Below are positions 1-64,000 of a stretch of DNA of 64,000 nucleotides, piece after piece. The notes beneath the pieces are model-generated. The model was not told the DNA's origin, searched no databases, and was given only the letters and a program-made list of their open reading frames with translations. Source of the DNA: Vulcanimicrobiota bacterium (GTDB taxonomy: Bacteria > Vulcanimicrobiota > Vulcanimicrobiia > Vulcanimicrobiales > Vulcanimicrobiaceae); assembly GCA_013036095.1 (NCBI GenBank), contig JAAXCW010000003.1, forward strand, positions 124,001-188,000, written 5' to 3'. The stretch's first letter is position 1; each line of letters starts with the position of its first letter. The translations under genes and the position numbers were made by a program.

Positions 1-61
1 CCGCGCTCGCGTCGTCGAACGCGACATGCGCGAGGCTATCGTGCGCGCGGGAGAAGAGTAG
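1..61 (+). CDS. nuoJ: C-terminal tail of an upstream gene, probably NuoJ (partial)
   Basis: The frame beginning at base 2 is open to a TAG at 59-61 and gives 19 residues ending VRAGEE. The TAG overlaps the GTG of nuoK by one base. In complex I operons the gene directly before nuoK is nuoJ, so this is most likely the cytoplasmic C-terminus of that membrane subunit. The residues themselves are too few to prove it; the call rests on gene order. Confidence 0.6.
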   Translation, partial: RARVVERDMREAIVRAGEE

Positions 62-381
62 TGCACGAGAATCTGCTCCCGGTCGCACTAGCAAATTATG
101 TCGCTCTCTCGTCGGTCATTTTCTTCATCGGCGTCGCTGGTGTCGTGCTGCGCCGCAACCCGCTCATTATGCTGATGAGTATCGAACTGATGTGGAACGC
201 GGCCAACCTGTTGTTTCTGGCGTTCGCGCGAGCATGGCTCAACAACGCCGGTCACATTTTCGCTTTTCTCGTCATTACCGTAGCCGCCGCCGAAGCCGCG
301 ATCGGTTTGGCTATCGTGGTGGTCGTCTTCCGGAGCCGCGCCAACGTTGACGTCGACGAAGTCGCGCTAATGAAAGGATGA
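61..381 (+). CDS. nuoK: NADH-quinone oxidoreductase subunit K
   Basis: This is the small membrane subunit (106 aa, normal length) of proton-pumping complex I, with three predicted transmembrane helices. The conserved segment SIELMWNAANL near residues 40-50 carries the buried glutamate characteristic of NuoK/MrpC proteins, and a second acidic residue follows in the third helix (AAAEAAIG). The start is GTG, overlapping the upstream TAG, and the stop overlaps nuoL by four bases (ATGA). The gene therefore belongs to a translationally coupled nuoJKLMN run. Confidence 0.95.
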   Translation: MHENLLPVALANYVALSSVIFFIGVAGVVLRRNPLIMLMSIELMWNAANLLFLAFARAWLNNAGHIFAFLVITVAAAEAAIGLAIVVVVFRSRANVDVDEVALMKG

Positions 382-2441
382 ACGCAACGCCTCTGCCTCC
401 CGCCGGCATCCCTCCGTTTCTGGGATCCGGCGGAGACTATCCGCTGCTGTTTCTTATCTGGCTGCTGCCGCTAGCCGGCGCGATTGCTTGTTGGGCATTC
501 GGCCCGCAGCTGAAACGTGCCGCCGGGATTGTCGGAACTCTTGCTGTCGGAATCCCGTTCATCGCGACAATTCTGTCTTGGCAAGCGGCGAATTATGAAG
601 AATCAACGTTGGGTAGCCTCGCTACGGGTGCGCGCGGAGAACCTCTGCATTCCGTGTGGGCGGCGTTGGGGCACGGCCAAGGGCTAGGGGTTTACGAGCA
701 TCTTTTCAACTGGATGCGGGGGTTTGATTTCGGGCTCTTACTAGATCCGCTTTCTTTTATTTGGACGCTCATCATCACAGGCGTCGGCTTTCTCATCTTA
801 TTGTATTCAATCGGATACATGTGGAACGACGGCGCGATCGCGCGGTTCTTCGCGTACATGAATTTCTTCATCTTCGCGATGCTTACTCTCGTGCTCTCCG
901 ACAATTTTGTTGGGTTATTGGTCGGCTGGGGACTCGTTGGTTTAGCTTCGTACTTCCTGATTGGCTTCTGGTTTTTCAAGCCTACCGCGGTGGCGGCGGC
1001 GCGCAAGGCGTTTGTCATCAACGTCGTGGGTGACGTCGCGATCATGTTCGCGATTTTCATGATCTTCGCAAGAATCGGATCGATGAGCTTTGTAACGGTT
1101 TTCGCGAACGTGCCCGGCCTCGGCAGCTGGCTCTTCTGGGTTTGCCTGTTTCTGTTTATCGGCGCAGCCGCCAAGTCGGCGCAGATTCCGCTGCATACGT
1201 GGCTTCCCGACGCGATGGAAGGCCCGACGCCCGTTTCGGCGCTGATCCATGCTGCCACAATGGTCACGGCCGGCGTTTATCTCGTCGCCCGCTGCTGGCC
1301 GCTCTGGAGCGCATCGCACGAAGCGCAGCTGCTCGTGGGGACGGTCGGCGGCTTGACCGCGCTCGCCGGCGCGTTGCTCGGCATCGCACAGTGGGACATC
1401 AAACGAATCCTCGCCTATTCGACCATGTCGCAGATCGGCTACATGATCATGGGCGTCGGCGTGACGGCGTATCAAGCCGGCGTCGCGCATTTCTTCACGC
1501 ACGCGTTCTTCAAAGCATGTCTGTTTTTGGGCGCGGGCATCGTGATCCACGAACTCGCCGACGAACAGGATATCCGGCGCATGGGTGGCATGCGTTTACG
1601 CGCGCCCGTTGCGTTCTTTGCGATGTTTGCCGCTGTGCTGGCAATTAGCGGTTTTCCCGGCTTCGCCGGTTTCTTCAGCAAGGACGCGGTCATATTCGGC
1701 GCGCTCGAACATGGTCACCCGTGGCTGTACGTGCTCGGAATCGTCACCGCCGGGATCACCGCCTACTATATGTTCCGATTGTTTTTCGTGACCTTCTTCG
1801 GAACGTATCGCGGCGATTTGGATCCGGCGCAGTTGGGCGTGCTCAACCCGAGCTCACCGGCCGCCCACGAACCCGCGCACGGCGAGACCCACGCTCCCGC
1901 GTGGCTGATGGCCACGCCGGTAGCCATTCTCGGCATCTTTGCGGTCATCGCCGGCTACGTGATGATCGGATCGAATTCGCCCTGGAACCGTTTCTTCGCA
2001 AAAACGTTCCCATCTGAAAATCTCTCGCCGGCGGCTATCAGCGAAGGCTGGACGACGGCGATTCTCTTCGTGGTGATGGCCGCCGGAATCGCGATTGCTT
2101 ATATGCGATACGCGACGCCCGTTGCGCTCGCCGAAGCTCCCGCCCGTTTGCGCGCGGAGTCCCAACGGATGCCGGCCGTTCTCGTCCGGCTCTTTTACTT
2201 CGATGACGCAATCGATTGGCTGTTCGTCAAGCCGTCGCAAGAGCTCGGAAGGTTCTTCGGCGGCATCTTCGATCCCGACGTGATCGACGGTGCGGTGCGC
2301 GGCGTCGTCCGCTTCAGCACGGACCTCGGCGCGCTCGTGCGCGGCGCGCAAACGGGTCTGCTGCGTTCGTACGCGCTGGTGATCGTCTTTGGCGCCACAC
2401 TCTTCGCGATCTACTACGCGCTCCAGGGAGCGGCTCACTGA
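378..2441 (+). CDS. nuoL: NADH-quinone oxidoreductase subunit L
   Basis: This 687-aa protein is the distal antiporter-like subunit of complex I. It has about 14-16 membrane helices. The family signatures HTWLPDAMEGPTPVSALIHA (near residue 275) and VFLIG-type glycine-rich helices are visible, followed by the repeat-two motif with TMSQIGYM and THAFFKACLFLGAG. The long hydrophilic and amphipathic C-terminal part (after about residue 500) fits the lateral helix that clamps NuoM and NuoN. It overlaps nuoK by four bases and nuoM by one (TGATG). Confidence 0.97.
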   Translation: MNATPLPPAGIPPFLGSGGDYPLLFLIWLLPLAGAIACWAFGPQLKRAAGIVGTLAVGIPFIATILSWQAANYEESTLGSLATGARGEPLHSVWAALGHGQGLGVYEHLFNWMRGFDFGLLLDPLSFIWTLIITGVGFLILLYSIGYMWNDGAIARFFAYMNFFIFAMLTLVLSDNFVGLLVGWGLVGLASYFLIGFWFFKPTAVAAARKAFVINVVGDVAIMFAIFMIFARIGSMSFVTVFANVPGLGSWLFWVCLFLFIGAAAKSAQIPLHTWLPDAMEGPTPVSALIHAATMVTAGVYLVARCWPLWSASHEAQLLVGTVGGLTALAGALLGIAQWDIKRILAYSTMSQIGYMIMGVGVTAYQAGVAHFFTHAFFKACLFLGAGIVIHELADEQDIRRMGGMRLRAPVAFFAMFAAVLAISGFPGFAGFFSKDAVIFGALEHGHPWLYVLGIVTAGITAYYMFRLFFVTFFGTYRGDLDPAQLGVLNPSSPAAHEPAHGETHAPAWLMATPVAILGIFAVIAGYVMIGSNSPWNRFFAKTFPSENLSPAAISEGWTTAILFVVMAAGIAIAYMRYATPVALAEAPARLRAESQRMPAVLVRLFYFDDAIDWLFVKPSQELGRFFGGIFDPDVIDGAVRGVVRFSTDLGALVRGAQTGLLRSYALVIVFGATLFAIYYALQGAAH

Positions 2442-3817
2442 TGGTATTGCTGCTGATTCTGCTGCCGATAGCTGCGGGCATTTTGCTCTTCGCGCTGCCG
2501 CGCGGCGAGCAGCGGATCAGCCGCGTTGCCGGCTGCGCAGTCGCAGCGGCGACGTTCGCGCTCCCGCTGTTCGATCCCAGTGGCGGATCGTTCTCGGCGC
2601 GCTGGCTCTCGCGTCCGTTCACCGCCTCGCTGCATTTTTCGTGGAACGGCCTTTCGCTCTGGCTCGTCCTGCTGCTCGCGCTCTGCACGTTCTGCGCAAT
2701 TCTAGCCACGAATGCATCCCAAAGCCGGACGATGGTCGCCTTGCTGCTGATGCTTGAAGGCAGCATGATGGGCGTCTTTACGGCGCGCGACATCCTCGCG
2801 TTTGCGCTGTTCTGGGACCTGATGCTTATCCCGCCGTTCTTCGCGCTCATCGAATGGGCGCCGCATCGAGAAACCGCATGGCGTTTCTTGATCTACAATT
2901 TCTCGGGCGGATTAACGCTGTTGCTGGCGACGGCCGCGTTCGGCATGCTGAGCGGATCGACTGACGTCATCGGAACGATGCATCAGTTCGCCGGATCGTG
3001 GGCGCCTTGGATTTTTGCGGGCTTCGCGTTTGCGTTCGCCGTAAAGACGCCGCTCTGGCCGCTGCACACGTGGATGCCGAACACGTACGCGGAACTTCCG
3101 CCGCCGGTGGTCGCCGTGATCAGCGCCGTGCAATCCAAGGCCGGACTCTACGGGTTCATCGTGATCGCGCTGCCGTTCTTGCGGTCCGCGCTGGTGGAAT
3201 GGCGCTGGCTCCTGGTTGCGCCGGCGCTCGTCTCACTGTTGTACGGCGCTTTCGTTGCGCTCACGCAAACGGATACCAAACGCATCGTCGCGTACTCGTC
3301 GCTTTCGCATCTGGGGCTTATCGTGCTGGCTATCGCGAGCGCCAACCCGATCGCGATACAGGGCGCGATCGTCTATATCGTCGCGCACGGTCTCTTTAGC
3401 GCCGCGCTGTTCTTGATTCTCGGTTACATGGAAGAGCGCGAAGAGACGCGCTCCGTGCTGAAGCTCGGCGGGCTGGGAGCGATCAATCCAAGACTTGCGG
3501 GGGCGTTCACTGTCGCCACGCTCGCGGCGCTGGGACTTCCCGGATTAGCCGGCTTCGCCGGCGAGCTCGTGATCCTCACCGGAGTCTTCCGCGCCGGATA
3601 CTTCTGGCCCGCGCTGATCGCGCTCGTTCCGATCGTCCTCGCGTCGGCTTATATGCTCCGGCTGCTGCAGGATACTGTCAACGGACCGGAGGTCGCGGCG
3701 CTGCCGCGACGTCCCGATCTCACGCTGATCGAAGCTTTGGCTGTCGCTCCTTTGCTCGCGGCACTGCTGTTCGTCGGAATTTATCCGCACGCGCTCTTGG
3801 CTGCGGTCGTGCACTGA
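2441..3817 (+). CDS. nuoM: NADH-quinone oxidoreductase subunit M
   Basis: This is the second antiporter-like proton-channel subunit of complex I (458 aa). Motifs include LHTWMPNTYAELPPPVVAV in the first half and TKRIVAYSSLSHLGLIVL, typical of NuoM. The frame stays open upstream inside nuoL, but the ATG at 2441 overlaps the nuoL stop and gives the hydrophobic N-terminus MVLLLILLPIAAG expected for the first helix, so that start is chosen. The stop overlaps the nuoN ATG (TGATG). Confidence 0.96.
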   Translation: MVLLLILLPIAAGILLFALPRGEQRISRVAGCAVAAATFALPLFDPSGGSFSARWLSRPFTASLHFSWNGLSLWLVLLLALCTFCAILATNASQSRTMVALLLMLEGSMMGVFTARDILAFALFWDLMLIPPFFALIEWAPHRETAWRFLIYNFSGGLTLLLATAAFGMLSGSTDVIGTMHQFAGSWAPWIFAGFAFAFAVKTPLWPLHTWMPNTYAELPPPVVAVISAVQSKAGLYGFIVIALPFLRSALVEWRWLLVAPALVSLLYGAFVALTQTDTKRIVAYSSLSHLGLIVLAIASANPIAIQGAIVYIVAHGLFSAALFLILGYMEEREETRSVLKLGGLGAINPRLAGAFTVATLAALGLPGLAGFAGELVILTGVFRAGYFWPALIALVPIVLASAYMLRLLQDTVNGPEVAALPRRPDLTLIEALAVAPLLAALLFVGIYPHALLAAVVH

Positions 3818-5235
3818 TGCCGAATTTCATCACGCACGAAGATTGGCTGGCAATAACGCCGCTGCTTATCGCGGGCTGCGGAGCGCTGATCGTGCTGCTC
3901 GTCGACTTGATCTGGCCTAAGCACGCGCCGCGTTACGTCTCGCTTGCGATTGGAATCGGCGTCTTGCTTGCGGCCGGAGCGTTTGCCGCTACGACGTACG
4001 GGCGCAGTTACAATGCGTTCAACGGGGGCTTCGTGCTGGGTGGATTCGCGGTCGTCTTTCAAGGGATCATCGTTGTTTCGGCGATCCTCTCGCTCGCGCT
4101 GTTCGGCAGCTTCGGGCGCGACGATCGCATGGCCGGCATCACCTCGCTCTTGCTGTGGAGCACCACGGGCGCGATGCTGATGGCCGGCGCGGCGAACTTG
4201 ATGACGATTTTCTTAGGCCTTGAGCTGCTCTCGCTCGCGCTTTACTGCCTGTGCGGAGTAGCCGATCGTCCCGCGTCGCAAGAGTCCGCGCTGAAATACT
4301 TGATCTTGTCGTCGACCGCCTCGGGCTTTTTGCTGTTCGGGATGGCGCTGCTGTTCGGAGCGACCGGAAGCGTAACGCTTGCCAGTTTGGCGCTCCCGGG
4401 CTTAGCCGCCAATCCGCTCTACTGGATGGGCGGAGGATTCTTCTTAATCGGCATCGCGTTCAAACTGAGCCTCATGCCGTTCCACGTCTGGTCGCCCGAT
4501 GTGTACGAAGGCGCGCCGCTGCCGGTGACCGCGTTCATGAGCGTGGTGACCAAAGCCGGAACGCTCGCGGTCTTTGCGCGCTTTGCGTACGCGCTTCCGG
4601 CGGGAGAGAAACTGCTGCTGCCGTTTTTCGTGGTGGCCGGCATTTCGATGATAGGCGGAAACCTCGCAATGCTTGCGCAGACCGACCTCAAGCGCCTGCT
4701 GGCATACTCCGGCGTCGCGCAAGCCGGATATATGGTCGCGGCTCTCGCCGGCGCTTCTGCGCTCGGTATGCGCTACGCGATCTATTATTTGGCCGCCTAC
4801 ATGTTCATGAACTTGGGCGCGTTCGCGATCATTGCGCTGTTGTCGGGGGACCGGGAAGAGGGGGCCCAAATCGCGGCCTTCCGCGGACTGGGGCAGCGGC
4901 GTCCACTGCTGGCTGCGGCGATGAGTTTCTTCCTGTTGGCTTTAGCGGGCTTTCCGCCGACCGCCGGTTTCTTGGGCAAGATTTTGATCCTGGCGGCGAC
5001 CGTGAATGCCGGGTACGCCTGGCTCGCCGCGCTCCTCATCGCGGGCACGGCCATCTCGCTCTACGCCTATTTCAAGATACTCCGGCTCATGTACGATCCT
5101 CACGATCAGCCTGCCCCCGGCGCCCGCACGGGCGCTCCTCTCGCCTATGCCGGCGCTGCTTTGTGCGCGGTTTCTGTCATAATTATGACTTTCTATCCGT
5201 TAACGCCAAGTAACGTATTGCCGCTCGTCAAATAG
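3817..5235 (+). CDS. nuoN: NADH-quinone oxidoreductase subunit N
   Basis: This is the third antiporter-like subunit (472 aa, usual length) and the last gene of the complex I run in this window. Typical motifs are FLGLELLSLALYCLCG, FKLSLMPFHVWSPDVYEGAP and LKRLLAYSGVAQAGYMV. The next gene, an exported TPR protein, starts 42 bases later and is unrelated in function, so the operon probably ends here. Confidence 0.96.
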   Translation: MPNFITHEDWLAITPLLIAGCGALIVLLVDLIWPKHAPRYVSLAIGIGVLLAAGAFAATTYGRSYNAFNGGFVLGGFAVVFQGIIVVSAILSLALFGSFGRDDRMAGITSLLLWSTTGAMLMAGAANLMTIFLGLELLSLALYCLCGVADRPASQESALKYLILSSTASGFLLFGMALLFGATGSVTLASLALPGLAANPLYWMGGGFFLIGIAFKLSLMPFHVWSPDVYEGAPLPVTAFMSVVTKAGTLAVFARFAYALPAGEKLLLPFFVVAGISMIGGNLAMLAQTDLKRLLAYSGVAQAGYMVAALAGASALGMRYAIYYLAAYMFMNLGAFAIIALLSGDREEGAQIAAFRGLGQRRPLLAAAMSFFLLALAGFPPTAGFLGKILILAATVNAGYAWLAALLIAGTAISLYAYFKILRLMYDPHDQPAPGARTGAPLAYAGAALCAVSVIIMTFYPLTPSNVLPLVK

Positions 5236-5277
5236 ACCGATACAATACAGATGGCGGCGCAAAAAAGAGGCGAGATC

Positions 5278-6471
5278 ATGCAGCGATTCCTGTATGCCGT
5301 TTTGGCCATTTCCTGTTTCGTGCTGGCGCCGGCCGCAGCCGTGCGCGCCGGGACGGTGACCGTCAACGCCCCGGATCGGGTGATTCTTCCGTCGGACCCG
5401 TTGGGGGCAATTCAAGCTGCGCGCGAGCGCGTTGCCGCTAACGATTTGGGCGGCGCGATTCGCGGTCTGGCCATGTACGTCTCCGGGCACCCCGGTGAGA
5501 TCGGGCCGGAACGGTTGCTCGGAGACCTGTATTACCGGCACGGAGAATTGTCGAAGGCCGAAGAGCAGTATCAGCACATTCTCACCTACGCGCCCAAAGA
5601 CAAAGAGACGCACAACCGCTTGGGCTCGGTCTTCGCGACGGAAAATCGGCTCGACGCCGCGATCGAGGAGTTCGATCGCAGCCTGCCGGGAACCGACTCG
5701 GTGCCCGATTTGGTGCGCCTGCATCTTCGCAGAGGCGATTTCGCGCAGTACAAATACGAGCGCGAGAAAGCCGCCATCGACTACCCGACCGATCCTGAGG
5801 ACCAGCTGGAACTCGGCGACGTCTACCTTGCGATCCATCAAACCGACCTCGCGGTAAAATATTTCCGCCGCGCGCTCGACGAAGATCCGGCGTCGCTGCA
5901 AGCGATGAACGATCTGGGCCGCGGGTTTCTTGACTTGCAAGACTACGACAGCGCGATCGATATATTCGGAAAATGTTTGGGGCGCGACGCGGGCTATTAT
6001 CCCTGCGCAGTGAACTTGGGCGCATCATATCTCGAGAGCAAACGGTACGCGCAGGCGGCGAACATTTTGACGATCGCACACCGTTTGCAACCGGAGCGCG
6101 GCGAAGCGCTCGTCAACATCGGGTACTTGTCCGACGTCAACGGCGATTGGAAGGGCGCGGTCACGTACTACGTGCAGGCGATGACCGTATATCCTTACGC
6201 GCCCGAGGCGTACATCGATTTAGGTCTCGACTACAACAGCCACGGTTTTTACGAACTCGCACAGTCCGCGCTGCTCAAGGGCTTAGCGGTCGCGCCCGAT
6301 GACGGGCGCCTGCACTTCGTGCTCGGCGACGTCTATGCGCGTCAGGGCAATCAGTCGATGGCGACGGCACAGTTTAAATTGGCCGTCGACTCCTACGATC
6401 CGATTGTCAAGACACTCGCGAAAGAACGCGTCGCTGCGATGGAGCGGTCGGGTTTAAGGGTTACGCCCTAG
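5278..6471 (+). CDS. Exported tetratricopeptide-repeat protein
   Basis: The protein has 397 aa from the ATG at 5278. An ATG at 5251 would add nine polar residues; the later start is preferred because it gives a clean signal peptide (MQRFLYAVLAISCFVLAPAAA, split after AAAVRAG) and has GAGGCGAG ahead of it. The rest is a solenoid of about eight 34-residue TPR units, for example GDLYYRHGELSKAEEQYQHI and LGLDYNSHGFYELAQSALLK. TPR proteins scaffold protein contacts; the partner is unknown. Its stop shares a CTAG with the convergent RidA gene. Confidence 0.8.
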   Translation: MQRFLYAVLAISCFVLAPAAAVRAGTVTVNAPDRVILPSDPLGAIQAARERVAANDLGGAIRGLAMYVSGHPGEIGPERLLGDLYYRHGELSKAEEQYQHILTYAPKDKETHNRLGSVFATENRLDAAIEEFDRSLPGTDSVPDLVRLHLRRGDFAQYKYEREKAAIDYPTDPEDQLELGDVYLAIHQTDLAVKYFRRALDEDPASLQAMNDLGRGFLDLQDYDSAIDIFGKCLGRDAGYYPCAVNLGASYLESKRYAQAANILTIAHRLQPERGEALVNIGYLSDVNGDWKGAVTYYVQAMTVYPYAPEAYIDLGLDYNSHGFYELAQSALLKGLAVAPDDGRLHFVLGDVYARQGNQSMATAQFKLAVDSYDPIVKTLAKERVAAMERSGLRVTP

Positions 6472-6848
6472 CTCGGAACGGCGATCGCGTCGACCTCGAC
6501 GCGCGCCCCTTTGGGCAAGCCTGCAACGGCGACGGTCGATCGCGCGGGCTTGTTGGCGTCAAAATACTTTGCGTAGACCGTATTGACTGCGCTGAAATCG
6601 TCCATATCGACGAGGAACACGGTCGTTTTTACGACGTTCGCGTAGGTCATGTGCGCGGCTGCCAGCACAGCGCCCAAATTTTTCAAAGCTTGTTCGGCTT
6701 GCGTCGCCGCATCCGACCCTACGAGCTCTCCGCTTTCCGGGTCGAGCGCGATCATGCCGCTACAGAAGAGATGATCGCCCGTGCGAATCGCCTGACTGTA
6801 TGGCCCGATGGGTTCCGGCGCCTTGTTGGTGAGAATTGCCTTGGCCAT
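6468..6848 (-). CDS. ridA: RidA-family enamine/imine deaminase
   Basis: This is a cytosolic trimer-forming protein of 126 aa, the normal length. RidA hydrolyses reactive 2-aminoacrylate and related imines released by PLP enzymes. Family features are the N-terminal PEPIGPYSQAI, the FCSGMIALDP segment, and the substrate-binding arginine in PKGARVEVDAIA. The ATG overlaps the stop of the upstream aldo/keto reductase by one base (TAATG), so the two are translationally coupled. A PLP decarboxylase lies divergently next door, a plausible source of imines, though the link is only inferred. Confidence 0.92.
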   Translation of the reverse strand: MAKAILTNKAPEPIGPYSQAIRTGDHLFCSGMIALDPESGELVGSDAATQAEQALKNLGAVLAAAHMTYANVVKTTVFLVDMDDFSAVNTVYAKYFDANKPARSTVAVAGLPKGARVEVDAIAVPS

Positions 6849-7879
6849 TAAACTGCCGCCTCAACCGGCGTCATGGTGCCTTTGAACGACACCGGCGGTT
6901 CCTCAATTCCAAAGTTGCGCGAGTAGAGTTCCGCGATTTTACCGAGTTCTTCGCGGGTGAGCTGCGGCGTCTCGCCGGCTGCTGCGAATTCGATCAGCTG
7001 TTCGCGGTTATAAATGTTCGGCAGCACCGTCATGACGCGCGGTTCGTTGAGCAGCCATTGGATCGCAGCTTGTCCGAGCGTGCGCTCAGGCGTTTCCAGA
7101 AAGCGAAGCTGTTCGATTTTCTGGACGCCGTTGACGAGCCACGAACGCGGACGGTGGCGCCGGTGGTCGCCCTCTGGGAAGACGGTTTCTTCGGTGTATT
7201 TGCCTTCGAGCATGCCGCTCGAGTGCGGCACACGGATCATGTATCCGGTATCTGCGTCCGCATCGCGCGCGGCTTTGATCTGATCGTTTCCGGGATACTG
7301 TTCAAGCATATTCCAAATGATCTGCAGCGAGGCGATATTGCGTTTCTTTACGGCGTCGATGCCTTCGTAAAGCCAGCCGATGGCCGGGCCGAGCGCGACG
7401 CCGTACATCCGGATCTTGCCTTCGGATTTGAATGACTCGAGCAGTGCGAAGAGCTCGTCGTTCTCGATCTGCGACAGGCGCGCATTGTGCAGCTGGTAGA
7501 TGTCGATGCAGTCCGTTTTCAACCGCTGCAGCGACTGCTCGAGCGCGTATCGGACAAAGCCGGACGAAATATCCTGCGGCAGTTCGCGCTCGCCGCGTTT
7601 CTTATCGGGGTTGTTGTAGAAATCGTATCCGAACTTCGTCGCGTACACGACCTTGTCGCGCCGGTCCCCGAAAGCAGCAACGAGCTGTTCTTCGCTGCGT
7701 CCGTTACCGTAGACGTCAGCGGCGTCGAAGAGCGTGACGCCGAGATCGAAGGCCTCGTGCAGCAAGGCGACGGATTCGCTTTCGCTCTTTTTCCCCCACC
7801 AGTCCGTGGCCGTCGTCCATAATCCGAAACCGACTTCGCTGACGGTTACGCTGCTGTTGGGGTAGGTCCGGTATCGCAT
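6848..7879 (-). CDS. Aldo/keto reductase
   Basis: This 343-aa NAD(P)H-dependent oxidoreductase has an (alpha/beta)8 barrel. The catalytic tetrad is visible: Asp and Tyr in FDAADVYGNGRSEE, Lys in VVYATKFGYDF and His in DIYQLHNARLS. The cofactor region near the C-terminus (LPNIYNREQLIEFAAA) departs from the usual IPGxxxxxQ pattern but is in the right place. The length fits the AKR11/YhdN-like group; the substrate cannot be read from sequence. It leads the ridA operon and is divergent from the decarboxylase gene with only 19 bases between start codons. Confidence 0.88.
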   Translation of the reverse strand: MRYRTYPNSSVTVSEVGFGLWTTATDWWGKKSESESVALLHEAFDLGVTLFDAADVYGNGRSEEQLVAAFGDRRDKVVYATKFGYDFYNNPDKKRGERELPQDISSGFVRYALEQSLQRLKTDCIDIYQLHNARLSQIENDELFALLESFKSEGKIRMYGVALGPAIGWLYEGIDAVKKRNIASLQIIWNMLEQYPGNDQIKAARDADADTGYMIRVPHSSGMLEGKYTEETVFPEGDHRRHRPRSWLVNGVQKIEQLRFLETPERTLGQAAIQWLLNEPRVMTVLPNIYNREQLIEFAAAGETPQLTREELGKIAELYSRNFGIEEPPVSFKGTMTPVEAAV

Positions 7880-7898
7880 TGCCTTAATATACTCCGTC

Positions 7899-9314
7899 GT
7901 GAGCGACTTCGCTGCAGAGTTTGCCGCAGCCGGGGCCTGGATCGATCGGTACCTTTCGGAGGCGCGCGATTATCCCGTGCTTTCGAAGGTCATGCCTGGC
8001 GAAATCACCTCGCGCCTGCCGGCCGAGGCTCCAGAGAGCGCGGAGCCCTTCGAGGCGTTGCTCGCGGACTTTCAATCGGTGATCCTGCCGGGCATTACGC
8101 ACTGGAATAGTCCGCGCTTTTTTGCGTACTTCGCGACAAGCGCGGCGCCGATCGGCATTACCGCCGAGGCGCTGGCGGCGGCGCTCGACGTCAAAGCAAT
8201 GCTCTGGCGAACGTCGCCCGCCGCGACCGAGTTAGAAGAAGTCGTCATGCGCTGGCTGGCGCGCCTCATCGGCTTGCCGGACAGCTTTACCGGAATCATC
8301 TACGACACGGCTTCAATCGGCGGATTTACCGCGCTGGCCGCTGCGCGCGAATCGCTCGGCCTCGACATTCGCGAGAGCGGCATGATCGCACGCGATCTGC
8401 CGAAGCTGCGCGTCTATATCACGAGCGAAACGCATTCGCACATCGAGAAGGCATGCATCGCCCTTGGGCTGGGCCGCGAAAACGTCGTGCGCGTGGAAAT
8501 CGACGGCGAATTACGCATGCGGCCGGATGATTTGACGAAACGTCTCGACGGAGACATCGCGGCGGGCATGCTTCCGATGGCGATTGTCGCAACGGTCGGA
8601 ACGACATCGACGACGTCGTGCGACCCGGTCGAAGAAATAGCCGCGATTGCGCGCGAGTGCAAGGTTTGGTTTCACGTTGACGCTGCATATGCCGGCGCCG
8701 CAGCCGTCATGCCGGAGTTCCGTTCGATTCTGGCTGGAGTCGAGAGCGCGGATTCGGTAATCGTCAATCCGCATAAATGGCTTTTCGTCCCGATGGATTG
8801 CTCGGCGCTCTTCGTTCGCGATCCCGAAATGCTGCGCCGCGCGTTTAGCATCGTGCCGGAGTACGTGCTGCAGCACCGCGACGCTTCCTCCGGCACGAAT
8901 TTCATGGAGTACGGCTTGCAATTGGGACGCCGTTTTCGCGCGCTCAAACTGTGGTTCGTGCTGCGTTATTACGGCGCCGAAGGTATCCGCGAGCATTTGC
9001 GTCGCCACATCGCGCTCGCGCAAGAGTTCGCCGGCTGGGTAGAAGCGGAAGCCGAGTGGGAGATTCTCGCGCCTCATCCATTCTCCGTAGTGTGTTTCCG
9101 CCACGCACCCTCGGGCCTCGACCAAGCCGGGATTGAAGCGCATAATGTGAGAATCCTGGAGAGCGTGAATGCCGACGGCCGCATCTTTTTATCACATACG
9201 AAGATTCGCGACCGCTACGCGTTGAGACTAGCGATTGGCAACATCGGCACGACGCGTGACGATGTTGCGCTTGCGTGGCGCCTATTGCGTGAGGCCCCCC
9301 TGGAGTCACAGTAA
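7899..9314 (+). CDS. PLP-dependent amino-acid decarboxylase (aromatic-L-amino-acid decarboxylase family, group II)
   Basis: This 471-aa protein is the usual size for the DDC/TDC family, which decarboxylates aromatic amino acids to amines. It shows THWNSPRFFAYF near residue 65, the DTASIGGFTALAAARE cofactor loop, WFHVDAAYAGAAAV with the PLP-ring aspartate, and NPHKWLFVPMDCSALF with the Schiff-base lysine. The C-terminal lobe retains RYALRLAIGN. The start is GTG at 7899. Substrate preference (Trp, Tyr, Phe or Dopa) is not resolvable here, although a tryptophan-degrading operon lies about 11 kb away. Confidence 0.88.
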   Translation: MSDFAAEFAAAGAWIDRYLSEARDYPVLSKVMPGEITSRLPAEAPESAEPFEALLADFQSVILPGITHWNSPRFFAYFATSAAPIGITAEALAAALDVKAMLWRTSPAATELEEVVMRWLARLIGLPDSFTGIIYDTASIGGFTALAAARESLGLDIRESGMIARDLPKLRVYITSETHSHIEKACIALGLGRENVVRVEIDGELRMRPDDLTKRLDGDIAAGMLPMAIVATVGTTSTTSCDPVEEIAAIARECKVWFHVDAAYAGAAAVMPEFRSILAGVESADSVIVNPHKWLFVPMDCSALFVRDPEMLRRAFSIVPEYVLQHRDASSGTNFMEYGLQLGRRFRALKLWFVLRYYGAEGIREHLRRHIALAQEFAGWVEAEAEWEILAPHPFSVVCFRHAPSGLDQAGIEAHNVRILESVNADGRIFLSHTKIRDRYALRLAIGNIGTTRDDVALAWRLLREAPLESQ

Positions 9315-9336
9315 CGGCGCCGAGCGCCTAAATTAT

Positions 9337-9480
9337 GTCATGGTGAGCTTGTCGAACCACGCTCGAGCAGCGCGACGAAGGAGCGCGTGACGAGAGCCGC
9401 ATTCACGCGGGCCTCGCCGGGCTCGGCCGCCCTTCGTCCTTCGACTACAAGTTCGCGCTGCGAACTCTACTCAGGATGAC
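9337..9480. repeat. Dispersed repeat with inverted ends (MITE/REP-like)
   Basis: Lies between the decarboxylase and glutamine synthetase stops. The left end reads GTCATGGTGAGCTTGTCGAA and the right end, read in reverse complement, begins GTCATCCTGAG, so the 144-bp block has near-identical inverted termini. An internal CCTTCGACTAC matches the same unit. Related units occur at 20257-20280 and 51480-51502. Nothing in it looks coding. Confidence 0.65.
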
Positions 9481-9503
9481 ATTACCGGGCTCATGACAAT
9501 GGG

Positions 9504-10790
9504 CTAATACAACCGTAAGTACGCCCGGTGCTCCCACGGATGCACTGCGCGGCGGTAGCGTTCGTATTCTTCGAGTTTAGCGTCGCGGAATGCGTGATAG
9601 ATGTGATCGCCGAGCGCGGCGCGGATAACCGGGTCGTTATCGAGTTCGCTGATTGCCTGGCGCAAGGATTTTGGAAGGGTGCCGATGCCGCGCTCGTGCC
9701 GCTCGCGTTCCGCAAGTTCGTACGTCGAACCGGTAAGCGGATCTCCGGGAAGGCGGTGCTGATCGATCCCGTCTGCGAGCGCGCCGAGTAACACGGCGAG
9801 CGAAAGATATGGATTGCCGGCCGCATCCGGGCTGCGCATCTCGAGCTGCGGCGGATCCTGACGCGGCACGCGCACTAACGCATTTGCGCTGCGTTCAGAC
9901 CAGACGGTGTAGATCGGGGCGTCCCATGCGTTGACCAAGCGTTTGTATGAATTGACGGTGGAATTGCAAACGGCGGTCAGGGCACCTGCGTGTGCGAGCA
10001 GGCCGCCGATCATATAGAGCACCTCCGGCTCCTGGTCGCTCGCGATGCGGAAGTTGACGTGCAGCCCGCTTCCCGCGCGATCTTCCAGGGGCTTCGGCAT
10101 GAACGTCGCTTCCAGTCCGCGGGCGGCGGCAACATGCTTGGCGATCGAGCGCAGCGTGAGCAGCGCGTCGGCGGCGGCCAGCGGATCGCTGTGCGGAAAA
10201 TCGATCTCGTGCTGTCCCGGACTGTGTTCGTGGTGCGAGCTCGCCACGGAAACGCCCATCGCTTGTAGCGCCGCGACGATCGCGCTGCGCGCATCTTCAC
10301 CGCGATCGTTGGCGGAGAAATCGAAATAGGAGCCGACGTCGGCCGTCTTCGTCGAGCCGTACTCGCTGTCGAGCGCTTCGAAGAGATAGAATTCGACCTC
10401 GAGCGCAACGGCCACGCCCGCCAGCGGACCTTTCGCCTCTTCGATCGCGCGCCTGAGCGTCGTGCGCGGACAGCCTTCGAAGGGCGAGCCGTCGGGCATG
10501 GCAATGTCGCAGAGCAAACGCGCTTCGGGCATCTCCGGCGTCGACCACGGGTAGAGCGCAAACGTCGAAGGATCGGGACGCAGCACCATGTCGAGCTCTT
10601 CGCCGCGCACGAAACCGTCGATCGAGCCACCGTCGAACGTTACTTTGCCTTCGAGCGCCGCTTCAAGTTCCGTCACCGGAATTGAAACGTTCTTGGCGAC
10701 GCCGAGCACGTCGACGAACGAGAGCCGCACGAATTTTACGCCGCGGTCTTTGGCCAGGCGCAAGACTTCGCGTTTATGCGGTGATTGCAT
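9504..10790 (-). CDS. glnA: Glutamine synthetase, type I
   Basis: Catalyses ATP-dependent formation of glutamine from glutamate and ammonium in the cytosol. At 428 aa it is near the short GSI-alpha form. Signatures in order: FVDVLGVAKNVSIP (N-terminal domain), PGQHEIDF, the ATP-site KPLEDRAGSGLHVNF, NSYKRLVNAWDAP and EMRSPDAAGNPYLSLAVLL. The tyrosine adenylylation site of GSI-beta enzymes is not evident. Its start lies inside the upstream PucR-type regulator gene (17-base overlap), so the two are co-expressed. A specialised gamma-glutamyl-amine ligase of the same fold cannot be excluded. Confidence 0.88.
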   Translation of the reverse strand: MQSPHKREVLRLAKDRGVKFVRLSFVDVLGVAKNVSIPVTELEAALEGKVTFDGGSIDGFVRGEELDMVLRPDPSTFALYPWSTPEMPEARLLCDIAMPDGSPFEGCPRTTLRRAIEEAKGPLAGVAVALEVEFYLFEALDSEYGSTKTADVGSYFDFSANDRGEDARSAIVAALQAMGVSVASSHHEHSPGQHEIDFPHSDPLAAADALLTLRSIAKHVAAARGLEATFMPKPLEDRAGSGLHVNFRIASDQEPEVLYMIGGLLAHAGALTAVCNSTVNSYKRLVNAWDAPIYTVWSERSANALVRVPRQDPPQLEMRSPDAAGNPYLSLAVLLGALADGIDQHRLPGDPLTGSTYELAERERHERGIGTLPKSLRQAISELDNDPVIRAALGDHIYHAFRDAKLEEYERYRRAVHPWEHRAYLRLY

Positions 10791-11922
10791 CGATTGCGAT
10801 CGCCATTCTCAGCGTGAGCTGGTCTCCAGGGTCGTCCAATTTACATCCGCAAATCTCGCCGATCTGGCGCAACCGGTAGAAGACCGTGTGCCGGTGGACG
10901 TTCAGTTCCGCCGCGGCCGTCTTGACGTTTTCGCCGACCGAAAAATACAACCGGATTGTGCGTTCCAACTCGGTCTGGTGCTTTTCGTCATAAGCGCGCA
11001 GCGGCGCGAGGGTGCGCTTCGCAAAGCCACGCATCGTATCGGCGCTGCCGCCGGAGAGCAACAGCGGGTACGCGCCGAGCTCTTCGTAGATGCCGACGCG
11101 ACCGGGGCCGTACAGCCTTCGCGAAATCGTGAGCGCCGCTTCGGCCTCCGCGAGCGAGCGGTGCACATCCAAAACGGACGCTCGCGTGCCCACTCCGCCG
11201 CTAATGCGAACGTCGAGTTCTTTCTTGAGAAGATTCCTTTGCAGCATGGCGGCTGCGGTGCGCGTGTTCGACGCATCCACCTCGCGCGAAGCCGGAAGGA
11301 AGATAACGAGCGCGCCGCGGCGTTCGAGGACGCCCGCGTCTCCTTCTGCGCCGCGAAACGCATCGAGCGCTGCCGCCCGGAAGGCGCCCGGTTCGCCGGT
11401 TTCTGTTTCGAGCGCGACTGCCACATAGTGTGTTGCAAGCGCGATACTGCGCGACGCCGCGTCGTCACGAACGGCGGCCGCGTCGTGGTAGGTTTGTGAG
11501 ACAAGCTGTTCCCAAAATGTGCGGCGCCGGCCGGGCTGCGCGCCCGACTCGCGCGCGAGCTCAACGGCGATGGCGCTTGCGGTCAAACGCGCGGCGTGTT
11601 CGAACGTATCGAGATCGCCGCTGCCGAAGATCGAAAGGCGTCCCAAGCTCGTGTCGCCGTTGACGATCGCGATCGTGCATCCCGCGTATCCGTTACGCAG
11701 TTTTTGGAACTCCGTGGTCGCATTCTGCTCGAGCAGCGGTTGCACGCTGCTGGGCACGCCGGTGCCGCCGGCGGCCGCAAGGTGCCGCCACTGTGCGTCT
11801 TCCACGAGCACGCCGACGCTCGCGCGTTTGGCAAGGTGGCCGGCCAGCGCTTTCGGGCCGCCGCCGCTCGCCGCTATCCGCGCGAGATCTTCGGCAAATG
11901 CGACCAATTCGTCGGCCGTCAT
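10774..11922 (-). CDS. PucR/CdaR-type transcriptional regulator
   Basis: A 382-aa protein ending in the PucR-family helix-turn-helix: AAAELNVHRHTVFYRLRQIG near residues 335-355. The central part (about 150-300, GGVGTRASVLDVHRSLAEAEAAL) matches the GGDEF-like domain found in CdaR/PucR regulators. The N-terminal 140 residues resemble a GAF-type sensory domain. Such proteins usually activate nearby catabolic or nitrogen genes. The gene overlaps glnA by 17 bases, which suggests it controls glutamine synthetase and itself in response to a small metabolite; that role is inference. Confidence 0.85.
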   Translation of the reverse strand: MTADELVAFAEDLARIAASGGGPKALAGHLAKRASVGVLVEDAQWRHLAAAGGTGVPSSVQPLLEQNATTEFQKLRNGYAGCTIAIVNGDTSLGRLSIFGSGDLDTFEHAARLTASAIAVELARESGAQPGRRRTFWEQLVSQTYHDAAAVRDDAASRSIALATHYVAVALETETGEPGAFRAAALDAFRGAEGDAGVLERRGALVIFLPASREVDASNTRTAAAMLQRNLLKKELDVRISGGVGTRASVLDVHRSLAEAEAALTISRRLYGPGRVGIYEELGAYPLLLSGGSADTMRGFAKRTLAPLRAYDEKHQTELERTIRLYFSVGENVKTAAAELNVHRHTVFYRLRQIGEICGCKLDDPGDQLTLRMAIAIDAITA

Positions 11923-11943
11923 GTCTGGAGGGTTCGCCGCTTG

Positions 11944-13227
11944 CTAGGCTGTTCCGCCGAAGACTTGCACCACGACGTAGTAGATTGAGAGCGCGCCGAC
12001 TAGCGCGACCGTCGCCCACGCGACCGTATTGCCGAACCACCCGTTGGTGTGGCGGCCCATCACGCCGCGCTTGTTGACGATGATCAGCATGAGCACGAGC
12101 TCCGGCGGCAGCAAGATTCCCTGCGCGACTTGCGCGTAAAAGATCAGGTTCAGCAGTGGCAAGTGTGGGATGAGGACGAGTGCGCCGCCCGCGATCAAAC
12201 CGATGGCGAAAAGCGTGAAGAAGACCGGCGCTTCCGAGAACTTGCGATCGAGTGCGGCCTCGAAGCCAAAGGCTTCGCAGATGACGTAGCTCGTCGAGAG
12301 CGGCAGTACCGTCGCGGTAAAGAGTCCGGCGTTGAAGATGCCGAGCGCGAAGATGATCGACGCCGCCGCGCCCGCGAGCGGGCGCAGCGCGGCCGCAAAA
12401 TCCGCCGCCTGCAGCGGCGCGATGTGCGCTCCGTGACGGTTGGCCGTAAAGATCGTCGCCGCGTTTGCAATAATCATGAAGCCGGCAATAGCGATCGCAA
12501 GAATCGATCCGCTGATGACGTCGGCGCGCGCGAGGCCGAGCTCGCGCTCGTCGGAGCCTTTCTCGACGACCGCCGACTGTAAGAAGAATTGCATGTACGG
12601 CGATATCGTCGTGCCGATCAGGCCGACGACCATCACGAGATACGCGCGATTGTTGAAGTCGAAAGCGGGCACGAATGTGCCGTGGGCTACGGCTCCCCAG
12701 TTCGGATGCGCAAGTATAGCCGACGCGATGTAGCAAAAATAGATCAGGGAAAAACAGACGAATGCGCGGTCGATGCTCTTGCTGTTGAATCCAAATACGA
12801 GAATCAGCACGATCAGCATCGCGACCGGCACGGCGATAAAGCGCGAGATATGAAAGATCTCCGACGCGGCGGCGATGCCTGCGAATTCGGTCGCCGTGAT
12901 CACCAGGTTTATCGCAAAAAACGCGGCCATTGCGAAGAACGAGACGCGGACGCCGAAATTCTCACGGATGAGAGCCGCCAGCCCTTTTCCGGTAACGGCT
13001 GCCATGCGCGTGGCCATCTCTTGTACGACGATGAGAGCGAGCGCGAGCGGCATCAGCACCCACAGAATGCGGTAACCGAAATGCGCGCCGGCTTGCGAGT
13101 AAGTTGTAATTCCGCCGACGTCGTTTCCCGCCGACGCCGTGATGAATCCCGGCCCCAGGACTGCCAGGAGCAGAACGAGGCTTCGCCAGCGCCAGCGTCT
13201 GCGCTTGCGAATCACGTCGGGCGCCAC
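11944..13227 (-). CDS. NRAMP-related divalent metal transporter (probable Mg2+ carrier)
   Basis: A 427-aa protein with about 11 membrane helices of the NRAMP/SLC11 fold. In helix 1 the family DPGN is DVGG (AGNDVGGITTYS): the metal-binding Asp stays, the Asn is lost. In helix 6 the family MPH is SPY (GTTISPYMQFF), so the methionine that selects soft transition metals is absent. Such changes are known from NRAMP-related Mg2+ transporters. It starts with GTG three bases after the stop of a PRC/MgtE_N/CBS protein and sits behind an M-box riboswitch, which supports Mg2+ as substrate; transport itself is not shown. Confidence 0.85.
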   Translation of the reverse strand: MAPDVIRKRRRWRWRSLVLLLAVLGPGFITASAGNDVGGITTYSQAGAHFGYRILWVLMPLALALIVVQEMATRMAAVTGKGLAALIRENFGVRVSFFAMAAFFAINLVITATEFAGIAAASEIFHISRFIAVPVAMLIVLILVFGFNSKSIDRAFVCFSLIYFCYIASAILAHPNWGAVAHGTFVPAFDFNNRAYLVMVVGLIGTTISPYMQFFLQSAVVEKGSDERELGLARADVISGSILAIAIAGFMIIANAATIFTANRHGAHIAPLQAADFAAALRPLAGAAASIIFALGIFNAGLFTATVLPLSTSYVICEAFGFEAALDRKFSEAPVFFTLFAIGLIAGGALVLIPHLPLLNLIFYAQVAQGILLPPELVLMLIIVNKRGVMGRHTNGWFGNTVAWATVALVGALSIYYVVVQVFGGTA

Positions 13228-13230
13228 GGG

Positions 13231-14526
13231 CTACCCCTTTACCGCACGGCTCGTGCGCCGCGGCGGAGTGATGCGCGGAAGTTCTTTGGCAAGATCCTCC
13301 GGCATGATTGCGTCGATCGCGTCGTCCACCGTGACGATGCCGAGCATGATTCCATCGGGATCGACGACCGGCACCGCGAGCAGATCGTAGCGCGCGATGG
13401 TTGCCGCGACGTCACGGGAGTGCATCTCGGGGGGAACCGTTACGACGTCGTCTTCCATGACGCGTTCGATGACTTCATCCTGCGGCGCGAGCAAGAGCGC
13501 CCGCAGCGTCAGCACGCCCAGCAGCCGCTCGTCCTTATCGACGACGTACAGATAATAGATGAATTCGGACTCCGGAGCGATCTCGCGAATCTTGTGAATA
13601 GTCTGCTCGGCTGTGCGGTGCGGAAAGATCCAGACGAAATCGGTCGTCATCAATCCGCCGGCCGTGTCGTCCTCGTATTTGACGAGTTCGCGCAGCTCGC
13701 CGGCCGTGGACTGATTCATCTCAGCGAGCAATTCGGTTTGCTGATCCTCGGGCAGGTCTCCTAAGAGATCGGCCGCGTCGTCCGAATCCATCTCCTCGAT
13801 AATGTCGGCGGCGCGCTCCCGTCCGATGTCGTCGATGATCGCGCGCTGCTTCCCGGGCTCGAGATGTTCGAGCGCGTCCGCCGCGGTCTCGTCGTCGAGC
13901 GAATAAATAACAGCCGCGGCTTCGCGCGCTGAGAGATCGCTGATGACTTCGGCCAGTTCGCTCGGGTGAAGCCGCTTCAGTTTACTTTCTTTGACCGCGA
14001 GCTGAATCTGGGACGGATTTTTCTCGCGAATCGGCGCGACCGAATCCCATGCGATCATCGCGCGCGGCACGCGCCGGTAAACCCATGGCGCTAACCGTTT
14101 GCCGAAACCTCGTAAACCCAAGCGCCGCAGCAACCCGCTGACGCCGACGTCGGCGGCGACGACCCGCAGCTTTCCTCCCGTGTTGGCAATCTCGATGTCG
14201 TTGATGCGCACGACTTTGCGGCCATCAACGTCGACGATCTGCTTGTCGAGCAAATCCAAGACGAGGTAAAGCGCCTCTTCATCCGGCGGCGCGGCGACTT
14301 TGGGCGCGGTGTTGAGCGCGACGGCTCCATCCGCATCGACGTCGGAAACCGTATCCATCGGTGCGAAGCGCGGACCTTGGCTGGTCTTGATAATTAGCCC
14401 GTCAACTTCCGGAAAGGTTTGGTCGGGATTGTTGACCAGAAAGTCGGTGACTTTGCCAATCGGCAATTCGTTGACCGTCGCACGCCGTCCGACGAGCTCG
14501 GAGATAAATCCATCCTGAAACGCCAT
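13231..14526 (-). CDS. Soluble PRC-barrel/MgtE N-domain/CBS protein (detached Mg2+ sensor)
   Basis: 431 aa from the ATG at 14526, which has a strong GGGAGGT Shine-Dalgarno; the frame is open further up but runs into the riboswitch. Order of parts: two PRC-barrel-like units (about 1-75 and 90-150), an MgtE N-domain of acidic helical repeats (about 175-290, e.g. LHPSELAEVISDLSAREAAA), and a CBS pair (about 300-420, TAGGLMTTDFVW). These are the cytosolic Mg2+-sensing parts of the MgtE channel, but there is no membrane domain. The partner is presumably the NRAMP-like transporter encoded three bases downstream. Confidence 0.88.
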   Translation of the reverse strand: MAFQDGFISELVGRRATVNELPIGKVTDFLVNNPDQTFPEVDGLIIKTSQGPRFAPMDTVSDVDADGAVALNTAPKVAAPPDEEALYLVLDLLDKQIVDVDGRKVVRINDIEIANTGGKLRVVAADVGVSGLLRRLGLRGFGKRLAPWVYRRVPRAMIAWDSVAPIREKNPSQIQLAVKESKLKRLHPSELAEVISDLSAREAAAVIYSLDDETAADALEHLEPGKQRAIIDDIGRERAADIIEEMDSDDAADLLGDLPEDQQTELLAEMNQSTAGELRELVKYEDDTAGGLMTTDFVWIFPHRTAEQTIHKIREIAPESEFIYYLYVVDKDERLLGVLTLRALLLAPQDEVIERVMEDDVVTVPPEMHSRDVAATIARYDLLAVPVVDPDGIMLGIVTVDDAIDAIMPEDLAKELPRITPPRRTSRAVKG

Positions 14527-14550
14527 GTCGCACCTCCCTTCCCCGCATAA

Positions 14551-14581
14551 TAAAAACCGGTTCGCTGGGCGGCGACCGGTC
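14551..14581 (-). terminator. Riboswitch-controlled intrinsic terminator
   Basis: Read on the minus strand: ACCGGTCGC, a short loop, GCG-A-ACCGGT, then TTTTTATT. This is a 9-bp GC-rich stem with one bulged A followed by a U-tract. It ends about 25 bases before the ATG of the MgtE-like gene, just ahead of its Shine-Dalgarno, where a transcription-attenuating M-box expression platform would act. Confidence 0.85.
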
Positions 14582-14639
14582 GTGGCGTGGAACGGCGAGT
14601 GCGTTCTATACCCCAATCGCGTCTGCTTTGGCACCACGC

Positions 14640-14779
14640 GCCGTAAAGCCCCACAGGGGCTTAGCCGCATTAGACGACGCCTTAGGTCGGCGAAGTCTGG
14701 TCTACCCGCTTGGCGTCTCTCGACGTTTCCGGGCAGCGGCCTGTGTTTCGCGTGGACGCCTCACCTAGCGAGGTATCCT
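14640..14779 (-). ncRNA. M-box (ykoK-type) Mg2+ riboswitch aptamer
   Basis: The minus strand carries the conserved M-box blocks in order: CGCTAGGTGAGGC (14770-14758), GCTGCCCGGAAACGTCGAGA followed by GACGCCAA (14735-14709), then GACCTAAGGCG and TAATGCGGCTAAG, matching CGUUAGGUGAGGC, GCUGCCC...GACGCCAA, GACAUAAGG and UAAUGCAGCUGG of the Bacillus mgtE leader. M-boxes fold at high Mg2+ and switch expression off. It precedes the MgtE-like sensor and NRAMP-like transporter genes. Exact aptamer borders are estimated. Confidence 0.92.
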
Positions 14780-14785
14780 CATCTA

Positions 14786-14791
14786 AGTATA
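14786..14791 (-). promoter_or_regulatory. Probable -10 box for the M-box leader
   Basis: TATACT on the minus strand, about seven bases before the first nucleotides of the aptamer. No good -35 hexamer is seen at 17 bases, so this is a tentative assignment based on position. Confidence 0.4.
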
Positions 14792-14877
14792 GGCCTTGCG
14801 GTCAACCCGCACCGGGGAGAGGGGACGCCTGGCGAAAAACCCGCTCGCTAGGCGGGATTTCCCGCGGAAAGGTTTGC

Positions 14878-15321
14878 ATGAGAACTCAAGCCGCAGCCGT
14901 CGCATTACTCTTTCTTATGCTGGCAGGCAGCGTCGCGCAGTCGGCCCGGCTCGCACCTGCAGTTGCGATCGTCAATCCGGAGGCTGTTCGCTGGTTTCCG
15001 ACGGCGTTCGGCGCGATCCGGTTCGCGCAAGTGCAAGGTAAATGGAGCGTTCCGCAGGCGATCTACACCGTGCGCTTTCTCATGCCGAACGGCTCGGCCT
15101 TTCCGGTGCATTATCATGGCAGTGATGAAGTGCTCACCGTCATACAGGGCACGTTTATGGTTAAAGCGGGTACGGATACCTCGCGAACGGGCGGACGAGC
15201 AGTGAAAGCCGGTGGCGTGCTGTTCATTCCCGCGAATATGCGCCATTGGGGATGGGCGCAGAGTGAAACGATCGTGCAGATCAACGGAATCGGTCCGCAC
15301 AGCGTGTACGTCCTCAAGTGA
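14878..15321 (+). CDS. Exported cupin-domain protein
   Basis: 147 aa. The ATG at 14878 follows GGAAAGG and gives a signal peptide (MRTQAAAVALLFLMLAGSVA); an earlier in-frame start would run through the divergent promoter region. One cupin barrel is present: HYHGSDEVLTVIQGTF supplies motif 1 and PANMRHWGW motif 2, with His, His, Glu and His as possible metal ligands. Ligand or reaction is unknown. Its TGA overlaps the GTG of the following TPR gene, so the pair is probably co-expressed. A CCCGC/GCGGG hairpin sits in the leader at 14840-14856. Confidence 0.8.
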   Translation: MRTQAAAVALLFLMLAGSVAQSARLAPAVAIVNPEAVRWFPTAFGAIRFAQVQGKWSVPQAIYTVRFLMPNGSAFPVHYHGSDEVLTVIQGTFMVKAGTDTSRTGGRAVKAGGVLFIPANMRHWGWAQSETIVQINGIGPHSVYVLK

Positions 15322-16835
15322 GGCGCTCCGCCTATCGTTTCCTGATTGCACTCGGCTTAGGTTTTTGGCTGCTGGGCGCGGCGCCGGCATGGGTCCCTTC
15401 GGAAGGTGTCGGGCGCGTGCATATGCCGATCAGCTGCGCGGACGCTCAGAGCGAATTCGATCGCGGCTTAGCGCTCCTGCACAGCTTTTGGTACGACAGA
15501 TCGCGCGCCGTCTTCGACGATATTATCACGTCGCATTCGCATTGCCGGATCGCCTATTGGGGCGCGGCGATGACGCTCAACCATCCGCTGTGGTCTCCGC
15601 CTTCTACGAGGGATCGCACCGAAGCGCTCGCCTACATTGCGCGCGGGAAAGGCGCTTCGGCCTACTCGGATCGCGAGGCGAAGTATTTTCACGCCGTTAC
15701 GACGCTTTTCGGCGATGGCAAGGCGGACGGAGAAGCGGCTCGCGACACCGCGTATATGCAAGAAATGCAGCAGCTGTACGCTGCGTATCCCGACGATGAA
15801 ACCGCGTTATTTTATGCGCTCTCGATCGAAGGCGCGCCGGGCTATCGAAGGAGTCCGGATCGGATCGACCTCGCCGGTTCGCTTCTGGCAGCAGTGCACG
15901 CGCATCAGCCCCAACATCCCGGCGCGCTCCATTACACGATTCACGCGTACGACGAGCCTGGGAACGAACAGCGCGCGCTTGAATCCGCGCGCCTGTACGC
16001 AGCTTCGGCGCCGGCGATTCCGCACGCGCTGCACATGCCTTCGCATACGTTCCTTGCGCTCGGCCTCTGGGAGGAGTCAAATCGAACGAACCGCCGTGCC
16101 TTCGCCGCTTCGGAAGCGAGCGTCAACGACGCGAGAGAACCGGACTACGATCGCGATTTTCATACGCTATGGTTTCTTATCTACGGCGATCTTCAGGCCG
16201 GGCACGCGTCAGAAGCCAAACACTACGCGTTGGTTGCTCTTCATGAGTACGAAAAGGTTCGCCCGCTCTATGTAAAGATGCCCAAAGAGCAGGCGAACGA
16301 CACCTTCGACATCGGCGAACTGGTCACGTGCGTCACCACGTATGCGTACGAAACCGGCGATTTCTCGATGGTATCACATCTGAGCGCGGCGGGACTCGAT
16401 GGAGCCTGGCTTGCGGCGGAGGACGAAGCCACCGCGTTAGGCGCGGAAGCTTCGCGCAACATGCTCAAGGCGAAAAACGCGCGCGATCGGCTCGATGCAT
16501 ACGAAAGCACGTTTATGGGACGGCCCGCAGCCAAGCTGTATCTCGAAATCGCCGACGCCGAAATGAGCGGAGAATATGCGATCGCACAAGGCGATGCGGC
16601 GGCAGGAGTGGCATCCTTACGCAACGCGGCCGCGCTGGAAGATCAGCTTCCGGCAACCGGAATCGGCGTGCAACAGCCGGCGTATATCCCGCCTGCTAAC
16701 GAAATGCTCGGCTTGGAATTGTTACGCGAGAAACGTTATGCCGAGGCCGTCCAGGCATTCGCGGAAGCGCTCCTTCTCATGCCCCACCGGCCAAAAGCGG
16801 TCGCCGGCTTAGCGCAAGCGCAGTCGCATCTGTAG
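15318..16835 (+). CDS. Exported TPR-rich protein of unknown function
   Basis: 505 aa from a GTG that overlaps the cupin stop (GTGA). The N-terminus MRRSAYRFLIALGLGFWLLG looks like a signal peptide. The body has TPR-like helical pairs, including an N-terminal unit FDRGLALLHSFWYDRSRAVF and a C-terminal unit LGLELLREKRYAEAVQAFAEAL. The middle carries HALHMPSHTFLALGLWEES, typical of a family of large periplasmic TPR proteins without known role. No enzyme motif is recognised. Linkage to the secreted cupin suggests a joint envelope function. Confidence 0.75.
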   Translation: MRRSAYRFLIALGLGFWLLGAAPAWVPSEGVGRVHMPISCADAQSEFDRGLALLHSFWYDRSRAVFDDIITSHSHCRIAYWGAAMTLNHPLWSPPSTRDRTEALAYIARGKGASAYSDREAKYFHAVTTLFGDGKADGEAARDTAYMQEMQQLYAAYPDDETALFYALSIEGAPGYRRSPDRIDLAGSLLAAVHAHQPQHPGALHYTIHAYDEPGNEQRALESARLYAASAPAIPHALHMPSHTFLALGLWEESNRTNRRAFAASEASVNDAREPDYDRDFHTLWFLIYGDLQAGHASEAKHYALVALHEYEKVRPLYVKMPKEQANDTFDIGELVTCVTTYAYETGDFSMVSHLSAAGLDGAWLAAEDEATALGAEASRNMLKAKNARDRLDAYESTFMGRPAAKLYLEIADAEMSGEYAIAQGDAAAGVASLRNAAALEDQLPATGIGVQQPAYIPPANEMLGLELLREKRYAEAVQAFAEALLLMPHRPKAVAGLAQAQSHL

Positions 16836-16850
16836 ATCTATTTCACGGAG

Positions 16851-17564
16851 CTAATGCGGAGTGGAGTTCCCGTTGAGTTGGCCCATCGCCACGCGATAGC
16901 ACTCGCACGACGCCGATTCGAGTCCTTCGCGATCGACGACGGTCACCTGCCCGCGGCGGTATCGTATGAATCCGGCTTGCTGTAAAGCGCCGGCTGCGAT
17001 ACTGACCGCAGGGCGGTGAACGCCCAGCATCATCGCGAGAAACTCTTGCGTCAGTGAGAAATGGTCGGCTCGCACGCGGTCGTGCGTGAGCAGCAGCCAC
17101 CGGGCGCAGCGTTCCGTCAGCGTGTGCAGCCTATTACAGGCGATCGATTGCCCCATCAGCGTAACGGAAGCCCGTGCATACTTCTGCGTCATCGTATGCA
17201 ATTGCGAACCATTGCGAATCGCGTCTTGGAAAATGTCGAGTGGAAGGCATTTTGCCGCGCCGGGAACTTGGCAGATCGTCTGACTCGGCGCCACGAGCGT
17301 ACCGAGCATGATGGCGACGCTTCCGGAGAGGCCTTCGCAGCCGGTCGTGCCGATTTCGACTCCCGAACCGTCGTGCATCAGCAGGATAATCGAGAGCACC
17401 GAACTCGTCGGAAAATAGATATGCGAAAGCGTCTCGCCGGGATTGTGCAGCACTTCGCCGCTCTTGAGCGTTAAATCGTGTAGGTGCGGCTCGATTGCCG
17501 CCAGCTCGGATGAGGGCAACGCGTCAAGGACACGGTTGCCCGTCGGGCTAGACATGGGGATCAA
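16851..17564 (-). CDS. Crp/Fnr-family transcriptional regulator
   Basis: 237 aa: an N-terminal cyclic-nucleotide-binding-type barrel (about 15-125; GEVLHNPGETLSHIYFPTSSVLS) and a C-terminal winged helix (about 150-225; LTQEFLAMMLGVHRPAVSIAAGALQ). The phosphate-binding arginine motif of true cAMP receptors is not clear, so the effector is unknown. No Fe-S cysteine cluster as in FNR is seen. A TTG at 17564 has AGGTG five bases ahead, whereas the ATG at 17555 is poorly spaced, so TTG is preferred. The gene converges on the TPR gene. Confidence 0.85.
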   Translation of the reverse strand: MIPMSSPTGNRVLDALPSSELAAIEPHLHDLTLKSGEVLHNPGETLSHIYFPTSSVLSIILLMHDGSGVEIGTTGCEGLSGSVAIMLGTLVAPSQTICQVPGAAKCLPLDIFQDAIRNGSQLHTMTQKYARASVTLMGQSIACNRLHTLTERCARWLLLTHDRVRADHFSLTQEFLAMMLGVHRPAVSIAAGALQQAGFIRYRRGQVTVVDREGLESASCECYRVAMGQLNGNSTPH

Positions 17565-17573
17565 AGGGGCACC

Positions 17574-17594
17574 TGCTCTTTCAAAATTCGAGCA
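17574..17594 (-). promoter_or_regulatory. Hairpin over the ribosome site of the Crp/Fnr gene
   Basis: On the minus strand TGCTC and GAGCA are separated by 11 bases; with a flanking C-G and T-G pair the stem reaches 7 bp and includes the AGG of the Shine-Dalgarno. It could mask translation initiation or be an operator. Position-based inference only. Confidence 0.3.
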
Positions 17595-17669
17595 AGTGAG
17601 CGCTCGCTAGGGCGCGGGACTGGCCTGCCTGACGCTCAGTATAGCACTATACGGAGCCTGCGCGAGCTT

Positions 17670-17993
17670 TCAGCGCGAGGATAGAGCTCCCGCGTTCTGT
17701 GCGTGTTCGAGCGAAGGGTAGAGCTCAAACGTCTTGTCGAGCCCGCAAATTTCAAAGATACGACGAAGCGATTCGGAGGCGCCGGCGATCCGCAGTATTG
17801 CGGCGGTCCCGTTTTCGTGCATGCGTTTTTTCTGGAGAGCTAAACAGCTCAAACAGCTCGAATCGATATAGCTGACGCCCGAGAGATCGACGAGTGCGAT
17901 ATCCGCGTTGTCGGCTTCGGAGAGCAGCGCCTTGGTCTGCGCTTTTCTCGAGAAGTCCAAGTCGCCGTCCAGTTTCACGACCTTTAGTGTCAT
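17670..17993 (-). CDS. STAS-domain protein (anti-sigma-factor-antagonist type)
   Basis: 107 aa, a single STAS domain. The ATG at 17993 has GGAGAG upstream and removes 26 residues of an unlikely N-terminal extension. The segment VDLSGVSYIDSSCLSCLAL carries the serine that partner-switching kinases phosphorylate in SpoIIAA/RsbV proteins. No RsbW-type kinase or sigma factor is encoded beside it, so it is an orphan within this window. It may act in a general-stress partner-switch or in a transport/lipid context as other lone STAS proteins do. Confidence 0.8.
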   Translation of the reverse strand: MTLKVVKLDGDLDFSRKAQTKALLSEADNADIALVDLSGVSYIDSSCLSCLALQKKRMHENGTAAILRIAGASESLRRIFEICGLDKTFELYPSLEHAQNAGALSSR

Positions 17994-18134
17994 GGCACTC
18001 TCCACACGCCCAAGTAAAAAGAAGCCCGCGCTGAGACGGGCGTATCCCCATGATAGGCGTATGTACGGCAAAGATCAGTATGGAAACGTACCCTTCCGGC
18101 ATGTCGCCGGACGCCTCCGAAGAACCCAGACGGC

Positions 18135-18908
18135 ATGCCGGCCGATCCTGTACAGGCAGCCCTCGATGCCGCGCTTTTAGCGGGCGACGTGCTCATGGAG
18201 CACATCGGCCGGCCGCTGGAAATTCGCGAAAAAGGCCGCCGCGCCGATCTCGTCACATTGGCGGACGGAGCGAGCGAACGTGCCGTCGTCGAACGGTTGC
18301 GCGCGGATTTTCCGCAAGCCGCTTTCCTGGGAGAGGAAGGCGGGCTTCAGACCGGGACATCGCGCGAGCGGTGGATTATCGATCCGCTCGACGGCACGAC
18401 GAATTACGCGCACGGCTATCCGATTTTTTGTGTCTCGATCGCGTTCGAGCGCGAAGCTGAAGTCGTCGCAGCCGTCGTGCACGCGCCGGCGATGCACGAA
18501 ACATTCGTGGCCGAGCGCGGGGCCGGGGCGACGCTAAACGAGCGCGCCATGAAAGTCTCGACTATCAAGAGTTTATCCGCGTCGCTGGTCTGCACGGGAT
18601 TCCAGCCCGCACGCTACGAGCGGAACATGCGCTACTTCGACGCGGCTTCGCAGATGACGCAGGGCGTGCGCCGCGACGGCTCGGCCGCGCTCAACCTCGC
18701 GTACGTCGCGTGCGGCCGCTTCGATGCGTTTTGGGAGTTCGATCTGCATCAATGGGATACGGCAGCCGGGACGCTGCTCATACGCGAAGCCGGCGGCCGC
18801 GTTACGACGATCGAAGGGGCGGAATGGAGGCTCGAGAGCGAGTCGGTTTTGGCGAGCAACGGCGCCGTTCACGACGAATCGGTCGACCTCTTTACGCGCT
18901 TGCGCTAA
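18135..18908 (+). CDS. Inositol-monophosphatase-family phosphatase
   Basis: 257 aa, the standard length for SuhB/IMPase/HisN-type enzymes, which are Mg2+-dependent, Li+-sensitive sugar-phosphate phosphatases. Metal-site motifs are present in order: FLGEEGG (Glu), WIIDPLDGTTNYAHG (Asp, Asp) and the C-terminal WDTAAGTLLIREAGG (Asp). The substrate could be inositol phosphate, histidinol phosphate or another; sequence alone does not decide. It converges on the MATE gene with a four-base CTAA overlap. Confidence 0.9.
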   Translation: MPADPVQAALDAALLAGDVLMEHIGRPLEIREKGRRADLVTLADGASERAVVERLRADFPQAAFLGEEGGLQTGTSRERWIIDPLDGTTNYAHGYPIFCVSIAFEREAEVVAAVVHAPAMHETFVAERGAGATLNERAMKVSTIKSLSASLVCTGFQPARYERNMRYFDAASQMTQGVRRDGSAALNLAYVACGRFDAFWEFDLHQWDTAAGTLLIREAGGRVTTIEGAEWRLESESVLASNGAVHDESVDLFTRLR

Positions 18909-20257
18909 CGCGCCGCGATCAGGCCGCGCCGAGTCCAGCTTTCGCCCCGCAACTTTATCGCGGTCGCGACCGCCCGCGCGCCCCATGCGACGATCCAAGC
19001 GACCGGCACACCGTACAACCCAATGTGCAGAACCTTGATGCAGAGATAGCAAACCGGCACAACGAGAACCCCGGTGAGTACTCCGACCGTCAGCGAAAAG
19101 CGTGTGTCACCCGACGCGCGTATCGGCGACATCGAGACCATCGCGTAGCCTTTGAGCGGCAGCGTCAACATGTGCAGTGCAAGTGGCAAGGCGGCGGCCG
19201 TCGCGACGACGGCGTTCAACGTAAAGATAAAGGCCAGCGGCCATGCCAGCAGTGCGCAGACGGCGCCGGTCAGTGTCGTCAGCCAGAACGAAAGGATCCG
19301 CGCGCGCGAAAAGAACGACCGGGCGCCGTCGATGTCACGAGCTCCAAGCCGCTGTCCGATCACAGTCTGCGTCGCGGACTGCAGCGGGCTCGGGACGACG
19401 AACGTGAGATCGGAAGCGACGTTGAGCGCGCGGAACGCCGAGATCGCAATCGCGCCCAGCGGCGCGAGCATCGCGACGATGAACGAATCGGGAGCGATCA
19501 CCGCAAACAAGAAGACGACTTCCGGTAATCCCAGACGCGCGCATTCCAGCGCCAGCCGCACGTTGAGATCGAACGAGGCAAAGACCCGGTAAATTGGCCG
19601 CCGCAGGGTGTAGACCACCGCGCAGACGCAAGCGATGCTCTCGGAGAGCAGCGACGAAATGCCCGCGCCTTCGATGCCGAGCGGATGGTGCGTGCCCCAG
19701 CCGAGCGCGAGGATCAGCAGCAGCGGGATGTGCACGATGTTTACAACGGCTAGCACGAGCACACCCAAAACGCGATTGCCGGCCGCGCCCAAGCCGACGA
19801 TTAGCGTTCCGGAGATTGCGATCGGCAAGAGCGAAAAACATCGTAACGTCAAGTAAACGGAGCTTTGATGCGCGCTCGCGAGATCTCCGACCATTGCATG
19901 AATAACGACGGGCGCCAATGGAATGCTCGCAAGCGCCGCCACGATCGCGCCCGCAAACGGGATAATGAAGCCCGCGCGCACGGTACTGCCGTAACCGTCG
20001 AGGTCCCGGGCGCCGACGCGCTGTGCGGCGATGATCGACATGCCGCTGAAAAATCCGAAAATCGAAAATGCCACGGCGGTAAACACGGTCGCCGCGCCGG
20101 TGACGCCCGCGAGCGCAACCGCACCGAGGCTGCCAATCGCAATCGTGTCGACCACGCCCAGAATCTGATCGCCGAGCATCGTGAAGGCGATAGGAAGCGA
20201 AAGGCGCCGGATCGCGGCGCCCATGTTCCGGTGGTCGACGAGCATTCCGCTCTCCAT
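18905..20257 (-). CDS. MATE-family multidrug/metabolite exporter
   Basis: 450 aa, twelve predicted helices in two homologous halves, typical of MATE (NorM/DinF) antiporters that expel organic compounds using Na+ or H+. Characteristic parts are PIAFTMLGDQILGVVDTIAIG at the N-terminus (helix 1) and QSATQTVIGQRLGARD at the start of the second half. The ATG at 20257 overlaps the stop of the kynureninase-like gene (TGATG); a GTG lies three bases earlier. As the last gene of the tryptophan-degrading operon it may export a kynurenine-pathway product, which is inference. Confidence 0.87.
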   Translation of the reverse strand: MESGMLVDHRNMGAAIRRLSLPIAFTMLGDQILGVVDTIAIGSLGAVALAGVTGAATVFTAVAFSIFGFFSGMSIIAAQRVGARDLDGYGSTVRAGFIIPFAGAIVAALASIPLAPVVIHAMVGDLASAHQSSVYLTLRCFSLLPIAISGTLIVGLGAAGNRVLGVLVLAVVNIVHIPLLLILALGWGTHHPLGIEGAGISSLLSESIACVCAVVYTLRRPIYRVFASFDLNVRLALECARLGLPEVVFLFAVIAPDSFIVAMLAPLGAIAISAFRALNVASDLTFVVPSPLQSATQTVIGQRLGARDIDGARSFFSRARILSFWLTTLTGAVCALLAWPLAFIFTLNAVVATAAALPLALHMLTLPLKGYAMVSMSPIRASGDTRFSLTVGVLTGVLVVPVCYLCIKVLHIGLYGVPVAWIVAWGARAVATAIKLRGESWTRRGLIAAR

Positions 20258-20280
20258 CACCCTGAGCCGTGTCGAAGGGC
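20257..20280. repeat. Dispersed repeat unit inside a coding end
   Basis: The + strand reads TCACCCTGAGCCGTGTCGAA then GGGC, the same family as GTCATCCTGAGCTTGTCGAAGG at 51480. It encodes the last residues of the kynureninase-like protein (LRHGSG and stop) on the minus strand and abuts the MATE start codon. Confidence 0.6.
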
Positions 20281-21420
20281 CATGTCGTCCAGCGCTTCGA
20301 AGAGCGCGCCAATCTCGTCGTCAGTCGTATAAAAGTGCGGCCCGACACGGATACCGCAGCCGGGGCGGTAGTCGACGAAGATCCGTCGCGCGATCAACTC
20401 GCGGTACGCTTGCTGAGAGCCGGGGAAGTCGATGGCGATCCAGCCCGTGCGTTTCTCCGCTTCGAGCGGCGTGTTCACTTGCAAACCGCGCTCGAGCGCG
20501 CGCTCCGCGACGAGGTTGGTCAGCCGTACGTTGTGCGCGCGAATCTGCGCTACGCCAACTTCGCGGATCAGATCGTGGCCGGGTTTCGCCGCCATGTACC
20601 CGGGAATCGTCGGCGTGCCCGTTCCCCAACGGTACATCGACGGAGCCCAGACCATCGGCGCGGGCTCGAACGCGAAGGGCCGCGCGTGCGCCATCCACCC
20701 CGTGACCGCCGGTTCCAACCGTTCACGCAGCTCCGGCTTGACGTATATCCAGCCGCAGCCGGCCGAACCGCAGAGCCATTTGTGGCTTCCCCCCGTTACG
20801 ATGTCGAGATCCCACTCGGTCACGTCGTACGGATAGATGCCGGTTGTTTGATACGCGTCGACGCAGAGCAGCGTTCCCGTCGAGCGGCAGTGCGCCTGAA
20901 TGGCGCGCACATCGCAGAGCGCGCCGGAAACATAATAGGCATGTGAGAGCACGGCGATCGCGGTGCGTTCCGTAATGGCGCCGATGATGCGCTCGGCCGG
21001 AACGGTGCGCCCATCATCGGAGGGGACGATGCGCGGCTGCGCGCCAAAGCGCTGCCACTCGCTCCAGACATATGTGAGCGAAGGAAACTGCAAAGCTTCG
21101 TATACGACTTCGTTGCGCGGCGCTTCGAAGCGCAGCGCGGTCGCGAGCGCTGCCTGCAGCACCGAAACGTTGGGCCCCAAGAAAATGCTGCCCGCCGGAG
21201 CCCCGACGATCGCGCCGATGCCGTCGGCGATCTCCGCAATCCGCGGCAGCCACAACTCCCAGGCTTCCGGGCCGTCTGCTTGCCACTCATCCGCGTACTG
21301 CTCCATCGCGGCCTTCGCGCCGCGCGGCGCCGCGCCCATCGAATGGCTAACGAGGTACGTCGACGTCTCCAGAATCGGAAAGCGACCTCTGAGCACCGGC
21401 ACAGTGGCAGTCTCCTGCAT
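20257..21420 (-). CDS. Class V aminotransferase-fold PLP enzyme, kynureninase-like
   Basis: 387 aa. The frame is open far upstream, but the ATG at 21420 overlaps the kynA stop (TGATG) and gives the proper N-terminus. Fold-type I features: LCVDAYQTTGIYP with the PLP aspartate and GGSHKWLCGSAGCGW with the Schiff-base lysine. Coupling to tryptophan 2,3-dioxygenase makes kynureninase (kynurenine to anthranilate plus alanine) the best guess, but the lysine motif resembles isopenicillin-epimerase/cysteine-desulfurase-like class V enzymes more than classical KynU. Its C-terminus (LRHGSG) is encoded by a dispersed repeat. Confidence 0.78.
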   Translation of the reverse strand: MQETATVPVLRGRFPILETSTYLVSHSMGAAPRGAKAAMEQYADEWQADGPEAWELWLPRIAEIADGIGAIVGAPAGSIFLGPNVSVLQAALATALRFEAPRNEVVYEALQFPSLTYVWSEWQRFGAQPRIVPSDDGRTVPAERIIGAITERTAIAVLSHAYYVSGALCDVRAIQAHCRSTGTLLCVDAYQTTGIYPYDVTEWDLDIVTGGSHKWLCGSAGCGWIYVKPELRERLEPAVTGWMAHARPFAFEPAPMVWAPSMYRWGTGTPTIPGYMAAKPGHDLIREVGVAQIRAHNVRLTNLVAERALERGLQVNTPLEAEKRTGWIAIDFPGSQQAYRELIARRIFVDYRPGCGIRVGPHFYTTDDEIGALFEALDDMALRHGSG

Positions 21421-22205
21421 CAGTAGCCCTTTCCTAAATGTGTCCGGACTTCCCACAGCTCGGGAAAGAAGCGGTTGTCGAGCGTCGTCGCCAGGTATGT
21501 GACGCCGAGCGAACCGCCGGTTCCGCGCCTCGCGCCGATCATGCGCTCGACCATGCGGATGTGGCGTCCGCGCCACAGCAAGAAACGTTCGTCGAACTCG
21601 ATCAGCTGCTCTAGTAGCATGTAAAGATCGTAATTCTCCTTGGTCCCCGAATAGATCGTGCGAAACGTCGCGATCAGTTCGTCGTGCGTATCGACGGCAA
21701 ATCCGCGGCCGCGCAGGTACTCTTTGACGCGATCGTAGAGCGACGGCTCGGTGAGCCGGCGCTCCAAACGCGCCCGCTGCTCCGCGTTCATTTGGATATG
21801 CTTGAGCGTCTCCGTGTTGCGCAAGCCCGCAATGAACTCGATTTCGCGAAACTGCAACGATTGGAAGCCGCTGGCCGGGTTGAGGTGGTCGCGGAACGCG
21901 TTGAATTCGTGCGGCGTCATCGTTTCGAGGATGTCGACCTGCGTTTCGATCAGGCGCTGGATCGGATCCATGCGCCGGAAATGCTTGGCGACGTGAAGCA
22001 GATCGCCGGCCGCGAGGTCGCGCATGACCGCCTCGATCTCGTGCAGCAGTTGCTTGAACCACAGCTCGTAGACTTGATGGATGATGATGAAGAGCATCTC
22101 GTCGTGGTGCGGCGGCGACGAAAGCGGCTGCTGCAGCGAGAGCAGTTTGTCAACCTGCAGGTAAGAGCCGTACGAGAGCTGCTCGTTCGCGGAATCGGGA
22201 GTCAT
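21420..22205 (-). CDS. kynA: Tryptophan 2,3-dioxygenase
   Basis: 261 aa, normal for bacterial TDO, a haem enzyme opening the indole ring of L-tryptophan to N-formylkynurenine. Key parts: SYGSYLQVDKLLSLQ, HHDEMLFIIIHQVYELWFKQ with the active-site His and substrate-pocket residues, WRGRHIRMVERMIG with the proximal haem histidine, and GGSLGVTYLATTL near the C-terminus. It is the first gene of an operon with a kynureninase-like enzyme and a MATE exporter. A formamidase for the intervening step is not encoded nearby. Confidence 0.95.
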   Translation of the reverse strand: MTPDSANEQLSYGSYLQVDKLLSLQQPLSSPPHHDEMLFIIIHQVYELWFKQLLHEIEAVMRDLAAGDLLHVAKHFRRMDPIQRLIETQVDILETMTPHEFNAFRDHLNPASGFQSLQFREIEFIAGLRNTETLKHIQMNAEQRARLERRLTEPSLYDRVKEYLRGRGFAVDTHDELIATFRTIYSGTKENYDLYMLLEQLIEFDERFLLWRGRHIRMVERMIGARRGTGGSLGVTYLATTLDNRFFPELWEVRTHLGKGY

Positions 22206-22268
22206 GTAGAGCCGTTTTGCCGGAAGAGCCCACGGGGCCCGCCGCGCGGCGGCGCGAAAACTTGGGCG

Positions 22269-22904
22269 ATGCGCAGAATGTTTCGCTACGTCCTTCCCGC
22301 CGCGCTCGTGCTGGCCGCCTGCAGCGGAGGCCCGACTCCGGGTCCAAGTCCATCACCGTCGCCGCCGGTTCTGCGTAATCCGCTGAACGTCGCCCTCTAT
22401 CCGCAAGCCGAAATTATCTCCGTGCGATCGTTCCGGCAAGTCGTGACGGGCGAACAGACGCGCGGCACCGTCTTCGCGGACGGCGCGGGGACGTACGATG
22501 GGCAAGAAGTCGTCGCAGCTAGCGGCGCCCCGTTTGCGAAACTCGCGGCGTGGGTCCGTCATTTCGGATCGCACGGGCCGGGCGATACGCATCAGTACGG
22601 TTTCGATTACGCTGCCTTCGAACGCGGCACCCGAAAGGGAACACATGGGACGCTGGTGATCGTGATGGATCCGCAGGTCGTCGACCGGCAGTTCGGATCG
22701 GTGCTCGGCTTGATCGCGAAGTACCGCTCGATGCCCGAGTTTATGCGTGGGCCGATCGATCAGGAAGTGAAGCGGCGGATCGGCATTACGCTCTCCGACG
22801 CCATGCAGCCGGCCAGCCCCATCGGCGCGACGCTTGCGGCGCTCGGCGAATTCGAGCAGCGCAACTCGCGCGGCATCGTTATCGTGGATGCTGTGCGCCG
22901 CTAG
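22269..22904 (+). CDS. Hypothetical lipoprotein
   Basis: 211 aa from the ATG at 22269. The first 20 residues form a lipoprotein signal with lipobox LAAC (VLPAALVLAACSGG), followed by a Pro/Ser linker. The remainder contains VVTGEQTRGTVFADGAGTYD and no domain I can name. The long frame continues upstream antisense to kynA, which is not real. It is divergent from kynA with 63 bases between starts. Confidence 0.65.
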   Translation: MRRMFRYVLPAALVLAACSGGPTPGPSPSPSPPVLRNPLNVALYPQAEIISVRSFRQVVTGEQTRGTVFADGAGTYDGQEVVAASGAPFAKLAAWVRHFGSHGPGDTHQYGFDYAAFERGTRKGTHGTLVIVMDPQVVDRQFGSVLGLIAKYRSMPEFMRGPIDQEVKRRIGITLSDAMQPASPIGATLAALGEFEQRNSRGIVIVDAVRR

Positions 22905-23023
22905 CCTTCAGATCCGGGTTGTGCACGGCTTATGCACAACTTCTTGACGCTTATCCCCGCTCTCAACAGGGACTCACAAGCTCGCGCCGCTTAAACGAAG
23001 GCCGTCTTTATTGGGAGTACTTC

Positions 23024-23221
23024 ATGAGCGGGCTTGTCGTTTTTACGTCACTGCGCGAAGCGCTGAACGCCGGATACCACGTTTACGGAAGAACCGAACG
23101 CGGCTATTTGGCGCGCTTGCGCACCGATGCGGGCTGGGCGCTGGCGCTCGTCGAGTGTATCCCCGCCAAATCTGAAATCGCCGACTCGTTTCCCGCTAGC
23201 GACCCGCCCGCGCAGCCTTAA
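23024..23221 (+). CDS. Small hypothetical protein
   Basis: 65 aa, starting MSGLVVFTSLREALNAGYHV. The ATG has GGGAG seven bases ahead, and the composition is protein-like, so it is probably a real small gene. The segment REALNAGYHVYGRTERGYLAR suggests an alpha/beta mini-domain. No family recognised. The 119 bases before it hold a single DnaA-box-like TTATGCACA at 22930-22938 but no cluster. Confidence 0.5.
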   Translation: MSGLVVFTSLREALNAGYHVYGRTERGYLARLRTDAGWALALVECIPAKSEIADSFPASDPPAQP

Positions 23222-23226
23222 CGTTT

Positions 23227-23799
23227 CTAGCCGCTCCATCTTTCGACGGTGAAGGGTTGCCCCGTGCTCGGCCGCGTCCTCGGGTTCTTCGCGATGTACT
23301 CGTTGACGAATCTCAAAGCGTCGGCGGCCAGCCACTCAGTGTCCTTCCATAAGTAAGGATTGTCGCTCGTTTTGCGATTCAACTCGACGAGAAGCGCGAG
23401 CTTTTCCCACGTTAAGATGATCATGTTGCCCCAGTTGTAATAAAACGGCTCGCCTTCGAGCAGGCCCATCCGCACGAAGACGCCGACGCGTTCCAGCGTG
23501 CTCAACGTCTTATGCCACGGAAGGTCGGCGTACGGAGTATCGCGCAAACACTCTTCAAAGTCAGGCTCTTTTATTCGCGCGGGCAGCTCTTTCATGATGT
23601 ACAATCGCCCACTAACAAAACGCGGGTCGTCGAACCATTCGAAGATGCGCATCATGCCGTCGAGCTGAGTCGCGCGATGCGCCTCTCCAATCTGATCGAG
23701 CGCCGCGCGCGCTTGGCGAACGCCCACGATCACGGTGAACATGATCACGAGACCCGTGAACGCGGTCGCTATCGCACTAACGGCTACCCAGTCAATCAC
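23227..23799 (-). CDS. Membrane-anchored hypothetical protein (DUF4760-like)
   Basis: 190 aa. One N-terminal membrane helix (VSAIATAFTGLVIMFTVIVG) is followed by a cytosolic helical domain with QLDGMMRIFEWFDDPRF and VFVRMGLLEGEPFYYNWG. This arrangement (a TM followed by a helical region with paired acidic/aromatic residues) resembles DUF4760-type proteins of unknown function. No catalytic motif is visible. It ends five bases from the stop of the small + strand gene, so the two converge. Confidence 0.6.
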   Translation of the reverse strand: MIDWVAVSAIATAFTGLVIMFTVIVGVRQARAALDQIGEAHRATQLDGMMRIFEWFDDPRFVSGRLYIMKELPARIKEPDFEECLRDTPYADLPWHKTLSTLERVGVFVRMGLLEGEPFYYNWGNMIILTWEKLALLVELNRKTSDNPYLWKDTEWLAADALRFVNEYIAKNPRTRPSTGQPFTVERWSG

Positions 23800-23854
23800 G
23801 TGAGTTTACCCGACCTAAAAGGGACGCCCTCCGCGAGGCCCAAAGCACGCCGGT

Positions 23855-23941
23855 GGAGAGGTGGCAGAGCGGTTGAATGCAGCGGTCTTGAAAACCGCCG
23901 AACCTTTACGGGTTCCGAGAGTTCGAATCTCTCCCTCTCCG
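23855..23941 (+). tRNA. tRNA-Ser (anticodon TGA)
   Basis: 87 nt. Acceptor arms GGAGAGG and CCTCTCC pair perfectly, with discriminator G at 23941. The anticodon stem-loop is GCGGTCTTGAAAACCGC with TGA as anticodon, reading UCA/UCG codons. A class II long variable arm (CGAACCTTTACGGGTTCC) and the T-arm GAGAGTTCGAATCTCTC are clear. CCA is not encoded. It is flanked by protein genes on the minus strand. Confidence 0.97.
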
Positions 23942-23957
23942 AATTGCATGCCTAGCC

Positions 23958-24662
23958 TTAAATAATCGGGAACGGTTTCCAGCCGTATTCTTGCGCTTGC
24001 TGAACCGATGCGACTCCCGCCGGTACGACGATGAAGCCCGGCAGGACGTTTTTTTCGAAATCGGCGAGAACGCCGCCCGCTGTTGCACCCGGCATCTTCG
24101 AAGCAACGACCATGGCGACCGCGGTCATGGCGTTGTGGCAGACGAAGAACTTTCCGCCGCGCTTGAGCACGGCTTGGGCGCTCCAATCCTGGTAAATGCC
24201 GTTCGGATCGTCCGGCGCCGCGGATAAACTTAAGTTCGAGCTCGCCTTGTAGTAGTCGTTGGTTGCATCCAGGTTGAAAGCTTTTCCGAAGCCGTATTTT
24301 CCCCAGATCGTATCGTTGAGGGCCCAAATAATCGAAGGCCCGAGCACGACCGCGAGCGTCGAAAGCTTGCCGGTTCCCATCGAAAACTGGTAGGCGTTCA
24401 TCGAGTTCTGCATGTGGATATACAGGCTCGCAATGCCGGGCGCGACGACGAGCGGCGAAACCGATTGAAAGACTTGCTTGTGCGCGCCGCCACCCTTGAG
24501 AATTCCCATCACGGCCGCCCGATCGTATTGCGTGGGCTTGAGAATGTGAAAACTCACCGGGGCGCGTTCCTGCGCGTCCGCTACGGAAGGTTCCAGGCCG
24601 ATTGCGGCGGCCGAGACACCGAGTGCGGTCGCTGAAACGAATTGCTTTCTAGAGAGAGGCAT
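23958..24662 (-). CDS. Secreted DsrE-like protein
   Basis: 234 aa. The N-terminus LSRKQFVSATALGVSAAAIG resembles a twin-arginine signal with Lys in the second position. The mature part looks like a DsrE/DsrF-type fold: an internal IYIH/ VCHNAMTAVAM segment with a cysteine, and a C-terminal VVPAGVASVQQAQEYGW that matches the family end (VPSGVxxxxxxQxxGW). DsrE-like proteins carry sulfur or act in thiol relay, but here the role is unknown. It is divergent from the PDZ/GAF sensor gene. Confidence 0.65.
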   Translation of the reverse strand: MPLSRKQFVSATALGVSAAAIGLEPSVADAQERAPVSFHILKPTQYDRAAVMGILKGGGAHKQVFQSVSPLVVAPGIASLYIHMQNSMNAYQFSMGTGKLSTLAVVLGPSIIWALNDTIWGKYGFGKAFNLDATNDYYKASSNLSLSAAPDDPNGIYQDWSAQAVLKRGGKFFVCHNAMTAVAMVVASKMPGATAGGVLADFEKNVLPGFIVVPAGVASVQQAQEYGWKPFPII

Positions 24663-24733
24663 GCGAAAGGGCTCCTTCCTTACAATAACGCGAACGTGGA
24701 CTGGACTTCACCGCCTTTTAGGAAGCCCCTAGC

Positions 24734-26491
24734 GTGGGGGCGAATCCAGCGCTCGTGAACGCTCGCGGTGTTGCCGTGGCCGCCGCCACTTTGACCGCCT
24801 TGGTGCTGCTCGGCATCGAGAGCGCATCGTGGTCTCGCAGCGCCCGCTTCGATTCGACCACCGAGCCGATTACGCGCTGCTCGCTGCAGGTGACGGCAGT
24901 AGCTCCGGCTGATCGGGCAGCCGGTTTGCGCGAGGGAGACGTGTTGTGGCTGCCGCCGATAAGCGTTCCCGCGCGCACTGCGCTAGTCTACCACTATACA
25001 CCCACACAATCGGGACGTGCCGGCGAAACGATTGCGCTGTCGGTCCAGCGCGGAGCTTCTCGCCTAACTCTGCCGTACTCGTTACGCCACTCGCAATCTG
25101 CGGCGTCGTTCGCCGCTCAACTCGCCTTCAAGTTCGTCATTCTTGCTATCGGCGTTTTTGTGTTGTGGCGCGGGCGTGCCCGTGCGGCTACGGTCCTCGG
25201 GGTTTGGTGCCTAGGTGTTGCGGTCGCATTGCCCGACGCATGGTGGGGTGCCTTGCCGCCGGGCGGGCGGATCTTCGGCGGCATTCTCACGGCGGCATTG
25301 TGGACGTATTCGCCGCTGATGCTTTACCTGGTGGTCGAGTCGATCGCCACCGGCGTATCTCGCAACACGATTGCGATCGCGCGCGCGGCAATGCTCGTAA
25401 CGGTTCTGCCGGCATTGATTCTCAATACGATCAACGCCACGCAGCAAGCGCAGACGGGCTGCTCGTTCGTCTATCTGACGCCATGGATCGTCAACGGAGC
25501 GTTCTCGGCGGCGCAGCTGGTCATCATCGCCTTTTTTGCCATCAGTTACACGCGCACGACGGGCATCGCGCGCCAGCGTATCCGCTGGGTATTCTGGGCA
25601 TTCATGATCAGCCGCTTCGGCGTCTTGCTCAATCTTTTCAATCGGTTAATCGTCCACCCGATCCACCTCTCCGGCGCGGAATGGCTGACGGTCATGATCT
25701 TTCCGCTGGGTTGCGCGTACGCGATCTTGCGCCACCGCATCATCGACGTCAACTTCGTTTTGAACCGCACGCTGATCTTTACAATCCTCACGTCGATTGC
25801 GGTCGGCATCTTCGTGCTGCTCGAACACCTCTTGAACTCGGTTGCGGTGAGCCGCGAAGGCAGTCTTGCCGTAGAGCTCGCCGTCGCTCTGGCGTTAGGG
25901 TTGTCATTCAATGCCGTGCACAAGCGCACCGAGCAGTTTCTCGACCGTACGCTCTTTAGGAGTAAATACGATGCGGCGCTGAAGTTGCAGCAGCTCTCGG
26001 AGGACGCTGCGTACATGGAAAACCCCGAGACGCTGCTCGAATCCGCGACGCGCGAGATTCCCCGCGCGATGGCCGCGCGCGGCGCGGCGATCTACGAACG
26101 CGTCGACGGGAAGTACTCGCTGGCCGCAGCGAGCGGTTTGAGCGCGCTTCCGGAAGAGGTCGAAGTGGACGATCCCGCTTTCGTGCGGCTGCGCAAACAT
26201 CTCTCGCAGATCGATCTCTCCGAGGTCAACAGCGCCCTCGGAAGCGACGCCATTGCATTCGCGCTCTCCGTGCGCGGACAACTGACCGGCGCGTTCGTCT
26301 GCGGCCCGCGCGTCAACGGTGAGACGTTCGCTCCTGACGAGATCGCGCTGCTGCGCAACGTGGTCCACGAAATCGGCGCCGAACTCCACGCCATGCGCTC
26401 GCGCGAGAAGGCCGAAATACTCGGCGCCCTGACCTCGGGGCTGATGGATCTCCCGGCGGCGCGCCTCCGGCTGGCCCGAAAAGAGGAGTAA
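24734..26491 (+). CDS. PDZ-like/multi-TM/GAF membrane sensor without kinase domain (paralogue A)
   Basis: 585 aa, GTG start. Order: one N-terminal helix (about 12-30); an extracytoplasmic PDZ-like stretch (45-115, VAPADRAAGLREGDVLW); about seven helices (125-400) ending in the AILRHRIIDVNFVLNRTLIF motif typical of ComP-like histidine-kinase sensor regions; and a GAF-type domain (430-565) ending FAPDEIALLRNVVHEIG. The chain then stops: no HisKA, HATPase, GGDEF or phosphatase domain. A paralogue of the same layout lies just past the ammonium channel gene, which starts 24 bases downstream. Confidence 0.78.
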   Translation: MGANPALVNARGVAVAAATLTALVLLGIESASWSRSARFDSTTEPITRCSLQVTAVAPADRAAGLREGDVLWLPPISVPARTALVYHYTPTQSGRAGETIALSVQRGASRLTLPYSLRHSQSAASFAAQLAFKFVILAIGVFVLWRGRARAATVLGVWCLGVAVALPDAWWGALPPGGRIFGGILTAALWTYSPLMLYLVVESIATGVSRNTIAIARAAMLVTVLPALILNTINATQQAQTGCSFVYLTPWIVNGAFSAAQLVIIAFFAISYTRTTGIARQRIRWVFWAFMISRFGVLLNLFNRLIVHPIHLSGAEWLTVMIFPLGCAYAILRHRIIDVNFVLNRTLIFTILTSIAVGIFVLLEHLLNSVAVSREGSLAVELAVALALGLSFNAVHKRTEQFLDRTLFRSKYDAALKLQQLSEDAAYMENPETLLESATREIPRAMAARGAAIYERVDGKYSLAAASGLSALPEEVEVDDPAFVRLRKHLSQIDLSEVNSALGSDAIAFALSVRGQLTGAFVCGPRVNGETFAPDEIALLRNVVHEIGAELHAMRSREKAEILGALTSGLMDLPAARLRLARKEE

Positions 26492-26514
26492 CCCCGCCTG
26501 CCGAACGCCCGCTT

Positions 26515-27741
26515 ATGATAAACATCGGCAACACCGCATTCATGCTTATCTGCGCGAGCCTCGTCATGCTGATGACGCCGGGACTCGCCTTTTTTTACGG
26601 CGGCCTGGTCGGGCGCAAGAACGTGCTCACGATCATGATCCAAAGCTTCATGTCGCTGGGGTGGACGACGGTGCTCTGGGTCGTCTTCGGCTATTCAATG
26701 TGCTTCGGACCCGACTGGCACGGCCTGATCGGGAATCCCATGACGTACTTCATGCTCAGAGGCGTGACGCTGCACACGATGTTCCTGGGCAACGACGCGG
26801 GCATTCCGCTGGTGGTGCACATCGCCTATCAAATGATGTTTGCGATTATCACGCCCGCGTTAATTACGGGTGCATTCGCCAACCGCGTAACGTTCAAAGC
26901 GTATTTCATATTTTTGACCGGCTGGCTGATCTTCGTCTATTTCCCGTTCGTCCACATGCTGTGGAGTCCGAACGGCGCGCTCGCGAAATGGGGCGCGGAA
27001 GACTTTGCGGGCGGTATCGTCGTTCACGCGTCGGCCGGGTTCGCCGCGCTGGCTTCGGTGCTGTTCATCGGGCGGCGTTACGTGATCGAGAACAAGCCGC
27101 ATAATGTCCCGCTGATCGCGCTCGGCACCGGATTACTGTGGTTCGGCTGGTACGGCTTTAACGCCGGCTCCGAATTGCGCGTCGATGCGGTCACAGCCTC
27201 GGCGTTCCTCAATACCGATATCGCCGCATCGTTCGCAGCGATTACGTGGCTCTTGGTCGAGTGGGCGCGCGGCCGTCAACCGAAGTTCGTCGGATTGCTG
27301 ACCGGCGCGGTTGCAGGACTGGCGACGATCACGCCGGCGGCCGGCTACGTATCGCCGGTGACGGCGGTCATCATCGGCATTGCTTCGGGCTTCGTGTGCT
27401 ACTTCGCAGTTGCGCTCAAGAACAAACTGCAATGGGACGACGCGCTCGACGTCTGGGGCGTGCACGGCGTCGGCGGTTTCCTGGGCATCACGATGCTTGG
27501 CATATTCGGGTCACGTTTGTGGAACCCGGCGGGAGCCGACGGTTTGATTTACGGCGGGAGCAGATTCTTCTTCGTGCAGGTCGCGTCGGCGATCATCTGC
27601 AGCGTGTGGGCGTTCGTATTCACGTACGGATTCTTGTGGCTGATCAGCAAGGTGACCGTGACGAAAGTCGATCGTGACGCCGAAGAGACCGGGCTCGATA
27701 TCACGCTACACGGCGAGGAAGCCTATCCGGTCGGCCTGTAA
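26515..27741 (+). CDS. amt: Ammonium channel/transporter
   Basis: 408 aa with eleven membrane helices; conducts ammonium in the cytoplasmic membrane. The twin pore histidines are present in GGIVVHASAGFAAL and DVWGVHGVGGFLG, and the family segment GLLWFGWYGFNAGSEL is intact. There is no cleavable signal peptide, unlike Escherichia coli AmtB. The usual partner gene glnK is absent next door; instead the gene is bracketed by two PDZ/TM/GAF proteins in the same direction with gaps of 23 and 15 bases, making a probable three-gene operon. Confidence 0.95.
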   Translation: MINIGNTAFMLICASLVMLMTPGLAFFYGGLVGRKNVLTIMIQSFMSLGWTTVLWVVFGYSMCFGPDWHGLIGNPMTYFMLRGVTLHTMFLGNDAGIPLVVHIAYQMMFAIITPALITGAFANRVTFKAYFIFLTGWLIFVYFPFVHMLWSPNGALAKWGAEDFAGGIVVHASAGFAALASVLFIGRRYVIENKPHNVPLIALGTGLLWFGWYGFNAGSELRVDAVTASAFLNTDIAASFAAITWLLVEWARGRQPKFVGLLTGAVAGLATITPAAGYVSPVTAVIIGIASGFVCYFAVALKNKLQWDDALDVWGVHGVGGFLGITMLGIFGSRLWNPAGADGLIYGGSRFFFVQVASAIICSVWAFVFTYGFLWLISKVTVTKVDRDAEETGLDITLHGEEAYPVGL

Positions 27742-27756
27742 GCCGGTAGCGCCCTC

Positions 27757-29430
27757 GTGAATAGAACCTTCGCAGCGTTTTTAATCGGCGCAATTGCGGC
27801 CTTTTACATAACCGTACTCGCGATTGGATACGCGCATTTCGGCATGCTCCCGCGCCTCGCTACATTTGTGCCGGCCGGTCCGACCCTCATGGTTGCCAGG
27901 TCCGTGACCGCGGAGGGCAGAGCTGCCGGACTGCGTGACGGCGACGTTGTCGACCGCACGCGCCTTTCGCTGGCCGATCGGGAGGTGTTCGCCACGCACA
28001 CCGGCATCGCGGGGGCACGGTACAGCTTCGTCGTGCAGCGTGGTGCACAGAGCCCGAGGATCTCGTTTACCTTGGCCGCGGCCACGAATCGAACGGTTCG
28101 CGATGTTGTCGACATCTCGTTGCGGGTCTTCATGATGCTAACCGCGCTGCTGCTTATCGCGCGAGGCCGCGACGATCTTTCCTGGTACGCCGGCCTGTGG
28201 TTCGCGGGCTGGGCAATTGCCAGCGGTTTCAGTCTTACATTTGATGCACTGGGTGCGCAAGGCTCATTGATAGCGTCTTTTGGCGGCTTATTGCTCCTGA
28301 TGATCTTCGTTTACGCTCGATTCATGTTCGGTTACCGGCTACTGGCGGCGCGCGTCGGCCGAGCCGCGCGTTCGGCGTTCGTCGGTTTGCTCGCCCTTGG
28401 CTTGGCTGGACTCGTCGCGACAATTGTTTGGCGCTTCTTCCAATACGCCTACGGTTGGCAGGACCCGGCGCTTGCGCGAACGTTAAACGGGTGGTCGCAG
28501 CTCGAGCTTGGGACGCTCTTTGTTGCCGTCATGGCGACCGCCGCTTTTGCGGCGGAGCGCGAAAAGGCGCAGAGCATCCGGATCCTGTTCTGGTCGGCCT
28601 TCATTGCTCAGATCAGCGGCTGGGCGAACCAAGGTTTCGTTCTCGCCGGCCAAGACGCGCCGCTGCTGGGCGCGCTGGCTCTGCTTTATATTGTGCCGGC
28701 AGTAACCGTTCCGTACGTCCTCTTTACGCGGCGCCTGGCGGCGGTCGATTTCTACGTCAGCAAAGCGGCGATTTATGCGATCGTCCTTTCCGTGGTTGTG
28801 GGCGTGTTCGTTTTGTTGGAGAGTCTCGTCGAGCGGCTCGCGCTCGGCCGGACCGAGAGCATCATCCTTCAGTTGATCGTCCCGCTCGCGTTGGGTCTTT
28901 CGCTGAAACGAATCGAGCACGGCGTCGAAGGCTTCGTCGAGCGCGTGCTTTATCGCGACAAATTGAGCGCCGCCGAGCAATTGAATGCGCTGATCGACGA
29001 CTTCCCGCACATGCACGCGCCCGGGGTGCTGATGCGGCGCGTCGTTGAGGACGTGCACGATCTGATGCGTTGTCCATCGGCGGTGTTATACCGGCTGGAA
29101 GACGGAAACTATCTGCCCGTGGCCGAGTCCGATGCGGGTTCGCTGCATGCGCCCATTCCTCTTGACGATCCCGCCTTCGTCCGGTTGAGATCTGCGCACC
29201 GGCCGATCGAGACGACGCAATTTCGCACCGCCCTTCCCGGAGACGGCGTCCTCGTGCCGCTCATCGTCTTCGGCAGCATAACGGGTGCGTTGTATTGCCG
29301 TTACCGGGAATCACGCGAGCACTACGATCCCGACGAAATCGCTCTGCTCTCGCGTTTGTCGCACGAGCTTGCCGTTGCGATCGTTTGGATGGAGGGAGAC
29401 AAAGAGTCCGAGCTCAGCGCGCGTCGCTAG
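27757..29430 (+). CDS. PDZ-like/multi-TM/GAF membrane sensor without kinase domain (paralogue B)
   Basis: 557 aa, GTG start 15 bases after amt. Same plan as the protein at 24734: N-terminal helix, PDZ-like stretch (VTAEGRAAGLRDGDVVDR), a membrane region of about seven to eight helices, the linker VDFYVSKAAIYAIVLSVVVG, and a GAF-like C-terminal domain ending YDPDEIALLSRLSHELAVAI. The last motif resembles the start of a kinase dimerisation helix (SHELAVAI), yet no ATPase domain follows. Its stop shares CTAG with the convergent porin gene. Confidence 0.75.
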   Translation: MNRTFAAFLIGAIAAFYITVLAIGYAHFGMLPRLATFVPAGPTLMVARSVTAEGRAAGLRDGDVVDRTRLSLADREVFATHTGIAGARYSFVVQRGAQSPRISFTLAAATNRTVRDVVDISLRVFMMLTALLLIARGRDDLSWYAGLWFAGWAIASGFSLTFDALGAQGSLIASFGGLLLLMIFVYARFMFGYRLLAARVGRAARSAFVGLLALGLAGLVATIVWRFFQYAYGWQDPALARTLNGWSQLELGTLFVAVMATAAFAAEREKAQSIRILFWSAFIAQISGWANQGFVLAGQDAPLLGALALLYIVPAVTVPYVLFTRRLAAVDFYVSKAAIYAIVLSVVVGVFVLLESLVERLALGRTESIILQLIVPLALGLSLKRIEHGVEGFVERVLYRDKLSAAEQLNALIDDFPHMHAPGVLMRRVVEDVHDLMRCPSAVLYRLEDGNYLPVAESDAGSLHAPIPLDDPAFVRLRSAHRPIETTQFRTALPGDGVLVPLIVFGSITGALYCRYRESREHYDPDEIALLSRLSHELAVAIVWMEGDKESELSARR

Positions 29431-30569
29431 AACTGCGCGCCGACCTCCAGCCCGAGCCGGGTTTGATTGGTGCGCAGTCCGCCCGGCCCAAAACCAAGGC
29501 TTGGGAAGACGTTATTTGCGGTCACGTGTGACCACTCGCCGCGCACTATCAGGTGTGGCGTTTTGTAGGAGGGCGTCAGCGTGAAAGTCGTCGCGCTGCT
29601 GCCCGGGCCATAGCCGATCAGGTCGGAGTTAAAACTAAAGTCGTGCACGGAGCTGGAGTTCCCAACCGTTTCTAGCCGTCCGCCGAGCGAGAACGTGCCG
29701 TTAAACGCGTAGTTGGCGAGCAGGACCGCGCCGAACGCGCTTTGCGCTCTGACGTAGCCGAGCGCGCTTGACGCGGGGGACTGCACCCAGAGCGCATACG
29801 GGAGCAGCTGCAGCTTTCCGATCTGCTGCGTATACATGAGATCGTACTCGCGCTTGTTTGCGATGAGAGCCGTGTTATTCGAAGGTGTATTCGCGTCGGG
29901 TATAATGAAGATGAATTGCAGACTGTTCGATGGCGTCGGATTCCAGCCCGCCGAGCCTTCGATCGCGCGGTGGCTCCCAGAATAAAAGCCGTCGTTGTAT
30001 TCGAGAGCGGCGCTGAACTTCGTGCCGCTGTACGCGACGCGGACCCCCCGGCTCACCACCAACTCCATGTTCCAGACTAATCCGCGCTCGATGTTCGGAT
30101 TTTGAAACGTGAAGCCGTTTTCTTGGCCTTGAAGAGTGGGCAATTTCCCGGCGCTGATCGTCCAATTCGCATTCGGGGCGTATTGCACGTATGCGATCGG
30201 CAGATAGCCGAAGAGATTCGTATTGGCGAGCTGCTGGAAGGTCGGATTGATCGCCGTCCCTACCACAGGAAAGTTGTAGGCGCCGGCGGTCAGGCTGAAC
30301 CGCAATGTTCCGTTCGTTCGCGCCACCGTGACCAGGGCATTTGAAAGCTGTGTGCGCGACGAAAGGTCCGCGCCGCTTGCCGTATCGAGCGCCCCGGTTG
30401 CGTTCGGGTTATCCGAGGTAAAAGTGAAACCACTGACGATTCCCGAGACCGTGACCGTCGGGGAAGGCGCCGGTGAAGGCGTGGGCGGGGCGGGGCCGGC
30501 CATCGCCGGAACGGCGCACACGGTGGCGGCAAGCATGGCAAAAAGCGAGCGCGTCAAAAAGCGAAACAT
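29427..30569 (-). CDS. Outer-membrane beta-barrel porin (OmpL/BBP2-like)
   Basis: 380 aa from the ATG at 30569, which gives the signal peptide MFRFLTRSLFAMLAATVCAV; the in-frame extension upstream is arginine-rich and unlikely. After a Pro-rich linker comes a run of alternating amphipathic strands. The motif ISAGKLPTLQGQENGFTF followed by NPNIERGLVWNMEL is typical of the beta-barrel porin-2 family, and the chain ends in Phe (GLEVGAQF), the usual signal for Bam-dependent insertion. It implies an outer membrane. Its start overlaps that of the divergent peptide-binding protein by 35 bases. Confidence 0.8.
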   Translation of the reverse strand: MFRFLTRSLFAMLAATVCAVPAMAGPAPPTPSPAPSPTVTVSGIVSGFTFTSDNPNATGALDTASGADLSSRTQLSNALVTVARTNGTLRFSLTAGAYNFPVVGTAINPTFQQLANTNLFGYLPIAYVQYAPNANWTISAGKLPTLQGQENGFTFQNPNIERGLVWNMELVVSRGVRVAYSGTKFSAALEYNDGFYSGSHRAIEGSAGWNPTPSNSLQFIFIIPDANTPSNNTALIANKREYDLMYTQQIGKLQLLPYALWVQSPASSALGYVRAQSAFGAVLLANYAFNGTFSLGGRLETVGNSSSVHDFSFNSDLIGYGPGSSATTFTLTPSYKTPHLIVRGEWSHVTANNVFPSLGFGPGGLRTNQTRLGLEVGAQF

Positions 30570-32136
30570 CGATCTGCTGTTACCGCGCCGGAAGGCCCTG
30601 ACCCTGGGACTCGCTTTGCTGCTCGCCGCATGCGCGGGCGGCGCGCCGCGCGGGAACGCCGGCGCCGCGCATGTGTTGCGCATCGCAGATCTGAGCGATC
30701 CGTCCTCCCTCGATCCGCTGCTCGCGCACGATCAAGACACGATCGGTTACGACTTGCTGGTCTGCCAGACGCTCGTGGGGATGGATGCGCAAAACCGGCT
30801 CACTCCCGTCTTGATCGGGCGCGTTCCGTCGCGTTCCAACGGCGGTATTTCCAGCGACGGCCAGACGATCGTCTATCGCCTGCGCAAAGGCGTGCGGTTC
30901 GCCGACGGCGTTGAGCTGACGTCCGCCGATGTGGCTTTCACGTACCGCGCGATTATGGATGCACGCAACCCGGTTCTTTCGCAGGACGCTTACCGGCGGA
31001 TTGCTTCGCTTTCGACGCCCGATCGCTACACCGTCGTCATCCGGCTCAAACGTCCTTGGAACGCCGCCGTAAGCGATCTGTTCGCGCAATCGGATTTTGC
31101 CTTCGGCATTCTCCCGGCGCATGCGTTTACAAGTACGGCTCTGCAGCATGCGCCTTGGGAAGAGCGCCCGTTCGGCAGCGGGCCGTTTCGCGTCACGGAG
31201 TGGCGCCGCGGCGATCGCGTTGTGCTGGAACCAAATCCGTATTTCTCGCCCAAGCCGAAGCTGGCGCGCATCGAATTGCGGATGATTCCCGATCGCGGCT
31301 CCGCCCTGGTAGCCCTGCAAGCGCACGACGTAGACATCGCGCCCATTCTGCCGCAATCGATCGCCCAAACCGAAGACACGCCGGGATTACGAGTCTTGCG
31401 GACCCCGGAAAATGCGACGGAGTGGCTGACGCTGCAAACGATGCAAGGCCCGGCAAGGGAGGTCCGCGTTCGCCGGGCGATCGCGTTGGCGCTCGATCTT
31501 GCTGCGCTTGAAAAAGCTTACCAGGCGGCATATCCTAGGGCCGGCGCATTTCTGCCCCCGGTATTGCAGTGGCACGATTCCGGCATTCACGCATACGCGC
31601 ACGACCTGCGCACTGCGCGCGCACTGCTTGGCGGGAAACCGATCGAAGCGCTATTAGTGCTGGCGTCAGGGAATGCGGCGTGGCTGCGCATGGCGACCGT
31701 CGTCCAGCAGCAGCTCGCATCCGCCGGCATTCGCGTTACGATTAAAACGTTTACGACGACGCTGTTCAACGCGCCCGGCGGACCCATCCGGAACGCGCGT
31801 TTTACGATTGCGATCGACGGATGGCTCGGCGGAGCCGACCCGGAACAGTCGATCGTGTTCAGCTGCTCTCAGGCCGCAGTTAACGGCAATAATATCTCAC
31901 GGTATTGCGATCCGCGCTTCGAGGCGCTTTTTGCAGATCAGCAGACGGCACGCGCGGCGCAACGCCGTAGGGCCGATTTCTTGGCGATGCAGCGGTTGGT
32001 TCACGACGCGCTGCCGGTCATTCCGATCTATTACGAAGTATATTTCGACGGCTTGAATTCGCGCGTGCGTGGTTTCGGCCGCAACATGCTGCGATTCCCG
32101 GTCGCGCCCGAGTCGTGGGATACGGCCGCGAGGTAG
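30535..32136 (+). CDS. ABC transporter substrate-binding lipoprotein (peptide/oligopeptide type)
   Basis: 533 aa, SBP family 5 (DppA/OppA). The ATG at 30535 leads into a signal with lipobox LAAC (LALLLAACAGG). Characteristic segments: SDPSSLDPLLAHD at the mature start, VYRLRKGVRFADGVELTSADVAFTY around residue 110, and RVRRAIALALDLAAL in the middle. It would capture peptides or similar ligands for an ABC importer, but no permease or ATPase genes follow, so the partner is elsewhere. MgtC-like gene starts 13 bases downstream. Confidence 0.9.
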   Translation: MAKSERVKKRNIDLLLPRRKALTLGLALLLAACAGGAPRGNAGAAHVLRIADLSDPSSLDPLLAHDQDTIGYDLLVCQTLVGMDAQNRLTPVLIGRVPSRSNGGISSDGQTIVYRLRKGVRFADGVELTSADVAFTYRAIMDARNPVLSQDAYRRIASLSTPDRYTVVIRLKRPWNAAVSDLFAQSDFAFGILPAHAFTSTALQHAPWEERPFGSGPFRVTEWRRGDRVVLEPNPYFSPKPKLARIELRMIPDRGSALVALQAHDVDIAPILPQSIAQTEDTPGLRVLRTPENATEWLTLQTMQGPAREVRVRRAIALALDLAALEKAYQAAYPRAGAFLPPVLQWHDSGIHAYAHDLRTARALLGGKPIEALLVLASGNAAWLRMATVVQQQLASAGIRVTIKTFTTTLFNAPGGPIRNARFTIAIDGWLGGADPEQSIVFSCSQAAVNGNNISRYCDPRFEALFADQQTARAAQRRRADFLAMQRLVHDALPVIPIYYEVYFDGLNSRVRGFGRNMLRFPVAPESWDTAAR

Positions 32137-32149
32137 CGAAGGCACGCTA

Positions 32150-32818
32150 GTGGATTTCACGTTTTCGCCGCTGCTCGGCATTGCCGGCGCTGCGGTCCTG
32201 GGCGGCATCTTAGGCTTGCAGCGGCAGGCCGCCCAAAAAGCTGCCGGTTTCCGCACACACCTGATCGTGGCGACGGCCGCCGCCGCATTTACCGCGATGG
32301 GCGCGCACCTGCACGACACGCGCATTCCTTCGTATATCGTTGTCGGCATCGGCTTCCTGGGCGCCGGCGCGATCATCCGCCAGGGCAATACGGCGCACGG
32401 ATTGACGACGGCGGCCAGCATTTGGATGTCGGCGGCGATCGGATTGCTGCTCGGATATTCCAACGGATTCGGGCTCGCGGCCGGTTTGGTTGCGACTGCG
32501 ATCACGCTTGGCGCGCTCTCGATCTCGGATGACGTCCTCATGCGCGCGTTTCATATGCGCCGCAAGGTCGCGTTGCTGGTCACTTGTACCCCGGGGACGC
32601 AACTGATGCAAGCGATCGATGAATTGCTGCGGTCGGAGAAGATCGCCTTTGAGAGCGAGATGGTCTCTATTACCGCCGATGCGGAGAGCGACTGCGTGGA
32701 ACTGCGTTACAGCGTCGTACTGGAAATGGGGCGACGGCTGAGCGCGGTCGCCGAACATATTAGCGCGCTCTCCGGCGTGCGCCGCGTAGAGGCGAGCGAA
32801 CAGTTTTTCGCAGGCTAA
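32150..32818 (+). CDS. MgtC/SapB-family membrane protein
   Basis: 222 aa from the GTG at 32150, which has GAAGG nine bases ahead. The N-terminal half has four to five helices with the family motifs GGILGLQRQAAQKAAGFRTH and VGIGFLGAGAIIRQG; the second half is a small ACT-like cytosolic domain. MgtC proteins help survival at low Mg2+ and modulate ATP synthase or phosphate uptake in pathogens. There is no M-box in front of this copy. Confidence 0.88.
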   Translation: MDFTFSPLLGIAGAAVLGGILGLQRQAAQKAAGFRTHLIVATAAAAFTAMGAHLHDTRIPSYIVVGIGFLGAGAIIRQGNTAHGLTTAASIWMSAAIGLLLGYSNGFGLAAGLVATAITLGALSISDDVLMRAFHMRRKVALLVTCTPGTQLMQAIDELLRSEKIAFESEMVSITADAESDCVELRYSVVLEMGRRLSAVAEHISALSGVRRVEASEQFFAG

Positions 32819-32856
32819 CGGGATGGCTTGGGATCGACGCACCTAAAACAGCAGCG

Positions 32857-33141
32857 TTGCATCCCTCGCGATCGATCGAATTGGATCTCTCGCCGGAGGC
32901 AGCGCAAGAACGGTGCCGCTACGGCATTGAAGGTGTGCTGGGCGGCGTCGTGCGCGAAGAACGTCCGGGAACGGTCGAAGCGACATTCGGGCTGATCGGT
33001 TCGGAACGGCTGACGTGTACGATCGCCGGCATCGGCGGCGGAAGATCGCGTGTGACGATTGAGACGCGGCGCGGCGCGCAATTGGGCAATCCGGCGCCTT
33101 CGCCTTACGTCAAAGCCTTGGCCGATTTCCTAGCCGGCTGA
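32857..33141 (+). CDS. Small hypothetical protein
   Basis: 94 aa from a TTG at 32857; no ATG or GTG is available. Sequence SIELDLSPEAAQERCRYGIEG and the following strands (VEATFGLIGSERLTCTIAGIG) suggest a compact alpha+beta domain, as in small SRPBCC-like or DUF proteins. It overlaps the 3' end of serS by 12 bases on the opposite strand. Without a recognised family, the start and existence are moderately supported by codon pattern only. Confidence 0.5.
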   Translation: MHPSRSIELDLSPEAAQERCRYGIEGVLGGVVREERPGTVEATFGLIGSERLTCTIAGIGGGRSRVTIETRRGAQLGNPAPSPYVKALADFLAG

Positions 33142-34419
33142 GATTTTTTCGGCGCGCATATACGGCTGCAAAACGGCCGGAATCGCAACCGAACCGTCGG
33201 CTTGCTGAAAATTCTCGAGAATCGCGAGCAGCGTCCGCCCGATCGCCAGACCCGATCCGTTGAGCGTGTGCGCGAGCTCGGGTTTGGCCTTGGGGTCGCG
33301 GCGTATCCGGATCGAAGCGCGGCGAGCTTGGAAATCGGTGCAGTTCGAGCAGGAGCTGATCTCGCGATACGTCTGCGAACTCGGCACCCAGACTTCGATA
33401 TCGTAGGTTTTGGCCGGATTGAAACCCACATCGCCCGCGCACAGCGCGACGACGCGGTACGGAAGTTCGAGATCGCGCAGCAGGTCCTCGGCATCTTGCG
33501 TGAGCGCTTCCAGCGCCCCGGCAGAAGTCTCGGACGCCGTCACCCAGACCAGTTCGACTTTTTCAAATTGATGCTGACGGAGGATGCCGCGCGTATCTTT
33601 GCCGGCAGCTCCGGCTTCTTTGCGGAAGCACGGCGTAAAAGCAGCGTACTTGCGCGGCAGCGTATCGGCGGGAAGAATTTCGTCGCTATGCAGTGCCGTC
33701 AGCGGAACCTCTGCCGTCGGTACGAGAAACAGCTCGGCGTCGTCGTCGCGAAACATCGCGTCGGCGAATTTGCTCAACTGACCTGTCGACCACATCGTGT
33801 CGCGCGAAACCAGGAGCGGGGGGTTCACTTCGATGTAGCCCTTTGCGGCGGCCCGGTCGAGAAAAAATTGCGTCAGCGCACGCGCTAATCGCGCGCCGGA
33901 GCCGACGAGAATCGAAAAACGCGAGCCCGAGAGTTTCGCGGCGCGCGGAAAATCCATAATGCCCAAGCGTTCGCCCAATTCCCAATGCGGCAGCGGGTCG
34001 AATGAAAACTTCGCCGGTTCGCCGCCGGAGCGCAACACCACGTTCTTCGACGCATCGCTTCCGTCGGGAACGGAGTCGTCCAAAATATTTGGAGATTGCG
34101 AGAGCAGCTCGTACAGCGGCGAGTTGCGTTCGCTTGGCGCGAGCTCGCGCACGCGCGCTTCGAGCTGTTCTATGCGCGCGCCCAACTCGTCGAGTTTCGG
34201 ACGCTGCTCGCGTGCGGCCGCCGCTTTGTCGGCTGCTTTCCCGATCTCGGCCGAGAGCCGGTTTTTCTCGGCCTGCGCGCTCTCCGATGCCGTTAGCGCG
34301 GAGCGGTACTCTTCGTCCAAGCGCAGAACTTCGTCAACGAACGCAGGATCGAGTCCGCGGCGTTTTGCAGAAAGCCGCACGCGCTCCGGATCACGACGAA
34401 TGAGACCGACGTCCAACAT
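33130..34419 (-). CDS. serS: Seryl-tRNA synthetase
   Basis: 429 aa. Attaches serine to tRNA-Ser (one such tRNA is in this window). The N-terminus MLDVGLIRRDPERVRLSAKR is canonical, so the ATG at 34419 is the start even though the frame continues upstream. A coiled-coil arm follows (about 30-105), then class II motifs: motif 2 region TPCFRKEAGAAGKDTRGILR and motif 3 NGSGLAIGRTLLAILEN. The start codon abuts the ATG at 34420 head to head (CATATG), leaving little room for divergent promoters. Confidence 0.97.
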   Translation of the reverse strand: MLDVGLIRRDPERVRLSAKRRGLDPAFVDEVLRLDEEYRSALTASESAQAEKNRLSAEIGKAADKAAAAREQRPKLDELGARIEQLEARVRELAPSERNSPLYELLSQSPNILDDSVPDGSDASKNVVLRSGGEPAKFSFDPLPHWELGERLGIMDFPRAAKLSGSRFSILVGSGARLARALTQFFLDRAAAKGYIEVNPPLLVSRDTMWSTGQLSKFADAMFRDDDAELFLVPTAEVPLTALHSDEILPADTLPRKYAAFTPCFRKEAGAAGKDTRGILRQHQFEKVELVWVTASETSAGALEALTQDAEDLLRDLELPYRVVALCAGDVGFNPAKTYDIEVWVPSSQTYREISSCSNCTDFQARRASIRIRRDPKAKPELAHTLNGSGLAIGRTLLAILENFQQADGSVAIPAVLQPYMRAEKISAG

Positions 34420-34437
34420 ATGAAGGAACGGCGCATT

Positions 34438-35679
34438 ATGCGAGGTTTGCAGAGCGACCTGCAAACGATAGGTTTTCAGAACGACGCGCTGCTCGCTCCG
34501 GAACAGGCGCTGGCGCTCTTTTTTTTGCGCGCTCAGCTGCGCGAGCGCACCATCGAACTCGTGCCGTTTGAGGCCGCCGCAGGCCGCGTCTTGGCGCAAC
34601 CGGTGATCGCCGATGCCGCTTATCCTGCGGTCGCGCGCTCGGCAATGGACGGTTTTGCCCTGCGAGCGCGCGAGACGCCCGGCACTTTGCGGCTCGAAGG
34701 CGAGATTCGCATGGGAGCGCCATGGGGCGGCGAGCTCCCGGCGGGAACCGCCGTGCGCATCCCCACCGGCGGGGCTCTGCCGGCCGGCGCGGATTGCGTG
34801 GTGCCAATCGAGGACGTCGAGGTTGCCGGCGGAAACGTGCGGATCGGATCGGCCATACCCGCGGGCGCCAGCGTCGTCCCGGCCGGCTCGGATATGCGCG
34901 CCGGAGAGATGTTATTAGAAGAAGGGCGGCGCATCGGCGGAGCGGAGCTCGGCGTCATCGCCGCGCTCGGAATGGCGAGCGTTCCGGTTTACGCCGTTCC
35001 ACTTTTCGGCATTGTGTCTAGCGGCGACGAAATCGTCGACGTTCGCGCGAAGCCAAAACTTGCGCAAGTACGCGATTCCAACCGCTGGGCGCTGGCCGCA
35101 AAACTGGCGCGGCTCGGCGCCGCCGTCAAGCACTATCCGATCGCACCCGACGTCGAGACCGAATACGCGCGCATCCTGCACTCTGCGGTTGCCGAATGCG
35201 ACGGGGTGCTCTTGAGCGGCGGATCGTCCGTGGGTCTGCGCGATCTGACGCCTCGCCTGGTGGATCGCTGCGGACCTCCTGGGGTGATCGTCCACGGCCT
35301 TCGCGTCAAGCCGGGAAAACCGACCCTGCTGGCTTCGGCGCACGGCAAGCCGGTGATCGGTTTGCCCGGAAATCCCACGTCCGCGCTGATGATTCTGGAA
35401 GCGGTCGCCGGGGCGATCGTCGCGCAGTGCGCCGGCGCTTTTCCGCAGAGGTCCGAAGTCGAGGCCGTGCTCGCAACTCCGGTGCGCAAAAGGCTGGGCT
35501 GGACGCACTACGTCCCCGTGCGGCTGGAAGAAACAGGCGGAATCTGCACCGCGTTTCCTTTAGACATGCTCTCGGCTTCGGTGAGCCTGCTTGCGCGCGC
35601 AAGCGGATTCCTCACTTTGGGCGAAACCGTAGAGTCCGCCGCGGCCGGCGAGACGGTGACCGCGATGCGCTTCTTATAA
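34438..35679 (+). CDS. moeA: Molybdopterin molybdenumtransferase
   Basis: 413 aa. MoeA inserts molybdate into adenylated molybdopterin in the last step of Moco synthesis. Motifs: ARSAMDGFALRA, PTGGALPAGADCVVPIE, the MoCF-domain SSGDEIVDV, LLSGGSSVGLRD and GLPGNPTSALMIL. The ATG at 34438 has AAGGAA ahead of it; an ATG at 34420 is possible but weakly supported. moaC and mog lie 25 kb away in the same window. Confidence 0.95.
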   Translation: MRGLQSDLQTIGFQNDALLAPEQALALFFLRAQLRERTIELVPFEAAAGRVLAQPVIADAAYPAVARSAMDGFALRARETPGTLRLEGEIRMGAPWGGELPAGTAVRIPTGGALPAGADCVVPIEDVEVAGGNVRIGSAIPAGASVVPAGSDMRAGEMLLEEGRRIGGAELGVIAALGMASVPVYAVPLFGIVSSGDEIVDVRAKPKLAQVRDSNRWALAAKLARLGAAVKHYPIAPDVETEYARILHSAVAECDGVLLSGGSSVGLRDLTPRLVDRCGPPGVIVHGLRVKPGKPTLLASAHGKPVIGLPGNPTSALMILEAVAGAIVAQCAGAFPQRSEVEAVLATPVRKRLGWTHYVPVRLEETGGICTAFPLDMLSASVSLLARASGFLTLGETVESAAAGETVTAMRFL

Positions 35680-35687
35680 GGGGGACG

Positions 35688-36797
35688 ATGAAGCAGAACG
35701 TGGAGTTTTTGGCGGCGCCGCACATTGAGGCGATTCCGCCGATGACGCCGTTCATCGGCCCCGAGCAGCTCATGCGCGAAGGCGGGCATGCGGAACTGCT
35801 GCGGTTGGGTGCGAACGAAAGCGCCTTCGGTCCTTCGCCGCGAGCGGTCGAAGCGATGAGCGCGGAACTGCCGCATATTTCCTGGTATGGCGATCCGGAA
35901 TCCTATGATTTTCGCGTCGCGCTCGCTTCACGGCACGGATGCGGAATTGAAAATATCAGCGTAGGATCGGGCATCGACGATTTGATGGGCCTAGCGGTGC
36001 GCGCATTTGCTGCTCCCGGCGCGGTCGCATTGACGACGCGCGGAACGTACCCGACCTTCAACTATCACGTGATGGGATTCGGGGCGAAGCTCGCGACGGT
36101 CGATTACCGGCCCGACGGCATGCTCGACGTCGACGCGCTGATCGAGACCGCGAAAAAACTTCGCCCCGCGATCGTCTATGCCGCCAATCCGGACAACCCG
36201 AGCGGAACGCTGCTCCCGGCGGACGAGATCGTGCGTCTCTTTGAAGCGCTCCCAACGGAGACGCTGCTCTTTCTGGACGAAGCCTACGCGGATTTCGTCG
36301 ACGACGGCATGCTGGTTCCCGAGTTCGTTCACGGGCGGCTGCTTCGCGTGCGGACGTTTTCGAAAGCTTACGGAATGGCAGGCGCGCGGATCGGCTACGC
36401 GATCGCGACGCCTCGCAACGTCACGACGTTTCAAAAAATCCGCCTGCAATACGGCGTAAACCGCAACGCGCAGATCGGAGCGCTCGCGTCGTTGCAGGAC
36501 CCGGCGTTCGCGCAGCATGTCGTCGCGGAAACCGCGCATGGCCGGGAAGACTATTACAAGCTCGCCGGTTCGCTAGGCCGCCCGTATTTGGAGTCGTGCA
36601 CGAATTTCGTCTGCATCGACTTCGGCAATGTGGAGGTCGCCACGCAGATCATGAACGCGCTGCTTTCACGCGGCGTCTTCGTCCGCAAGCCCGGCGCGCC
36701 ACCGCTGGATCGCTTCGTGCGTGTAAGTGTCGGCACGCCGGCCGAGCGTGACGAGTTTGCGGCCCGGCTGCGAGTGCTCTGGCGCGAGATCGCATGA
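35688..36797 (+). CDS. hisC: Histidinol-phosphate aminotransferase-like enzyme
   Basis: 369 aa from the ATG at 35688, preceded by AAGGGGG. Class I/II PLP aminotransferase of the HisC type: LGANESAFGPSPRAVEAM at the N-terminus, NPDNPSGT, FLDEAYADF, and the lysine motif TFSKAYGMAGARIGYAI. HisC converts histidinol phosphate to imidazole-acetol phosphate, and many homologues work on aromatic amino acids. No other his genes are nearby, so the role may be aromatic transamination. It overlaps the next gene by four bases (ATGA). Confidence 0.85.
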   Translation: MKQNVEFLAAPHIEAIPPMTPFIGPEQLMREGGHAELLRLGANESAFGPSPRAVEAMSAELPHISWYGDPESYDFRVALASRHGCGIENISVGSGIDDLMGLAVRAFAAPGAVALTTRGTYPTFNYHVMGFGAKLATVDYRPDGMLDVDALIETAKKLRPAIVYAANPDNPSGTLLPADEIVRLFEALPTETLLFLDEAYADFVDDGMLVPEFVHGRLLRVRTFSKAYGMAGARIGYAIATPRNVTTFQKIRLQYGVNRNAQIGALASLQDPAFAQHVVAETAHGREDYYKLAGSLGRPYLESCTNFVCIDFGNVEVATQIMNALLSRGVFVRKPGAPPLDRFVRVSVGTPAERDEFAARLRVLWREIA

Positions 36798-37519
36798 GAT
36801 ACGCCGTCCTTTCCGATATTCACGGAAACCTCGAGTCGCTGCAGGCGGCACTCGCGTTCGTCAAGCCGGAGGACGCGGTGCTTTGCTTGGGCGATACGGT
36901 CGGTTACGGTCCCAATCCCAACGAATGCGTGCGCATCATTCGCGAACGCGCTCAAGAATGCGTGCTGGGGAATCACGAAGTTGCAGCCGTCGACAATTTC
37001 GGCGTCGAATATTTCAATCCGGCAGCACGAACGGCGATCGAGTGGACGCAGGGTAAGATCGATCGTGATAACATGGAGTGGCTCAACGCTTTGGGCTATG
37101 AGGTGCGCTTTCCGGAGTATTTGCTCGTTCACGGCGCGCCCGTCACTTACTTCGAATACATCCTGGACAAGCGGCAAGCGAAGGCGGCCTTCGAGCGCAC
37201 CGATGCTCCGCTCATTTTCGTCGGGCACACGCATGTGGCGGAGTATTACTCGCTGGAGCCCGACGGCAGCGTTGGGCACGAACATCGCCAGCACGGCGGA
37301 GAACTCGAACTCGATCCGGCCAAACGCTACATCATCGATGTCGGCAGCGTGGGCCAGCCGCGAGATTTGAATCCGCGGCCGTCCTTCGTTTTCTACGAAC
37401 CGGAAAAGAAGCGCGTCGAGTGGGTGCGCTACGATTATCCGATCGCAGCGGTGCAAGAGAAGATTCTCGCCGCGGGATTACCCGAAGTACTCGCCCAGCG
37501 GCTGGAGCAGGGCCGGTGA
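36794..37519 (+). CDS. Metallophosphoesterase (calcineurin-like)
   Basis: 241 aa. Two-metal phosphoesterase fold: DIHGNLESLQ (first metal ligands), LGDTVGYGPNP, GNHE, and GHTHVAEYY. This order is diagnostic of the YfcE/ApaH-like MPE family. Substrates range from cyclic nucleotides to dinucleoside polyphosphates; the present one is unknown. It sits between hisC and a thioesterase with overlaps on both sides. Confidence 0.9.
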   Translation: MRYAVLSDIHGNLESLQAALAFVKPEDAVLCLGDTVGYGPNPNECVRIIRERAQECVLGNHEVAAVDNFGVEYFNPAARTAIEWTQGKIDRDNMEWLNALGYEVRFPEYLLVHGAPVTYFEYILDKRQAKAAFERTDAPLIFVGHTHVAEYYSLEPDGSVGHEHRQHGGELELDPAKRYIIDVGSVGQPRDLNPRPSFVFYEPEKKRVEWVRYDYPIAAVQEKILAAGLPEVLAQRLEQGR

Positions 37520-37950
37520 GAACGATCGACGACGGTCGCTGCTTCGCATGCGGTCCGGAAAATCCAATCGGCTTGCATTTGCAATTCGAAAGCACCGAGG
37601 ATGGCGTACACGCGCACGCGACGCTGAGCGAGCAATTTCAGGGCTGGCGCGGAATTGCGCACGGCGGCATTGCGCTCGCGCTGCTCGACGAGGCGATGGC
37701 GCACGCCGCCGGATATGCGGGTTATCGCGGCGTCACCGGCAGCATGAACGCTCGCTTCCGCAAACCCGTGCCGCTGGGATCGCCGATCGACATCGAAGGC
37801 AAGATCAAATGGATGCGCCGCAACGTCTTGGAGATCGAAGCGACCGTTCGCGATGGTGAGGGCAGCGTGCTCGTCGAAGCTGAAGGACGCTTTGTTGCGA
37901 AGGGACGCGTCGAAGACGAGAACGATCGAAGAAATCCCAACTTCGCGTAA
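37516..37950 (+). CDS. Hotdog-fold thioesterase (PaaI family)
   Basis: 144 aa from a GTG overlapping the previous stop (GTGA). The N-terminal CFACGPENPIGLHLQF and the catalytic-helix motif IAHGGIALALLDEAMAHAA are typical of PaaI/4HBT acyl-CoA thioesterases, which work as tetramers in the cytosol. The acyl-CoA substrate is not evident. Its stop overlaps the smpB ATG by one base (TAATG). Confidence 0.88.
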   Translation: MRTIDDGRCFACGPENPIGLHLQFESTEDGVHAHATLSEQFQGWRGIAHGGIALALLDEAMAHAAGYAGYRGVTGSMNARFRKPVPLGSPIDIEGKIKWMRRNVLEIEATVRDGEGSVLVEAEGRFVAKGRVEDENDRRNPNFA

Positions 37951-38435
37951 TGACAAAATCGAAACAGGCCCGGGCCGCGCAGAAAGTCGTCAAGAAAGCA
38001 GCGCCCGCAGTCGACAACAGGCGCGCGCGCCACGAGTTTCACATTTTGGAGTCGCTCGAGGCCGGAATCGCGTTGACCGGCACGGAGATCAAATCGATCC
38101 GGGCCGGCGGCATCAGCCTCAATCAGGCTTACGCGCGTTTGCGCAACGGCGAAATGTGGCTGCTCGGCATGCACGTGCCCGCATACAAACAGGGAAGTTT
38201 TTCTAACGTCGACCCTGACCGGCCACGCAAACTGCTGCTGCACAAAGAACAAATTGCGCGTTTAGGCGGAAAGGCGTCCGAGAAAGGTCTCACGCTCGTC
38301 CCGCTGCGCCTCTATTTCACGCGCGGCAAGGCGAAGATCGAGATCGGTTTGGCGCGCGGCAAAAAGCTCTGGGATAAGCGCGCCGACACGGCCAAGCGCG
38401 ACGTCGAGCGTGAGATCGCTCGGCACACCCACTGA
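37950..38435 (+). CDS. smpB: SsrA-binding protein SmpB
   Basis: 161 aa. SmpB binds tmRNA and rescues stalled ribosomes. Motifs: RARHEFHILESLEAGIALTGTEIKS, the LNQAYARL strand and the C-terminal basic tail KRADTAKRDVEREIARHTH. The N-terminal lysine-rich extension is slightly longer than usual. No ssrA gene is apparent in the surrounding sequence. Overlaps tilS by one base. Confidence 0.97.
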   Translation: MTKSKQARAAQKVVKKAAPAVDNRRARHEFHILESLEAGIALTGTEIKSIRAGGISLNQAYARLRNGEMWLLGMHVPAYKQGSFSNVDPDRPRKLLLHKEQIARLGGKASEKGLTLVPLRLYFTRGKAKIEIGLARGKKLWDKRADTAKRDVEREIARHTH

Positions 38436-39319
38436 TGCGCGGCGCCAAACCCTTACGATCGATCGAGCAGGCCGTCAAACGGGAGAGCACGCTGCGAACG
38501 GGCGAGCACGTCCTGATCGCATGCAGTGGCGGTTCCGATAGCGTGGCGCTGGCCGCGATTCTGGCCACGCTCTCTAAATCGCTGCGCCTGCGGCTGACGC
38601 TCGCGCACGTCAATCACGGCGCACGGGACTCGGCGTGGCAAGACGAAGCGGTCGTCATGCGTGTCGCGGCAGATCTCGGCCTTCCATTTAAAGTGGCCGC
38701 GCTGAAGCTGCCGCGCCACGGCGAGGCCGAGATGCGCGAAGCGCGCTATGAAGCACTGGCCCGGCTCGCGCGCGGGGCGGAATGTACGGTTGTTGCGACT
38801 GGGCATAACGCCGGCGATCAGACCGAGACGGTATTGCTGGCCCTCTTTCGAGGCGCCGGCGCCGACGGTTTGGCGGGCATGCCGCCCCGGAGGCCCCTCG
38901 CGGACGGGGTCGACCTCGCGCGACCCGTGCTTCGACTAGAACGCGATGACTTGCGATCGTACGCCGCGCACCTCGGCTTGCCGTACGCGATCGACCCGAG
39001 CAACGCCGACCGCACGCTACGGCGGAATGCGGTGCGGGTGGCGCTGGCAGCGCTCCGGCCGCTCTTTCCGGGCTTGGATGCGGCGGTGGCCCGCGCGGCG
39101 GAAGTGGTCGGCGGGGAGTTCCGGGCGACCCCGGCAGCGGCGGTCCGCAGGCAGGTTCGTGAGGCGCTGCGAGAGCACGAAGCCCTGGGTGGCGTGGATT
39201 TCGAGCATGTCGAAGCGGCGGTCCGGGCGCTCCAGCAAGGCGGTTCCGGCCGGTTCTTCATGGCGCCCGGCGTGGAAATCGAAGTCGCGGGCGGTGCCCT
39301 AACTGTGCAGCGTAAGTGA
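38435..39319 (+). CDS. tilS: tRNA(Ile)-lysidine synthase
   Basis: 294 aa. TilS adds lysine to C34 of the isoleucine tRNA that reads AUA. PP-loop IACSGGSDSVALAAIL near residue 30, HVNHGARDSAWQDE, and TGHNAGDQTETVLL are conserved. It is shorter than the 430-residue E. coli enzyme, lacking the extended C-terminal domain, as in many other phyla. The order tilS-hpt-ftsH is a widespread arrangement and supports the call. Confidence 0.95.
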   Translation: MRGAKPLRSIEQAVKRESTLRTGEHVLIACSGGSDSVALAAILATLSKSLRLRLTLAHVNHGARDSAWQDEAVVMRVAADLGLPFKVAALKLPRHGEAEMREARYEALARLARGAECTVVATGHNAGDQTETVLLALFRGAGADGLAGMPPRRPLADGVDLARPVLRLERDDLRSYAAHLGLPYAIDPSNADRTLRRNAVRVALAALRPLFPGLDAAVARAAEVVGGEFRATPAAAVRRQVREALREHEALGGVDFEHVEAAVRALQQGGSGRFFMAPGVEIEVAGGALTVQRK

Positions 39320-39873
39320 AGGAGACCATTGAGAAGGCGCTCTTCTCATCCGAAGAAATCGCCGCCGCCATCGACCGGCTGGCCAAGCAGATTGCGCGCG
39401 ACTACTCCGGGCAACCGCTGCTGGTGCTGGGCGTGTTAAAAGGAGCGCTTTACGTCACGGTCGACTTGGTACGCGCTCTTTCGCGCTTGCCCGACGGACC
39501 AAGCAGAATCGAACTCGATTTCATCGTCGTTTCCAGTTACGGAAACTCGACCCGGTCCAGCGGAGAGGTGCGGTTGCTCAAAGACACCAGTGAGAAGATC
39601 GAGGGGCGCAACGTGCTCGTCGTCGAGGACATTATCGACAACGGACTCACGCTGCAGTACCTTCGATCGTTACTCTCGGGGCGCGAGCCCGCGAGCCTGA
39701 AATCGTGCGTGCTTTTCGACAAACCGTATCACCGTATCGTCGAGGTGCCGGTCGATTACACGGGCTTAACGGCGCCCGACGTCTTCGTCGTAGGGTACGG
39801 TTTGGACTATCAAGAAAACTACCGCAACCTTCCCTACCTCGCGCAACTGCAATCTTGGGTATTTTCGGAATAA
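39316..39873 (+). CDS. hpt: Hypoxanthine phosphoribosyltransferase
   Basis: 185 aa. Salvages hypoxanthine/guanine with PRPP. The PRPP-binding motif VLVVEDIIDNGLTL is clear, as is VLGVLKGALYVTVDLVRAL near the N-terminus. GTG start overlapping the tilS stop (GTGA). It precedes ftsH with a 13-base gap. Confidence 0.96.
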   Translation: MKETIEKALFSSEEIAAAIDRLAKQIARDYSGQPLLVLGVLKGALYVTVDLVRALSRLPDGPSRIELDFIVVSSYGNSTRSSGEVRLLKDTSEKIEGRNVLVVEDIIDNGLTLQYLRSLLSGREPASLKSCVLFDKPYHRIVEVPVDYTGLTAPDVFVVGYGLDYQENYRNLPYLAQLQSWVFSE

Positions 39874-39886
39874 GGCACTTTCACTC

Positions 39887-41800
39887 GTGAGCAAGAATCT
39901 TCGAAGCATCCTCGTCATTCTCGGCGCCGTGATCGTCGTGTTTTTCATCGTGCAGCGTATCGTGCTGCCGACGCCCGAGATCGTGCCGCTCGATTACAAC
40001 GCGTTCAATCAAAAACTGCTTGCCAATCAAGTGCAGACGTTCGACGCCGTCGGCACCGACGTTACGGGAACGCTCACCAACGGAACGCATTATTCTGCGT
40101 CGCTGCCAAACCGCGACTCCGCGCTCGTCGATCGCGTGACGCGCCATGTCAAGGGCAGCGTGAAGTTCGAGGCGGCCAGCTCCGGCAACGTAATGAACTG
40201 GGCGCTGACGCTGCTGCCGATCTTCGTCGTCATTTTCTTGGTCTTTCTCATATTGCGTCAGGCTCAGAGCGGAGGAAATCAGGCGCTCTCGTTCGGCCGT
40301 TCGCGCGCCAAGACGCTTTCCGAGAACCGTCCGAAGGTGACGTTCAACGACGTCGCCGGCGTCGATGAAGCCAAGGAAGAGCTCGGCGAGATCGTGGAGT
40401 TCCTGAAGTATCCCAAGAAATTCCAAGCGCTCGGCGCGCGCATCCCTAAAGGCGTGTTGTTGCTGGGCCCACCGGGATCCGGCAAGACACTGCTGGCGCG
40501 AGCGATCGCGGGCGAAGCGGGCGTGCCGTTCTTTTCGATCTCCGGCTCGGACTTCGTGGAGATGTTCGTCGGCGTCGGCGCATCGCGCGTACGCGATCTC
40601 TTCGATCAAGCCAAGAAGTCCGCTCCATGCATCGTCTTCATCGACGAAATCGACGCGGTCGGCCGCCAGCGCGGTGCCGGCTTGGGTGGCGGGCACGACG
40701 AGCGCGAGCAGACGCTCAACCAGTTGCTCGTCGAAATGGATGGCTTCGATCAAAACACCGGCGTCATTCTGATCGCTGCGACGAACCGGCCGGACGTCCT
40801 CGATCCGGCGCTGCTGCGCCCGGGCCGTTTCGACCGGCAGATCGTCGTCGATCGCGCCGACGTGCGCGGCCGTCAAAAAATTCTGGAGATACACGCGCGC
40901 AACAAGCCGCTGGGCAAGGAAGTCAAACTCGAGACGCTGGCCAAACGCACGCCGGGTTTCTCGGGCGCGGACCTCGAGAACTTGCTGAACGAAGCGGCGC
41001 TGCTCGCTGCGCGGCGCAACAAGACGACGATCGAGATGAACGATTGCGACGAAGCGATCGACCGGGTCATGGTCGGCCCGGAACGCCGCTCGATCGTGAT
41101 GTCGCAAAAGGAAAAAGAGATCGCGGCTTATCACGAGTCCGGGCACGCCATCGTCGGAAGTTTGACCGAGAAGGGCGATCCGATTCACAAGGTTACGATC
41201 ATTCCGCGCGGCGTCGCGCTGGGGCTGACGTGGTCGCTGCCCGAAGACGACCGGCATAGCCGCACGAAGGAAGAGCTCCTCGGCATCGTCATGTTCTCGC
41301 TAGGCGGTCGCCTGGCCGAAGAGATCAAGTTCAAAGACGTGACGACCGGCGCCAGCAACGACTTTGAAAAAGCGACCGAACTCGCGCGCCGTATGGTGAC
41401 GCAGTACGGCATGTCGGATACGCTCGGACCGATCCAGTACGGGCGCGGGACGCATCAAGTCTTTCTCGGACGCGATTTCGGCGAGGAGCGCAATTATTCG
41501 GAAGAGATCGCTTCAAAGATCGATGGTGAGGTGCGCCGCATCATCGAGAGCTGCTACGATCGCGGTCGGACGCTGCTCAACGAGAACTGGGACAAAGTAG
41601 AGCGCATGGTCGCTTCGCTGCTGGAATACGAAACGGTCGAGGCCGAAGAAGTGAAAGCCATCTTGGAAGGCCGGCCTTTCGATCGCGGAACGATCGAACC
41701 CGCGTCGGAAGCGGCGCCGCCTTCGGCCACGTCCGATTCGCCCAAGCGCGCGGAAAAACCGAAGCGCCTGCCGCCAAAAATTTCGCCGGAACCGGCATGA
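39887..41800 (+). CDS. ftsH: ATP-dependent zinc metalloprotease FtsH
   Basis: 637 aa, GTG start. Two membrane helices (about 5-24 and 105-123) enclose a periplasmic domain. The AAA module follows: Walker [21 protein letters not shown], Walker [13 protein letters not shown], second region of homology [19 protein letters not shown]. The zinc site is HESGH (HEXXH) in [11 protein letters not shown]. The C-terminal tail is Pro/Lys rich. It degrades misfolded or regulated membrane and cytosolic proteins. It overlaps the next gene by four bases. Confidence 0.97.
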
Positions 41801-43059
41801 TCGTTCGGGCCGCGCGCGGTGCGGCGGCCGCTTTGTGCCTTACCGCAGGCCTCCTCGCGCCTGCGCGCGCGCAAATCGTCACCGCGCACGATGATCCTGC
41901 GGCCGCCACCGCTGCAGTCGAGCTGTGGTATCGTGTTCCGTCGGCGGGTTACGATTTTCAATCGCCGGGAATCGCGCGCATGGCGCTCGCCGCCGCGGTT
42001 GCTTCGAAACTCGCCGGGGGGGCATCGCTCAGCGAACTGGTCAACCGGCTCGGCGGATCGCTTTCGATCCAAGTCTTTCCGGATATATCTATGGTCGGCG
42101 CGAGCGTGCCGGCGGCGTCGGCACCTGCGGTACTTCGCGCGATGACCGGCGCGTTTTTCCACCCCGTCATCACCGCCGCGGGCTTGAAAATCGCCGCTCA
42201 AGATAGCGCCGTCGCGGCGGCATCACAGCTGTACGATTCCGCGCTCACACTGCAAGACGCGCTCTTTGCTCAGCTCTTTTCGCAAGGTCCCGGGCATTAT
42301 GCGCCGGTGCCCGACGCTTCGCAGTTCGCGAAAATCTCGCCGGCCGACGTGCAAGCGTTCGCATCGCGCGCGTTTCGCGAAAGCAACGCAATTTTTTCGC
42401 TCGCAGGCAACGTGGGAGATGCGCTCAGAGCGGCAGTGCCCCCATCCGTTGCCGCACTCGATACGCCGCCGATCGATTCGACACTGGCGGGCGCTTCTGT
42501 TGAAACGAGCACCGCTGCGCGCGCGTCCGGTATGGGATTTGCTTGGACGGGTCCACGCATCTCCGACGCGCGCGCCGCAACGGCTATGGACTTCATCGCC
42601 GATTATCTCTTCGATCCGGATCGCGGGACCGTGACGCGCGCCACGCGCTCGCAGCGAAATGTCTTCGTAAGCGGCCAGTTCGTGACGCTGCACGATCCCG
42701 GCGTTCTGCTGGTGACGCTGTCGGGTGAGACGGCGTCTGCCCTGCAGCAGCCGGTGCTCGTCGCGGTTTCGGCGATGGCGCAGCCGCTCGACGCAGCGAC
42801 CTTTTCCCGTGCGCGCAAAGCGTTTCTCTACCATATCATGAGCCAAATCCAGACTCCCGTGCAGCGCGCTGACAACGCTGGATGGTATGCAGCGGAAGGC
42901 AACGCGCAATACGCTCCGGGCGATCCTTCGCAGACGTACGTCAACGCCGTGAACTCGCTCGACCCATCGTTCGTCGCTGAAGTGGCGCGCATGTATCTTC
43001 AGCATCCCGCGATCGTACGTCTGATCCAAAGTTCTCCGGGCGGGAGCACCGCGACGTGA
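41797..43059 (+). CDS. Exported M16-like protein lacking the zinc motif (first of pair)
   Basis: 420 aa with a signal peptide ([20 protein letters not shown]). The layout (an N-terminal domain with SPGIARMALAAAVASKLAGGASLSELVNRLGGS, then a C-terminal half) resembles peptidase M16/insulysin homologues. The HXXEH zinc-binding motif expected in the first domain is missing, so it is probably not a protease on its own. It starts with an ATGA overlap on ftsH and ends in a TGATG overlap with its partner. Confidence 0.7.
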   Translation: MIVRAARGAAAALCLTAGLLAPARAQIVTAHDDPAAATAAVELWYRVPSAGYDFQSPGIARMALAAAVASKLAGGASLSELVNRLGGSLSIQVFPDISMVGASVPAASAPAVLRAMTGAFFHPVITAAGLKIAAQDSAVAAASQLYDSALTLQDALFAQLFSQGPGHYAPVPDASQFAKISPADVQAFASRAFRESNAIFSLAGNVGDALRAAVPPSVAALDTPPIDSTLAGASVETSTAARASGMGFAWTGPRISDARAATAMDFIADYLFDPDRGTVTRATRSQRNVFVSGQFVTLHDPGVLLVTLSGETASALQQPVLVAVSAMAQPLDAATFSRARKAFLYHIMSQIQTPVQRADNAGWYAAEGNAQYAPGDPSQTYVNAVNSLDPSFVAEVARMYLQHPAIVRLIQSSPGGSTAT

Positions 43060-44363
43060 TGCGCGCGGTTGCCGCGTTCTGCGCCCTCTTGTTTCTCACG
43101 TGCGCGAGCGCTCCGGCCGGCGCCGCCGCGAACTTCAGCGTGACGCGCATATCGGGGGGCTCCGTCGTGCGCCAGGACGATCCGGCTGCAGATCTGATCG
43201 GAACGCAAGTTCGGATCTCCGCCGGTCTCGATCGGCAGAGCCCGGATCAGAACGGCCTTGCGGCGCTGGTCGCCGAGTCGATCTTGCAAACGCCGGTCGA
43301 CGGGGTTCCGCTGGCGGATTCGATCGCCGGCGACGGCGGATCGATCGCCTACGACGTCGATCCGCATGACGTGCGCTTTTATCTCGAAGGCCTTCCCGCG
43401 TTCTACGATTCGATGGTCTCGCATTTTCATGTCGCGCTCGCGCGCCCGGACTTCAGCGCGGCGGCGCTGGCTCGCGCGCGCACCGCGCTCGGTGCGCGGA
43501 TCGCGCGCACCCAGCAGTTTCCGCTCACCGTCGGTTTGCAAATGCTCAACCGCACTTTTTACACCGACTCGAACGCCGGCATGCCGCCGCTGGGATTGCC
43601 GCAAACGCTGGCCGGGTTTGGAACTGCCGACGCGCAGGCTTTTTTTTCGGCGCACTATCTGCGCGGAGGCGCGGTCGTGAGCGCGGCCGGAAAACTGGGC
43701 GGCATCGCTCCCGGTTCGCTCGAGGCGCTCCTCGGCGTCCTCGGACCCGGTTCGTCTGCGCCCGTGAAAGTATCGCTCAAACAACTCTCTTCAAACACGC
43801 GCCAGCTGATCGCGCGCCGCGATATTCCCGTGCCGTGGCTCGTCGCGCAATATAAAGCCCCTGACCTGCAGAGCCGCGACTTCGGCCCGATGCTCGTGCT
43901 AACGTCGTTCTTGGAACGCACATTGGCGGACGTTGCGGGTGTCCCGACGCTTTCCACGGAGTCGTCCGGATCGCGCGGAGTCGGCGCGACCTATAATTTC
44001 GATACGCAGCCGGCAAACGTCGTCGTGTACGTAGACGGCGGCGGAAACCCGACGCAAGTCTTCGCGACCGCGCTCACCATCGTGAACGTCCTAGGCCATG
44101 CCAAGCTCGCGGGCGACCTGAGCGAGATGAAAACTTTCGCGATCGGGCGCTTTCTCGAACAGTCCACAACGCTTCGAGACCGCGCGTGGCTAGCCGGCAC
44201 CTTCGTCAGCCGGCGGTTAGGGCCCGACTACACCGCTCAAACGATCGCGGCGATCCAGAAAACGACCGCGTCGGACCTGCAGCGCATCGCCGTCCGTTAT
44301 CTCGGTTTCCCAAATATCGCGCTCGTGCTGCCGCGCGATTCGCAGCAAACCCCATCGCCCTAA
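43059..44363 (+). CDS. Exported M16-like protein lacking the zinc motif (second of pair)
   Basis: 434 aa; an alternative GTG lies at 43056. Signal peptide MRAVAAFCALLFLTCASAPA. Like its neighbour it has the M16-type architecture (LAALVAESILQTPVDG, FFSAHYLRGGAVVSAAG, TLSTESSGSRGVGATYNF) but no HXXEH. In known M16 pairs one partner is active and the other is not; here neither shows the motif. A structural or chaperone-like heterodimer is one possibility. The stop overlaps the putative ACG start of the next gene. Confidence 0.68.
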   Translation: MRAVAAFCALLFLTCASAPAGAAANFSVTRISGGSVVRQDDPAADLIGTQVRISAGLDRQSPDQNGLAALVAESILQTPVDGVPLADSIAGDGGSIAYDVDPHDVRFYLEGLPAFYDSMVSHFHVALARPDFSAAALARARTALGARIARTQQFPLTVGLQMLNRTFYTDSNAGMPPLGLPQTLAGFGTADAQAFFSAHYLRGGAVVSAAGKLGGIAPGSLEALLGVLGPGSSAPVKVSLKQLSSNTRQLIARRDIPVPWLVAQYKAPDLQSRDFGPMLVLTSFLERTLADVAGVPTLSTESSGSRGVGATYNFDTQPANVVVYVDGGGNPTQVFATALTIVNVLGHAKLAGDLSEMKTFAIGRFLEQSTTLRDRAWLAGTFVSRRLGPDYTAQTIAAIQKTTASDLQRIAVRYLGFPNIALVLPRDSQQTPSP

Positions 44364-45427
44364 CGGCGCGCATAGCGCTCGTCCACGATTACTTGAACCA
44401 GCGGGGTGGCGCCGAACGCGTATTCGCGCACATCGCCCGCGCCTATCCTGGCGCTCCAATCTACACAGCGCTTTACGACGAGCGCGCGACCGGCGATCTG
44501 GTCGACGCGGGGCGCGTGCGCGCATCGTATCTCAATGCCATCCCCGGCTCGAGCCGTTTTTTCCGCTATCTCGCGCCGTTCTATCCGCGCGCGTTCGAAA
44601 GCTTCGACTTTTCCGGCTACGATACGATCGTCAGTTCGACGACGTCGTGGGCGAAAGGCATTCGCGTTCCCCCCGGAGTGGTTCACGTCTGCTACGTCAA
44701 CACGGTCAGCCGTTTCGTCTTCGCTTACGACGACTACGTCGGCTCGGGATTGGCGCGGCCGATCGTCCGCAGGCTGGCCGATTGGGACCGGCGTGCCGCA
44801 ATGCTTCCGACGCGGCTGATCGCGAATTCGAGCAACGTGGCCGGCCGGATCATGCGCTACTACGGACGCGAGAGCACGGTACTGCACTGTCCGGTCGATC
44901 TGGACCGGTTCACTCCCGGGCGCGGCGAAGGAAACTACTTTATCGTCGCTTCGCGGTTGCTGCCATACAAACGGATCGACCTAGCGATCCGCGCGGCGCA
45001 AATCGCGCACGTTCCGCTCGTCGTGGCGGGAGCAGGTCCGGACGAAAGGCGCCTGCGTTCGGTTGCCGGCAATTCACCTTGGATCAAAATGACGGGATTC
45101 ATCAGCGATACCGAGCTGAACAGTCTGGTTGGGAATGCGCTCGCCGCGATCGTACCGGGCGAAGAAGATTTCGGCCTGGTGCCTTTGGAAGCCGCGGCTG
45201 CGGGCCGCCCGGCGATTGCGTTTCGCGCAGGCGGCGCGCTCGAAACGATCGTTGACGGCGTAACCGGTTCGTTTTTTGACGACCCTTCCGCCGAGGCGCT
45301 GGCGCGGATTATGACGACGTTCGATCCGCGTGCATACGATTCGGCCGCGCTTCGCGCGCACGCCGAGAAATTCTCACCTCAGGTCTTTATGACGAGGTTG
45401 CGCGAGATCGTTCAAGAGACCCAGTAG
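44363..45427 (+). CDS. Glycosyltransferase, GT4 family (possible ACG start)
   Basis: 354 aa if it starts at the ACG of a TAACG overlap with the preceding stop. The N-terminus ARIALVHDYLNQRGGAERV is the normal GT4 start, and GEEDFGLVPLEAAAAGRPAI is the nucleotide-sugar EX7E motif. No ATG, GTG or TTG lies in frame between a GTG at 44186 (deep inside the previous gene) and this motif, so ACG replacing ATG, or a one-base sequence error, is likely. The acceptor is probably a cell-surface glycan. The 3' end overlaps the convergent gene by 54 bases. Confidence 0.75.
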   Translation, partial: TARIALVHDYLNQRGGAERVFAHIARAYPGAPIYTALYDERATGDLVDAGRVRASYLNAIPGSSRFFRYLAPFYPRAFESFDFSGYDTIVSSTTSWAKGIRVPPGVVHVCYVNTVSRFVFAYDDYVGSGLARPIVRRLADWDRRAAMLPTRLIANSSNVAGRIMRYYGRESTVLHCPVDLDRFTPGRGEGNYFIVASRLLPYKRIDLAIRAAQIAHVPLVVAGAGPDERRLRSVAGNSPWIKMTGFISDTELNSLVGNALAAIVPGEEDFGLVPLEAAAAGRPAIAFRAGGALETIVDGVTGSFFDDPSAEALARIMTTFDPRAYDSAALRAHAEKFSPQVFMTRLREIVQETQ

Positions 45428-46402
45428 GATGCGGGCCGGCGCGAGCGGGTCCAATGCGGCCGTGCGCGCTAGGCTCGTTTCGCGCAACCGTGCGCGTAGG
45501 TCCGAGTCGACGTAGATTCGCCGCAACGCGTCCCGCCACGCGAGCGGATCGTGCGGATCCGCAAGCCACGCCGCTCCGGCGCACGCCTCCGGCAGTGCGG
45601 CCGCGTCGCTTGCGATCACGGGCGCTCCGCACGCCATCGCCTCGATGACGGGCAAACCAAAACCTTCAGCGAGCGACGGCACAGTAACGGCGAGTGCGCC
45701 GGAATACAAACCTCGCAGCTCGCGATCGTCGGGGCGTACGCGCGATTTCTTCGTATGCATTCGCGCAAACGCGGCTTCGGCGCCCCGGTTGAGATCGCCG
45801 GCGACGATCAGCTCGACGGCGTCATCTTCGAATGCGGATTCGAACGCTTCAAAAAGGATGCGCGCATTCTTGCGCTCGTCGGGTCCGGCAACGAACAGCA
45901 CATAAGGCGATTCGCGTTCCGGCGGCACCGGATGCCAAAACGCTTCGACTGCGGGCGGCGCGATCGCGATTCGGGCAGGATCGATGCCAAAGCGCGCTTG
46001 CAGTTCGGCCGCGCTCCATTGCGAAATGGTCGCGATCGCGCTCGCTTCGCGCACGGCGCGAAGGATCGGCTGCTGCTCGCGCCGCCGCGCGATAAAATTC
46101 CTGTGCGGGAACATAAAAGCGAACGGGTCATAGATGGTCGCGACGGCAGGCGCGTGTGGATCGAAACGCATGCCGTTCCACGGATACCAAACGGCATCAG
46201 CCCGATCGCGGCGCAGATCGCGCGCTTCCATCAGCGGGTAAGAGAACTCGCTACCTAAACTCCCGCCGGCGCGCTTGTTGCGCACGATGAGCCTCACGTC
46301 GATTTCGCCCAATGCGCGCAAACCGTGGAAGACTTGCCGCACGTACCGCCCCATTCCGCGCCGGTCGGCGGCGAGGTTGTACGCGTCGACCGCGAGGATC
46401 AC
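45374..46402 (-). CDS. Glycosyltransferase, GT4 family
   Basis: 342 aa. GT-B fold transferase: N-terminal MILAVDAYNLAADRRGMGRYV (with the glycine loop), YVLFVAGPDERKNARILFEAF at the domain junction, and the EX7E motif EGFGLPVIEAMACGAPVIAS. It resembles mannosyltransferases that build surface polysaccharides. The C-terminal codons lie opposite those of the + strand glycosyltransferase (54-base convergent overlap). The start overlaps the CPBP gene end by four bases. Confidence 0.88.
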   Translation of the reverse strand: MILAVDAYNLAADRRGMGRYVRQVFHGLRALGEIDVRLIVRNKRAGGSLGSEFSYPLMEARDLRRDRADAVWYPWNGMRFDPHAPAVATIYDPFAFMFPHRNFIARRREQQPILRAVREASAIATISQWSAAELQARFGIDPARIAIAPPAVEAFWHPVPPERESPYVLFVAGPDERKNARILFEAFESAFEDDAVELIVAGDLNRGAEAAFARMHTKKSRVRPDDRELRGLYSGALAVTVPSLAEGFGLPVIEAMACGAPVIASDAAALPEACAGAAWLADPHDPLAWRDALRRIYVDSDLRARLRETSLARTAALDPLAPARILLGLLNDLAQPRHKDLR

Positions 46403-47190
46403 TTTCCGAGTTGCGGCGCGAAGAGCAGAGCTACGAAGGAAACGGCGTTGAACAAACCATGCGTGATCATCGGAGCGTACGCGTTCCGGGTACGGGCGTA
46501 AACGGCACAGAGAATAACGCCGCCAATCGCGAGCGGTAGCGTGAGGATAAAGTTTTGCAAGAGCGGCACTCCGGGCGTCGCGTGCACGAAACCAAAAAGT
46601 ATGCTGCTCGCAAGCGCGGCGACCCAGAAACGGCTGTATCTGCGGATCGCATTGAAAAGAAGAACACGAAAGACCATTTCTTCAGCGATGGCGGCGAGAA
46701 CGATCCCCAGAAAGGCAAACAGCGCTTTCGTGGCCGGAGTCTTCATGCTCAAGAACAAGATGACGGCCTGTTCGCTGACCTTCACATGGAGCGCGGTTTG
46801 GAGCAGCGTTTCCAAACCGTTGGTGAGGATGACCATGGCGAGCGCGCCGATGGCGGCGACGCCGAGAATGCGCGCGGTCGGAGCGCGAAATCCGAGTGCG
46901 CCGAACGAAGTTCCGGCCGCCCACGGGAGCAGCAAGACGAGAGCGGCGATCGCCGCCAGATCCGTCCCCGCTAATACTCCCAAAGCGATCCCGGGCGGCG
47001 GATGCTGCAGCGTATAGCGATCGGTTACGTGTGCGAGCACCCATTGAATACTCGGCGCCACATTGCCGATGACAACCGCGACGAGCATCGCCCCGAACGC
47101 AATCAGCGCGCGTCCGGCTGAAAAGTTGCTAGCCGGAGGGAAGAGCGTCTGCGATCCTTGCGAAGTCGCCGATGGCGAGTTGTTCTCCAC
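46399..47190 (-). CDS. CPBP-family intramembrane metalloprotease
   Basis: 263 aa from a GTG at 47190 with GGAG six bases ahead; the start lies inside the end of rsmA (62-base overlap). About seven membrane helices. The glutamate-type active-site motif AIAEEMVFRVLLF and the histidine-bearing GFVHAT, then THGLFNAVSF, are typical of CAAX/CPBP proteases (type II). Roles include prenyl-protein processing or bacteriocin immunity; here unknown. Confidence 0.82.
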   Translation of the reverse strand: MENNSPSATSQGSQTLFPPASNFSAGRALIAFGAMLVAVVIGNVAPSIQWVLAHVTDRYTLQHPPPGIALGVLAGTDLAAIAALVLLLPWAAGTSFGALGFRAPTARILGVAAIGALAMVILTNGLETLLQTALHVKVSEQAVILFLSMKTPATKALFAFLGIVLAAIAEEMVFRVLLFNAIRRYSRFWVAALASSILFGFVHATPGVPLLQNFILTLPLAIGGVILCAVYARTRNAYAPMITHGLFNAVSFVALLFAPQLGK

Positions 47191-47950
47191 GTATCTCCGT
47201 ATCGTAATCGAGTCTGCGCAGCGTGTCGGTGACGGCTGCGCGCTCTCTATGCAGTGCCAGCGATAAGCTGTTCGCGAGCGTCTTGCGGCGGTACGCGAAC
47301 GCTCCGCGCACGACCTGCCAGAAGCGCGCTTCGTCGGAAACGGTAACCGCAGGACGATCCCGGCGCCGCAAAACGACGATTGACGAGTCAACTTTCGGCT
47401 GCGGATAAAACGCGCGCGGCGAAAGCGTGAATGCGCGTTCGACGTTCATTGCATACTGCACTGCGACCGAAAGGCTGCCGTAAGCGCGCGTGCCCGGCAC
47501 GGCCCGGAAACGATCGACGACGTCTTTCTGCATCATGACCACCAGCGTTTGCGGTCCGTCTTTCATTTCGACGAAGCGCAAAATGAGCGGCGTCGCGATG
47601 TTGTAAGGAAGATTTCCGGTCACAATCCAGGGCCCGCCTGCGGCGAAGCTTATGTAATCGAAGGTGAGCGCATCGGCTTGCACGAGGGCGGCGCCGGGCA
47701 GATCTTCGCGCGAGCGCAGAACGCGCACCATGTTTTCATCGAGCTCGATCGCCGTGACGTTCGCGTGCGCCTCGACAAGCGCGTGCGTCAGCGTGCCGGT
47801 GCCGGGTCCGATCTCGATAACGCGCTCTTGGCCGGAGTCAATAACAAGCTGCGCAATGCGCGCCGCCGCTTTAGAGTCGACGAGAAAATTTTGGCCGAGG
47901 CGCTTCTTGGGACGATACCCGAAGCGCTGCAGCAGCTCCCGCGGATGCAT
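47129..47950 (-). CDS. rsmA: 16S rRNA dimethyladenosine transferase RsmA (KsgA)
   Basis: 273 aa. Methylates two adjacent adenines near the 3' end of 16S rRNA during small-subunit maturation. KRLGQNFLVD, SAM motif IEIGPGTGTLTHALVE, and NLPYNIATPLI are all present. The ATG at 47950 gives the normal N-terminus. It follows the YabE-like gene, mirroring the yabE-rnmV-ksgA order of Firmicutes but without rnmV. Confidence 0.96.
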   Translation of the reverse strand: MHPRELLQRFGYRPKKRLGQNFLVDSKAAARIAQLVIDSGQERVIEIGPGTGTLTHALVEAHANVTAIELDENMVRVLRSREDLPGAALVQADALTFDYISFAAGGPWIVTGNLPYNIATPLILRFVEMKDGPQTLVVMMQKDVVDRFRAVPGTRAYGSLSVAVQYAMNVERAFTLSPRAFYPQPKVDSSIVVLRRRDRPAVTVSDEARFWQVVRGAFAYRRKTLANSLSLALHRERAAVTDTLRRLDYDTEIRGEQLAIGDFARIADALPSG

Positions 47951-47964
47951 GGGAACCGCTTCAA

Positions 47965-49002
47965 CTATCGCAGCGTGTAAACTTTTATCGGGCGGCGGCC
48001 GAACTGGATCGCGTCGCTGTAGGAGTTGAACCCCAGGTCGATGCGGTTGCCGATAATCGCGCCGCCGGTGTCTCCCGCGATCGCGAATCCGTAGCCGGGA
48101 ATAAAGAGCTTCGTTCCGAGCGGGATGACCCGAGGATCGACGGCGACGATTCCGCGCCCCGCGCGATAGCCGGTGGCGGTGTAGCCGCTGCACCCGGCGC
48201 ACGAAGCCGTGTAAGCCGTTGCGATCATATCCATCGCGTTGGCTGCAATGTATGCGGTCTTTTGCAATCCGCGCTGCGCAAAATCGGCAAACGCGGCATA
48301 CGTTCCGACGCCTTCGGCGATGATCCGGATGCGTGGTTTGCGCAGAACGTGCGAAGCCAAGATGCGTTTGCTCAGCTTGCCGTCGGTGCTGGTGAAACTC
48401 ATGATCGTCAAGCGTTCGCCGGCGCGCCCCGGCGAAACGATCTTCGTTTTTCCAGGCGCCAGCGCGAAGTCGATGCCGTGCACGATTTTCGGCTCGATGC
48501 GAATCTTTTGCGCCGAAGTCCATTTCACGATGTGCGTGACGCGGATCGTTGCACCGGCGACGATGGGGTCGGCCAGCGAAGGCGAAACCTTATCGTAGGT
48601 TCCGAGATGAATGCCGCGCTCTTCGAGCAGCGCGCCGACGTCGCCGGCGTTGGTGGTGATCGTTCTGCGGTCTGCGCCGTTGGCCAGCGTTACGGGAACC
48701 GAGGCGGAGTATGCGATCTGCATGCCCGGCGAGATCGCCGTATCGGCCGAAGGATGTACGTAATCGCCGGCTCCCACAGTGATGCCGCGCTCTTTGAGGA
48801 AATCGCCGACGGTCCGTGCTGACGTAACTTGCACGGTTTCCGTTTGCTGCGATTCAAAGAGGACGGACTGTTGGGAGCCGCTTTCAGCGGCTGCGGCCAG
48901 GACCGAGGCGGGGTGCGTGAGATAGCCTGCGGTCACGAGGCTCAAGGTCAGGGCGCCTGCGGCAATCAGCTCGCACGCGCGCCGGGGACTGCGTCCTATC
49001 AA
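47965..49002 (-). CDS. Exported YabE-like protein (DUF348, G5 and 3D domains)
   Basis: 345 aa, TTG start with AAAGGA six bases ahead. After a signal or anchor helix (LIAAGALTLSLVTAGYL) come two ubiquitin-like DUF348 units (VTSARTVGDFLKERGITVG; RTITTNAGDVGALLEERGI), a G5 segment (KIVSPGRAGERLTIMSF) and a C-terminal 3D barrel (TATGYRAGRGIVAVDPRVIPLGTKLFI, with DTGGAI and the Asp residues). 3D domains are lytic transglycosylase-like cell-wall enzymes. Its presence next to rsmA matches a conserved neighbourhood. Confidence 0.87.
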   Translation of the reverse strand: MIGRSPRRACELIAAGALTLSLVTAGYLTHPASVLAAAAESGSQQSVLFESQQTETVQVTSARTVGDFLKERGITVGAGDYVHPSADTAISPGMQIAYSASVPVTLANGADRRTITTNAGDVGALLEERGIHLGTYDKVSPSLADPIVAGATIRVTHIVKWTSAQKIRIEPKIVHGIDFALAPGKTKIVSPGRAGERLTIMSFTSTDGKLSKRILASHVLRKPRIRIIAEGVGTYAAFADFAQRGLQKTAYIAANAMDMIATAYTASCAGCSGYTATGYRAGRGIVAVDPRVIPLGTKLFIPGYGFAIAGDTGGAIIGNRIDLGFNSYSDAIQFGRRPIKVYTLR

Positions 49003-49069
49003 CCCAATTCCTTTCTGCAGGAGCCACGGCGGTGCTAAAGGCGGCTTACAAGCTGCCCTTCAAGCGGCT

Positions 49070-49167
49070 GAGGCTCGAGGGTTCGGTCTCGGCTGACGGA
49101 TCCAGATCGGACACGCCATAAACTTCGAGAGTGCCGGAGCCTCGGAAGGCGCCCGGCAGTTCCCGGG
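49070..49167 (-). ncRNA. Structured 5' leader of the YabE-like gene (candidate riboregulator)
   Basis: The minus-strand leader contains a GCCCGG/CCGGGC hairpin right after the predicted start (49167-49150) and a long-range stem, GAGGCTC (49143-49137) pairing with GAGCCTC (49076-49070), that encloses about 60 bases including CCGTCAGCC. Genes for Rpf/YabE-type wall enzymes are often under c-di-AMP (ydaO) riboswitches; I do not see a convincing full match, so the class is open. Confidence 0.35.
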
Positions 49168-49168
49168 C

Positions 49169-49177
49169 ACTATACCA
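49169..49177 (-). promoter_or_regulatory. Extended -10 promoter for the YabE-like/rsmA operon
   Basis: Minus strand TGGTATAGT: a TGn extension plus TATAGT. It is 167 bases before the TTG start of the YabE-like gene and just before a strong hairpin. No -35 hexamer is obvious at the usual distance, consistent with an extended -10 promoter. Confidence 0.45.
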
Positions 49178-49270
49178 TGTCTTTATGAAAGGCGGCCTAT
49201 GCCAAAAGTCACAATGGAAGCAGGGGCCTCCTCTTTTTTCTGAAGGCACAGCCGAGCGAGCCATGAATAG

Positions 49271-50422
49271 ATGACGCTCCCCATGAGAATCGGCTTTTTT
49301 ACCGAGGTCTACAGGCCCATCATCAACGGGGTCGTGGCCTCGGTAGACGGTCTGGCCGGCGGTCTGCGCGCCTTGGGTCACGAGGTCCAGTGTTTTGCGC
49401 CGCACATTCCGGGTTCCGACGACACAGACGGCTCGCTCCGCATGCCTTCGCTGCCGCTTCCGACTTCGACGCCGTACCGTCTGACCGTACCGCTCGTGAG
49501 CCGGCGCAACCGCCGCGGGATCATCAATAATTTGGACGTCTTGCACGCGCATTCGCCGTTTGTTACCGGCTGGATGAGCGTGCGCTACGCGCGGCGACTG
49601 CACGTTCCGCTCGTCTACACCTATCACACGCGGCTGGAAGAGTATGTGCATTATCTGCCGTTCGATCCCAAAGCGACGCGCTACGCCGCGTCGACGCTGA
49701 CGCGCAGCTTCGCAAATCTTGCGGATGCGGTGATCGTACCGACTCCCGCGATGCGCCGCCGCCTCGCTGAAATCGGTGTCACCGCGCACATCGAAGTCGT
49801 GCCGAGCGGCATCGACCTCGCGCATTTCGGAGCGGGCAAAATGCGCGCCGATTTGCGCCGCGCGCTAGGTACGGTCGATGGTGAGAAGCTGTTGTTTTTC
49901 GTCGGCCGTTTAGGCCGCGAAAAGAACGTCGAACTGCTGCTGGAAGCGCTCACGCTCTCGCAGGTGCCCGCGCGGCTGGCAATTGCCGGCGACGGTCCCG
50001 AACGTGAAGCGCTCGAAACGCGCGCCGCCGAACTCGGCGTGGCCGATCGCGTCCGGTTCTTAGGATCGCTCGAGCGTTCCGAACTGCCGAATTATTATGC
50101 GAGCGCCGACGCCTTCGTTTTTCCGAGCGTCAGCGAGACGCAAGGGCTGGTGTTGGTGGAAGCGATGGCGGCCGGCTGCGCGGTAATTGCCGCCGACGCC
50201 GCCGTCGTTCGCGACGTGCTCGCCGGCGAAGGCCGGCTCGTCGCGCTCTCGGCGCGCGCTTTTGCCGGCGAGATCGACGCTCTTCCCGCAGCGCCGGACC
50301 CCTCGGAATCGGCGCGCAGCCGCGCGGCCGCGGCACGGTTCGGAATCGACTCCCAGGCCCGGCGGGTGGCGGGTCTTTACGAGGCCTTGCGGGCCCGTGA
50401 GGTGCAGGCCGCCGTCCCTTGA
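49271..50422 (+). CDS. Glycosyltransferase, GT4 family (glycolipid-type)
   Basis: 383 aa; ATG at 49283 (MRIGFFTEVYRPIINGV) is an equally good start. The sequence resembles diacylglycerol glucosyl/mannosyltransferases and teichuronic or mannan enzymes: TEVYRPIINGVVASV, HAHSPFVTGWM, VPSGIDLAHF, FFVGRLGREKNVELL and the EX7E segment ETQGLVLVEAMAAG. It acts at the membrane face. The gene reads away from the YabE-like gene. Confidence 0.85.
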   Translation: MTLPMRIGFFTEVYRPIINGVVASVDGLAGGLRALGHEVQCFAPHIPGSDDTDGSLRMPSLPLPTSTPYRLTVPLVSRRNRRGIINNLDVLHAHSPFVTGWMSVRYARRLHVPLVYTYHTRLEEYVHYLPFDPKATRYAASTLTRSFANLADAVIVPTPAMRRRLAEIGVTAHIEVVPSGIDLAHFGAGKMRADLRRALGTVDGEKLLFFVGRLGREKNVELLLEALTLSQVPARLAIAGDGPEREALETRAAELGVADRVRFLGSLERSELPNYYASADAFVFPSVSETQGLVLVEAMAAGCAVIAADAAVVRDVLAGEGRLVALSARAFAGEIDALPAAPDPSESARSRAAAARFGIDSQARRVAGLYEALRAREVQAAVP

Positions 50423-50453
50423 CTCGAACATACGTTCGGGGTACGATAACGGT

Positions 50454-50867
50454 ATGAAAGCGGTAGATGCGTCCGTCGGGTATGCGGCGGATGACGCCGG
50501 GAACGGCGTTGCTTACGTGCGCATGAATCTACGTGGAGGCGGTCCGCGGGTGTTGCGGGTGCCCTTCAGAGTGCAGCGTCAGCCGGCACTATCGGGCCGC
50601 GAGGTCGGGTATGCCGCGCTGACCGCAGTCTGCGCCGCCGCGCGGCGCCGAGCAGTCGACAGCGTGCGTTTTGCGATCGACGATCCAAGTTTAATCGCCG
50701 ACCTGCGCCGGCACGACGCCGTCCCGCCTCCGCTCGCAATGCCCTACGTGCGGCTGGGTTGCGCGCTCAATCAATTCCGGAGGTATGAAATCGCCGATTT
50801 GCCGCCGGGCGACGCTGATCTCAGCGCGCGCGCCCGTTCGGAAGCGGCGATGCACGTAGCCGCGTAG
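50454..50867 (+). CDS. Hypothetical protein with RNase H-like fold
   Basis: 137 aa. The pattern AVDASVGYAADDAGNGVAYV, then GREVGYAALTAVCAAARR, then VRFAIDDPSLIADL matches the beta-strand/helix order and the Asp, Glu, Asp positions of RNase HI-like folds (as in reverse-transcriptase-like RVT_3 proteins). The final catalytic Asp is not clear. Function is thus tentative. It is followed one base later by the glycosylase gene. Confidence 0.55.
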   Translation: MKAVDASVGYAADDAGNGVAYVRMNLRGGGPRVLRVPFRVQRQPALSGREVGYAALTAVCAAARRRAVDSVRFAIDDPSLIADLRRHDAVPPPLAMPYVRLGCALNQFRRYEIADLPPGDADLSARARSEAAMHVAA

Positions 50868-50868
50868 C

Positions 50869-51468
50869 GTGGCGCGGCTCCGCCGTTTGCGCGCGCGCGA
50901 GCTCCCCGCCGGCACGATCGATTTAGCGAGAGCTCTGATCGGATGCGTGCTCGTCCGCGAATGCCCGCAAGGGCGCAGCGCCGGGCGAATCGTCGAAACC
51001 GAAGCTTACCTCATCGGGGATCCTGCTTCGCATGCCTTTCGCGGGAAAAGCCGGCGAAACGCGTCCATGTTTTTGGCCCCCCATCGTGCCTATGTTTACA
51101 AGATCTACGGAACGTCGTTTTGCGTCAACGTCACGAGCGAGCGGGAAGAGGAAGGCGCCGCCGTCTTAGTGCGCGCGCTCGAGCCGGTCGAGGGGCTTGA
51201 GCTTATGGAAGAGCGCCGCGGCACCGCGCGTGCGATCGATCTCTGCCGCGGGCCCGGCCGTTTATGTCAGGCTTTGGCGATCGAGGGCGAACTCGACGGA
51301 GTCGATCTTTTGCGTAGCCGAAAGCTTTGGATCGCCGCTCCCTCGAGCGATCCGCGGCGGATTGGGATCAGCCGCCGGATCGGAATCACTAAAGCCTCGC
51401 GCCGCAGGCTGCGTTTTTTCGAACGCGGCAGTCCATTTGTCTCGGGACCCAAACACTTGTCGTCCTGA
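50869..51468 (+). CDS. 3-methyladenine DNA glycosylase (AAG/MPG type)
   Basis: 199 aa, GTG start. Removes alkylated bases such as 3-methyladenine from DNA. Family motifs: GRIVETEAYLIGDPASHA with the catalytic glutamate, RNASMFLAPHRAYVYKIYG with the intercalating tyrosine, FCVNVTSE, and ALEPVEG. C-terminal GPGRLCQAL is also typical. Base-excision repair role in the cytosol. Confidence 0.92.
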   Translation: MARLRRLRARELPAGTIDLARALIGCVLVRECPQGRSAGRIVETEAYLIGDPASHAFRGKSRRNASMFLAPHRAYVYKIYGTSFCVNVTSEREEEGAAVLVRALEPVEGLELMEERRGTARAIDLCRGPGRLCQALAIEGELDGVDLLRSRKLWIAAPSSDPRRIGISRRIGITKASRRRLRFFERGSPFVSGPKHLSS

Positions 51469-51479
51469 CCCACTTCAAT

Positions 51480-51502
51480 GTCATCCTGAGCTTGTCGAAG
51501 GA
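51480..51502. repeat. Dispersed repeat unit
   Basis: GTCATCCTGAGCTTGTCGAA followed by GGA. Same family as the units at 9337-9480 and 20257-20280. It lies between the glycosylase gene and the rho promoter. Confidence 0.6.
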
Positions 51503-51543
51503 CCCCGAGCAGCAACCGCAGGTTGCGTTGTCGAGGGGCGAGC

Positions 51544-51572
51544 TTGAAGCAGAGCGATGCGTGTGCTATAGT
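51544..51572 (+). promoter_or_regulatory. Promoter of rho
   Basis: TTGAAG at 51544-51549, a 17-base spacer and TATAGT at 51567-51572. This is the best sigma70-like match I see in the window. Transcription would begin near 51579, giving a rho leader of about 90 bases. Confidence 0.7.
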
Positions 51573-51668
51573 TTGGGCGTCGCGACGTGCGGTTAAACCC
51601 TCCGCGACGCATACGTTTCCCCCGCTCACGCCCTACGAGTCCGGCAGCCTCGCCCGATCGTTTCGCAT

Positions 51669-53147
51669 ATGCGGCGTGCGCGACTCTACGAGAGAGAAAA
51701 TCCACTGCAATTCGAACATCGTCCCAACAATGACGGCCGCCCTGGTGGCGGGCGCCGCCGCCGCTCAAGGCGCCACCGGCAATTTGGCAACAATCCCGCG
51801 CCTCACTTCGCCGAACATTTCCCTGCAGTCGCCGAGCAAGCGCTTCCGCAGCTGCTGACGGTCGAAGAACTTTCGGAGAAATCCAAAGCCGACCTGAACA
51901 CGCTCGCCAAAGAATTCGAGATCGAGTCGCCGCTCAAGCTCAAAAAAGAAGAGCTGATCCCGAAGATCATGGAGATCCAAGCTCAGCGTACGGGTCTCGA
52001 AGCCGCCAACGGCGTGCTCGACATCTTGCCGGAAGGCTACGGATTTTTGCGGCGCGACGGCTACGTGATCGGACCCGAAGACGTCTACGTCAGCCAAACG
52101 CAGATCCGCCGCTTCGAACTTCGCCGCGGTGACTTGGTAGACGGGCAAGTGCGCCGTCCCAAAGAGGGCGAAAAATATTTCGGCCTGATCCGCGTCGACC
52201 GCATCAACGGTCTGTTACCCGACGAAATTCGCGGCCGCCGGCTTTACGAGAAGGGCACGCCGATCTACCCGAACGAGCGGTTCCGCCTGGAGGTACGCTC
52301 GACGCAACTCTCCACGCGCGTCATCGATCTGTTCTGCCCGATCGGCAAAGGCCAGCGCGCGCTGATCGTCTCGCCGCCTAAAGCCGGCAAGACGACCCTG
52401 CTCAAAAACATAGCGAACTCGATTTCGATCAACCATCCCGATGCGCACATCATCGCGCTGCTCGTAGACGAACGCCCAGAAGAAGTCACCGACATGCAGC
52501 GGACGATCGACGGCGAAGTCGTCGCGTCGACGTTTGACGAGCATCCCGAGAATCACACCGCCGTCTCCGAGCTCACGATGGAGCGCGCCAAGCGGCTCGT
52601 CGAAATCGGCAAAGACGTCGTGATTCTGCTCGACTCGATCACGCGTCTCGCCCGGGCGTACAACCAAGTCATTCCGACCTCCGGCCGCACACTTTCGGGC
52701 GGTCTCGACACCGCGTCGCTCCACAAACCCAAACGCTTCTTCGGCGCGGCGCGCAAAATCGAAGAAGGCGGATCGCTTACGATTATCGCTACGGCGCTGG
52801 TCGAGACCGGTTCCAAAATGGACGACGTCATCTTCGAAGAGTTCAAAGGCACCGGCAACATGGAACTCAACCTGACGCGCAAACTCGCGGAGTCCCGAAT
52901 CTTCCCGGCGATCGATATCAAACGCTCGGGTACGCGCCACGAAGAGCTGCTCCTCAGCGAAGACGAGATGCGCAAAATCTGGATGCTGCGCCGCGCCACC
53001 AGCGTGCTCAACAGCGGCGACATCACCGAGATCATCCTCGACAAGATGGCGCAGACGCGCACGAACGACGAGTTCTTGCAATCCGTCACCAAAGAAGCGC
53101 TCTCGCTGTCGCGCGGCTATAACGAAGAGGGCAACGGCAAGTATTGA
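51669..53147 (+). CDS. rho: Transcription termination factor Rho
   Basis: 492 aa. An N-terminal basic, Asn/Arg/Gly-rich stretch (about 1-60) precedes the Rho N-domain (LTVEELSEKSKADLNTLAKEF) and the RNA-binding domain (GYGFLRR). The hexameric ATPase core has P-loop SPPKAGKTTLLKNIA, Walker B VILLDSITRLARAYN and the Q/R-loop regions PTSGRTLSGGLD and SMLRRA-type tail WMLRRATSVL. It terminates transcription on untranslated RNA. A 168-bp palindromic element follows. Confidence 0.96.
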   Translation: MRRARLYERENPLQFEHRPNNDGRPGGGRRRRSRRHRQFGNNPAPHFAEHFPAVAEQALPQLLTVEELSEKSKADLNTLAKEFEIESPLKLKKEELIPKIMEIQAQRTGLEAANGVLDILPEGYGFLRRDGYVIGPEDVYVSQTQIRRFELRRGDLVDGQVRRPKEGEKYFGLIRVDRINGLLPDEIRGRRLYEKGTPIYPNERFRLEVRSTQLSTRVIDLFCPIGKGQRALIVSPPKAGKTTLLKNIANSISINHPDAHIIALLVDERPEEVTDMQRTIDGEVVASTFDEHPENHTAVSELTMERAKRLVEIGKDVVILLDSITRLARAYNQVIPTSGRTLSGGLDTASLHKPKRFFGAARKIEEGGSLTIIATALVETGSKMDDVIFEEFKGTGNMELNLTRKLAESRIFPAIDIKRSGTRHEELLLSEDEMRKIWMLRRATSVLNSGDITEIILDKMAQTRTNDEFLQSVTKEALSLSRGYNEEGNGKY

Positions 53148-53169
53148 CCTCGCGCTTTAGCTGATGGCT

Positions 53170-53337
53170 CGGCCTGGGAGGGCACGATGCTCCCCGGCAA
53201 AGTCTCTGACATTTTTTGACCTGCCCGGAGGGCAGCTTCAAAACTTTGTTCTTCAAAAAATGCAGCGAAGCAAAAAACCGCCATGGACGGCGGTTTTTTG
53301 ACGTCTTTGCCGGGGAGCATCGTGCCCTCCCAGGCCG
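53170..53337. repeat. Long palindromic element with 33-bp perfect inverted arms
   Basis: The arms 53170-53202 and 53305-53337 are perfect reverse complements (left arm begins CGGCCTGGGAGGGCACG). Nested inside are a second 10-bp inverted pair (CATTTTTTGA at 53210-53219, TCAAAAAATG at 53253-53262) around a CTGCCC/GGGCAG hairpin, and a bidirectional terminator. No coding frame. It sits 22 bases after the rho stop. Confidence 0.85.
53272..53299. terminator. Bidirectional intrinsic terminator after rho
   Basis: AAAAAACCGCC, loop ATGGAC, GGCGGTTTTTT. The 11-bp stem has a T-tract on either strand, so it would end rho transcription and block antisense reading. It lies inside the right half of the palindromic element. 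Confidence 0.88.
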
Positions 53338-53361
53338 GGTCTCCAAAGCGGCGCAGAGAAG

Positions 53362-54081
53362 ATGCGCGAGGTGCGGCTGCAAAAATACTTGGCGCATGCC
53401 GGCGTCGCGTCGCGGCGCGCGGCCGAGGAACTGATCGTTGCAGGCAAGGTTCGCGTCAACGGCAAGATCGTGCGCGAGCTCGGAACGAGCGTCGATGAAA
53501 ACGCCAACGTCAAGGTTGATGGCAAGAGCGTCGCGCTTCCGAAGACACATACCTACATCGTTTTGAACAAACCGTTCGGCGTCGTGACGACGATGCGTGA
53601 CCCGGAAGGGCGCCGCACCGTCAGCGACCTGCTGCCCAGAGGTTTGCCGCGCGTCGTTCCCGTCGGCCGGCTCGATTACGACACGGCCGGCGTGTTATTG
53701 CTGACGAACGACGGCGAGCTGGCGCACGTGCTGACGCACCCGCGTTTCGGCGTGGAAAAAACGTACCGCGCCGTTGTGAAGGGACAGTTAACGAAGGACG
53801 AACTCGATCGGCTGCAGCGCGGAATGCGGCTGGAGGACTTCCGCGCGTCAGGCGCGCGCGTGAAGGTCGTCGCTTCTCCGGCCGATCGCACCGTGCTCGA
53901 TATCACGATACACGAAGGCCGCAACCGGCAGGTCAGGCGCATGCTCGAAGCCGTCGGCCATCCCGTGCGCGAGCTGCGCCGTTTGCAGTTCGGCCCGATC
54001 GCGCTGGGCACGCTTCCGGCCGGACGCAGCCGGCCCGCGACCGCGCGGGAACTCGCGCGTTTGCGCGAACTGCTCCGGTAG
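53362..54081 (+). CDS. rluB: 23S/16S rRNA pseudouridine synthase (RsuA/RluB family)
   Basis: 239 aa. N-terminal S4 RNA-binding domain ([20 protein letters not shown]), then the catalytic motif [16 protein letters not shown] with the nucleophilic Asp, and [20 protein letters not shown]. The order and length fit RluB/RsuA; which uridine is modified is not decidable. Two bases separate it from aroF. Confidence 0.9.
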
Positions 54082-54083
54082 CC

Positions 54084-54947
54084 ATGGACAGGCTTGCAGC
54101 CCTTCCGAATACGTACAAACTCGTGCGGCGCGATGCGCGCACCAACCGGACCATCGTGCAGCTGCCCAACGGCGCGAGCTTTGGCGGCGAGGTGCTGGCG
54201 ATTTGCGCCGGACCGTGCAGCGTTGAGTCGCGGGAACAGATTGAGGCAACCGCGCAAGCGGTGGCCGCAAGCGGCGCAAACGTGCTGCGCGGCGGAGCCT
54301 TCAAGCCGCGTACGTCGCCTTATGCATTTCAGGGTCTGGGCGCCGAAGGTCTGAAGCTGCTGCGCGATGCGGGCGACCGCTTCGGCATGTCGGTCGTAAC
54401 CGAGGTGCTCGATCCGCGCGACGTTGCGCTGGTGGCGCGGCACGCGGACATGTTGCAGATCGGCACGCGGAACATGCAAAACTTCACGCTCCTGCGCGAG
54501 GTCGGCGACGTTGGCAAGCCGGTGTTGCTCAAGCGGGGCCTGTCAGCGACGATCGAAGAGTGGCTGCTGGCCGCCGAATATTTGCTGGTCGCGGGCAATG
54601 CCGAGGTCGTGCTCTGCGAACGGGGGGTGCGCTCGTTCGATTCGGCGACGCGCAATCTCTTGGATCTCGCGGCCGTTCCGCTCGTCCACTCACTTTCGCA
54701 TCTGCCGGTCATCGTCGATCCGTCGCACGGCACGGGGTTGGCAAAGCTGGTCGCGCCGATGGCAGCCGCCGGCCTGGCTGCCGGAGCCGACGGCTTGCTG
54801 GTCGAGGTGCATCCCGATCCGCCCGCCGCAGCGTCGGACGGGCCGCAATCGCTCACGTTCGAGCAGTTCAAATCGTTGATGGGAAGGCTGCATGCCGTCG
54901 CCGCCGCGGCAGGCCGGCAGCTGCCGTCCGCCACCTTAGCCGCTTGA
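54084..54947 (+). CDS. aroF: 3-deoxy-7-phosphoheptulonate synthase (type I beta)
   Basis: 287 aa. Makes DAHP from PEP and erythrose 4-phosphate, the first shikimate-pathway step. Motifs: [48 protein letters not shown] and [12 protein letters not shown]. It has only about 37 residues ahead of the barrel, so the ferredoxin-like regulatory domain of longer type I-beta enzymes is largely missing, suggesting a simpler feedback scheme. Confidence 0.93.
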
Positions 54948-55082
54948 CCGCTTAGGAGGGGAGCGTCGCCGTCCTGCCGCATGGCAAGCGACGAACGTCG
55001 TTTGAGAAACGTTTATCCGCGGTATCAAGGCTACGCTCCGCGGCCTTCATTATAAACACGAGCACGAGGTTTTAATAGACGC

Positions 55083-56444
55083 ATGATCCGGATTACCCGC
55101 ATGGCAGCGGCCGCCGCGGCCGTTCTTGCCGCTGTCGCGTTTGCCTCGCCGGCAAGCGCTCAAAAGTATTCCAACGAATTTTCACAGGCGAAGTTGACGC
55201 ACCGCGCAGACACGTCCGTGCCGATCGCCGGCTCGGGTACTGTCGTCCTGCAGGTTCAAGTCAATGCCGACGGCAGCCACAAGGTCACGCGCATCATTCG
55301 GTCGACCAATCCCGGCGACAACGCGGCCGCACTGGACATCGCAAAAAATTCTACGTACAGTCCGCAGCATCGCGGCAAGACGCCGGTCACGGGCTTTTAC
55401 GACTTCACGATCGCTTTCCACGGCAAGAGTGTTGCTTCCAACGGAGTGGTCGCAACCGGCACGACGGCCCAAGTCGACAAGCTCATTCACGCCGGCAAGT
55501 ACGATGCGGCCAAGGCGATGGTGCTGCAGGCGCTGGCATCGAAGCCGAAGGATGCAACGCTGAATCAGCAGCTGGCGACAGCCGACTATTTCTTGAAAGA
55601 TTATTCGGGCGCGGCGGCGGCGTTTGAAAAGGTCTCGACCATTTCCAAGCCGTTCATACCGGTCGCCGCGCAATCATATGCGATGGCGGCGGTAAAACTC
55701 GCGCCCACCGACAGCGCTACGGCGGTGTCGTTCGCGCAAAAAGCGGTGACGATGGCGCCGTCCGGCGGTACGTACTACATCTTGGGCTCGGCGCAAGTGC
55801 AAAACGGCGACGCCGCGCTTGCGATCCCGAATCTGCAAAAAGCGCGCACGCTTGCGATGGCGGATCCGAAGATGGACACGAGCGCAAAGGTCAACATCGA
55901 TGCGTCGCTGCTGCAGGCGTACATCAAAACAGGCGATACCGCGTCGGCGAAGTCGCTCGAAGACGAGATCATGCGGTTGGATCCGGCCAATACGACGGTG
56001 AAGCGCATGATCGGGAATCAATATCTGGCGGCCGGTAACGATGCTTCCAAGGCCGGTAAGCATGAAGATGCGCTGGCCAGCTTCCTGACGGCTGCAAAAG
56101 AGGGCGACAAGGACGTAGCCGTCACGGCCTACGCCTCTGCGGCGTTGGAAGAGAACGACCTGATCGGCGCTCAGAAGACTCCCGCGGTTCCCAACGATTA
56201 CCTGACGAAAATGAAGCCTTATGCAGACGAAGCCCTGGCACTCAACCCCAACGACGCGCTCGCGAACTACGCGCTTGGCGTTGCGATGGCCGGCGCATGG
56301 ATAACGGGCGGAAAGAACAAACCCGAATACAAGTCTCAAGCGCTGGATGCGCTCAACAAGGCGCGAGCCGAGGCGCAGGCGCAAGGCAACATGAGCCTCG
56401 CGTTTAACATCGACAGCTTCATCAAGGCGAACATCCAAAAATGA
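55083..56444 (+). CDS. Exported TonB-C-domain/TPR protein
   Basis: 453 aa with a signal peptide (MAAAAAAVLAAVAFASPASA). The segment from about residue 45 to 110 (SGTVVLQVQVNADGSHKVTRI, AALDIAKNSTYSP) has the TonB C-terminal fold pattern; the rest is TPR. Unlike TonB it has no transmembrane anchor, so it would be periplasmic. It lies upstream of exbB/exbD/tonB and may interact with them, though the direction of that link is inference. Confidence 0.72.
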   Translation: MIRITRMAAAAAAVLAAVAFASPASAQKYSNEFSQAKLTHRADTSVPIAGSGTVVLQVQVNADGSHKVTRIIRSTNPGDNAAALDIAKNSTYSPQHRGKTPVTGFYDFTIAFHGKSVASNGVVATGTTAQVDKLIHAGKYDAAKAMVLQALASKPKDATLNQQLATADYFLKDYSGAAAAFEKVSTISKPFIPVAAQSYAMAAVKLAPTDSATAVSFAQKAVTMAPSGGTYYILGSAQVQNGDAALAIPNLQKARTLAMADPKMDTSAKVNIDASLLQAYIKTGDTASAKSLEDEIMRLDPANTTVKRMIGNQYLAAGNDASKAGKHEDALASFLTAAKEGDKDVAVTAYASAALEENDLIGAQKTPAVPNDYLTKMKPYADEALALNPNDALANYALGVAMAGAWITGGKNKPEYKSQALDALNKARAEAQAQGNMSLAFNIDSFIKANIQK

Positions 56445-56526
56445 CGAGGACTTTCCGTAGAGGTAGGCCAATGAGGCGCCTTTCTAAAGCGCACATGCTT
56501 TCCCGCGGAACGGGAGGACAGAAATA

Positions 56527-57198
56527 GTGTTTGGCGGTTTCATAACATTCATGCAAAAGGGCGGCTGGGACATGTGGCTGCTCTTGCTCATCTCGATTGT
56601 CGGTTTGGCCATCGTGATCGAGCGCCTGTGGTTCTTTGCCCAGCAGCACGGTGATACCAAAGGCCTACTGCGAGCGATCGGGCAGAAGATTTCTCAGGAC
56701 GACATCGACGGGGCCATCAAGGTCTGCCGCAGCCAGCGCGGCATGCTCCCCAAGATTTTGGAATTCGGTCTTCTGCGCGGCGAGAAGAACCGCGCCGACA
56801 TTACCGACGCGCTCTCAATCGCGCTGATGGAGCACCTGAATTCGCTGGAACGCAATCTGGCCATCATTGGTACGATTGCAGTCATTTCGCCCTTCGTCGG
56901 TCTCTTCGGAACCGTCTTGGGCATCATCCGCGCCTTCGACGACATCGCGCTCAAAGGCAATTCCACACCGTCGGTCGTTGCGGCCGGCGTCTCGGAAGCG
57001 CTGATCACCACCGCCAGCGGTTTGATCATCGCGGTCATCGCGGTCGTGTTCTTCAACTACTTCAAGAGCCGCATCAAGACGTACAACCAAGAGATGATCG
57101 TCGCCGCCAATCAAATGGCGGAAATGCTGCACTTCCACAACACGGGCGCGCCAATCCCGACAGACTTGTATCAGCCGTCCGGCGCCGCCACCAAGTAG
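56527..57198 (+). CDS. exbB: ExbB/TolQ/MotA-type proton channel
   Basis: 223 aa, GTG start. Three helices: MWLLLLISIVGLAIVIERL, then LAIIGTIAVISPFVGLFGTV with the conserved polar residues, and TTASGLIIAVIAVVFFNYF. ExbB forms a pentameric motor that uses proton motive force to power TonB. It is followed by two exbD genes and two TonB-like genes. Confidence 0.93.
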   Translation: MFGGFITFMQKGGWDMWLLLLISIVGLAIVIERLWFFAQQHGDTKGLLRAIGQKISQDDIDGAIKVCRSQRGMLPKILEFGLLRGEKNRADITDALSIALMEHLNSLERNLAIIGTIAVISPFVGLFGTVLGIIRAFDDIALKGNSTPSVVAAGVSEALITTASGLIIAVIAVVFFNYFKSRIKTYNQEMIVAANQMAEMLHFHNTGAPIPTDLYQPSGAATK

Positions 57199-57214
57199 AA
57201 GGGCCTAGCGCTCA

Positions 57215-57628
57215 ATGAGCCTGCTGTCCGCGAAACAGGACGAGGACGTGATGGCAGAGATCAACATCACGCCCTTTACGGACGTGCTGCTGGTATTGCT
57301 GATCATCTTCATGATTCTGGCAGCGCTGCTCACGCCGCCCGGTTTCGAAAAAGAACTGCCCAACAATAACAACACCAGCAATCCGACGCCTCCGAAAAAG
57401 AACGAGATCGAAGTGCTGGTCAATAATAAGGGCGTGATCTTCGTCGACGGGCAGAAAACCGACGCTAACGGCATCTACGCCGCCATTGCTCAAGAACGGC
57501 TCAAACGCGGACCCAAACACGTCTCGATTACTGCCGATACGAAGGCGCCGTACGGCATCATCATCCGGATTCTCGATGCAGCGAAAGACGCTGGCCTCGA
57601 AGATGTCGGATTCGTAACTTCAGGATAA
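57215..57628 (+). CDS. exbD: ExbD/TolR protein (first copy)
   Basis: 137 aa. One N-terminal helix with the essential Asp (FTDVLLVLLIIFMILAALL, TPF with D) follows the MAEINITPFTD motif. The periplasmic domain is short. It shares the ExbB proton pathway. GAAGGG lies upstream of the ATG. The second exbD follows with a 21-base gap. Confidence 0.93.
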   Translation: MSLLSAKQDEDVMAEINITPFTDVLLVLLIIFMILAALLTPPGFEKELPNNNNTSNPTPPKKNEIEVLVNNKGVIFVDGQKTDANGIYAAIAQERLKRGPKHVSITADTKAPYGIIIRILDAAKDAGLEDVGFVTSG

Positions 57629-57649
57629 CTCCGAGAGGTGAAGTAACCC

Positions 57650-58063
57650 GTGGCTGTATCGACAGGTCAAGGCGACGAAGAAGTCATGTCGACGATCAAC
57701 ATCACGCCCTTCACGGACGTGCTGTTGGTACTCCTGATCATCTTCATCATCTTGGCAGCCGTCACCAAAGAGCCGCCGCTTCCCCAGGCACACAATCGCG
57801 ACAAGGTCGTTCCGTCACAGATCCTCGTCATCATCGACGGCAAGAACAATATCACCATCGGTTCGAACGTCGTCACCATTCAAGGCGCCAAAGACGCGTT
57901 CGCGCAGCTGCAAAGCGACACGGGCCACAAGTTCAAGAGCGTCATCATCAAAGCCGATCCGAAATCCGATTACGGAACCGTGCTCCAGGTTATGGACGCG
58001 GCGAAGTCGCAGGACCTCACCGAGTTCGGCTTGGCCAATAAGACCGAGGGAAGCAAGACCTAG
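57650..58063 (+). CDS. exbD: ExbD/TolR protein (second copy)
   Basis: 137 aa, GTG start. The motif STINITPFTDVLLVLLIIFI again carries the membrane Asp. It differs from the first copy in the periplasmic part (LPQAHNRDKVVPSQILVIID). Two different ExbDs behind one ExbB occur in several TonB systems and would form a heteromeric dimer in the ExbB ring. Its stop overlaps the TonB GTG by one base. Confidence 0.92.
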   Translation: MAVSTGQGDEEVMSTINITPFTDVLLVLLIIFIILAAVTKEPPLPQAHNRDKVVPSQILVIIDGKNNITIGSNVVTIQGAKDAFAQLQSDTGHKFKSVIIKADPKSDYGTVLQVMDAAKSQDLTEFGLANKTEGSKT

Positions 58064-58785
58064 TGCCCGGAGAGATGATCACTGCCCGCGGACGCGCGCG
58101 AAGCTTCTTGCTATGGGCATTTTTGATCTCGGTCGGCATCCACTTCGTTTTGGCGCCGATCTTTCCGCGCCTGAAGAACAACAATCAAGATCAGCAAGTC
58201 GAAAAAGTCTCGGTCGTCAAGAAAATAAAAATTAAGGTGCCGACGCCGCCGCCGCCGACCCCCACGCCACCGCCGACTCCGACGCCGCCGCCCAATGCGA
58301 CGGCCCCGCCGCAGCAAAAGCCGCAGCCCAAGCTGCAGCTCAACGTGCCGAAGACCACCAGCAAGAACGCGAGCAGCAGCAACACCAATAAGTACGTGCG
58401 TCCGGTTTCGGGTTCGGAAAACGGCGTTCCGGCCGGTCAAGGTACTGCGCCGCCGCACGCAGCAAGCACCGCGCCGCCGGGAACGCCGAAGCCTGTGTGC
58501 CGAAATCCTTTCCAAGATGCGACGGTCGTGCAGCAAGTCTCTCCGGATTATCCCGAGAGCGCGCGTTCACTCGGCTTGGGCCAAGTCACGGTGCAAGTAA
58601 AGGTGACCGTGAGCCCAAGCGGCAGCCTCATCGGCGCATCGATCTTCCAAAGCGGCAACAACATGTCGCTCGACCAAGCCGCTCTGTCGGCAGCCCGCCA
58701 GTCGACATATTCACCGAAAGTCGTGAACTGCGAACCGGTAACCGGCGACTATCTGTTTAAGGTCACCTTCGACCCGAACCAGTAA
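58063..58785 (+). CDS. tonB: TonB-family energy transducer
   Basis: 240 aa, GTG start. One N-terminal helix (SFLLWAFLISVGIHFVLAPI, with the SxxxH motif) anchors it in the inner membrane. A long Pro/Lys/Thr region (PTPPPPTPTPPPTPTPPP) spans the periplasm. The C-terminal TonB domain follows (ARSLGLGQVTVQVKVTVSPSG). It transmits energy to outer-membrane receptors. Confidence 0.9.
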   Translation: MPGEMITARGRARSFLLWAFLISVGIHFVLAPIFPRLKNNNQDQQVEKVSVVKKIKIKVPTPPPPTPTPPPTPTPPPNATAPPQQKPQPKLQLNVPKTTSKNASSSNTNKYVRPVSGSENGVPAGQGTAPPHAASTAPPGTPKPVCRNPFQDATVVQQVSPDYPESARSLGLGQVTVQVKVTVSPSGSLIGASIFQSGNNMSLDQAALSAARQSTYSPKVVNCEPVTGDYLFKVTFDPNQ

Positions 58786-59399
58786 TCACACACCGCAGAA
58801 TCCTCCTCGCCGCGCTCGCGATCTCGCTCCTGCTCCATCTGATCCTCGCCGTCTATTGGTATTGGCCGCGCACCCATTCTCAAACCGAAGAACAGCTTGC
58901 CAACGTGCGCATCATACAGATTGCGCGGCGAACGCCGGCGCCGCAACTGCCGCCCCGACCGGTTCACACGTCCGTGCCGATCGTTTTGAAGGCGCATGTC
59001 AAAATCGCGCCGCCGCATCTCACGGCCTCAGGCGGAAAGAATGGGCCGGGCGCAGCCGTCGTTGCTCCGCCGACACCTCAACCGGCTGCTACCGCGACGC
59101 ATCGCGCCGCGGGCTGCACGCGCCCGAATGCCCCGGCCGGACTGAGCGCTACCCCTGATCCGTCGGAGATCACACCGGAGGCTCGCGCGAGCCGCGTGAA
59201 CGGCACGACCGCGATCGACGTTTCGCTCGATTCCTCCGGCAACGTCACCGGCGCAAAAATCGCGCGCTCGTCGGGCAACGACGGTTTGGATGCAAGCGCT
59301 TTGGATATGGCGCGCGGTGCAACGTACACACCGCAGTACGCGGCGTGCAAAGGCGTCGCGAGCACGTACACGTTCAAGGTGAAGTTCGCCGCCTGGTAG
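58785..59399 (+). CDS. Second TonB-family protein (possible ATC start)
   Basis: 204 aa if it starts at the ATC within TAATC after the tonB stop. That start yields ITHRRILLAALAISLLLHLIL, an N-terminal anchor helix of TonB type, then a Pro-rich linker and a C-terminal TonB domain (GTTAIDVSLDSSGNVTGAKI). No ATG, GTG or TTG is in frame between the stop at 58758-58760 and a GTG at 58905, which would delete the anchor. A one-base error in TAATG is the alternative. Confidence 0.72.
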   Translation: MTHRRILLAALAISLLLHLILAVYWYWPRTHSQTEEQLANVRIIQIARRTPAPQLPPRPVHTSVPIVLKAHVKIAPPHLTASGGKNGPGAAVVAPPTPQPAATATHRAAGCTRPNAPAGLSATPDPSEITPEARASRVNGTTAIDVSLDSSGNVTGAKIARSSGNDGLDASALDMARGATYTPQYAACKGVASTYTFKVKFAAW

Positions 59400-59411
59400 T
59401 AAGCTCGCCGC

Positions 59412-60269
59412 GTGACGTTCGCGCAAGCGATGGCTCTGGCGGTGCTGCAAGGCGTCACCGAGCTTTTCCCGGTCAGCAGTCTGGGCCAAACGATTTTGAT
59501 TCCGGCGCTGCTGCATTGGAAGATCAACCGGTCGGATCCGTCGTTCCTAGCGTTCGTGACGGTTCTGCATTTAGGGACTGCGCTCGCGCTGGTCGTCTAC
59601 TATCGCACGACGTGGGCGCGAATCGCGCGCGCGTTCGCCGCCAGCGTATGGCGCGGAAAGATCGGCAGCGACCCCGACGAAAAGCTCGCCTGGCTGCTGA
59701 TCGTCGGCACCGTTCCGGTTGGTATTCTCGGCGTGCTGCTCAAAGATTCGGTGCAAACGTTTTTCGGAAGCGCGCAGATTGCAGCCCTGTTTCTCATGCT
59801 CAACGCGGGGGTGATGTTTTTGGGAGAATGGCTGCGTAAACAGCAGAAATTGCGCGCCGGCCGGGCCGACAAACCGCTCCCGGCACTGACTTGGGGACAA
59901 AGCGCGGGCATCGGCGTCGGTCAGGCGCTTGCGCTCTTTCCAGGCATTTCGCGCTCGGGTGCATCGATGGTCGCCGGTTTGATCTGCGATCTGAATCACG
60001 AAGATGCCGCGAACTATTCGTTCTTGCTCGCGACCCCGGTGATCTTGGCGGCGGGGCTTTTCGAAATCGGCGTCCTGACCGCACCGGGAAGTCACATGGT
60101 ACTCGTCCAAGCGGTTCTGGGCGGAGTAGTCGCCGGGATCGCGGCATACGCCGCCGTCTCGTTTTTGGTCCGCTATTTTCGCCGTAACGATCTGCGTCCG
60201 TTCGGCTGGTACTGTTTAGTCTTCGGCGCAGCCTGTTTCACGCTCGCACGTTTAGGAGTAATCCATTGA
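59412..60269 (+). CDS. uppP: Undecaprenyl-diphosphatase
   Basis: 285 aa, GTG start. Recycles C55-PP lipid carrier for peptidoglycan and surface glycans. Motifs: QGVTELFPVSSLGQTIL and FPGISRSGASM with the catalytic arginine. The (E/Q)XXXE glutamate is present, but the usual His of PVSS-x-GH is Gln here, a rare change at a functional site. Next gene is a small membrane protein overlapping by four bases. Confidence 0.9.
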   Translation: MTFAQAMALAVLQGVTELFPVSSLGQTILIPALLHWKINRSDPSFLAFVTVLHLGTALALVVYYRTTWARIARAFAASVWRGKIGSDPDEKLAWLLIVGTVPVGILGVLLKDSVQTFFGSAQIAALFLMLNAGVMFLGEWLRKQQKLRAGRADKPLPALTWGQSAGIGVGQALALFPGISRSGASMVAGLICDLNHEDAANYSFLLATPVILAAGLFEIGVLTAPGSHMVLVQAVLGGVVAGIAAYAAVSFLVRYFRRNDLRPFGWYCLVFGAACFTLARLGVIH

Positions 60270-60451
60270 AAATTCTCGCGACCGTTCTCTTTATCGTATT
60301 TCTCATTGCCGCCGTGCTGGCGTTCACGGGCGTGGCACATTTCTCGCACGTGCTCGGATTTGACGGGCAGCGGCACATCAAGCACGGAATCGTCTACGCG
60401 GTTCTTGCGGTGTTGAGCTTGCTGTGGATGCGGATGGCGCCCGCGCGATAG
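60266..60451 (+). CDS. Small membrane protein
   Basis: 61 aa from a TTG that overlaps the uppP stop (TTGA) and has AGGAGT seven bases ahead. Two hydrophobic helices: LATVLFIVFLIAAVLAFTGV and KHGIVYAVLAVLSLLWM. This is too small for a channel family I recognise. Coupled with uppP, so maybe envelope-related. Confidence 0.65.
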   Translation: MKILATVLFIVFLIAAVLAFTGVAHFSHVLGFDGQRHIKHGIVYAVLAVLSLLWMRMAPAR

Positions 60452-60452
60452 A

Positions 60453-60887
60453 ATGCGCCACTTCGGGCCGGGCGGCGATCTGCTGATGGTCGACGTTTCG
60501 CAAAAGGAAAGCACCGTGCGCACCGCGCGCGCGCAAGCTCGCGTCCGGCTGGGAGCCGAAGCTGCGAAGGCGCTGCGCGACGCCACGCTGGCAAAAGGGG
60601 ACGCGCTCGTTGCAGCCCAGCTTGCCGGAATACTGGCTGCCAAACAAACGCCCGCGCTGATTCCGCTCGCGCACGCCATTCCGCTGGGCGCGGTCAATGT
60701 CGAGTTTTCTTGGGATGGGGACGTGCTCGGCATCGAGGCGTCCGCGCGCACGACCTCGCAGACGGGCGTGGAGATGGAAGCGATGGTCGCCGCCGCGGTT
60801 GCGGCCCTCACCATCTACGATATGACCAAAGGGATCGATAAAGGCATAACGATCGAGTCGGTGCGCCTGCTCGAAAAGACGAAATGA
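60453..60887 (+). CDS. moaC: Cyclic pyranopterin monophosphate synthase accessory protein MoaC
   Basis: 144 aa. Second enzyme of molybdenum cofactor synthesis, converting the MoaA product to cyclic pyranopterin. MVDVSQKESTVRTARAQARV, LIPLAHAIPLGAVNVEF with the active-site His, and YDMTKGIDKGITIESVRLLEKT with catalytic Asp/Lys are all present. The Cys usually in LCHP is Ala. Overlaps mog by four bases. Confidence 0.95.
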   Translation: MRHFGPGGDLLMVDVSQKESTVRTARAQARVRLGAEAAKALRDATLAKGDALVAAQLAGILAAKQTPALIPLAHAIPLGAVNVEFSWDGDVLGIEASARTTSQTGVEMEAMVAAAVAALTIYDMTKGIDKGITIESVRLLEKTK

Positions 60888-61363
60888 AGACGGCGCTGAT
60901 CGTGCTTTCCGATCGCGCGGCATCGGGGGAGCGCGCCGACGCATGCATCCCCGCGATGCGCGAGCTGCTCGGAGCGCAGTATGAGATCGTAAGAGAAACG
61001 GTGTTGCCGGACGACGCCGGCGCGCTGCAGGCCGAACTCATCGACCTCTGTGATTCGGGCGCCGCTTCGCTGGTGCTGACCAGTGGCGGCACGGGCATTT
61101 CGCCGCGCGACCGTACGCCGCAAGCCACGGCCGCGATCGTCGATTATGACGTTCCCGGAATCGCCGACGCGATCCGCGCCGCCTCAATAAAAATCGTTCC
61201 CGCCGCGATGCTCTCGCGCGCGATCGCCGGCGTACGCCACCGCACGCTCATCGTGAATTTGCCGGGAAATCCGAAGGCGGTTGCGGAGACCATCGGCATT
61301 TTGCTTCCGGTGCTTCCCCACGCGCTGAAACAGCTGAACGGCGAAGCCGATCACGGACCGTAA
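60884..61363 (+). CDS. mog: Molybdopterin adenylyltransferase (MogA/MoaB)
   Basis: 159 aa. Adenylates molybdopterin before MoeA inserts Mo. MPT-binding motifs LVLTSGGTGISPRDRTPQAT and VNLPGNPKAVAETI are clear. With moaC here and moeA at 34.4 kb the window holds three Moco genes. Three bases separate it from folC. Confidence 0.93.
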   Translation: MKTALIVLSDRAASGERADACIPAMRELLGAQYEIVRETVLPDDAGALQAELIDLCDSGAASLVLTSGGTGISPRDRTPQATAAIVDYDVPGIADAIRAASIKIVPAAMLSRAIAGVRHRTLIVNLPGNPKAVAETIGILLPVLPHALKQLNGEADHGP

Positions 61364-61366
61364 GCG

Positions 61367-62692
61367 ATGACGTTCGCGCAGGCGCAAGCATACGTCTTGG
61401 AACTGGTCAGCGAAACCGGATCGCGCCGCGAGCCGTACCGGCTCGATCGCATGCGCCGCTTCTTGGAGGAACTCGGCAATCCTCAAGATCGCTACCCGAC
61501 GATTCACGTTGGCGGAACGAGCGGTAAGGGATCGACGTCGGTGATGATCGCCGCCGGTTTAACAGCTGCCGGCAAACGCACCGGGCTGCATACCAAACCC
61601 CACCTGCGATCGATGACCGAGCGCGCGAAAATCGACGGCGTACCGATCTCGGAGGGGCGCTTCGCGGAACTCATGGATATTCTGATTCCGGCGATCGATC
61701 GAGTCGCCGTCGAGTTCACGCCTCCTTCCTATTATGAGACCCTGCTCGCGCTGACGTTTTTGTATTTTTCGCTGGAGCGTGTGGATGCGGCCGTCGTCGA
61801 GGTCGGCATCGGCGGCAAACTCGACGGAACCAATGTTTTACGGCCGCTGGTAAGCCTCATCACCAACGTGGGGCTCGATCACACGGAAATTCTGGGCGAT
61901 ACCGTCGAACAAATCGCCGCCGACAAAGCCGGAATCGCAAAACCCGGAGTGCCTTTACTGAGCGCCGTCGACCGGCCGGAAGCGCGCGCGGTCATCGAAG
62001 CGCAGTGCGCTGCCGTCGGCGCGCCGTTTCTGTTCGTACCGGATCGCGTGAAGACTCGAGTGGAACAGGCCGGACCGTACAGCCAGCGCTTTGCGATGAC
62101 GACCGAGCGCGCCGTTTACGATGTGGAGTTGCCGCTGCTCGGAGAGTTCCAGCAGCGCAACGCCGCGTGCGCCGTGCTTGCGCTCGAGCAGCTCCCACAA
62201 TCTTTGCGTCCATCAGTCGAAGCGGTCGAACTGGGATTGAGCCGTGTGGATCTTCCGGGACGCATGGAGTATTTTCCGGCGCACCCGGGCGTGATCTTCG
62301 ACGTCGCTCATAATCCCGACAAGGCCGCCAATCTCGTGCATTCTCTGCGCGCTCTGTTTCCGGACAGGCACTTCACCTTCGTCATCGCGATCGGGGAGAG
62401 CAAGGACGCAGGCGAAATCTTGCGCGTCTTCGCGCAGGTTCCGTCGACGCTGATCTTCACGTCGTTCGATGCCCGAGGACGAGTCGCGGCCAAGCCGCAG
62501 CGGTTGGCGAACATCGCCGAATCCGCAGGCCTATGGGGGCGCGCCGTTCCCGATCCGGTCGAAGCCTTTACGATCGCGCGGCGCAACTCCGGAAGTGACG
62601 AAATCGTCGTGGTCACCGGGTCGACGTTCGTGGTCGCGGAGCTGCGCGAGTGGTGGATGGAGAACGTCGTTGCAACTTCAAACGCGCGATAG
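61367..62692 (+). CDS. folC: Folylpolyglutamate synthase/dihydrofolate synthase
   Basis: 441 aa. P-loop IHVGGTSGKGSTSVMIAAGL and folate-site residues EVGIGGKLDGTNVL; NVGLDHTEILGDTVEQIA then the C-terminal domain with IFDVAHNPDKAANL. Adds glutamates to (dihydro)pteroate/folate. It is the first of a folC-P-B-K run. Confidence 0.95.
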   Translation: MTFAQAQAYVLELVSETGSRREPYRLDRMRRFLEELGNPQDRYPTIHVGGTSGKGSTSVMIAAGLTAAGKRTGLHTKPHLRSMTERAKIDGVPISEGRFAELMDILIPAIDRVAVEFTPPSYYETLLALTFLYFSLERVDAAVVEVGIGGKLDGTNVLRPLVSLITNVGLDHTEILGDTVEQIAADKAGIAKPGVPLLSAVDRPEARAVIEAQCAAVGAPFLFVPDRVKTRVEQAGPYSQRFAMTTERAVYDVELPLLGEFQQRNAACAVLALEQLPQSLRPSVEAVELGLSRVDLPGRMEYFPAHPGVIFDVAHNPDKAANLVHSLRALFPDRHFTFVIAIGESKDAGEILRVFAQVPSTLIFTSFDARGRVAAKPQRLANIAESAGLWGRAVPDPVEAFTIARRNSGSDEIVVVTGSTFVVAELREWWMENVVATSNAR

Positions 62693-63524
62693 AGGCGCTC
62701 TGCGCGTTCGCGGCCGGGCGCTCGAGTGGGGCGCGCGCACGTACGTCATGGGCATCCTCAACGTGACGCCCGACTCTTTTTCAGGCGACGGCATCGAAGA
62801 GCCCGACCTGGCTGTGGCGTTTGCGCACACGCAGCTGGAGCGCGGAAGCGATATCTTGGACGTCGGTGCCGAGTCGACGCGCCCCGGACACGAACCTGTT
62901 TCGGCCCAAACGGAGATCGCCCGGCTCATTCCCGTGATTGCCGCCATCCGCAGCCGGCTGCCTTCGGCTATTCTCTCGGTGGATACGCACAAGAACGACG
63001 TTTTTCGCGCGGCCGCCGACGCCGGAGCCGATCTGCTCAACTGTGTTTGGGGCCTGCCGCCCGCTCTGCTGGAAACGGCACTCGAACGCCAGATGGCCGT
63101 CATCGTGATGCACAACAAGTCCCAGCCGCGCTACGATGGCGACGTCATGGACGAAGTGTTGTCGTTCTTAGAAGAAGCTGCCGTTCGAGCGGTGCGCGCC
63201 GGCATACCGGCGGAGCACGTCATCTTGGATCCCGGCATCGGTTTTGGCAAAACCGCCGATCACAATCTGCAGATATTGCAGCAGCTTCCGCGTTTGGCCG
63301 GGCTCGGATTTCCTACGCTGGTCGGCACGTCGCGCAAATCGACAATCGGCAAGCTCACCGGACGCGATCCCGACGATCGCATCTATGGCACGGCGGCCAC
63401 GACTGCGCTCGCGATTGGCGCCGGCATTGACGTTGTGCGCGTGCACGACGTGTCGCAGACCAAAGACGTGGCGAACGTCGCCGATGCAATCGTGCGCAAC
63501 TGGAGGCCGCAGGGATGGACGTAA
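62670..63524 (+). CDS. folP: Dihydropteroate synthase
   Basis: 284 aa from a TTG that overlaps folC by 23 bases and has GGAG nine bases ahead; no closer ATG precedes the core. VMGILNVTPDSFSGDG, ILDVGAESTRPGHEPVS, LSVDTHKNDVF, ILDPGIGFGKTADHN and VGTSRKSTIGKL are the expected pterin and sulfonamide-site motifs. Condenses pterin pyrophosphate with p-aminobenzoate. Confidence 0.93.
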   Translation: MQLQTRDRGALRVRGRALEWGARTYVMGILNVTPDSFSGDGIEEPDLAVAFAHTQLERGSDILDVGAESTRPGHEPVSAQTEIARLIPVIAAIRSRLPSAILSVDTHKNDVFRAAADAGADLLNCVWGLPPALLETALERQMAVIVMHNKSQPRYDGDVMDEVLSFLEEAAVRAVRAGIPAEHVILDPGIGFGKTADHNLQILQQLPRLAGLGFPTLVGTSRKSTIGKLTGRDPDDRIYGTAATTALAIGAGIDVVRVHDVSQTKDVANVADAIVRNWRPQGWT

Positions 63525-63892
63525 TGCGCATCGACGGCATTCGCGCATTTGGACGTCATGGAGCCGATCCCGGCGAACGGGATGCCGCCCAAGCGTTCGA
63601 CGTCACGGTCGTCATCGAATCCGATCTGAGTCCTGCGGCTGAAAGCGACGATCTCAAGGACGCGATCGATTACTCTGTGGTGCGCCAAACGACCGCGCGT
63701 ATCATCGAGTCGACATCGTTCCGGCTGATCGAACGTTTGGCTGCCGAAATTGCGCGCGCGATCCTCGAGGATTCGCGCATCGCCTACGCGGAGATCACGA
63801 TAGCGAAATCCGGCGTGCTGCAAGGCGCCACGCCCAGCGTCACGCTGCGCCGCCCAAACCCGAAGTTTCACGCGTGGCCCGCGCCGGGATAG
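63515..63892 (+). CDS. folB: Dihydroneopterin aldolase
   Basis: 125 aa; starts MDVMRIDGIRAFGRHGADPGE. The later ATG at 63524, in a TAATG overlap with folP, is also plausible and would shorten it by three residues. The GXHG motif near the N-terminus and the catalytic Lys in AEITIAKSGV near the end match FolB. Overlaps folP and folK at its ends. Confidence 0.92.
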   Translation: MDVMRIDGIRAFGRHGADPGERDAAQAFDVTVVIESDLSPAAESDDLKDAIDYSVVRQTTARIIESTSFRLIERLAAEIARAILEDSRIAYAEITIAKSGVLQGATPSVTLRRPNPKFHAWPAPG

Positions 63893-64000
63893 GGCTCGGT
63901 TCCAACTTAGGCGATCCGGCCGCCAACGTGCGCGCCGCGATCGATGCGCTGAGTGAAGTCGGAACGGTGACGGGCTGCTCGCGGCTCTACCGTACCAAGC
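63874..64000 (+). CDS. folK: 2-amino-4-hydroxy-6-hydroxymethyldihydropteridine diphosphokinase (partial)
   Basis: GTG at 63874, overlapping the end of folB. The visible residues are IGLGSNLGDPAANVRAAIDAL and later SRLYRTK, the classic FolK N-terminus (GSNLGD). The window ends inside the gene. It supplies the pyrophosphorylated pterin used by FolP. Confidence 0.9.
   Translation, partial: MARAGIGLGSNLGDPAANVRAAIDALSEVGTVTGCSRLYRTK

Follow-up and report, generated by a model that had tools for sequence, protein, structure and literature searches.

How does an MgtE-type Mg2+ sensor without a membrane channel act when it is encoded behind an M-box riboswitch and ahead of a carrier of a different fold? 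The question is raised by a locus in the window, by which we mean the whole 64,000-nucleotide stretch of DNA that was analysed. The M-box/sensor/NRAMP-related carrier arrangement has been known since 2014, when Shin et al. (PMC4072509) described M-box/MgtE-cytosolic-like/NrmT operons, and it is found here in Candidatus Eremiobacterota. The NrmT operons of Clostridium acetobutylicum (Ca_c0685, Ca_c3329) contain the same three elements, whereas Acidobacterium capsulatum Acp2976-2977 combines an MgtE-cytosolic-like gene and an NRAMP-related carrier without the M-box. In C. acetobutylicum, the sensor is split into two genes, while here it is one gene; it carries a PRC domain, which is not named in Shin et al. 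2014 (PMC4072509). The present operon further differs from those of 2014 in its carrier site (DVGG/TTIS) and in a host class without MgtE channels, and it may extend into the PucR and glutamine synthetase genes, which are possibly on the same transcript. The features are listed in Table 1; the span 11944-14791 takes in the whole M-box/sensor/carrier system.

Table 1. Features of the locus, in positions of the window.
Feature	Position	Strand	Basis
M-box (Mg2+) riboswitch aptamer, RF00380 full length	14605..14779	-	cmscan 130.2 bits, E 5.8e-29
Aptamer P1 3' strand, also the predicted antiterminator strand	14610..14620	-	duplex with terminator 5' arm, -12.3 kcal/mol
Intrinsic terminator: hairpin 14580-14556 and U-tract	14549..14580	-	RNAfold -12.9 kcal/mol
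Shine-Dalgarno-like AAGGGAGG ahead of sensor ATG 14526	14533..14540	-	sequence
Sensor gene, 431 aa, ATG 14526	13231..14526	-	Pfam and structure model
MgtE_N and CBS module with Mg2+-ligand equivalents D217, D249, D253, D381, D402, D405	13303..13971	-	alignment to MgtE
NRAMP-related (NRMT-like) carrier gene, 427 aa, GTG start	11944..13227	-	Pfam, PDB sequence match, tree
TM1 metal-site motif D36-V-G-G39 (DxxG)	13111..13122	-	alignment
TM6 metal-site motif T206-T-I-S209 (TxxS)	12601..12612	-	alignment
PucR-type HTH regulator gene	10774..11922	-	start 21 nt past carrier
Glutamine synthetase gene	9504..10790	-	overlaps PucR gene end

The first-pass annotation had placed an M-box and a U-tract terminator in one leader, and the covariance search agreed: RF00380 was matched over model positions 1-169 of 169 at 130.2 bits, where the gathering score is 44. 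This was the only M-box that the RF00380 search returned in the genome. The terminator was missed by a simple consensus scanner because the stem is bulged; it listed no sigma-70-like promoter in 9250-15000. Among leaders that were long enough in sequence, those of sensors with an M-box had a hairpin with a T-tract below -8 kcal/mol in 32 of 39 cases, compared with 12 of 70 for sensor leaders without an M-box. For the antiterminator, the pairing across 32 leaders was -10.2 for each leader's own strands and -9.16 for swapped strands, with 3 of 2000 permutations as low, a modest gain over swapped pairs in a sample of related leaders; the pairing was weak in several genomes (e.g., G028, G134, and G103). 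We regard M-box control of the sensor-carrier pair as almost certain. Judging from the leader sequence, at high cell Mg2+ the aptamer would fold, P1 would close, and the terminator would form, turning the operon off; at low Mg2+, the P1 3' strand would pair with the arm of the terminator, and the operon would be read through. The M. tuberculosis pe20 M-box (PMC12810186) likewise precedes genes tied to Mg2+ uptake, but these encode other proteins and the control is translational and Rho-dependent, in contrast to the intrinsic terminator here.

The first gene had been described as encoding a soluble PRC/PRC/MgtE_N/CBS protein. Pfam matched MgtE_N (E 1.6e-25), two CBS stretches, and one PRC domain (residues 91-128, E 8e-5), but the other PRC-like unit, the first in the chain, appeared only as beta strands at residues 5-71 of the AlphaFold2 model, with no match by name. 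That model was built from 50 alignment rows (mean pLDDT 87.2); the single-sequence structure was poor (mean pLDDT 45.5), and only the 50-row model was used. No membrane domain was found in the sensor, and the MgtE transmembrane domain PF01769 was absent in the Pfam search. The sensor shares the N and CBS domains with the cytosolic domain of Thermus thermophilus MgtE (2yvy, 2zy9), to which the model was matched by Foldseek with E 4e-21 and 2.6e-21, respectively, and a TM-score of 0.85 on the 2yvy length; unlike MgtE, it has no membrane part and has an added PRC part.

The MgtE ligand acids E59, D91, D95, D226, D247, and D250 (numbering after PMC5882242, with a chain offset of 3 deduced in this analysis), which cover the Mg4-Mg7 ligand positions, were all acidic in the window sensor. 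The reading of the protein as a detached MgtE-type sensor was supported. The six positions were acidic in 106, 113, 113, 108, 110, and 113, respectively, of 113 phylum rows, some of them duplicated (the window protein appears three times and G053 twice). On average, the six ligand positions were acidic in 89% of sensors, versus 49% for the remaining 45 positions that are acidic in the MgtE stretch. Beyond the phylum, D226 and D250 were weaker, being acidic in 12 and 28 of 51 rows, four of which (L174-L177) duplicate phylum loci. Among the MgtE ATP-contact residues, F227, D188, and N203 were changed, and Y170, R187, and V207 were kept. The MgtE plug helix lies beyond the sensor alignment and may be missing: the alignment stops at E255, and an ungapped extension sets the plug-helix acids E258/D259 against A413 and K414, with E410-D411 nearby. 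The sensor probably binds Mg2+, most likely between its N domain and its CBS pair, in the manner of MgtE.

Conservation of the pair in related genomes, which had also been proposed, was borne out. Among the matches listed, both genes were present in 74 of 91 near-complete phylum genomes and neither in 15; the carrier alone occurred in none and the sensor alone in two, in each of which the carrier is cut by a contig end (L118, L017). Four class members (G040, G064, G087, and G073) were without both among these matches. Among the matches listed, 123 sensor places were used, after complete MgtE channels and short fragments (e.g., the contig-edge piece G126, and G121) had been set aside, together with 121 carrier places, from which second-tier homologues (~33-37% identity) were left out except G017, G039, and G045. 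From another list of 64 places, 55 were used. In 46 of the best 80 of at least 585 cross-phylum carrier loci, the sensor lay upstream at a distance of at most 600 nt from the carrier. These loci were found through the carrier and are therefore uninformative on sensors without carriers. No sensor-carrier fusion was found in the best 80 of the at least 585 loci, so there is no Rosetta-stone support for an interaction. Two long sensor frames (894 and 878 aa) were rejected as fusions, being open merely via chance upstream sequence.

In the class, where the genes were unlinked, the M-box was kept with 40 of 48 carriers and with only 7 of 50 sensors; in the unlinked state, its association is therefore stronger with the carrier than with the sensor. 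In G054, each of the two unlinked genes has an M-box (123.0 and 138.7 bits). Adjacency of the sensor was not significantly associated with the M-box: independent pairs on the tree gave 2.4 in the same direction, 0.3 in the opposite direction, and 11.2 with no difference (median p 0.5).

We propose that the locus is an M-box-attenuated Mg2+-uptake operon whose sensor would, at high Mg2+, lower carrier activity in trans. This explanation as a whole has, in our estimation, an even chance of being right, and direct inhibition of the carrier by the sensor is plausible while falling short of probable. The idea is not new, since cytoplasmic feedback regulation was already speculated on by Shin et al. 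2014 (PMC4072509). Should the sensor indeed brake the carrier, a regulatory domain would have moved from one transporter fold to an unrelated one, and a single transcript would provide control of Mg2+ uptake at both the RNA and the protein level.

Alternatively, the sensor may not gate the carrier, serving as a Mg2+-responsive partner of PucR and of the Mg2+ enzyme glutamine synthetase, or else as a Mg2+ buffer, with linkage to the carrier only for co-expression. In 28 class loci, PucR follows the sensor on the same strand, with or without glutamine synthetase and with no carrier there (family f1, 5+16; family f3, 3+4), in a survey of 80 sensor loci in which at most ~2.8 kb of downstream sequence was covered. 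The rarity of the M-box at unlinked sensors points the same way, as does the one published co-expression test, in which the A. capsulatum MgtE-like gene gave no extra rescue beside its carrier (Shin et al. 2014, PMC4072509). However, none of the 13 loci from other classes or phyla, among which L103 is a full MgtE channel, showed PucR or glutamine synthetase, yet the sensor and carrier are together across many phyla. Counting the two contig-cut cases, neither gene occurs without the other in the 91 near-complete genomes, among the matches listed, and we consider a non-gating sensor unlikely. A sensor that activates or stabilises the carrier, as an assembly partner or low-Mg2+ activator and no brake, would suit its place as the first gene of the operon and its retention alongside the carrier across the genomes surveyed, among the matches listed; but the published NrmT proteins rescue B. 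subtilis without the sensor gene (PMC4072509), and in MgtE, Mg2+ bound at the N/CBS sites favours the closed state (PMC5882242), which makes this role quite doubtful.

Braking in trans would act on a carrier whose description as an NRAMP-fold protein with DVGG and SPY was confirmed: it belongs to the Nramp family (PF01566, E 1.2e-85), and both motifs were seen. Its closest solved relative by sequence is EleNRMT of Eggerthella lenta (PDB 7qia; Ramanadane et al. 2022, PMC8806188), with 324 bits against 87 bits for the next. On the tree, which was made with FastTree only, the node joining the two had a low support of 44, and EleNRMT, DraNramp, the genome's own second NRAMP, and some others sat on long branches. 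The NRMT signature is DxxG-TxxA/T (PMC8806188), of which the carrier has DxxG, with TxxS in place of TxxA/T. The helix 1 DxxG, the helix 6 Thr, the lack of helix-6 histidines, and the helix 3 Glu are common to both proteins; the carrier differs in Ser209 for Ala and in Tyr for Trp past the proline. Y211 and L216 stand in place of the two helix-6b histidines of proton-coupled NRAMPs, and the soft methionine ligand is missing from the metal site. Judged by its metal site and by the absence of these histidines, the carrier is probably not proton-coupled and would be an NRMT-type NRAMP-fold importer of hydrated Mg2+.

Mg2+ is likely to be a main carrier substrate. Cellular transport of Mn2+ or some other transition metal by the carrier, with the M-box answering to Mn2+ too, is improbable: EleNRMT transports Mn2+ as well (PMC8806188), the A. 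capsulatum carrier, with a sensor gene and no M-box, acted mainly as a Mn2+ transporter (PMC4072509), and the motif is TxxS rather than TxxA/T, but an M-box above cut-off is present in 95 of 116 class genomes, the soft methionine is absent, and the genome itself gave no match to CorA, the MgtE channel (PF01769), or MgtA. The A. capsulatum case means that a sensor gene is no proof of Mg2+ specificity. In family f3, the six carriers from M-box genomes have NDVGG, and the four from genomes without an M-box have NDAGG or NDAAG; the V variant changes only twice on the tree, leaving almost no informative independent pairs, and was therefore not used as a mark of M-box control.

In the 116 class genomes, CorA was found in 17 and an MgtE channel above cut-off in none. 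The genome also encodes a second NRAMP homologue (DxxG-TxxT, likewise NRMT-like) and one CNNM protein, and the operon is thus not necessarily the sole Mg2+ route. The genome's lack of CorA, MgtE-channel, and MgtA matches, together with the both-or-neither pattern, makes the 2014 speculation directly testable. A wider reading is tentative, and we hold it rather unlikely in full: a Mg2+-operated gating domain of the MgtE type would act as a separate brake protein on an NRAMP-fold carrier that is unrelated to MgtE and not coupled to protons; the both-or-neither pair would be a main Mg2+ intake in an Eremiobacterota class without MgtE channels; and the M-box regulon of relatives would reach a second NRAMP-related carrier and an exported-looking family that may pass Mg2+ through the outer membrane.

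M-boxes of relatives do precede a second NRAMP-related carrier type and an exported-looking protein, and the M-box thereby flags new candidate Mg2+ proteins in the phylum. Among 35 such other M-boxes, the second NRAMP-related type followed 13 (in one case, L119, it is partial and has 36% identity), the exported-looking protein by itself followed 8, and a contig-cut NrmT followed 3; the remaining 11, unassigned, included three on stretches of ~300 nt and three weak matches, one stretch being both. For the exported-looking protein, searches of Pfam and NCBIfam at E 0.1 and of PDB sequences at E 1 gave no match, and hydropathy moments gave no beta-barrel signal; its location in the outer membrane is a guess. 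A signal peptide and a linker were noticed by eye in the exported-looking protein A2.

The genome that carries the window comprised 2.58 Mb in 19 contigs (completeness 97.0%, contamination 6.6%), and a single M-box was detected in it. It most probably belongs to Candidatus Eremiobacterota, the name borne by the closest named locus with this gene set (L174, 89% identity). The first-pass annotation had read an M-box and a U-tract terminator from this leader; cmscan confirmed a full-length M-box of 130.2 bits at 14779-14605 on the minus strand, and the terminator was located behind it. We found that the 3' strand of P1 could pair with the 5' arm of the terminator (-12.3 kcal/mol), a layout from which a Mg2+-off switch is predicted. 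A terminator of this kind was present in 32 of 39 M-box sensor leaders of relatives, compared with 12 of 70 sensor leaders lacking an M-box, and the mean best terminator energy of the M-box sensor leaders was -16.3 kcal/mol against -0.9 kcal/mol after letter shuffling. Across 32 leaders, the P1 strand and terminator arm paired slightly more stably in their own combination (-10.2 kcal/mol) than when swapped (-9.16 kcal/mol; 3 of 2000 permutations as low, the relatedness of the leaders not being removed). In five of the seven terminator-less M-box sensor leaders, no more than 10 nt separated the aptamer end from the start codon, and the P1 3' strand of the same five held an SD-like stretch (GGAGG or GGGG); together, these features suggest that the five M-boxes are candidates for translational control of a simple design.

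Features of the window, its genome (G000) and related loci (L) and genomes (G)
Feature	Location	Strand	Remark
Terminator hairpin	14580-14556	minus	3' of M-box; U-tract after hairpin
Sensor start codon ATG	14526	minus	ribosome site between terminator and ATG
PucR-type regulator and glutamine synthetase genes	window 9504-11922		PucR 21 nt past carrier; PucR overlaps glutamine synthetase
Second NRAMP homologue	G000:C4:119803-120900 (L152)		DxxG-TxxT site
CNNM-family protein	G000:C8:116561-117091 (L254)		own genome
Terminator-less M-boxes near sensor start	L014, L015, L018, L055, L076		G083, G112, G116, G055, G061
Second NRAMP-related clade	L129:1062-2711, L120, L121, L155-L157, L159-L162, L165		M-box-controlled
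~620-aa exported-looking family	L131:712-2559, L114:612-2654, L123, L124, L128, L158, L168, L204:5298-7142		Eremiobacterota

The sensor had been described as a soluble PRC/PRC/MgtE_N/CBS protein. Pfam matched MgtE_N, CBS and only one PRC in its 431 aa, in which no membrane domain was found. A structural model from 50 aligned relatives (mean pLDDT 87.2, pTM 0.56) was searched with Foldseek, and MgtE ranked top (2zy9, E 2.6e-21; 2yvy, TM-score 0.85 normalised on target length). Sensor residues were mapped onto Thermus thermophilus MgtE through a HMMER alignment, in which the acids named in PMC5882242 for Mg2+ sites Mg4-Mg7 corresponded to D249 and D402, D381 and D405, D253, and D217. On average, these six ligand positions were acidic in 89% of sensors (113 from the phylum and 51 cross-phylum); for the remaining 45 acidic positions in that part of the protein, the figure was 49% in the same sensors. 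PMC5529423 places six residues in the MgtE ATP site, five side chains and V207; F227, D188 and N203 were altered in the sensor, whereas Y170, R187 and V207 were retained. The plug helix lay outside the alignment, and its gapless extension left the plug acids unmatched, an indecisive comparison. The alignment showed that the part predicted to be able to sense Mg2+ is retained, and we infer that the sensor would in fact sense Mg2+.

The closest solved relative of the carrier was EleNRMT (324 bits; runner-up, 87 bits). Its metal-site motifs were D36-V-G-G39, the DVGG noted earlier, and T206-T-I-S209. The former agrees with the NRMT signature DxxG-TxxA/T of PMC8806188, but S209 departs from it, so that the carrier is only possibly an NRMT in the strict sense. 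The same paper links absent proton coupling to lost histidines; the carrier retained E114 and had Y211 and L216 where histidines stood.

Shin et al. 2014 (PMC4072509) report M-boxes before NRAMP-related genes, named NrmT there, and an adjoining gene resembling the MgtE cytosolic domain in most group members. A cytoplasmic feedback or chaperone role was speculated for this gene, and its co-expression with the carrier gave no further rescue. The operon in the window is a further instance of that arrangement. No later test of the MgtE-like gene was found by title or abstract start in the open-licence literature.

Conservation of the sensor-carrier pair, which the first-pass annotation had made a condition of its reading, was borne out in 91 genomes with a completeness of 90% or more, of which 74 had both genes, 2 the sensor only, none the carrier only and 15 neither (Fisher p 2.5e-15, kinship not removed). 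In both sensor-only genomes (G095 and G098), the carrier was truncated at a contig end (L118, L017). Among the matches listed, four own-class genomes (G040, G064, G087 and G073) had neither gene, only second-tier NRAMP homologues. The 123 M-boxes stood before sensor plus carrier (39), carrier alone (40), sensor alone (9) or elsewhere (35). Where the genes were unlinked, the M-box was at the carrier in 40 of 48 cases and at the sensor in 7 of 50; G054 had one at each gene. G019, G088 and G094 kept a weak M-box (33-45 bits) before the sensor and a strong one beside the carrier, which in G094 was a piece truncated by the contig end (L166). These weak M-boxes (L011, L010 and L012), before sensors no longer linked to the carrier, were shortened and are perhaps decaying riboswitches. 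In the best 80 of at least 585 carrier loci from the GTDB genome set, the sensor lay upstream at a distance of 600 nt or less in 46 and somewhere in the locus in 53, an M-box occurred in 14, and no sensor-carrier fusion was found; the taxa named in the records were Acidobacteria, Firmicutes, Deltaproteobacteria, Nitrospirae, Omnitrophota, Anaerolineales, Bacteroidetes and others. On the tree, independent pairs gave no significant tie between M-box and sensor adjacency.

Models of CorA, the MgtE channel and MgtA had no match in the own genome, which encoded two NRAMP homologues and one CNNM protein. Because the second NRAMP homologue has a DxxG-TxxT site, the carrier is not claimed as the single importer. 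Across the 116 own-class genomes, CorA was present in 17, the MgtE channel exceeded the cut-off in none (three sub-threshold matches), and the M-box exceeded it in 95.

The sensor-PucR-glutamine synthetase neighbourhood was also conserved in the own class, and both genes lay 3' of the sensor in many members even with the carrier elsewhere. PucR without a carrier was downstream in 28 of 80 sensor loci, all in the own class, which we counted against the sensor-carrier pairing, together with the published co-expression result, the lack of a fusion and the independent-pairs result on the tree. Given the close gene spacing (Table), the M-box transcript may extend into PucR and glutamine synthetase, and this gene order may place glutamine synthetase within reach of a Mg2+ riboswitch.

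Of the 35 other M-boxes, 13 preceded a second NRAMP-related type and 8 a ~620-aa protein family. The former, whose 11 rows in the tree formed a single clade, had an N-terminal extension and a DxxA-TxxA site, mostly DNDAGAF with TTIAPW or TTVAPW. The latter, whose N-terminus resembled a signal peptide with a Pro/Ser linker, had no match in Pfam or NCBIfam at 0.1 or in the PDB by profile. It occurred in 57 of 148 genomes (four by weak matches) and not in the own genome. With neighbourhood defined as an M-box within 5 kb upstream or a same-strand NrmT within 3 kb, 28 of 55 places were near an M-box (27) or NrmT (14) and 27 near neither; an M-box would be expected by chance at a roughly estimated 0.001 per place. 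In G099, the gene directly followed M-box-sensor-carrier. Our guess is that this protein is a candidate Mg2+ port across the outer membrane. According to PMC12810186, an M-box of M. tuberculosis also precedes genes required for Mg2+ uptake. Separately, G087, with no sensor or NrmT among the matches listed, carried a strong M-box (135 bits) in the region L117:141-1547; the protein encoded behind it has 282 aa and matched Phenol_MetA_deg below the threshold.
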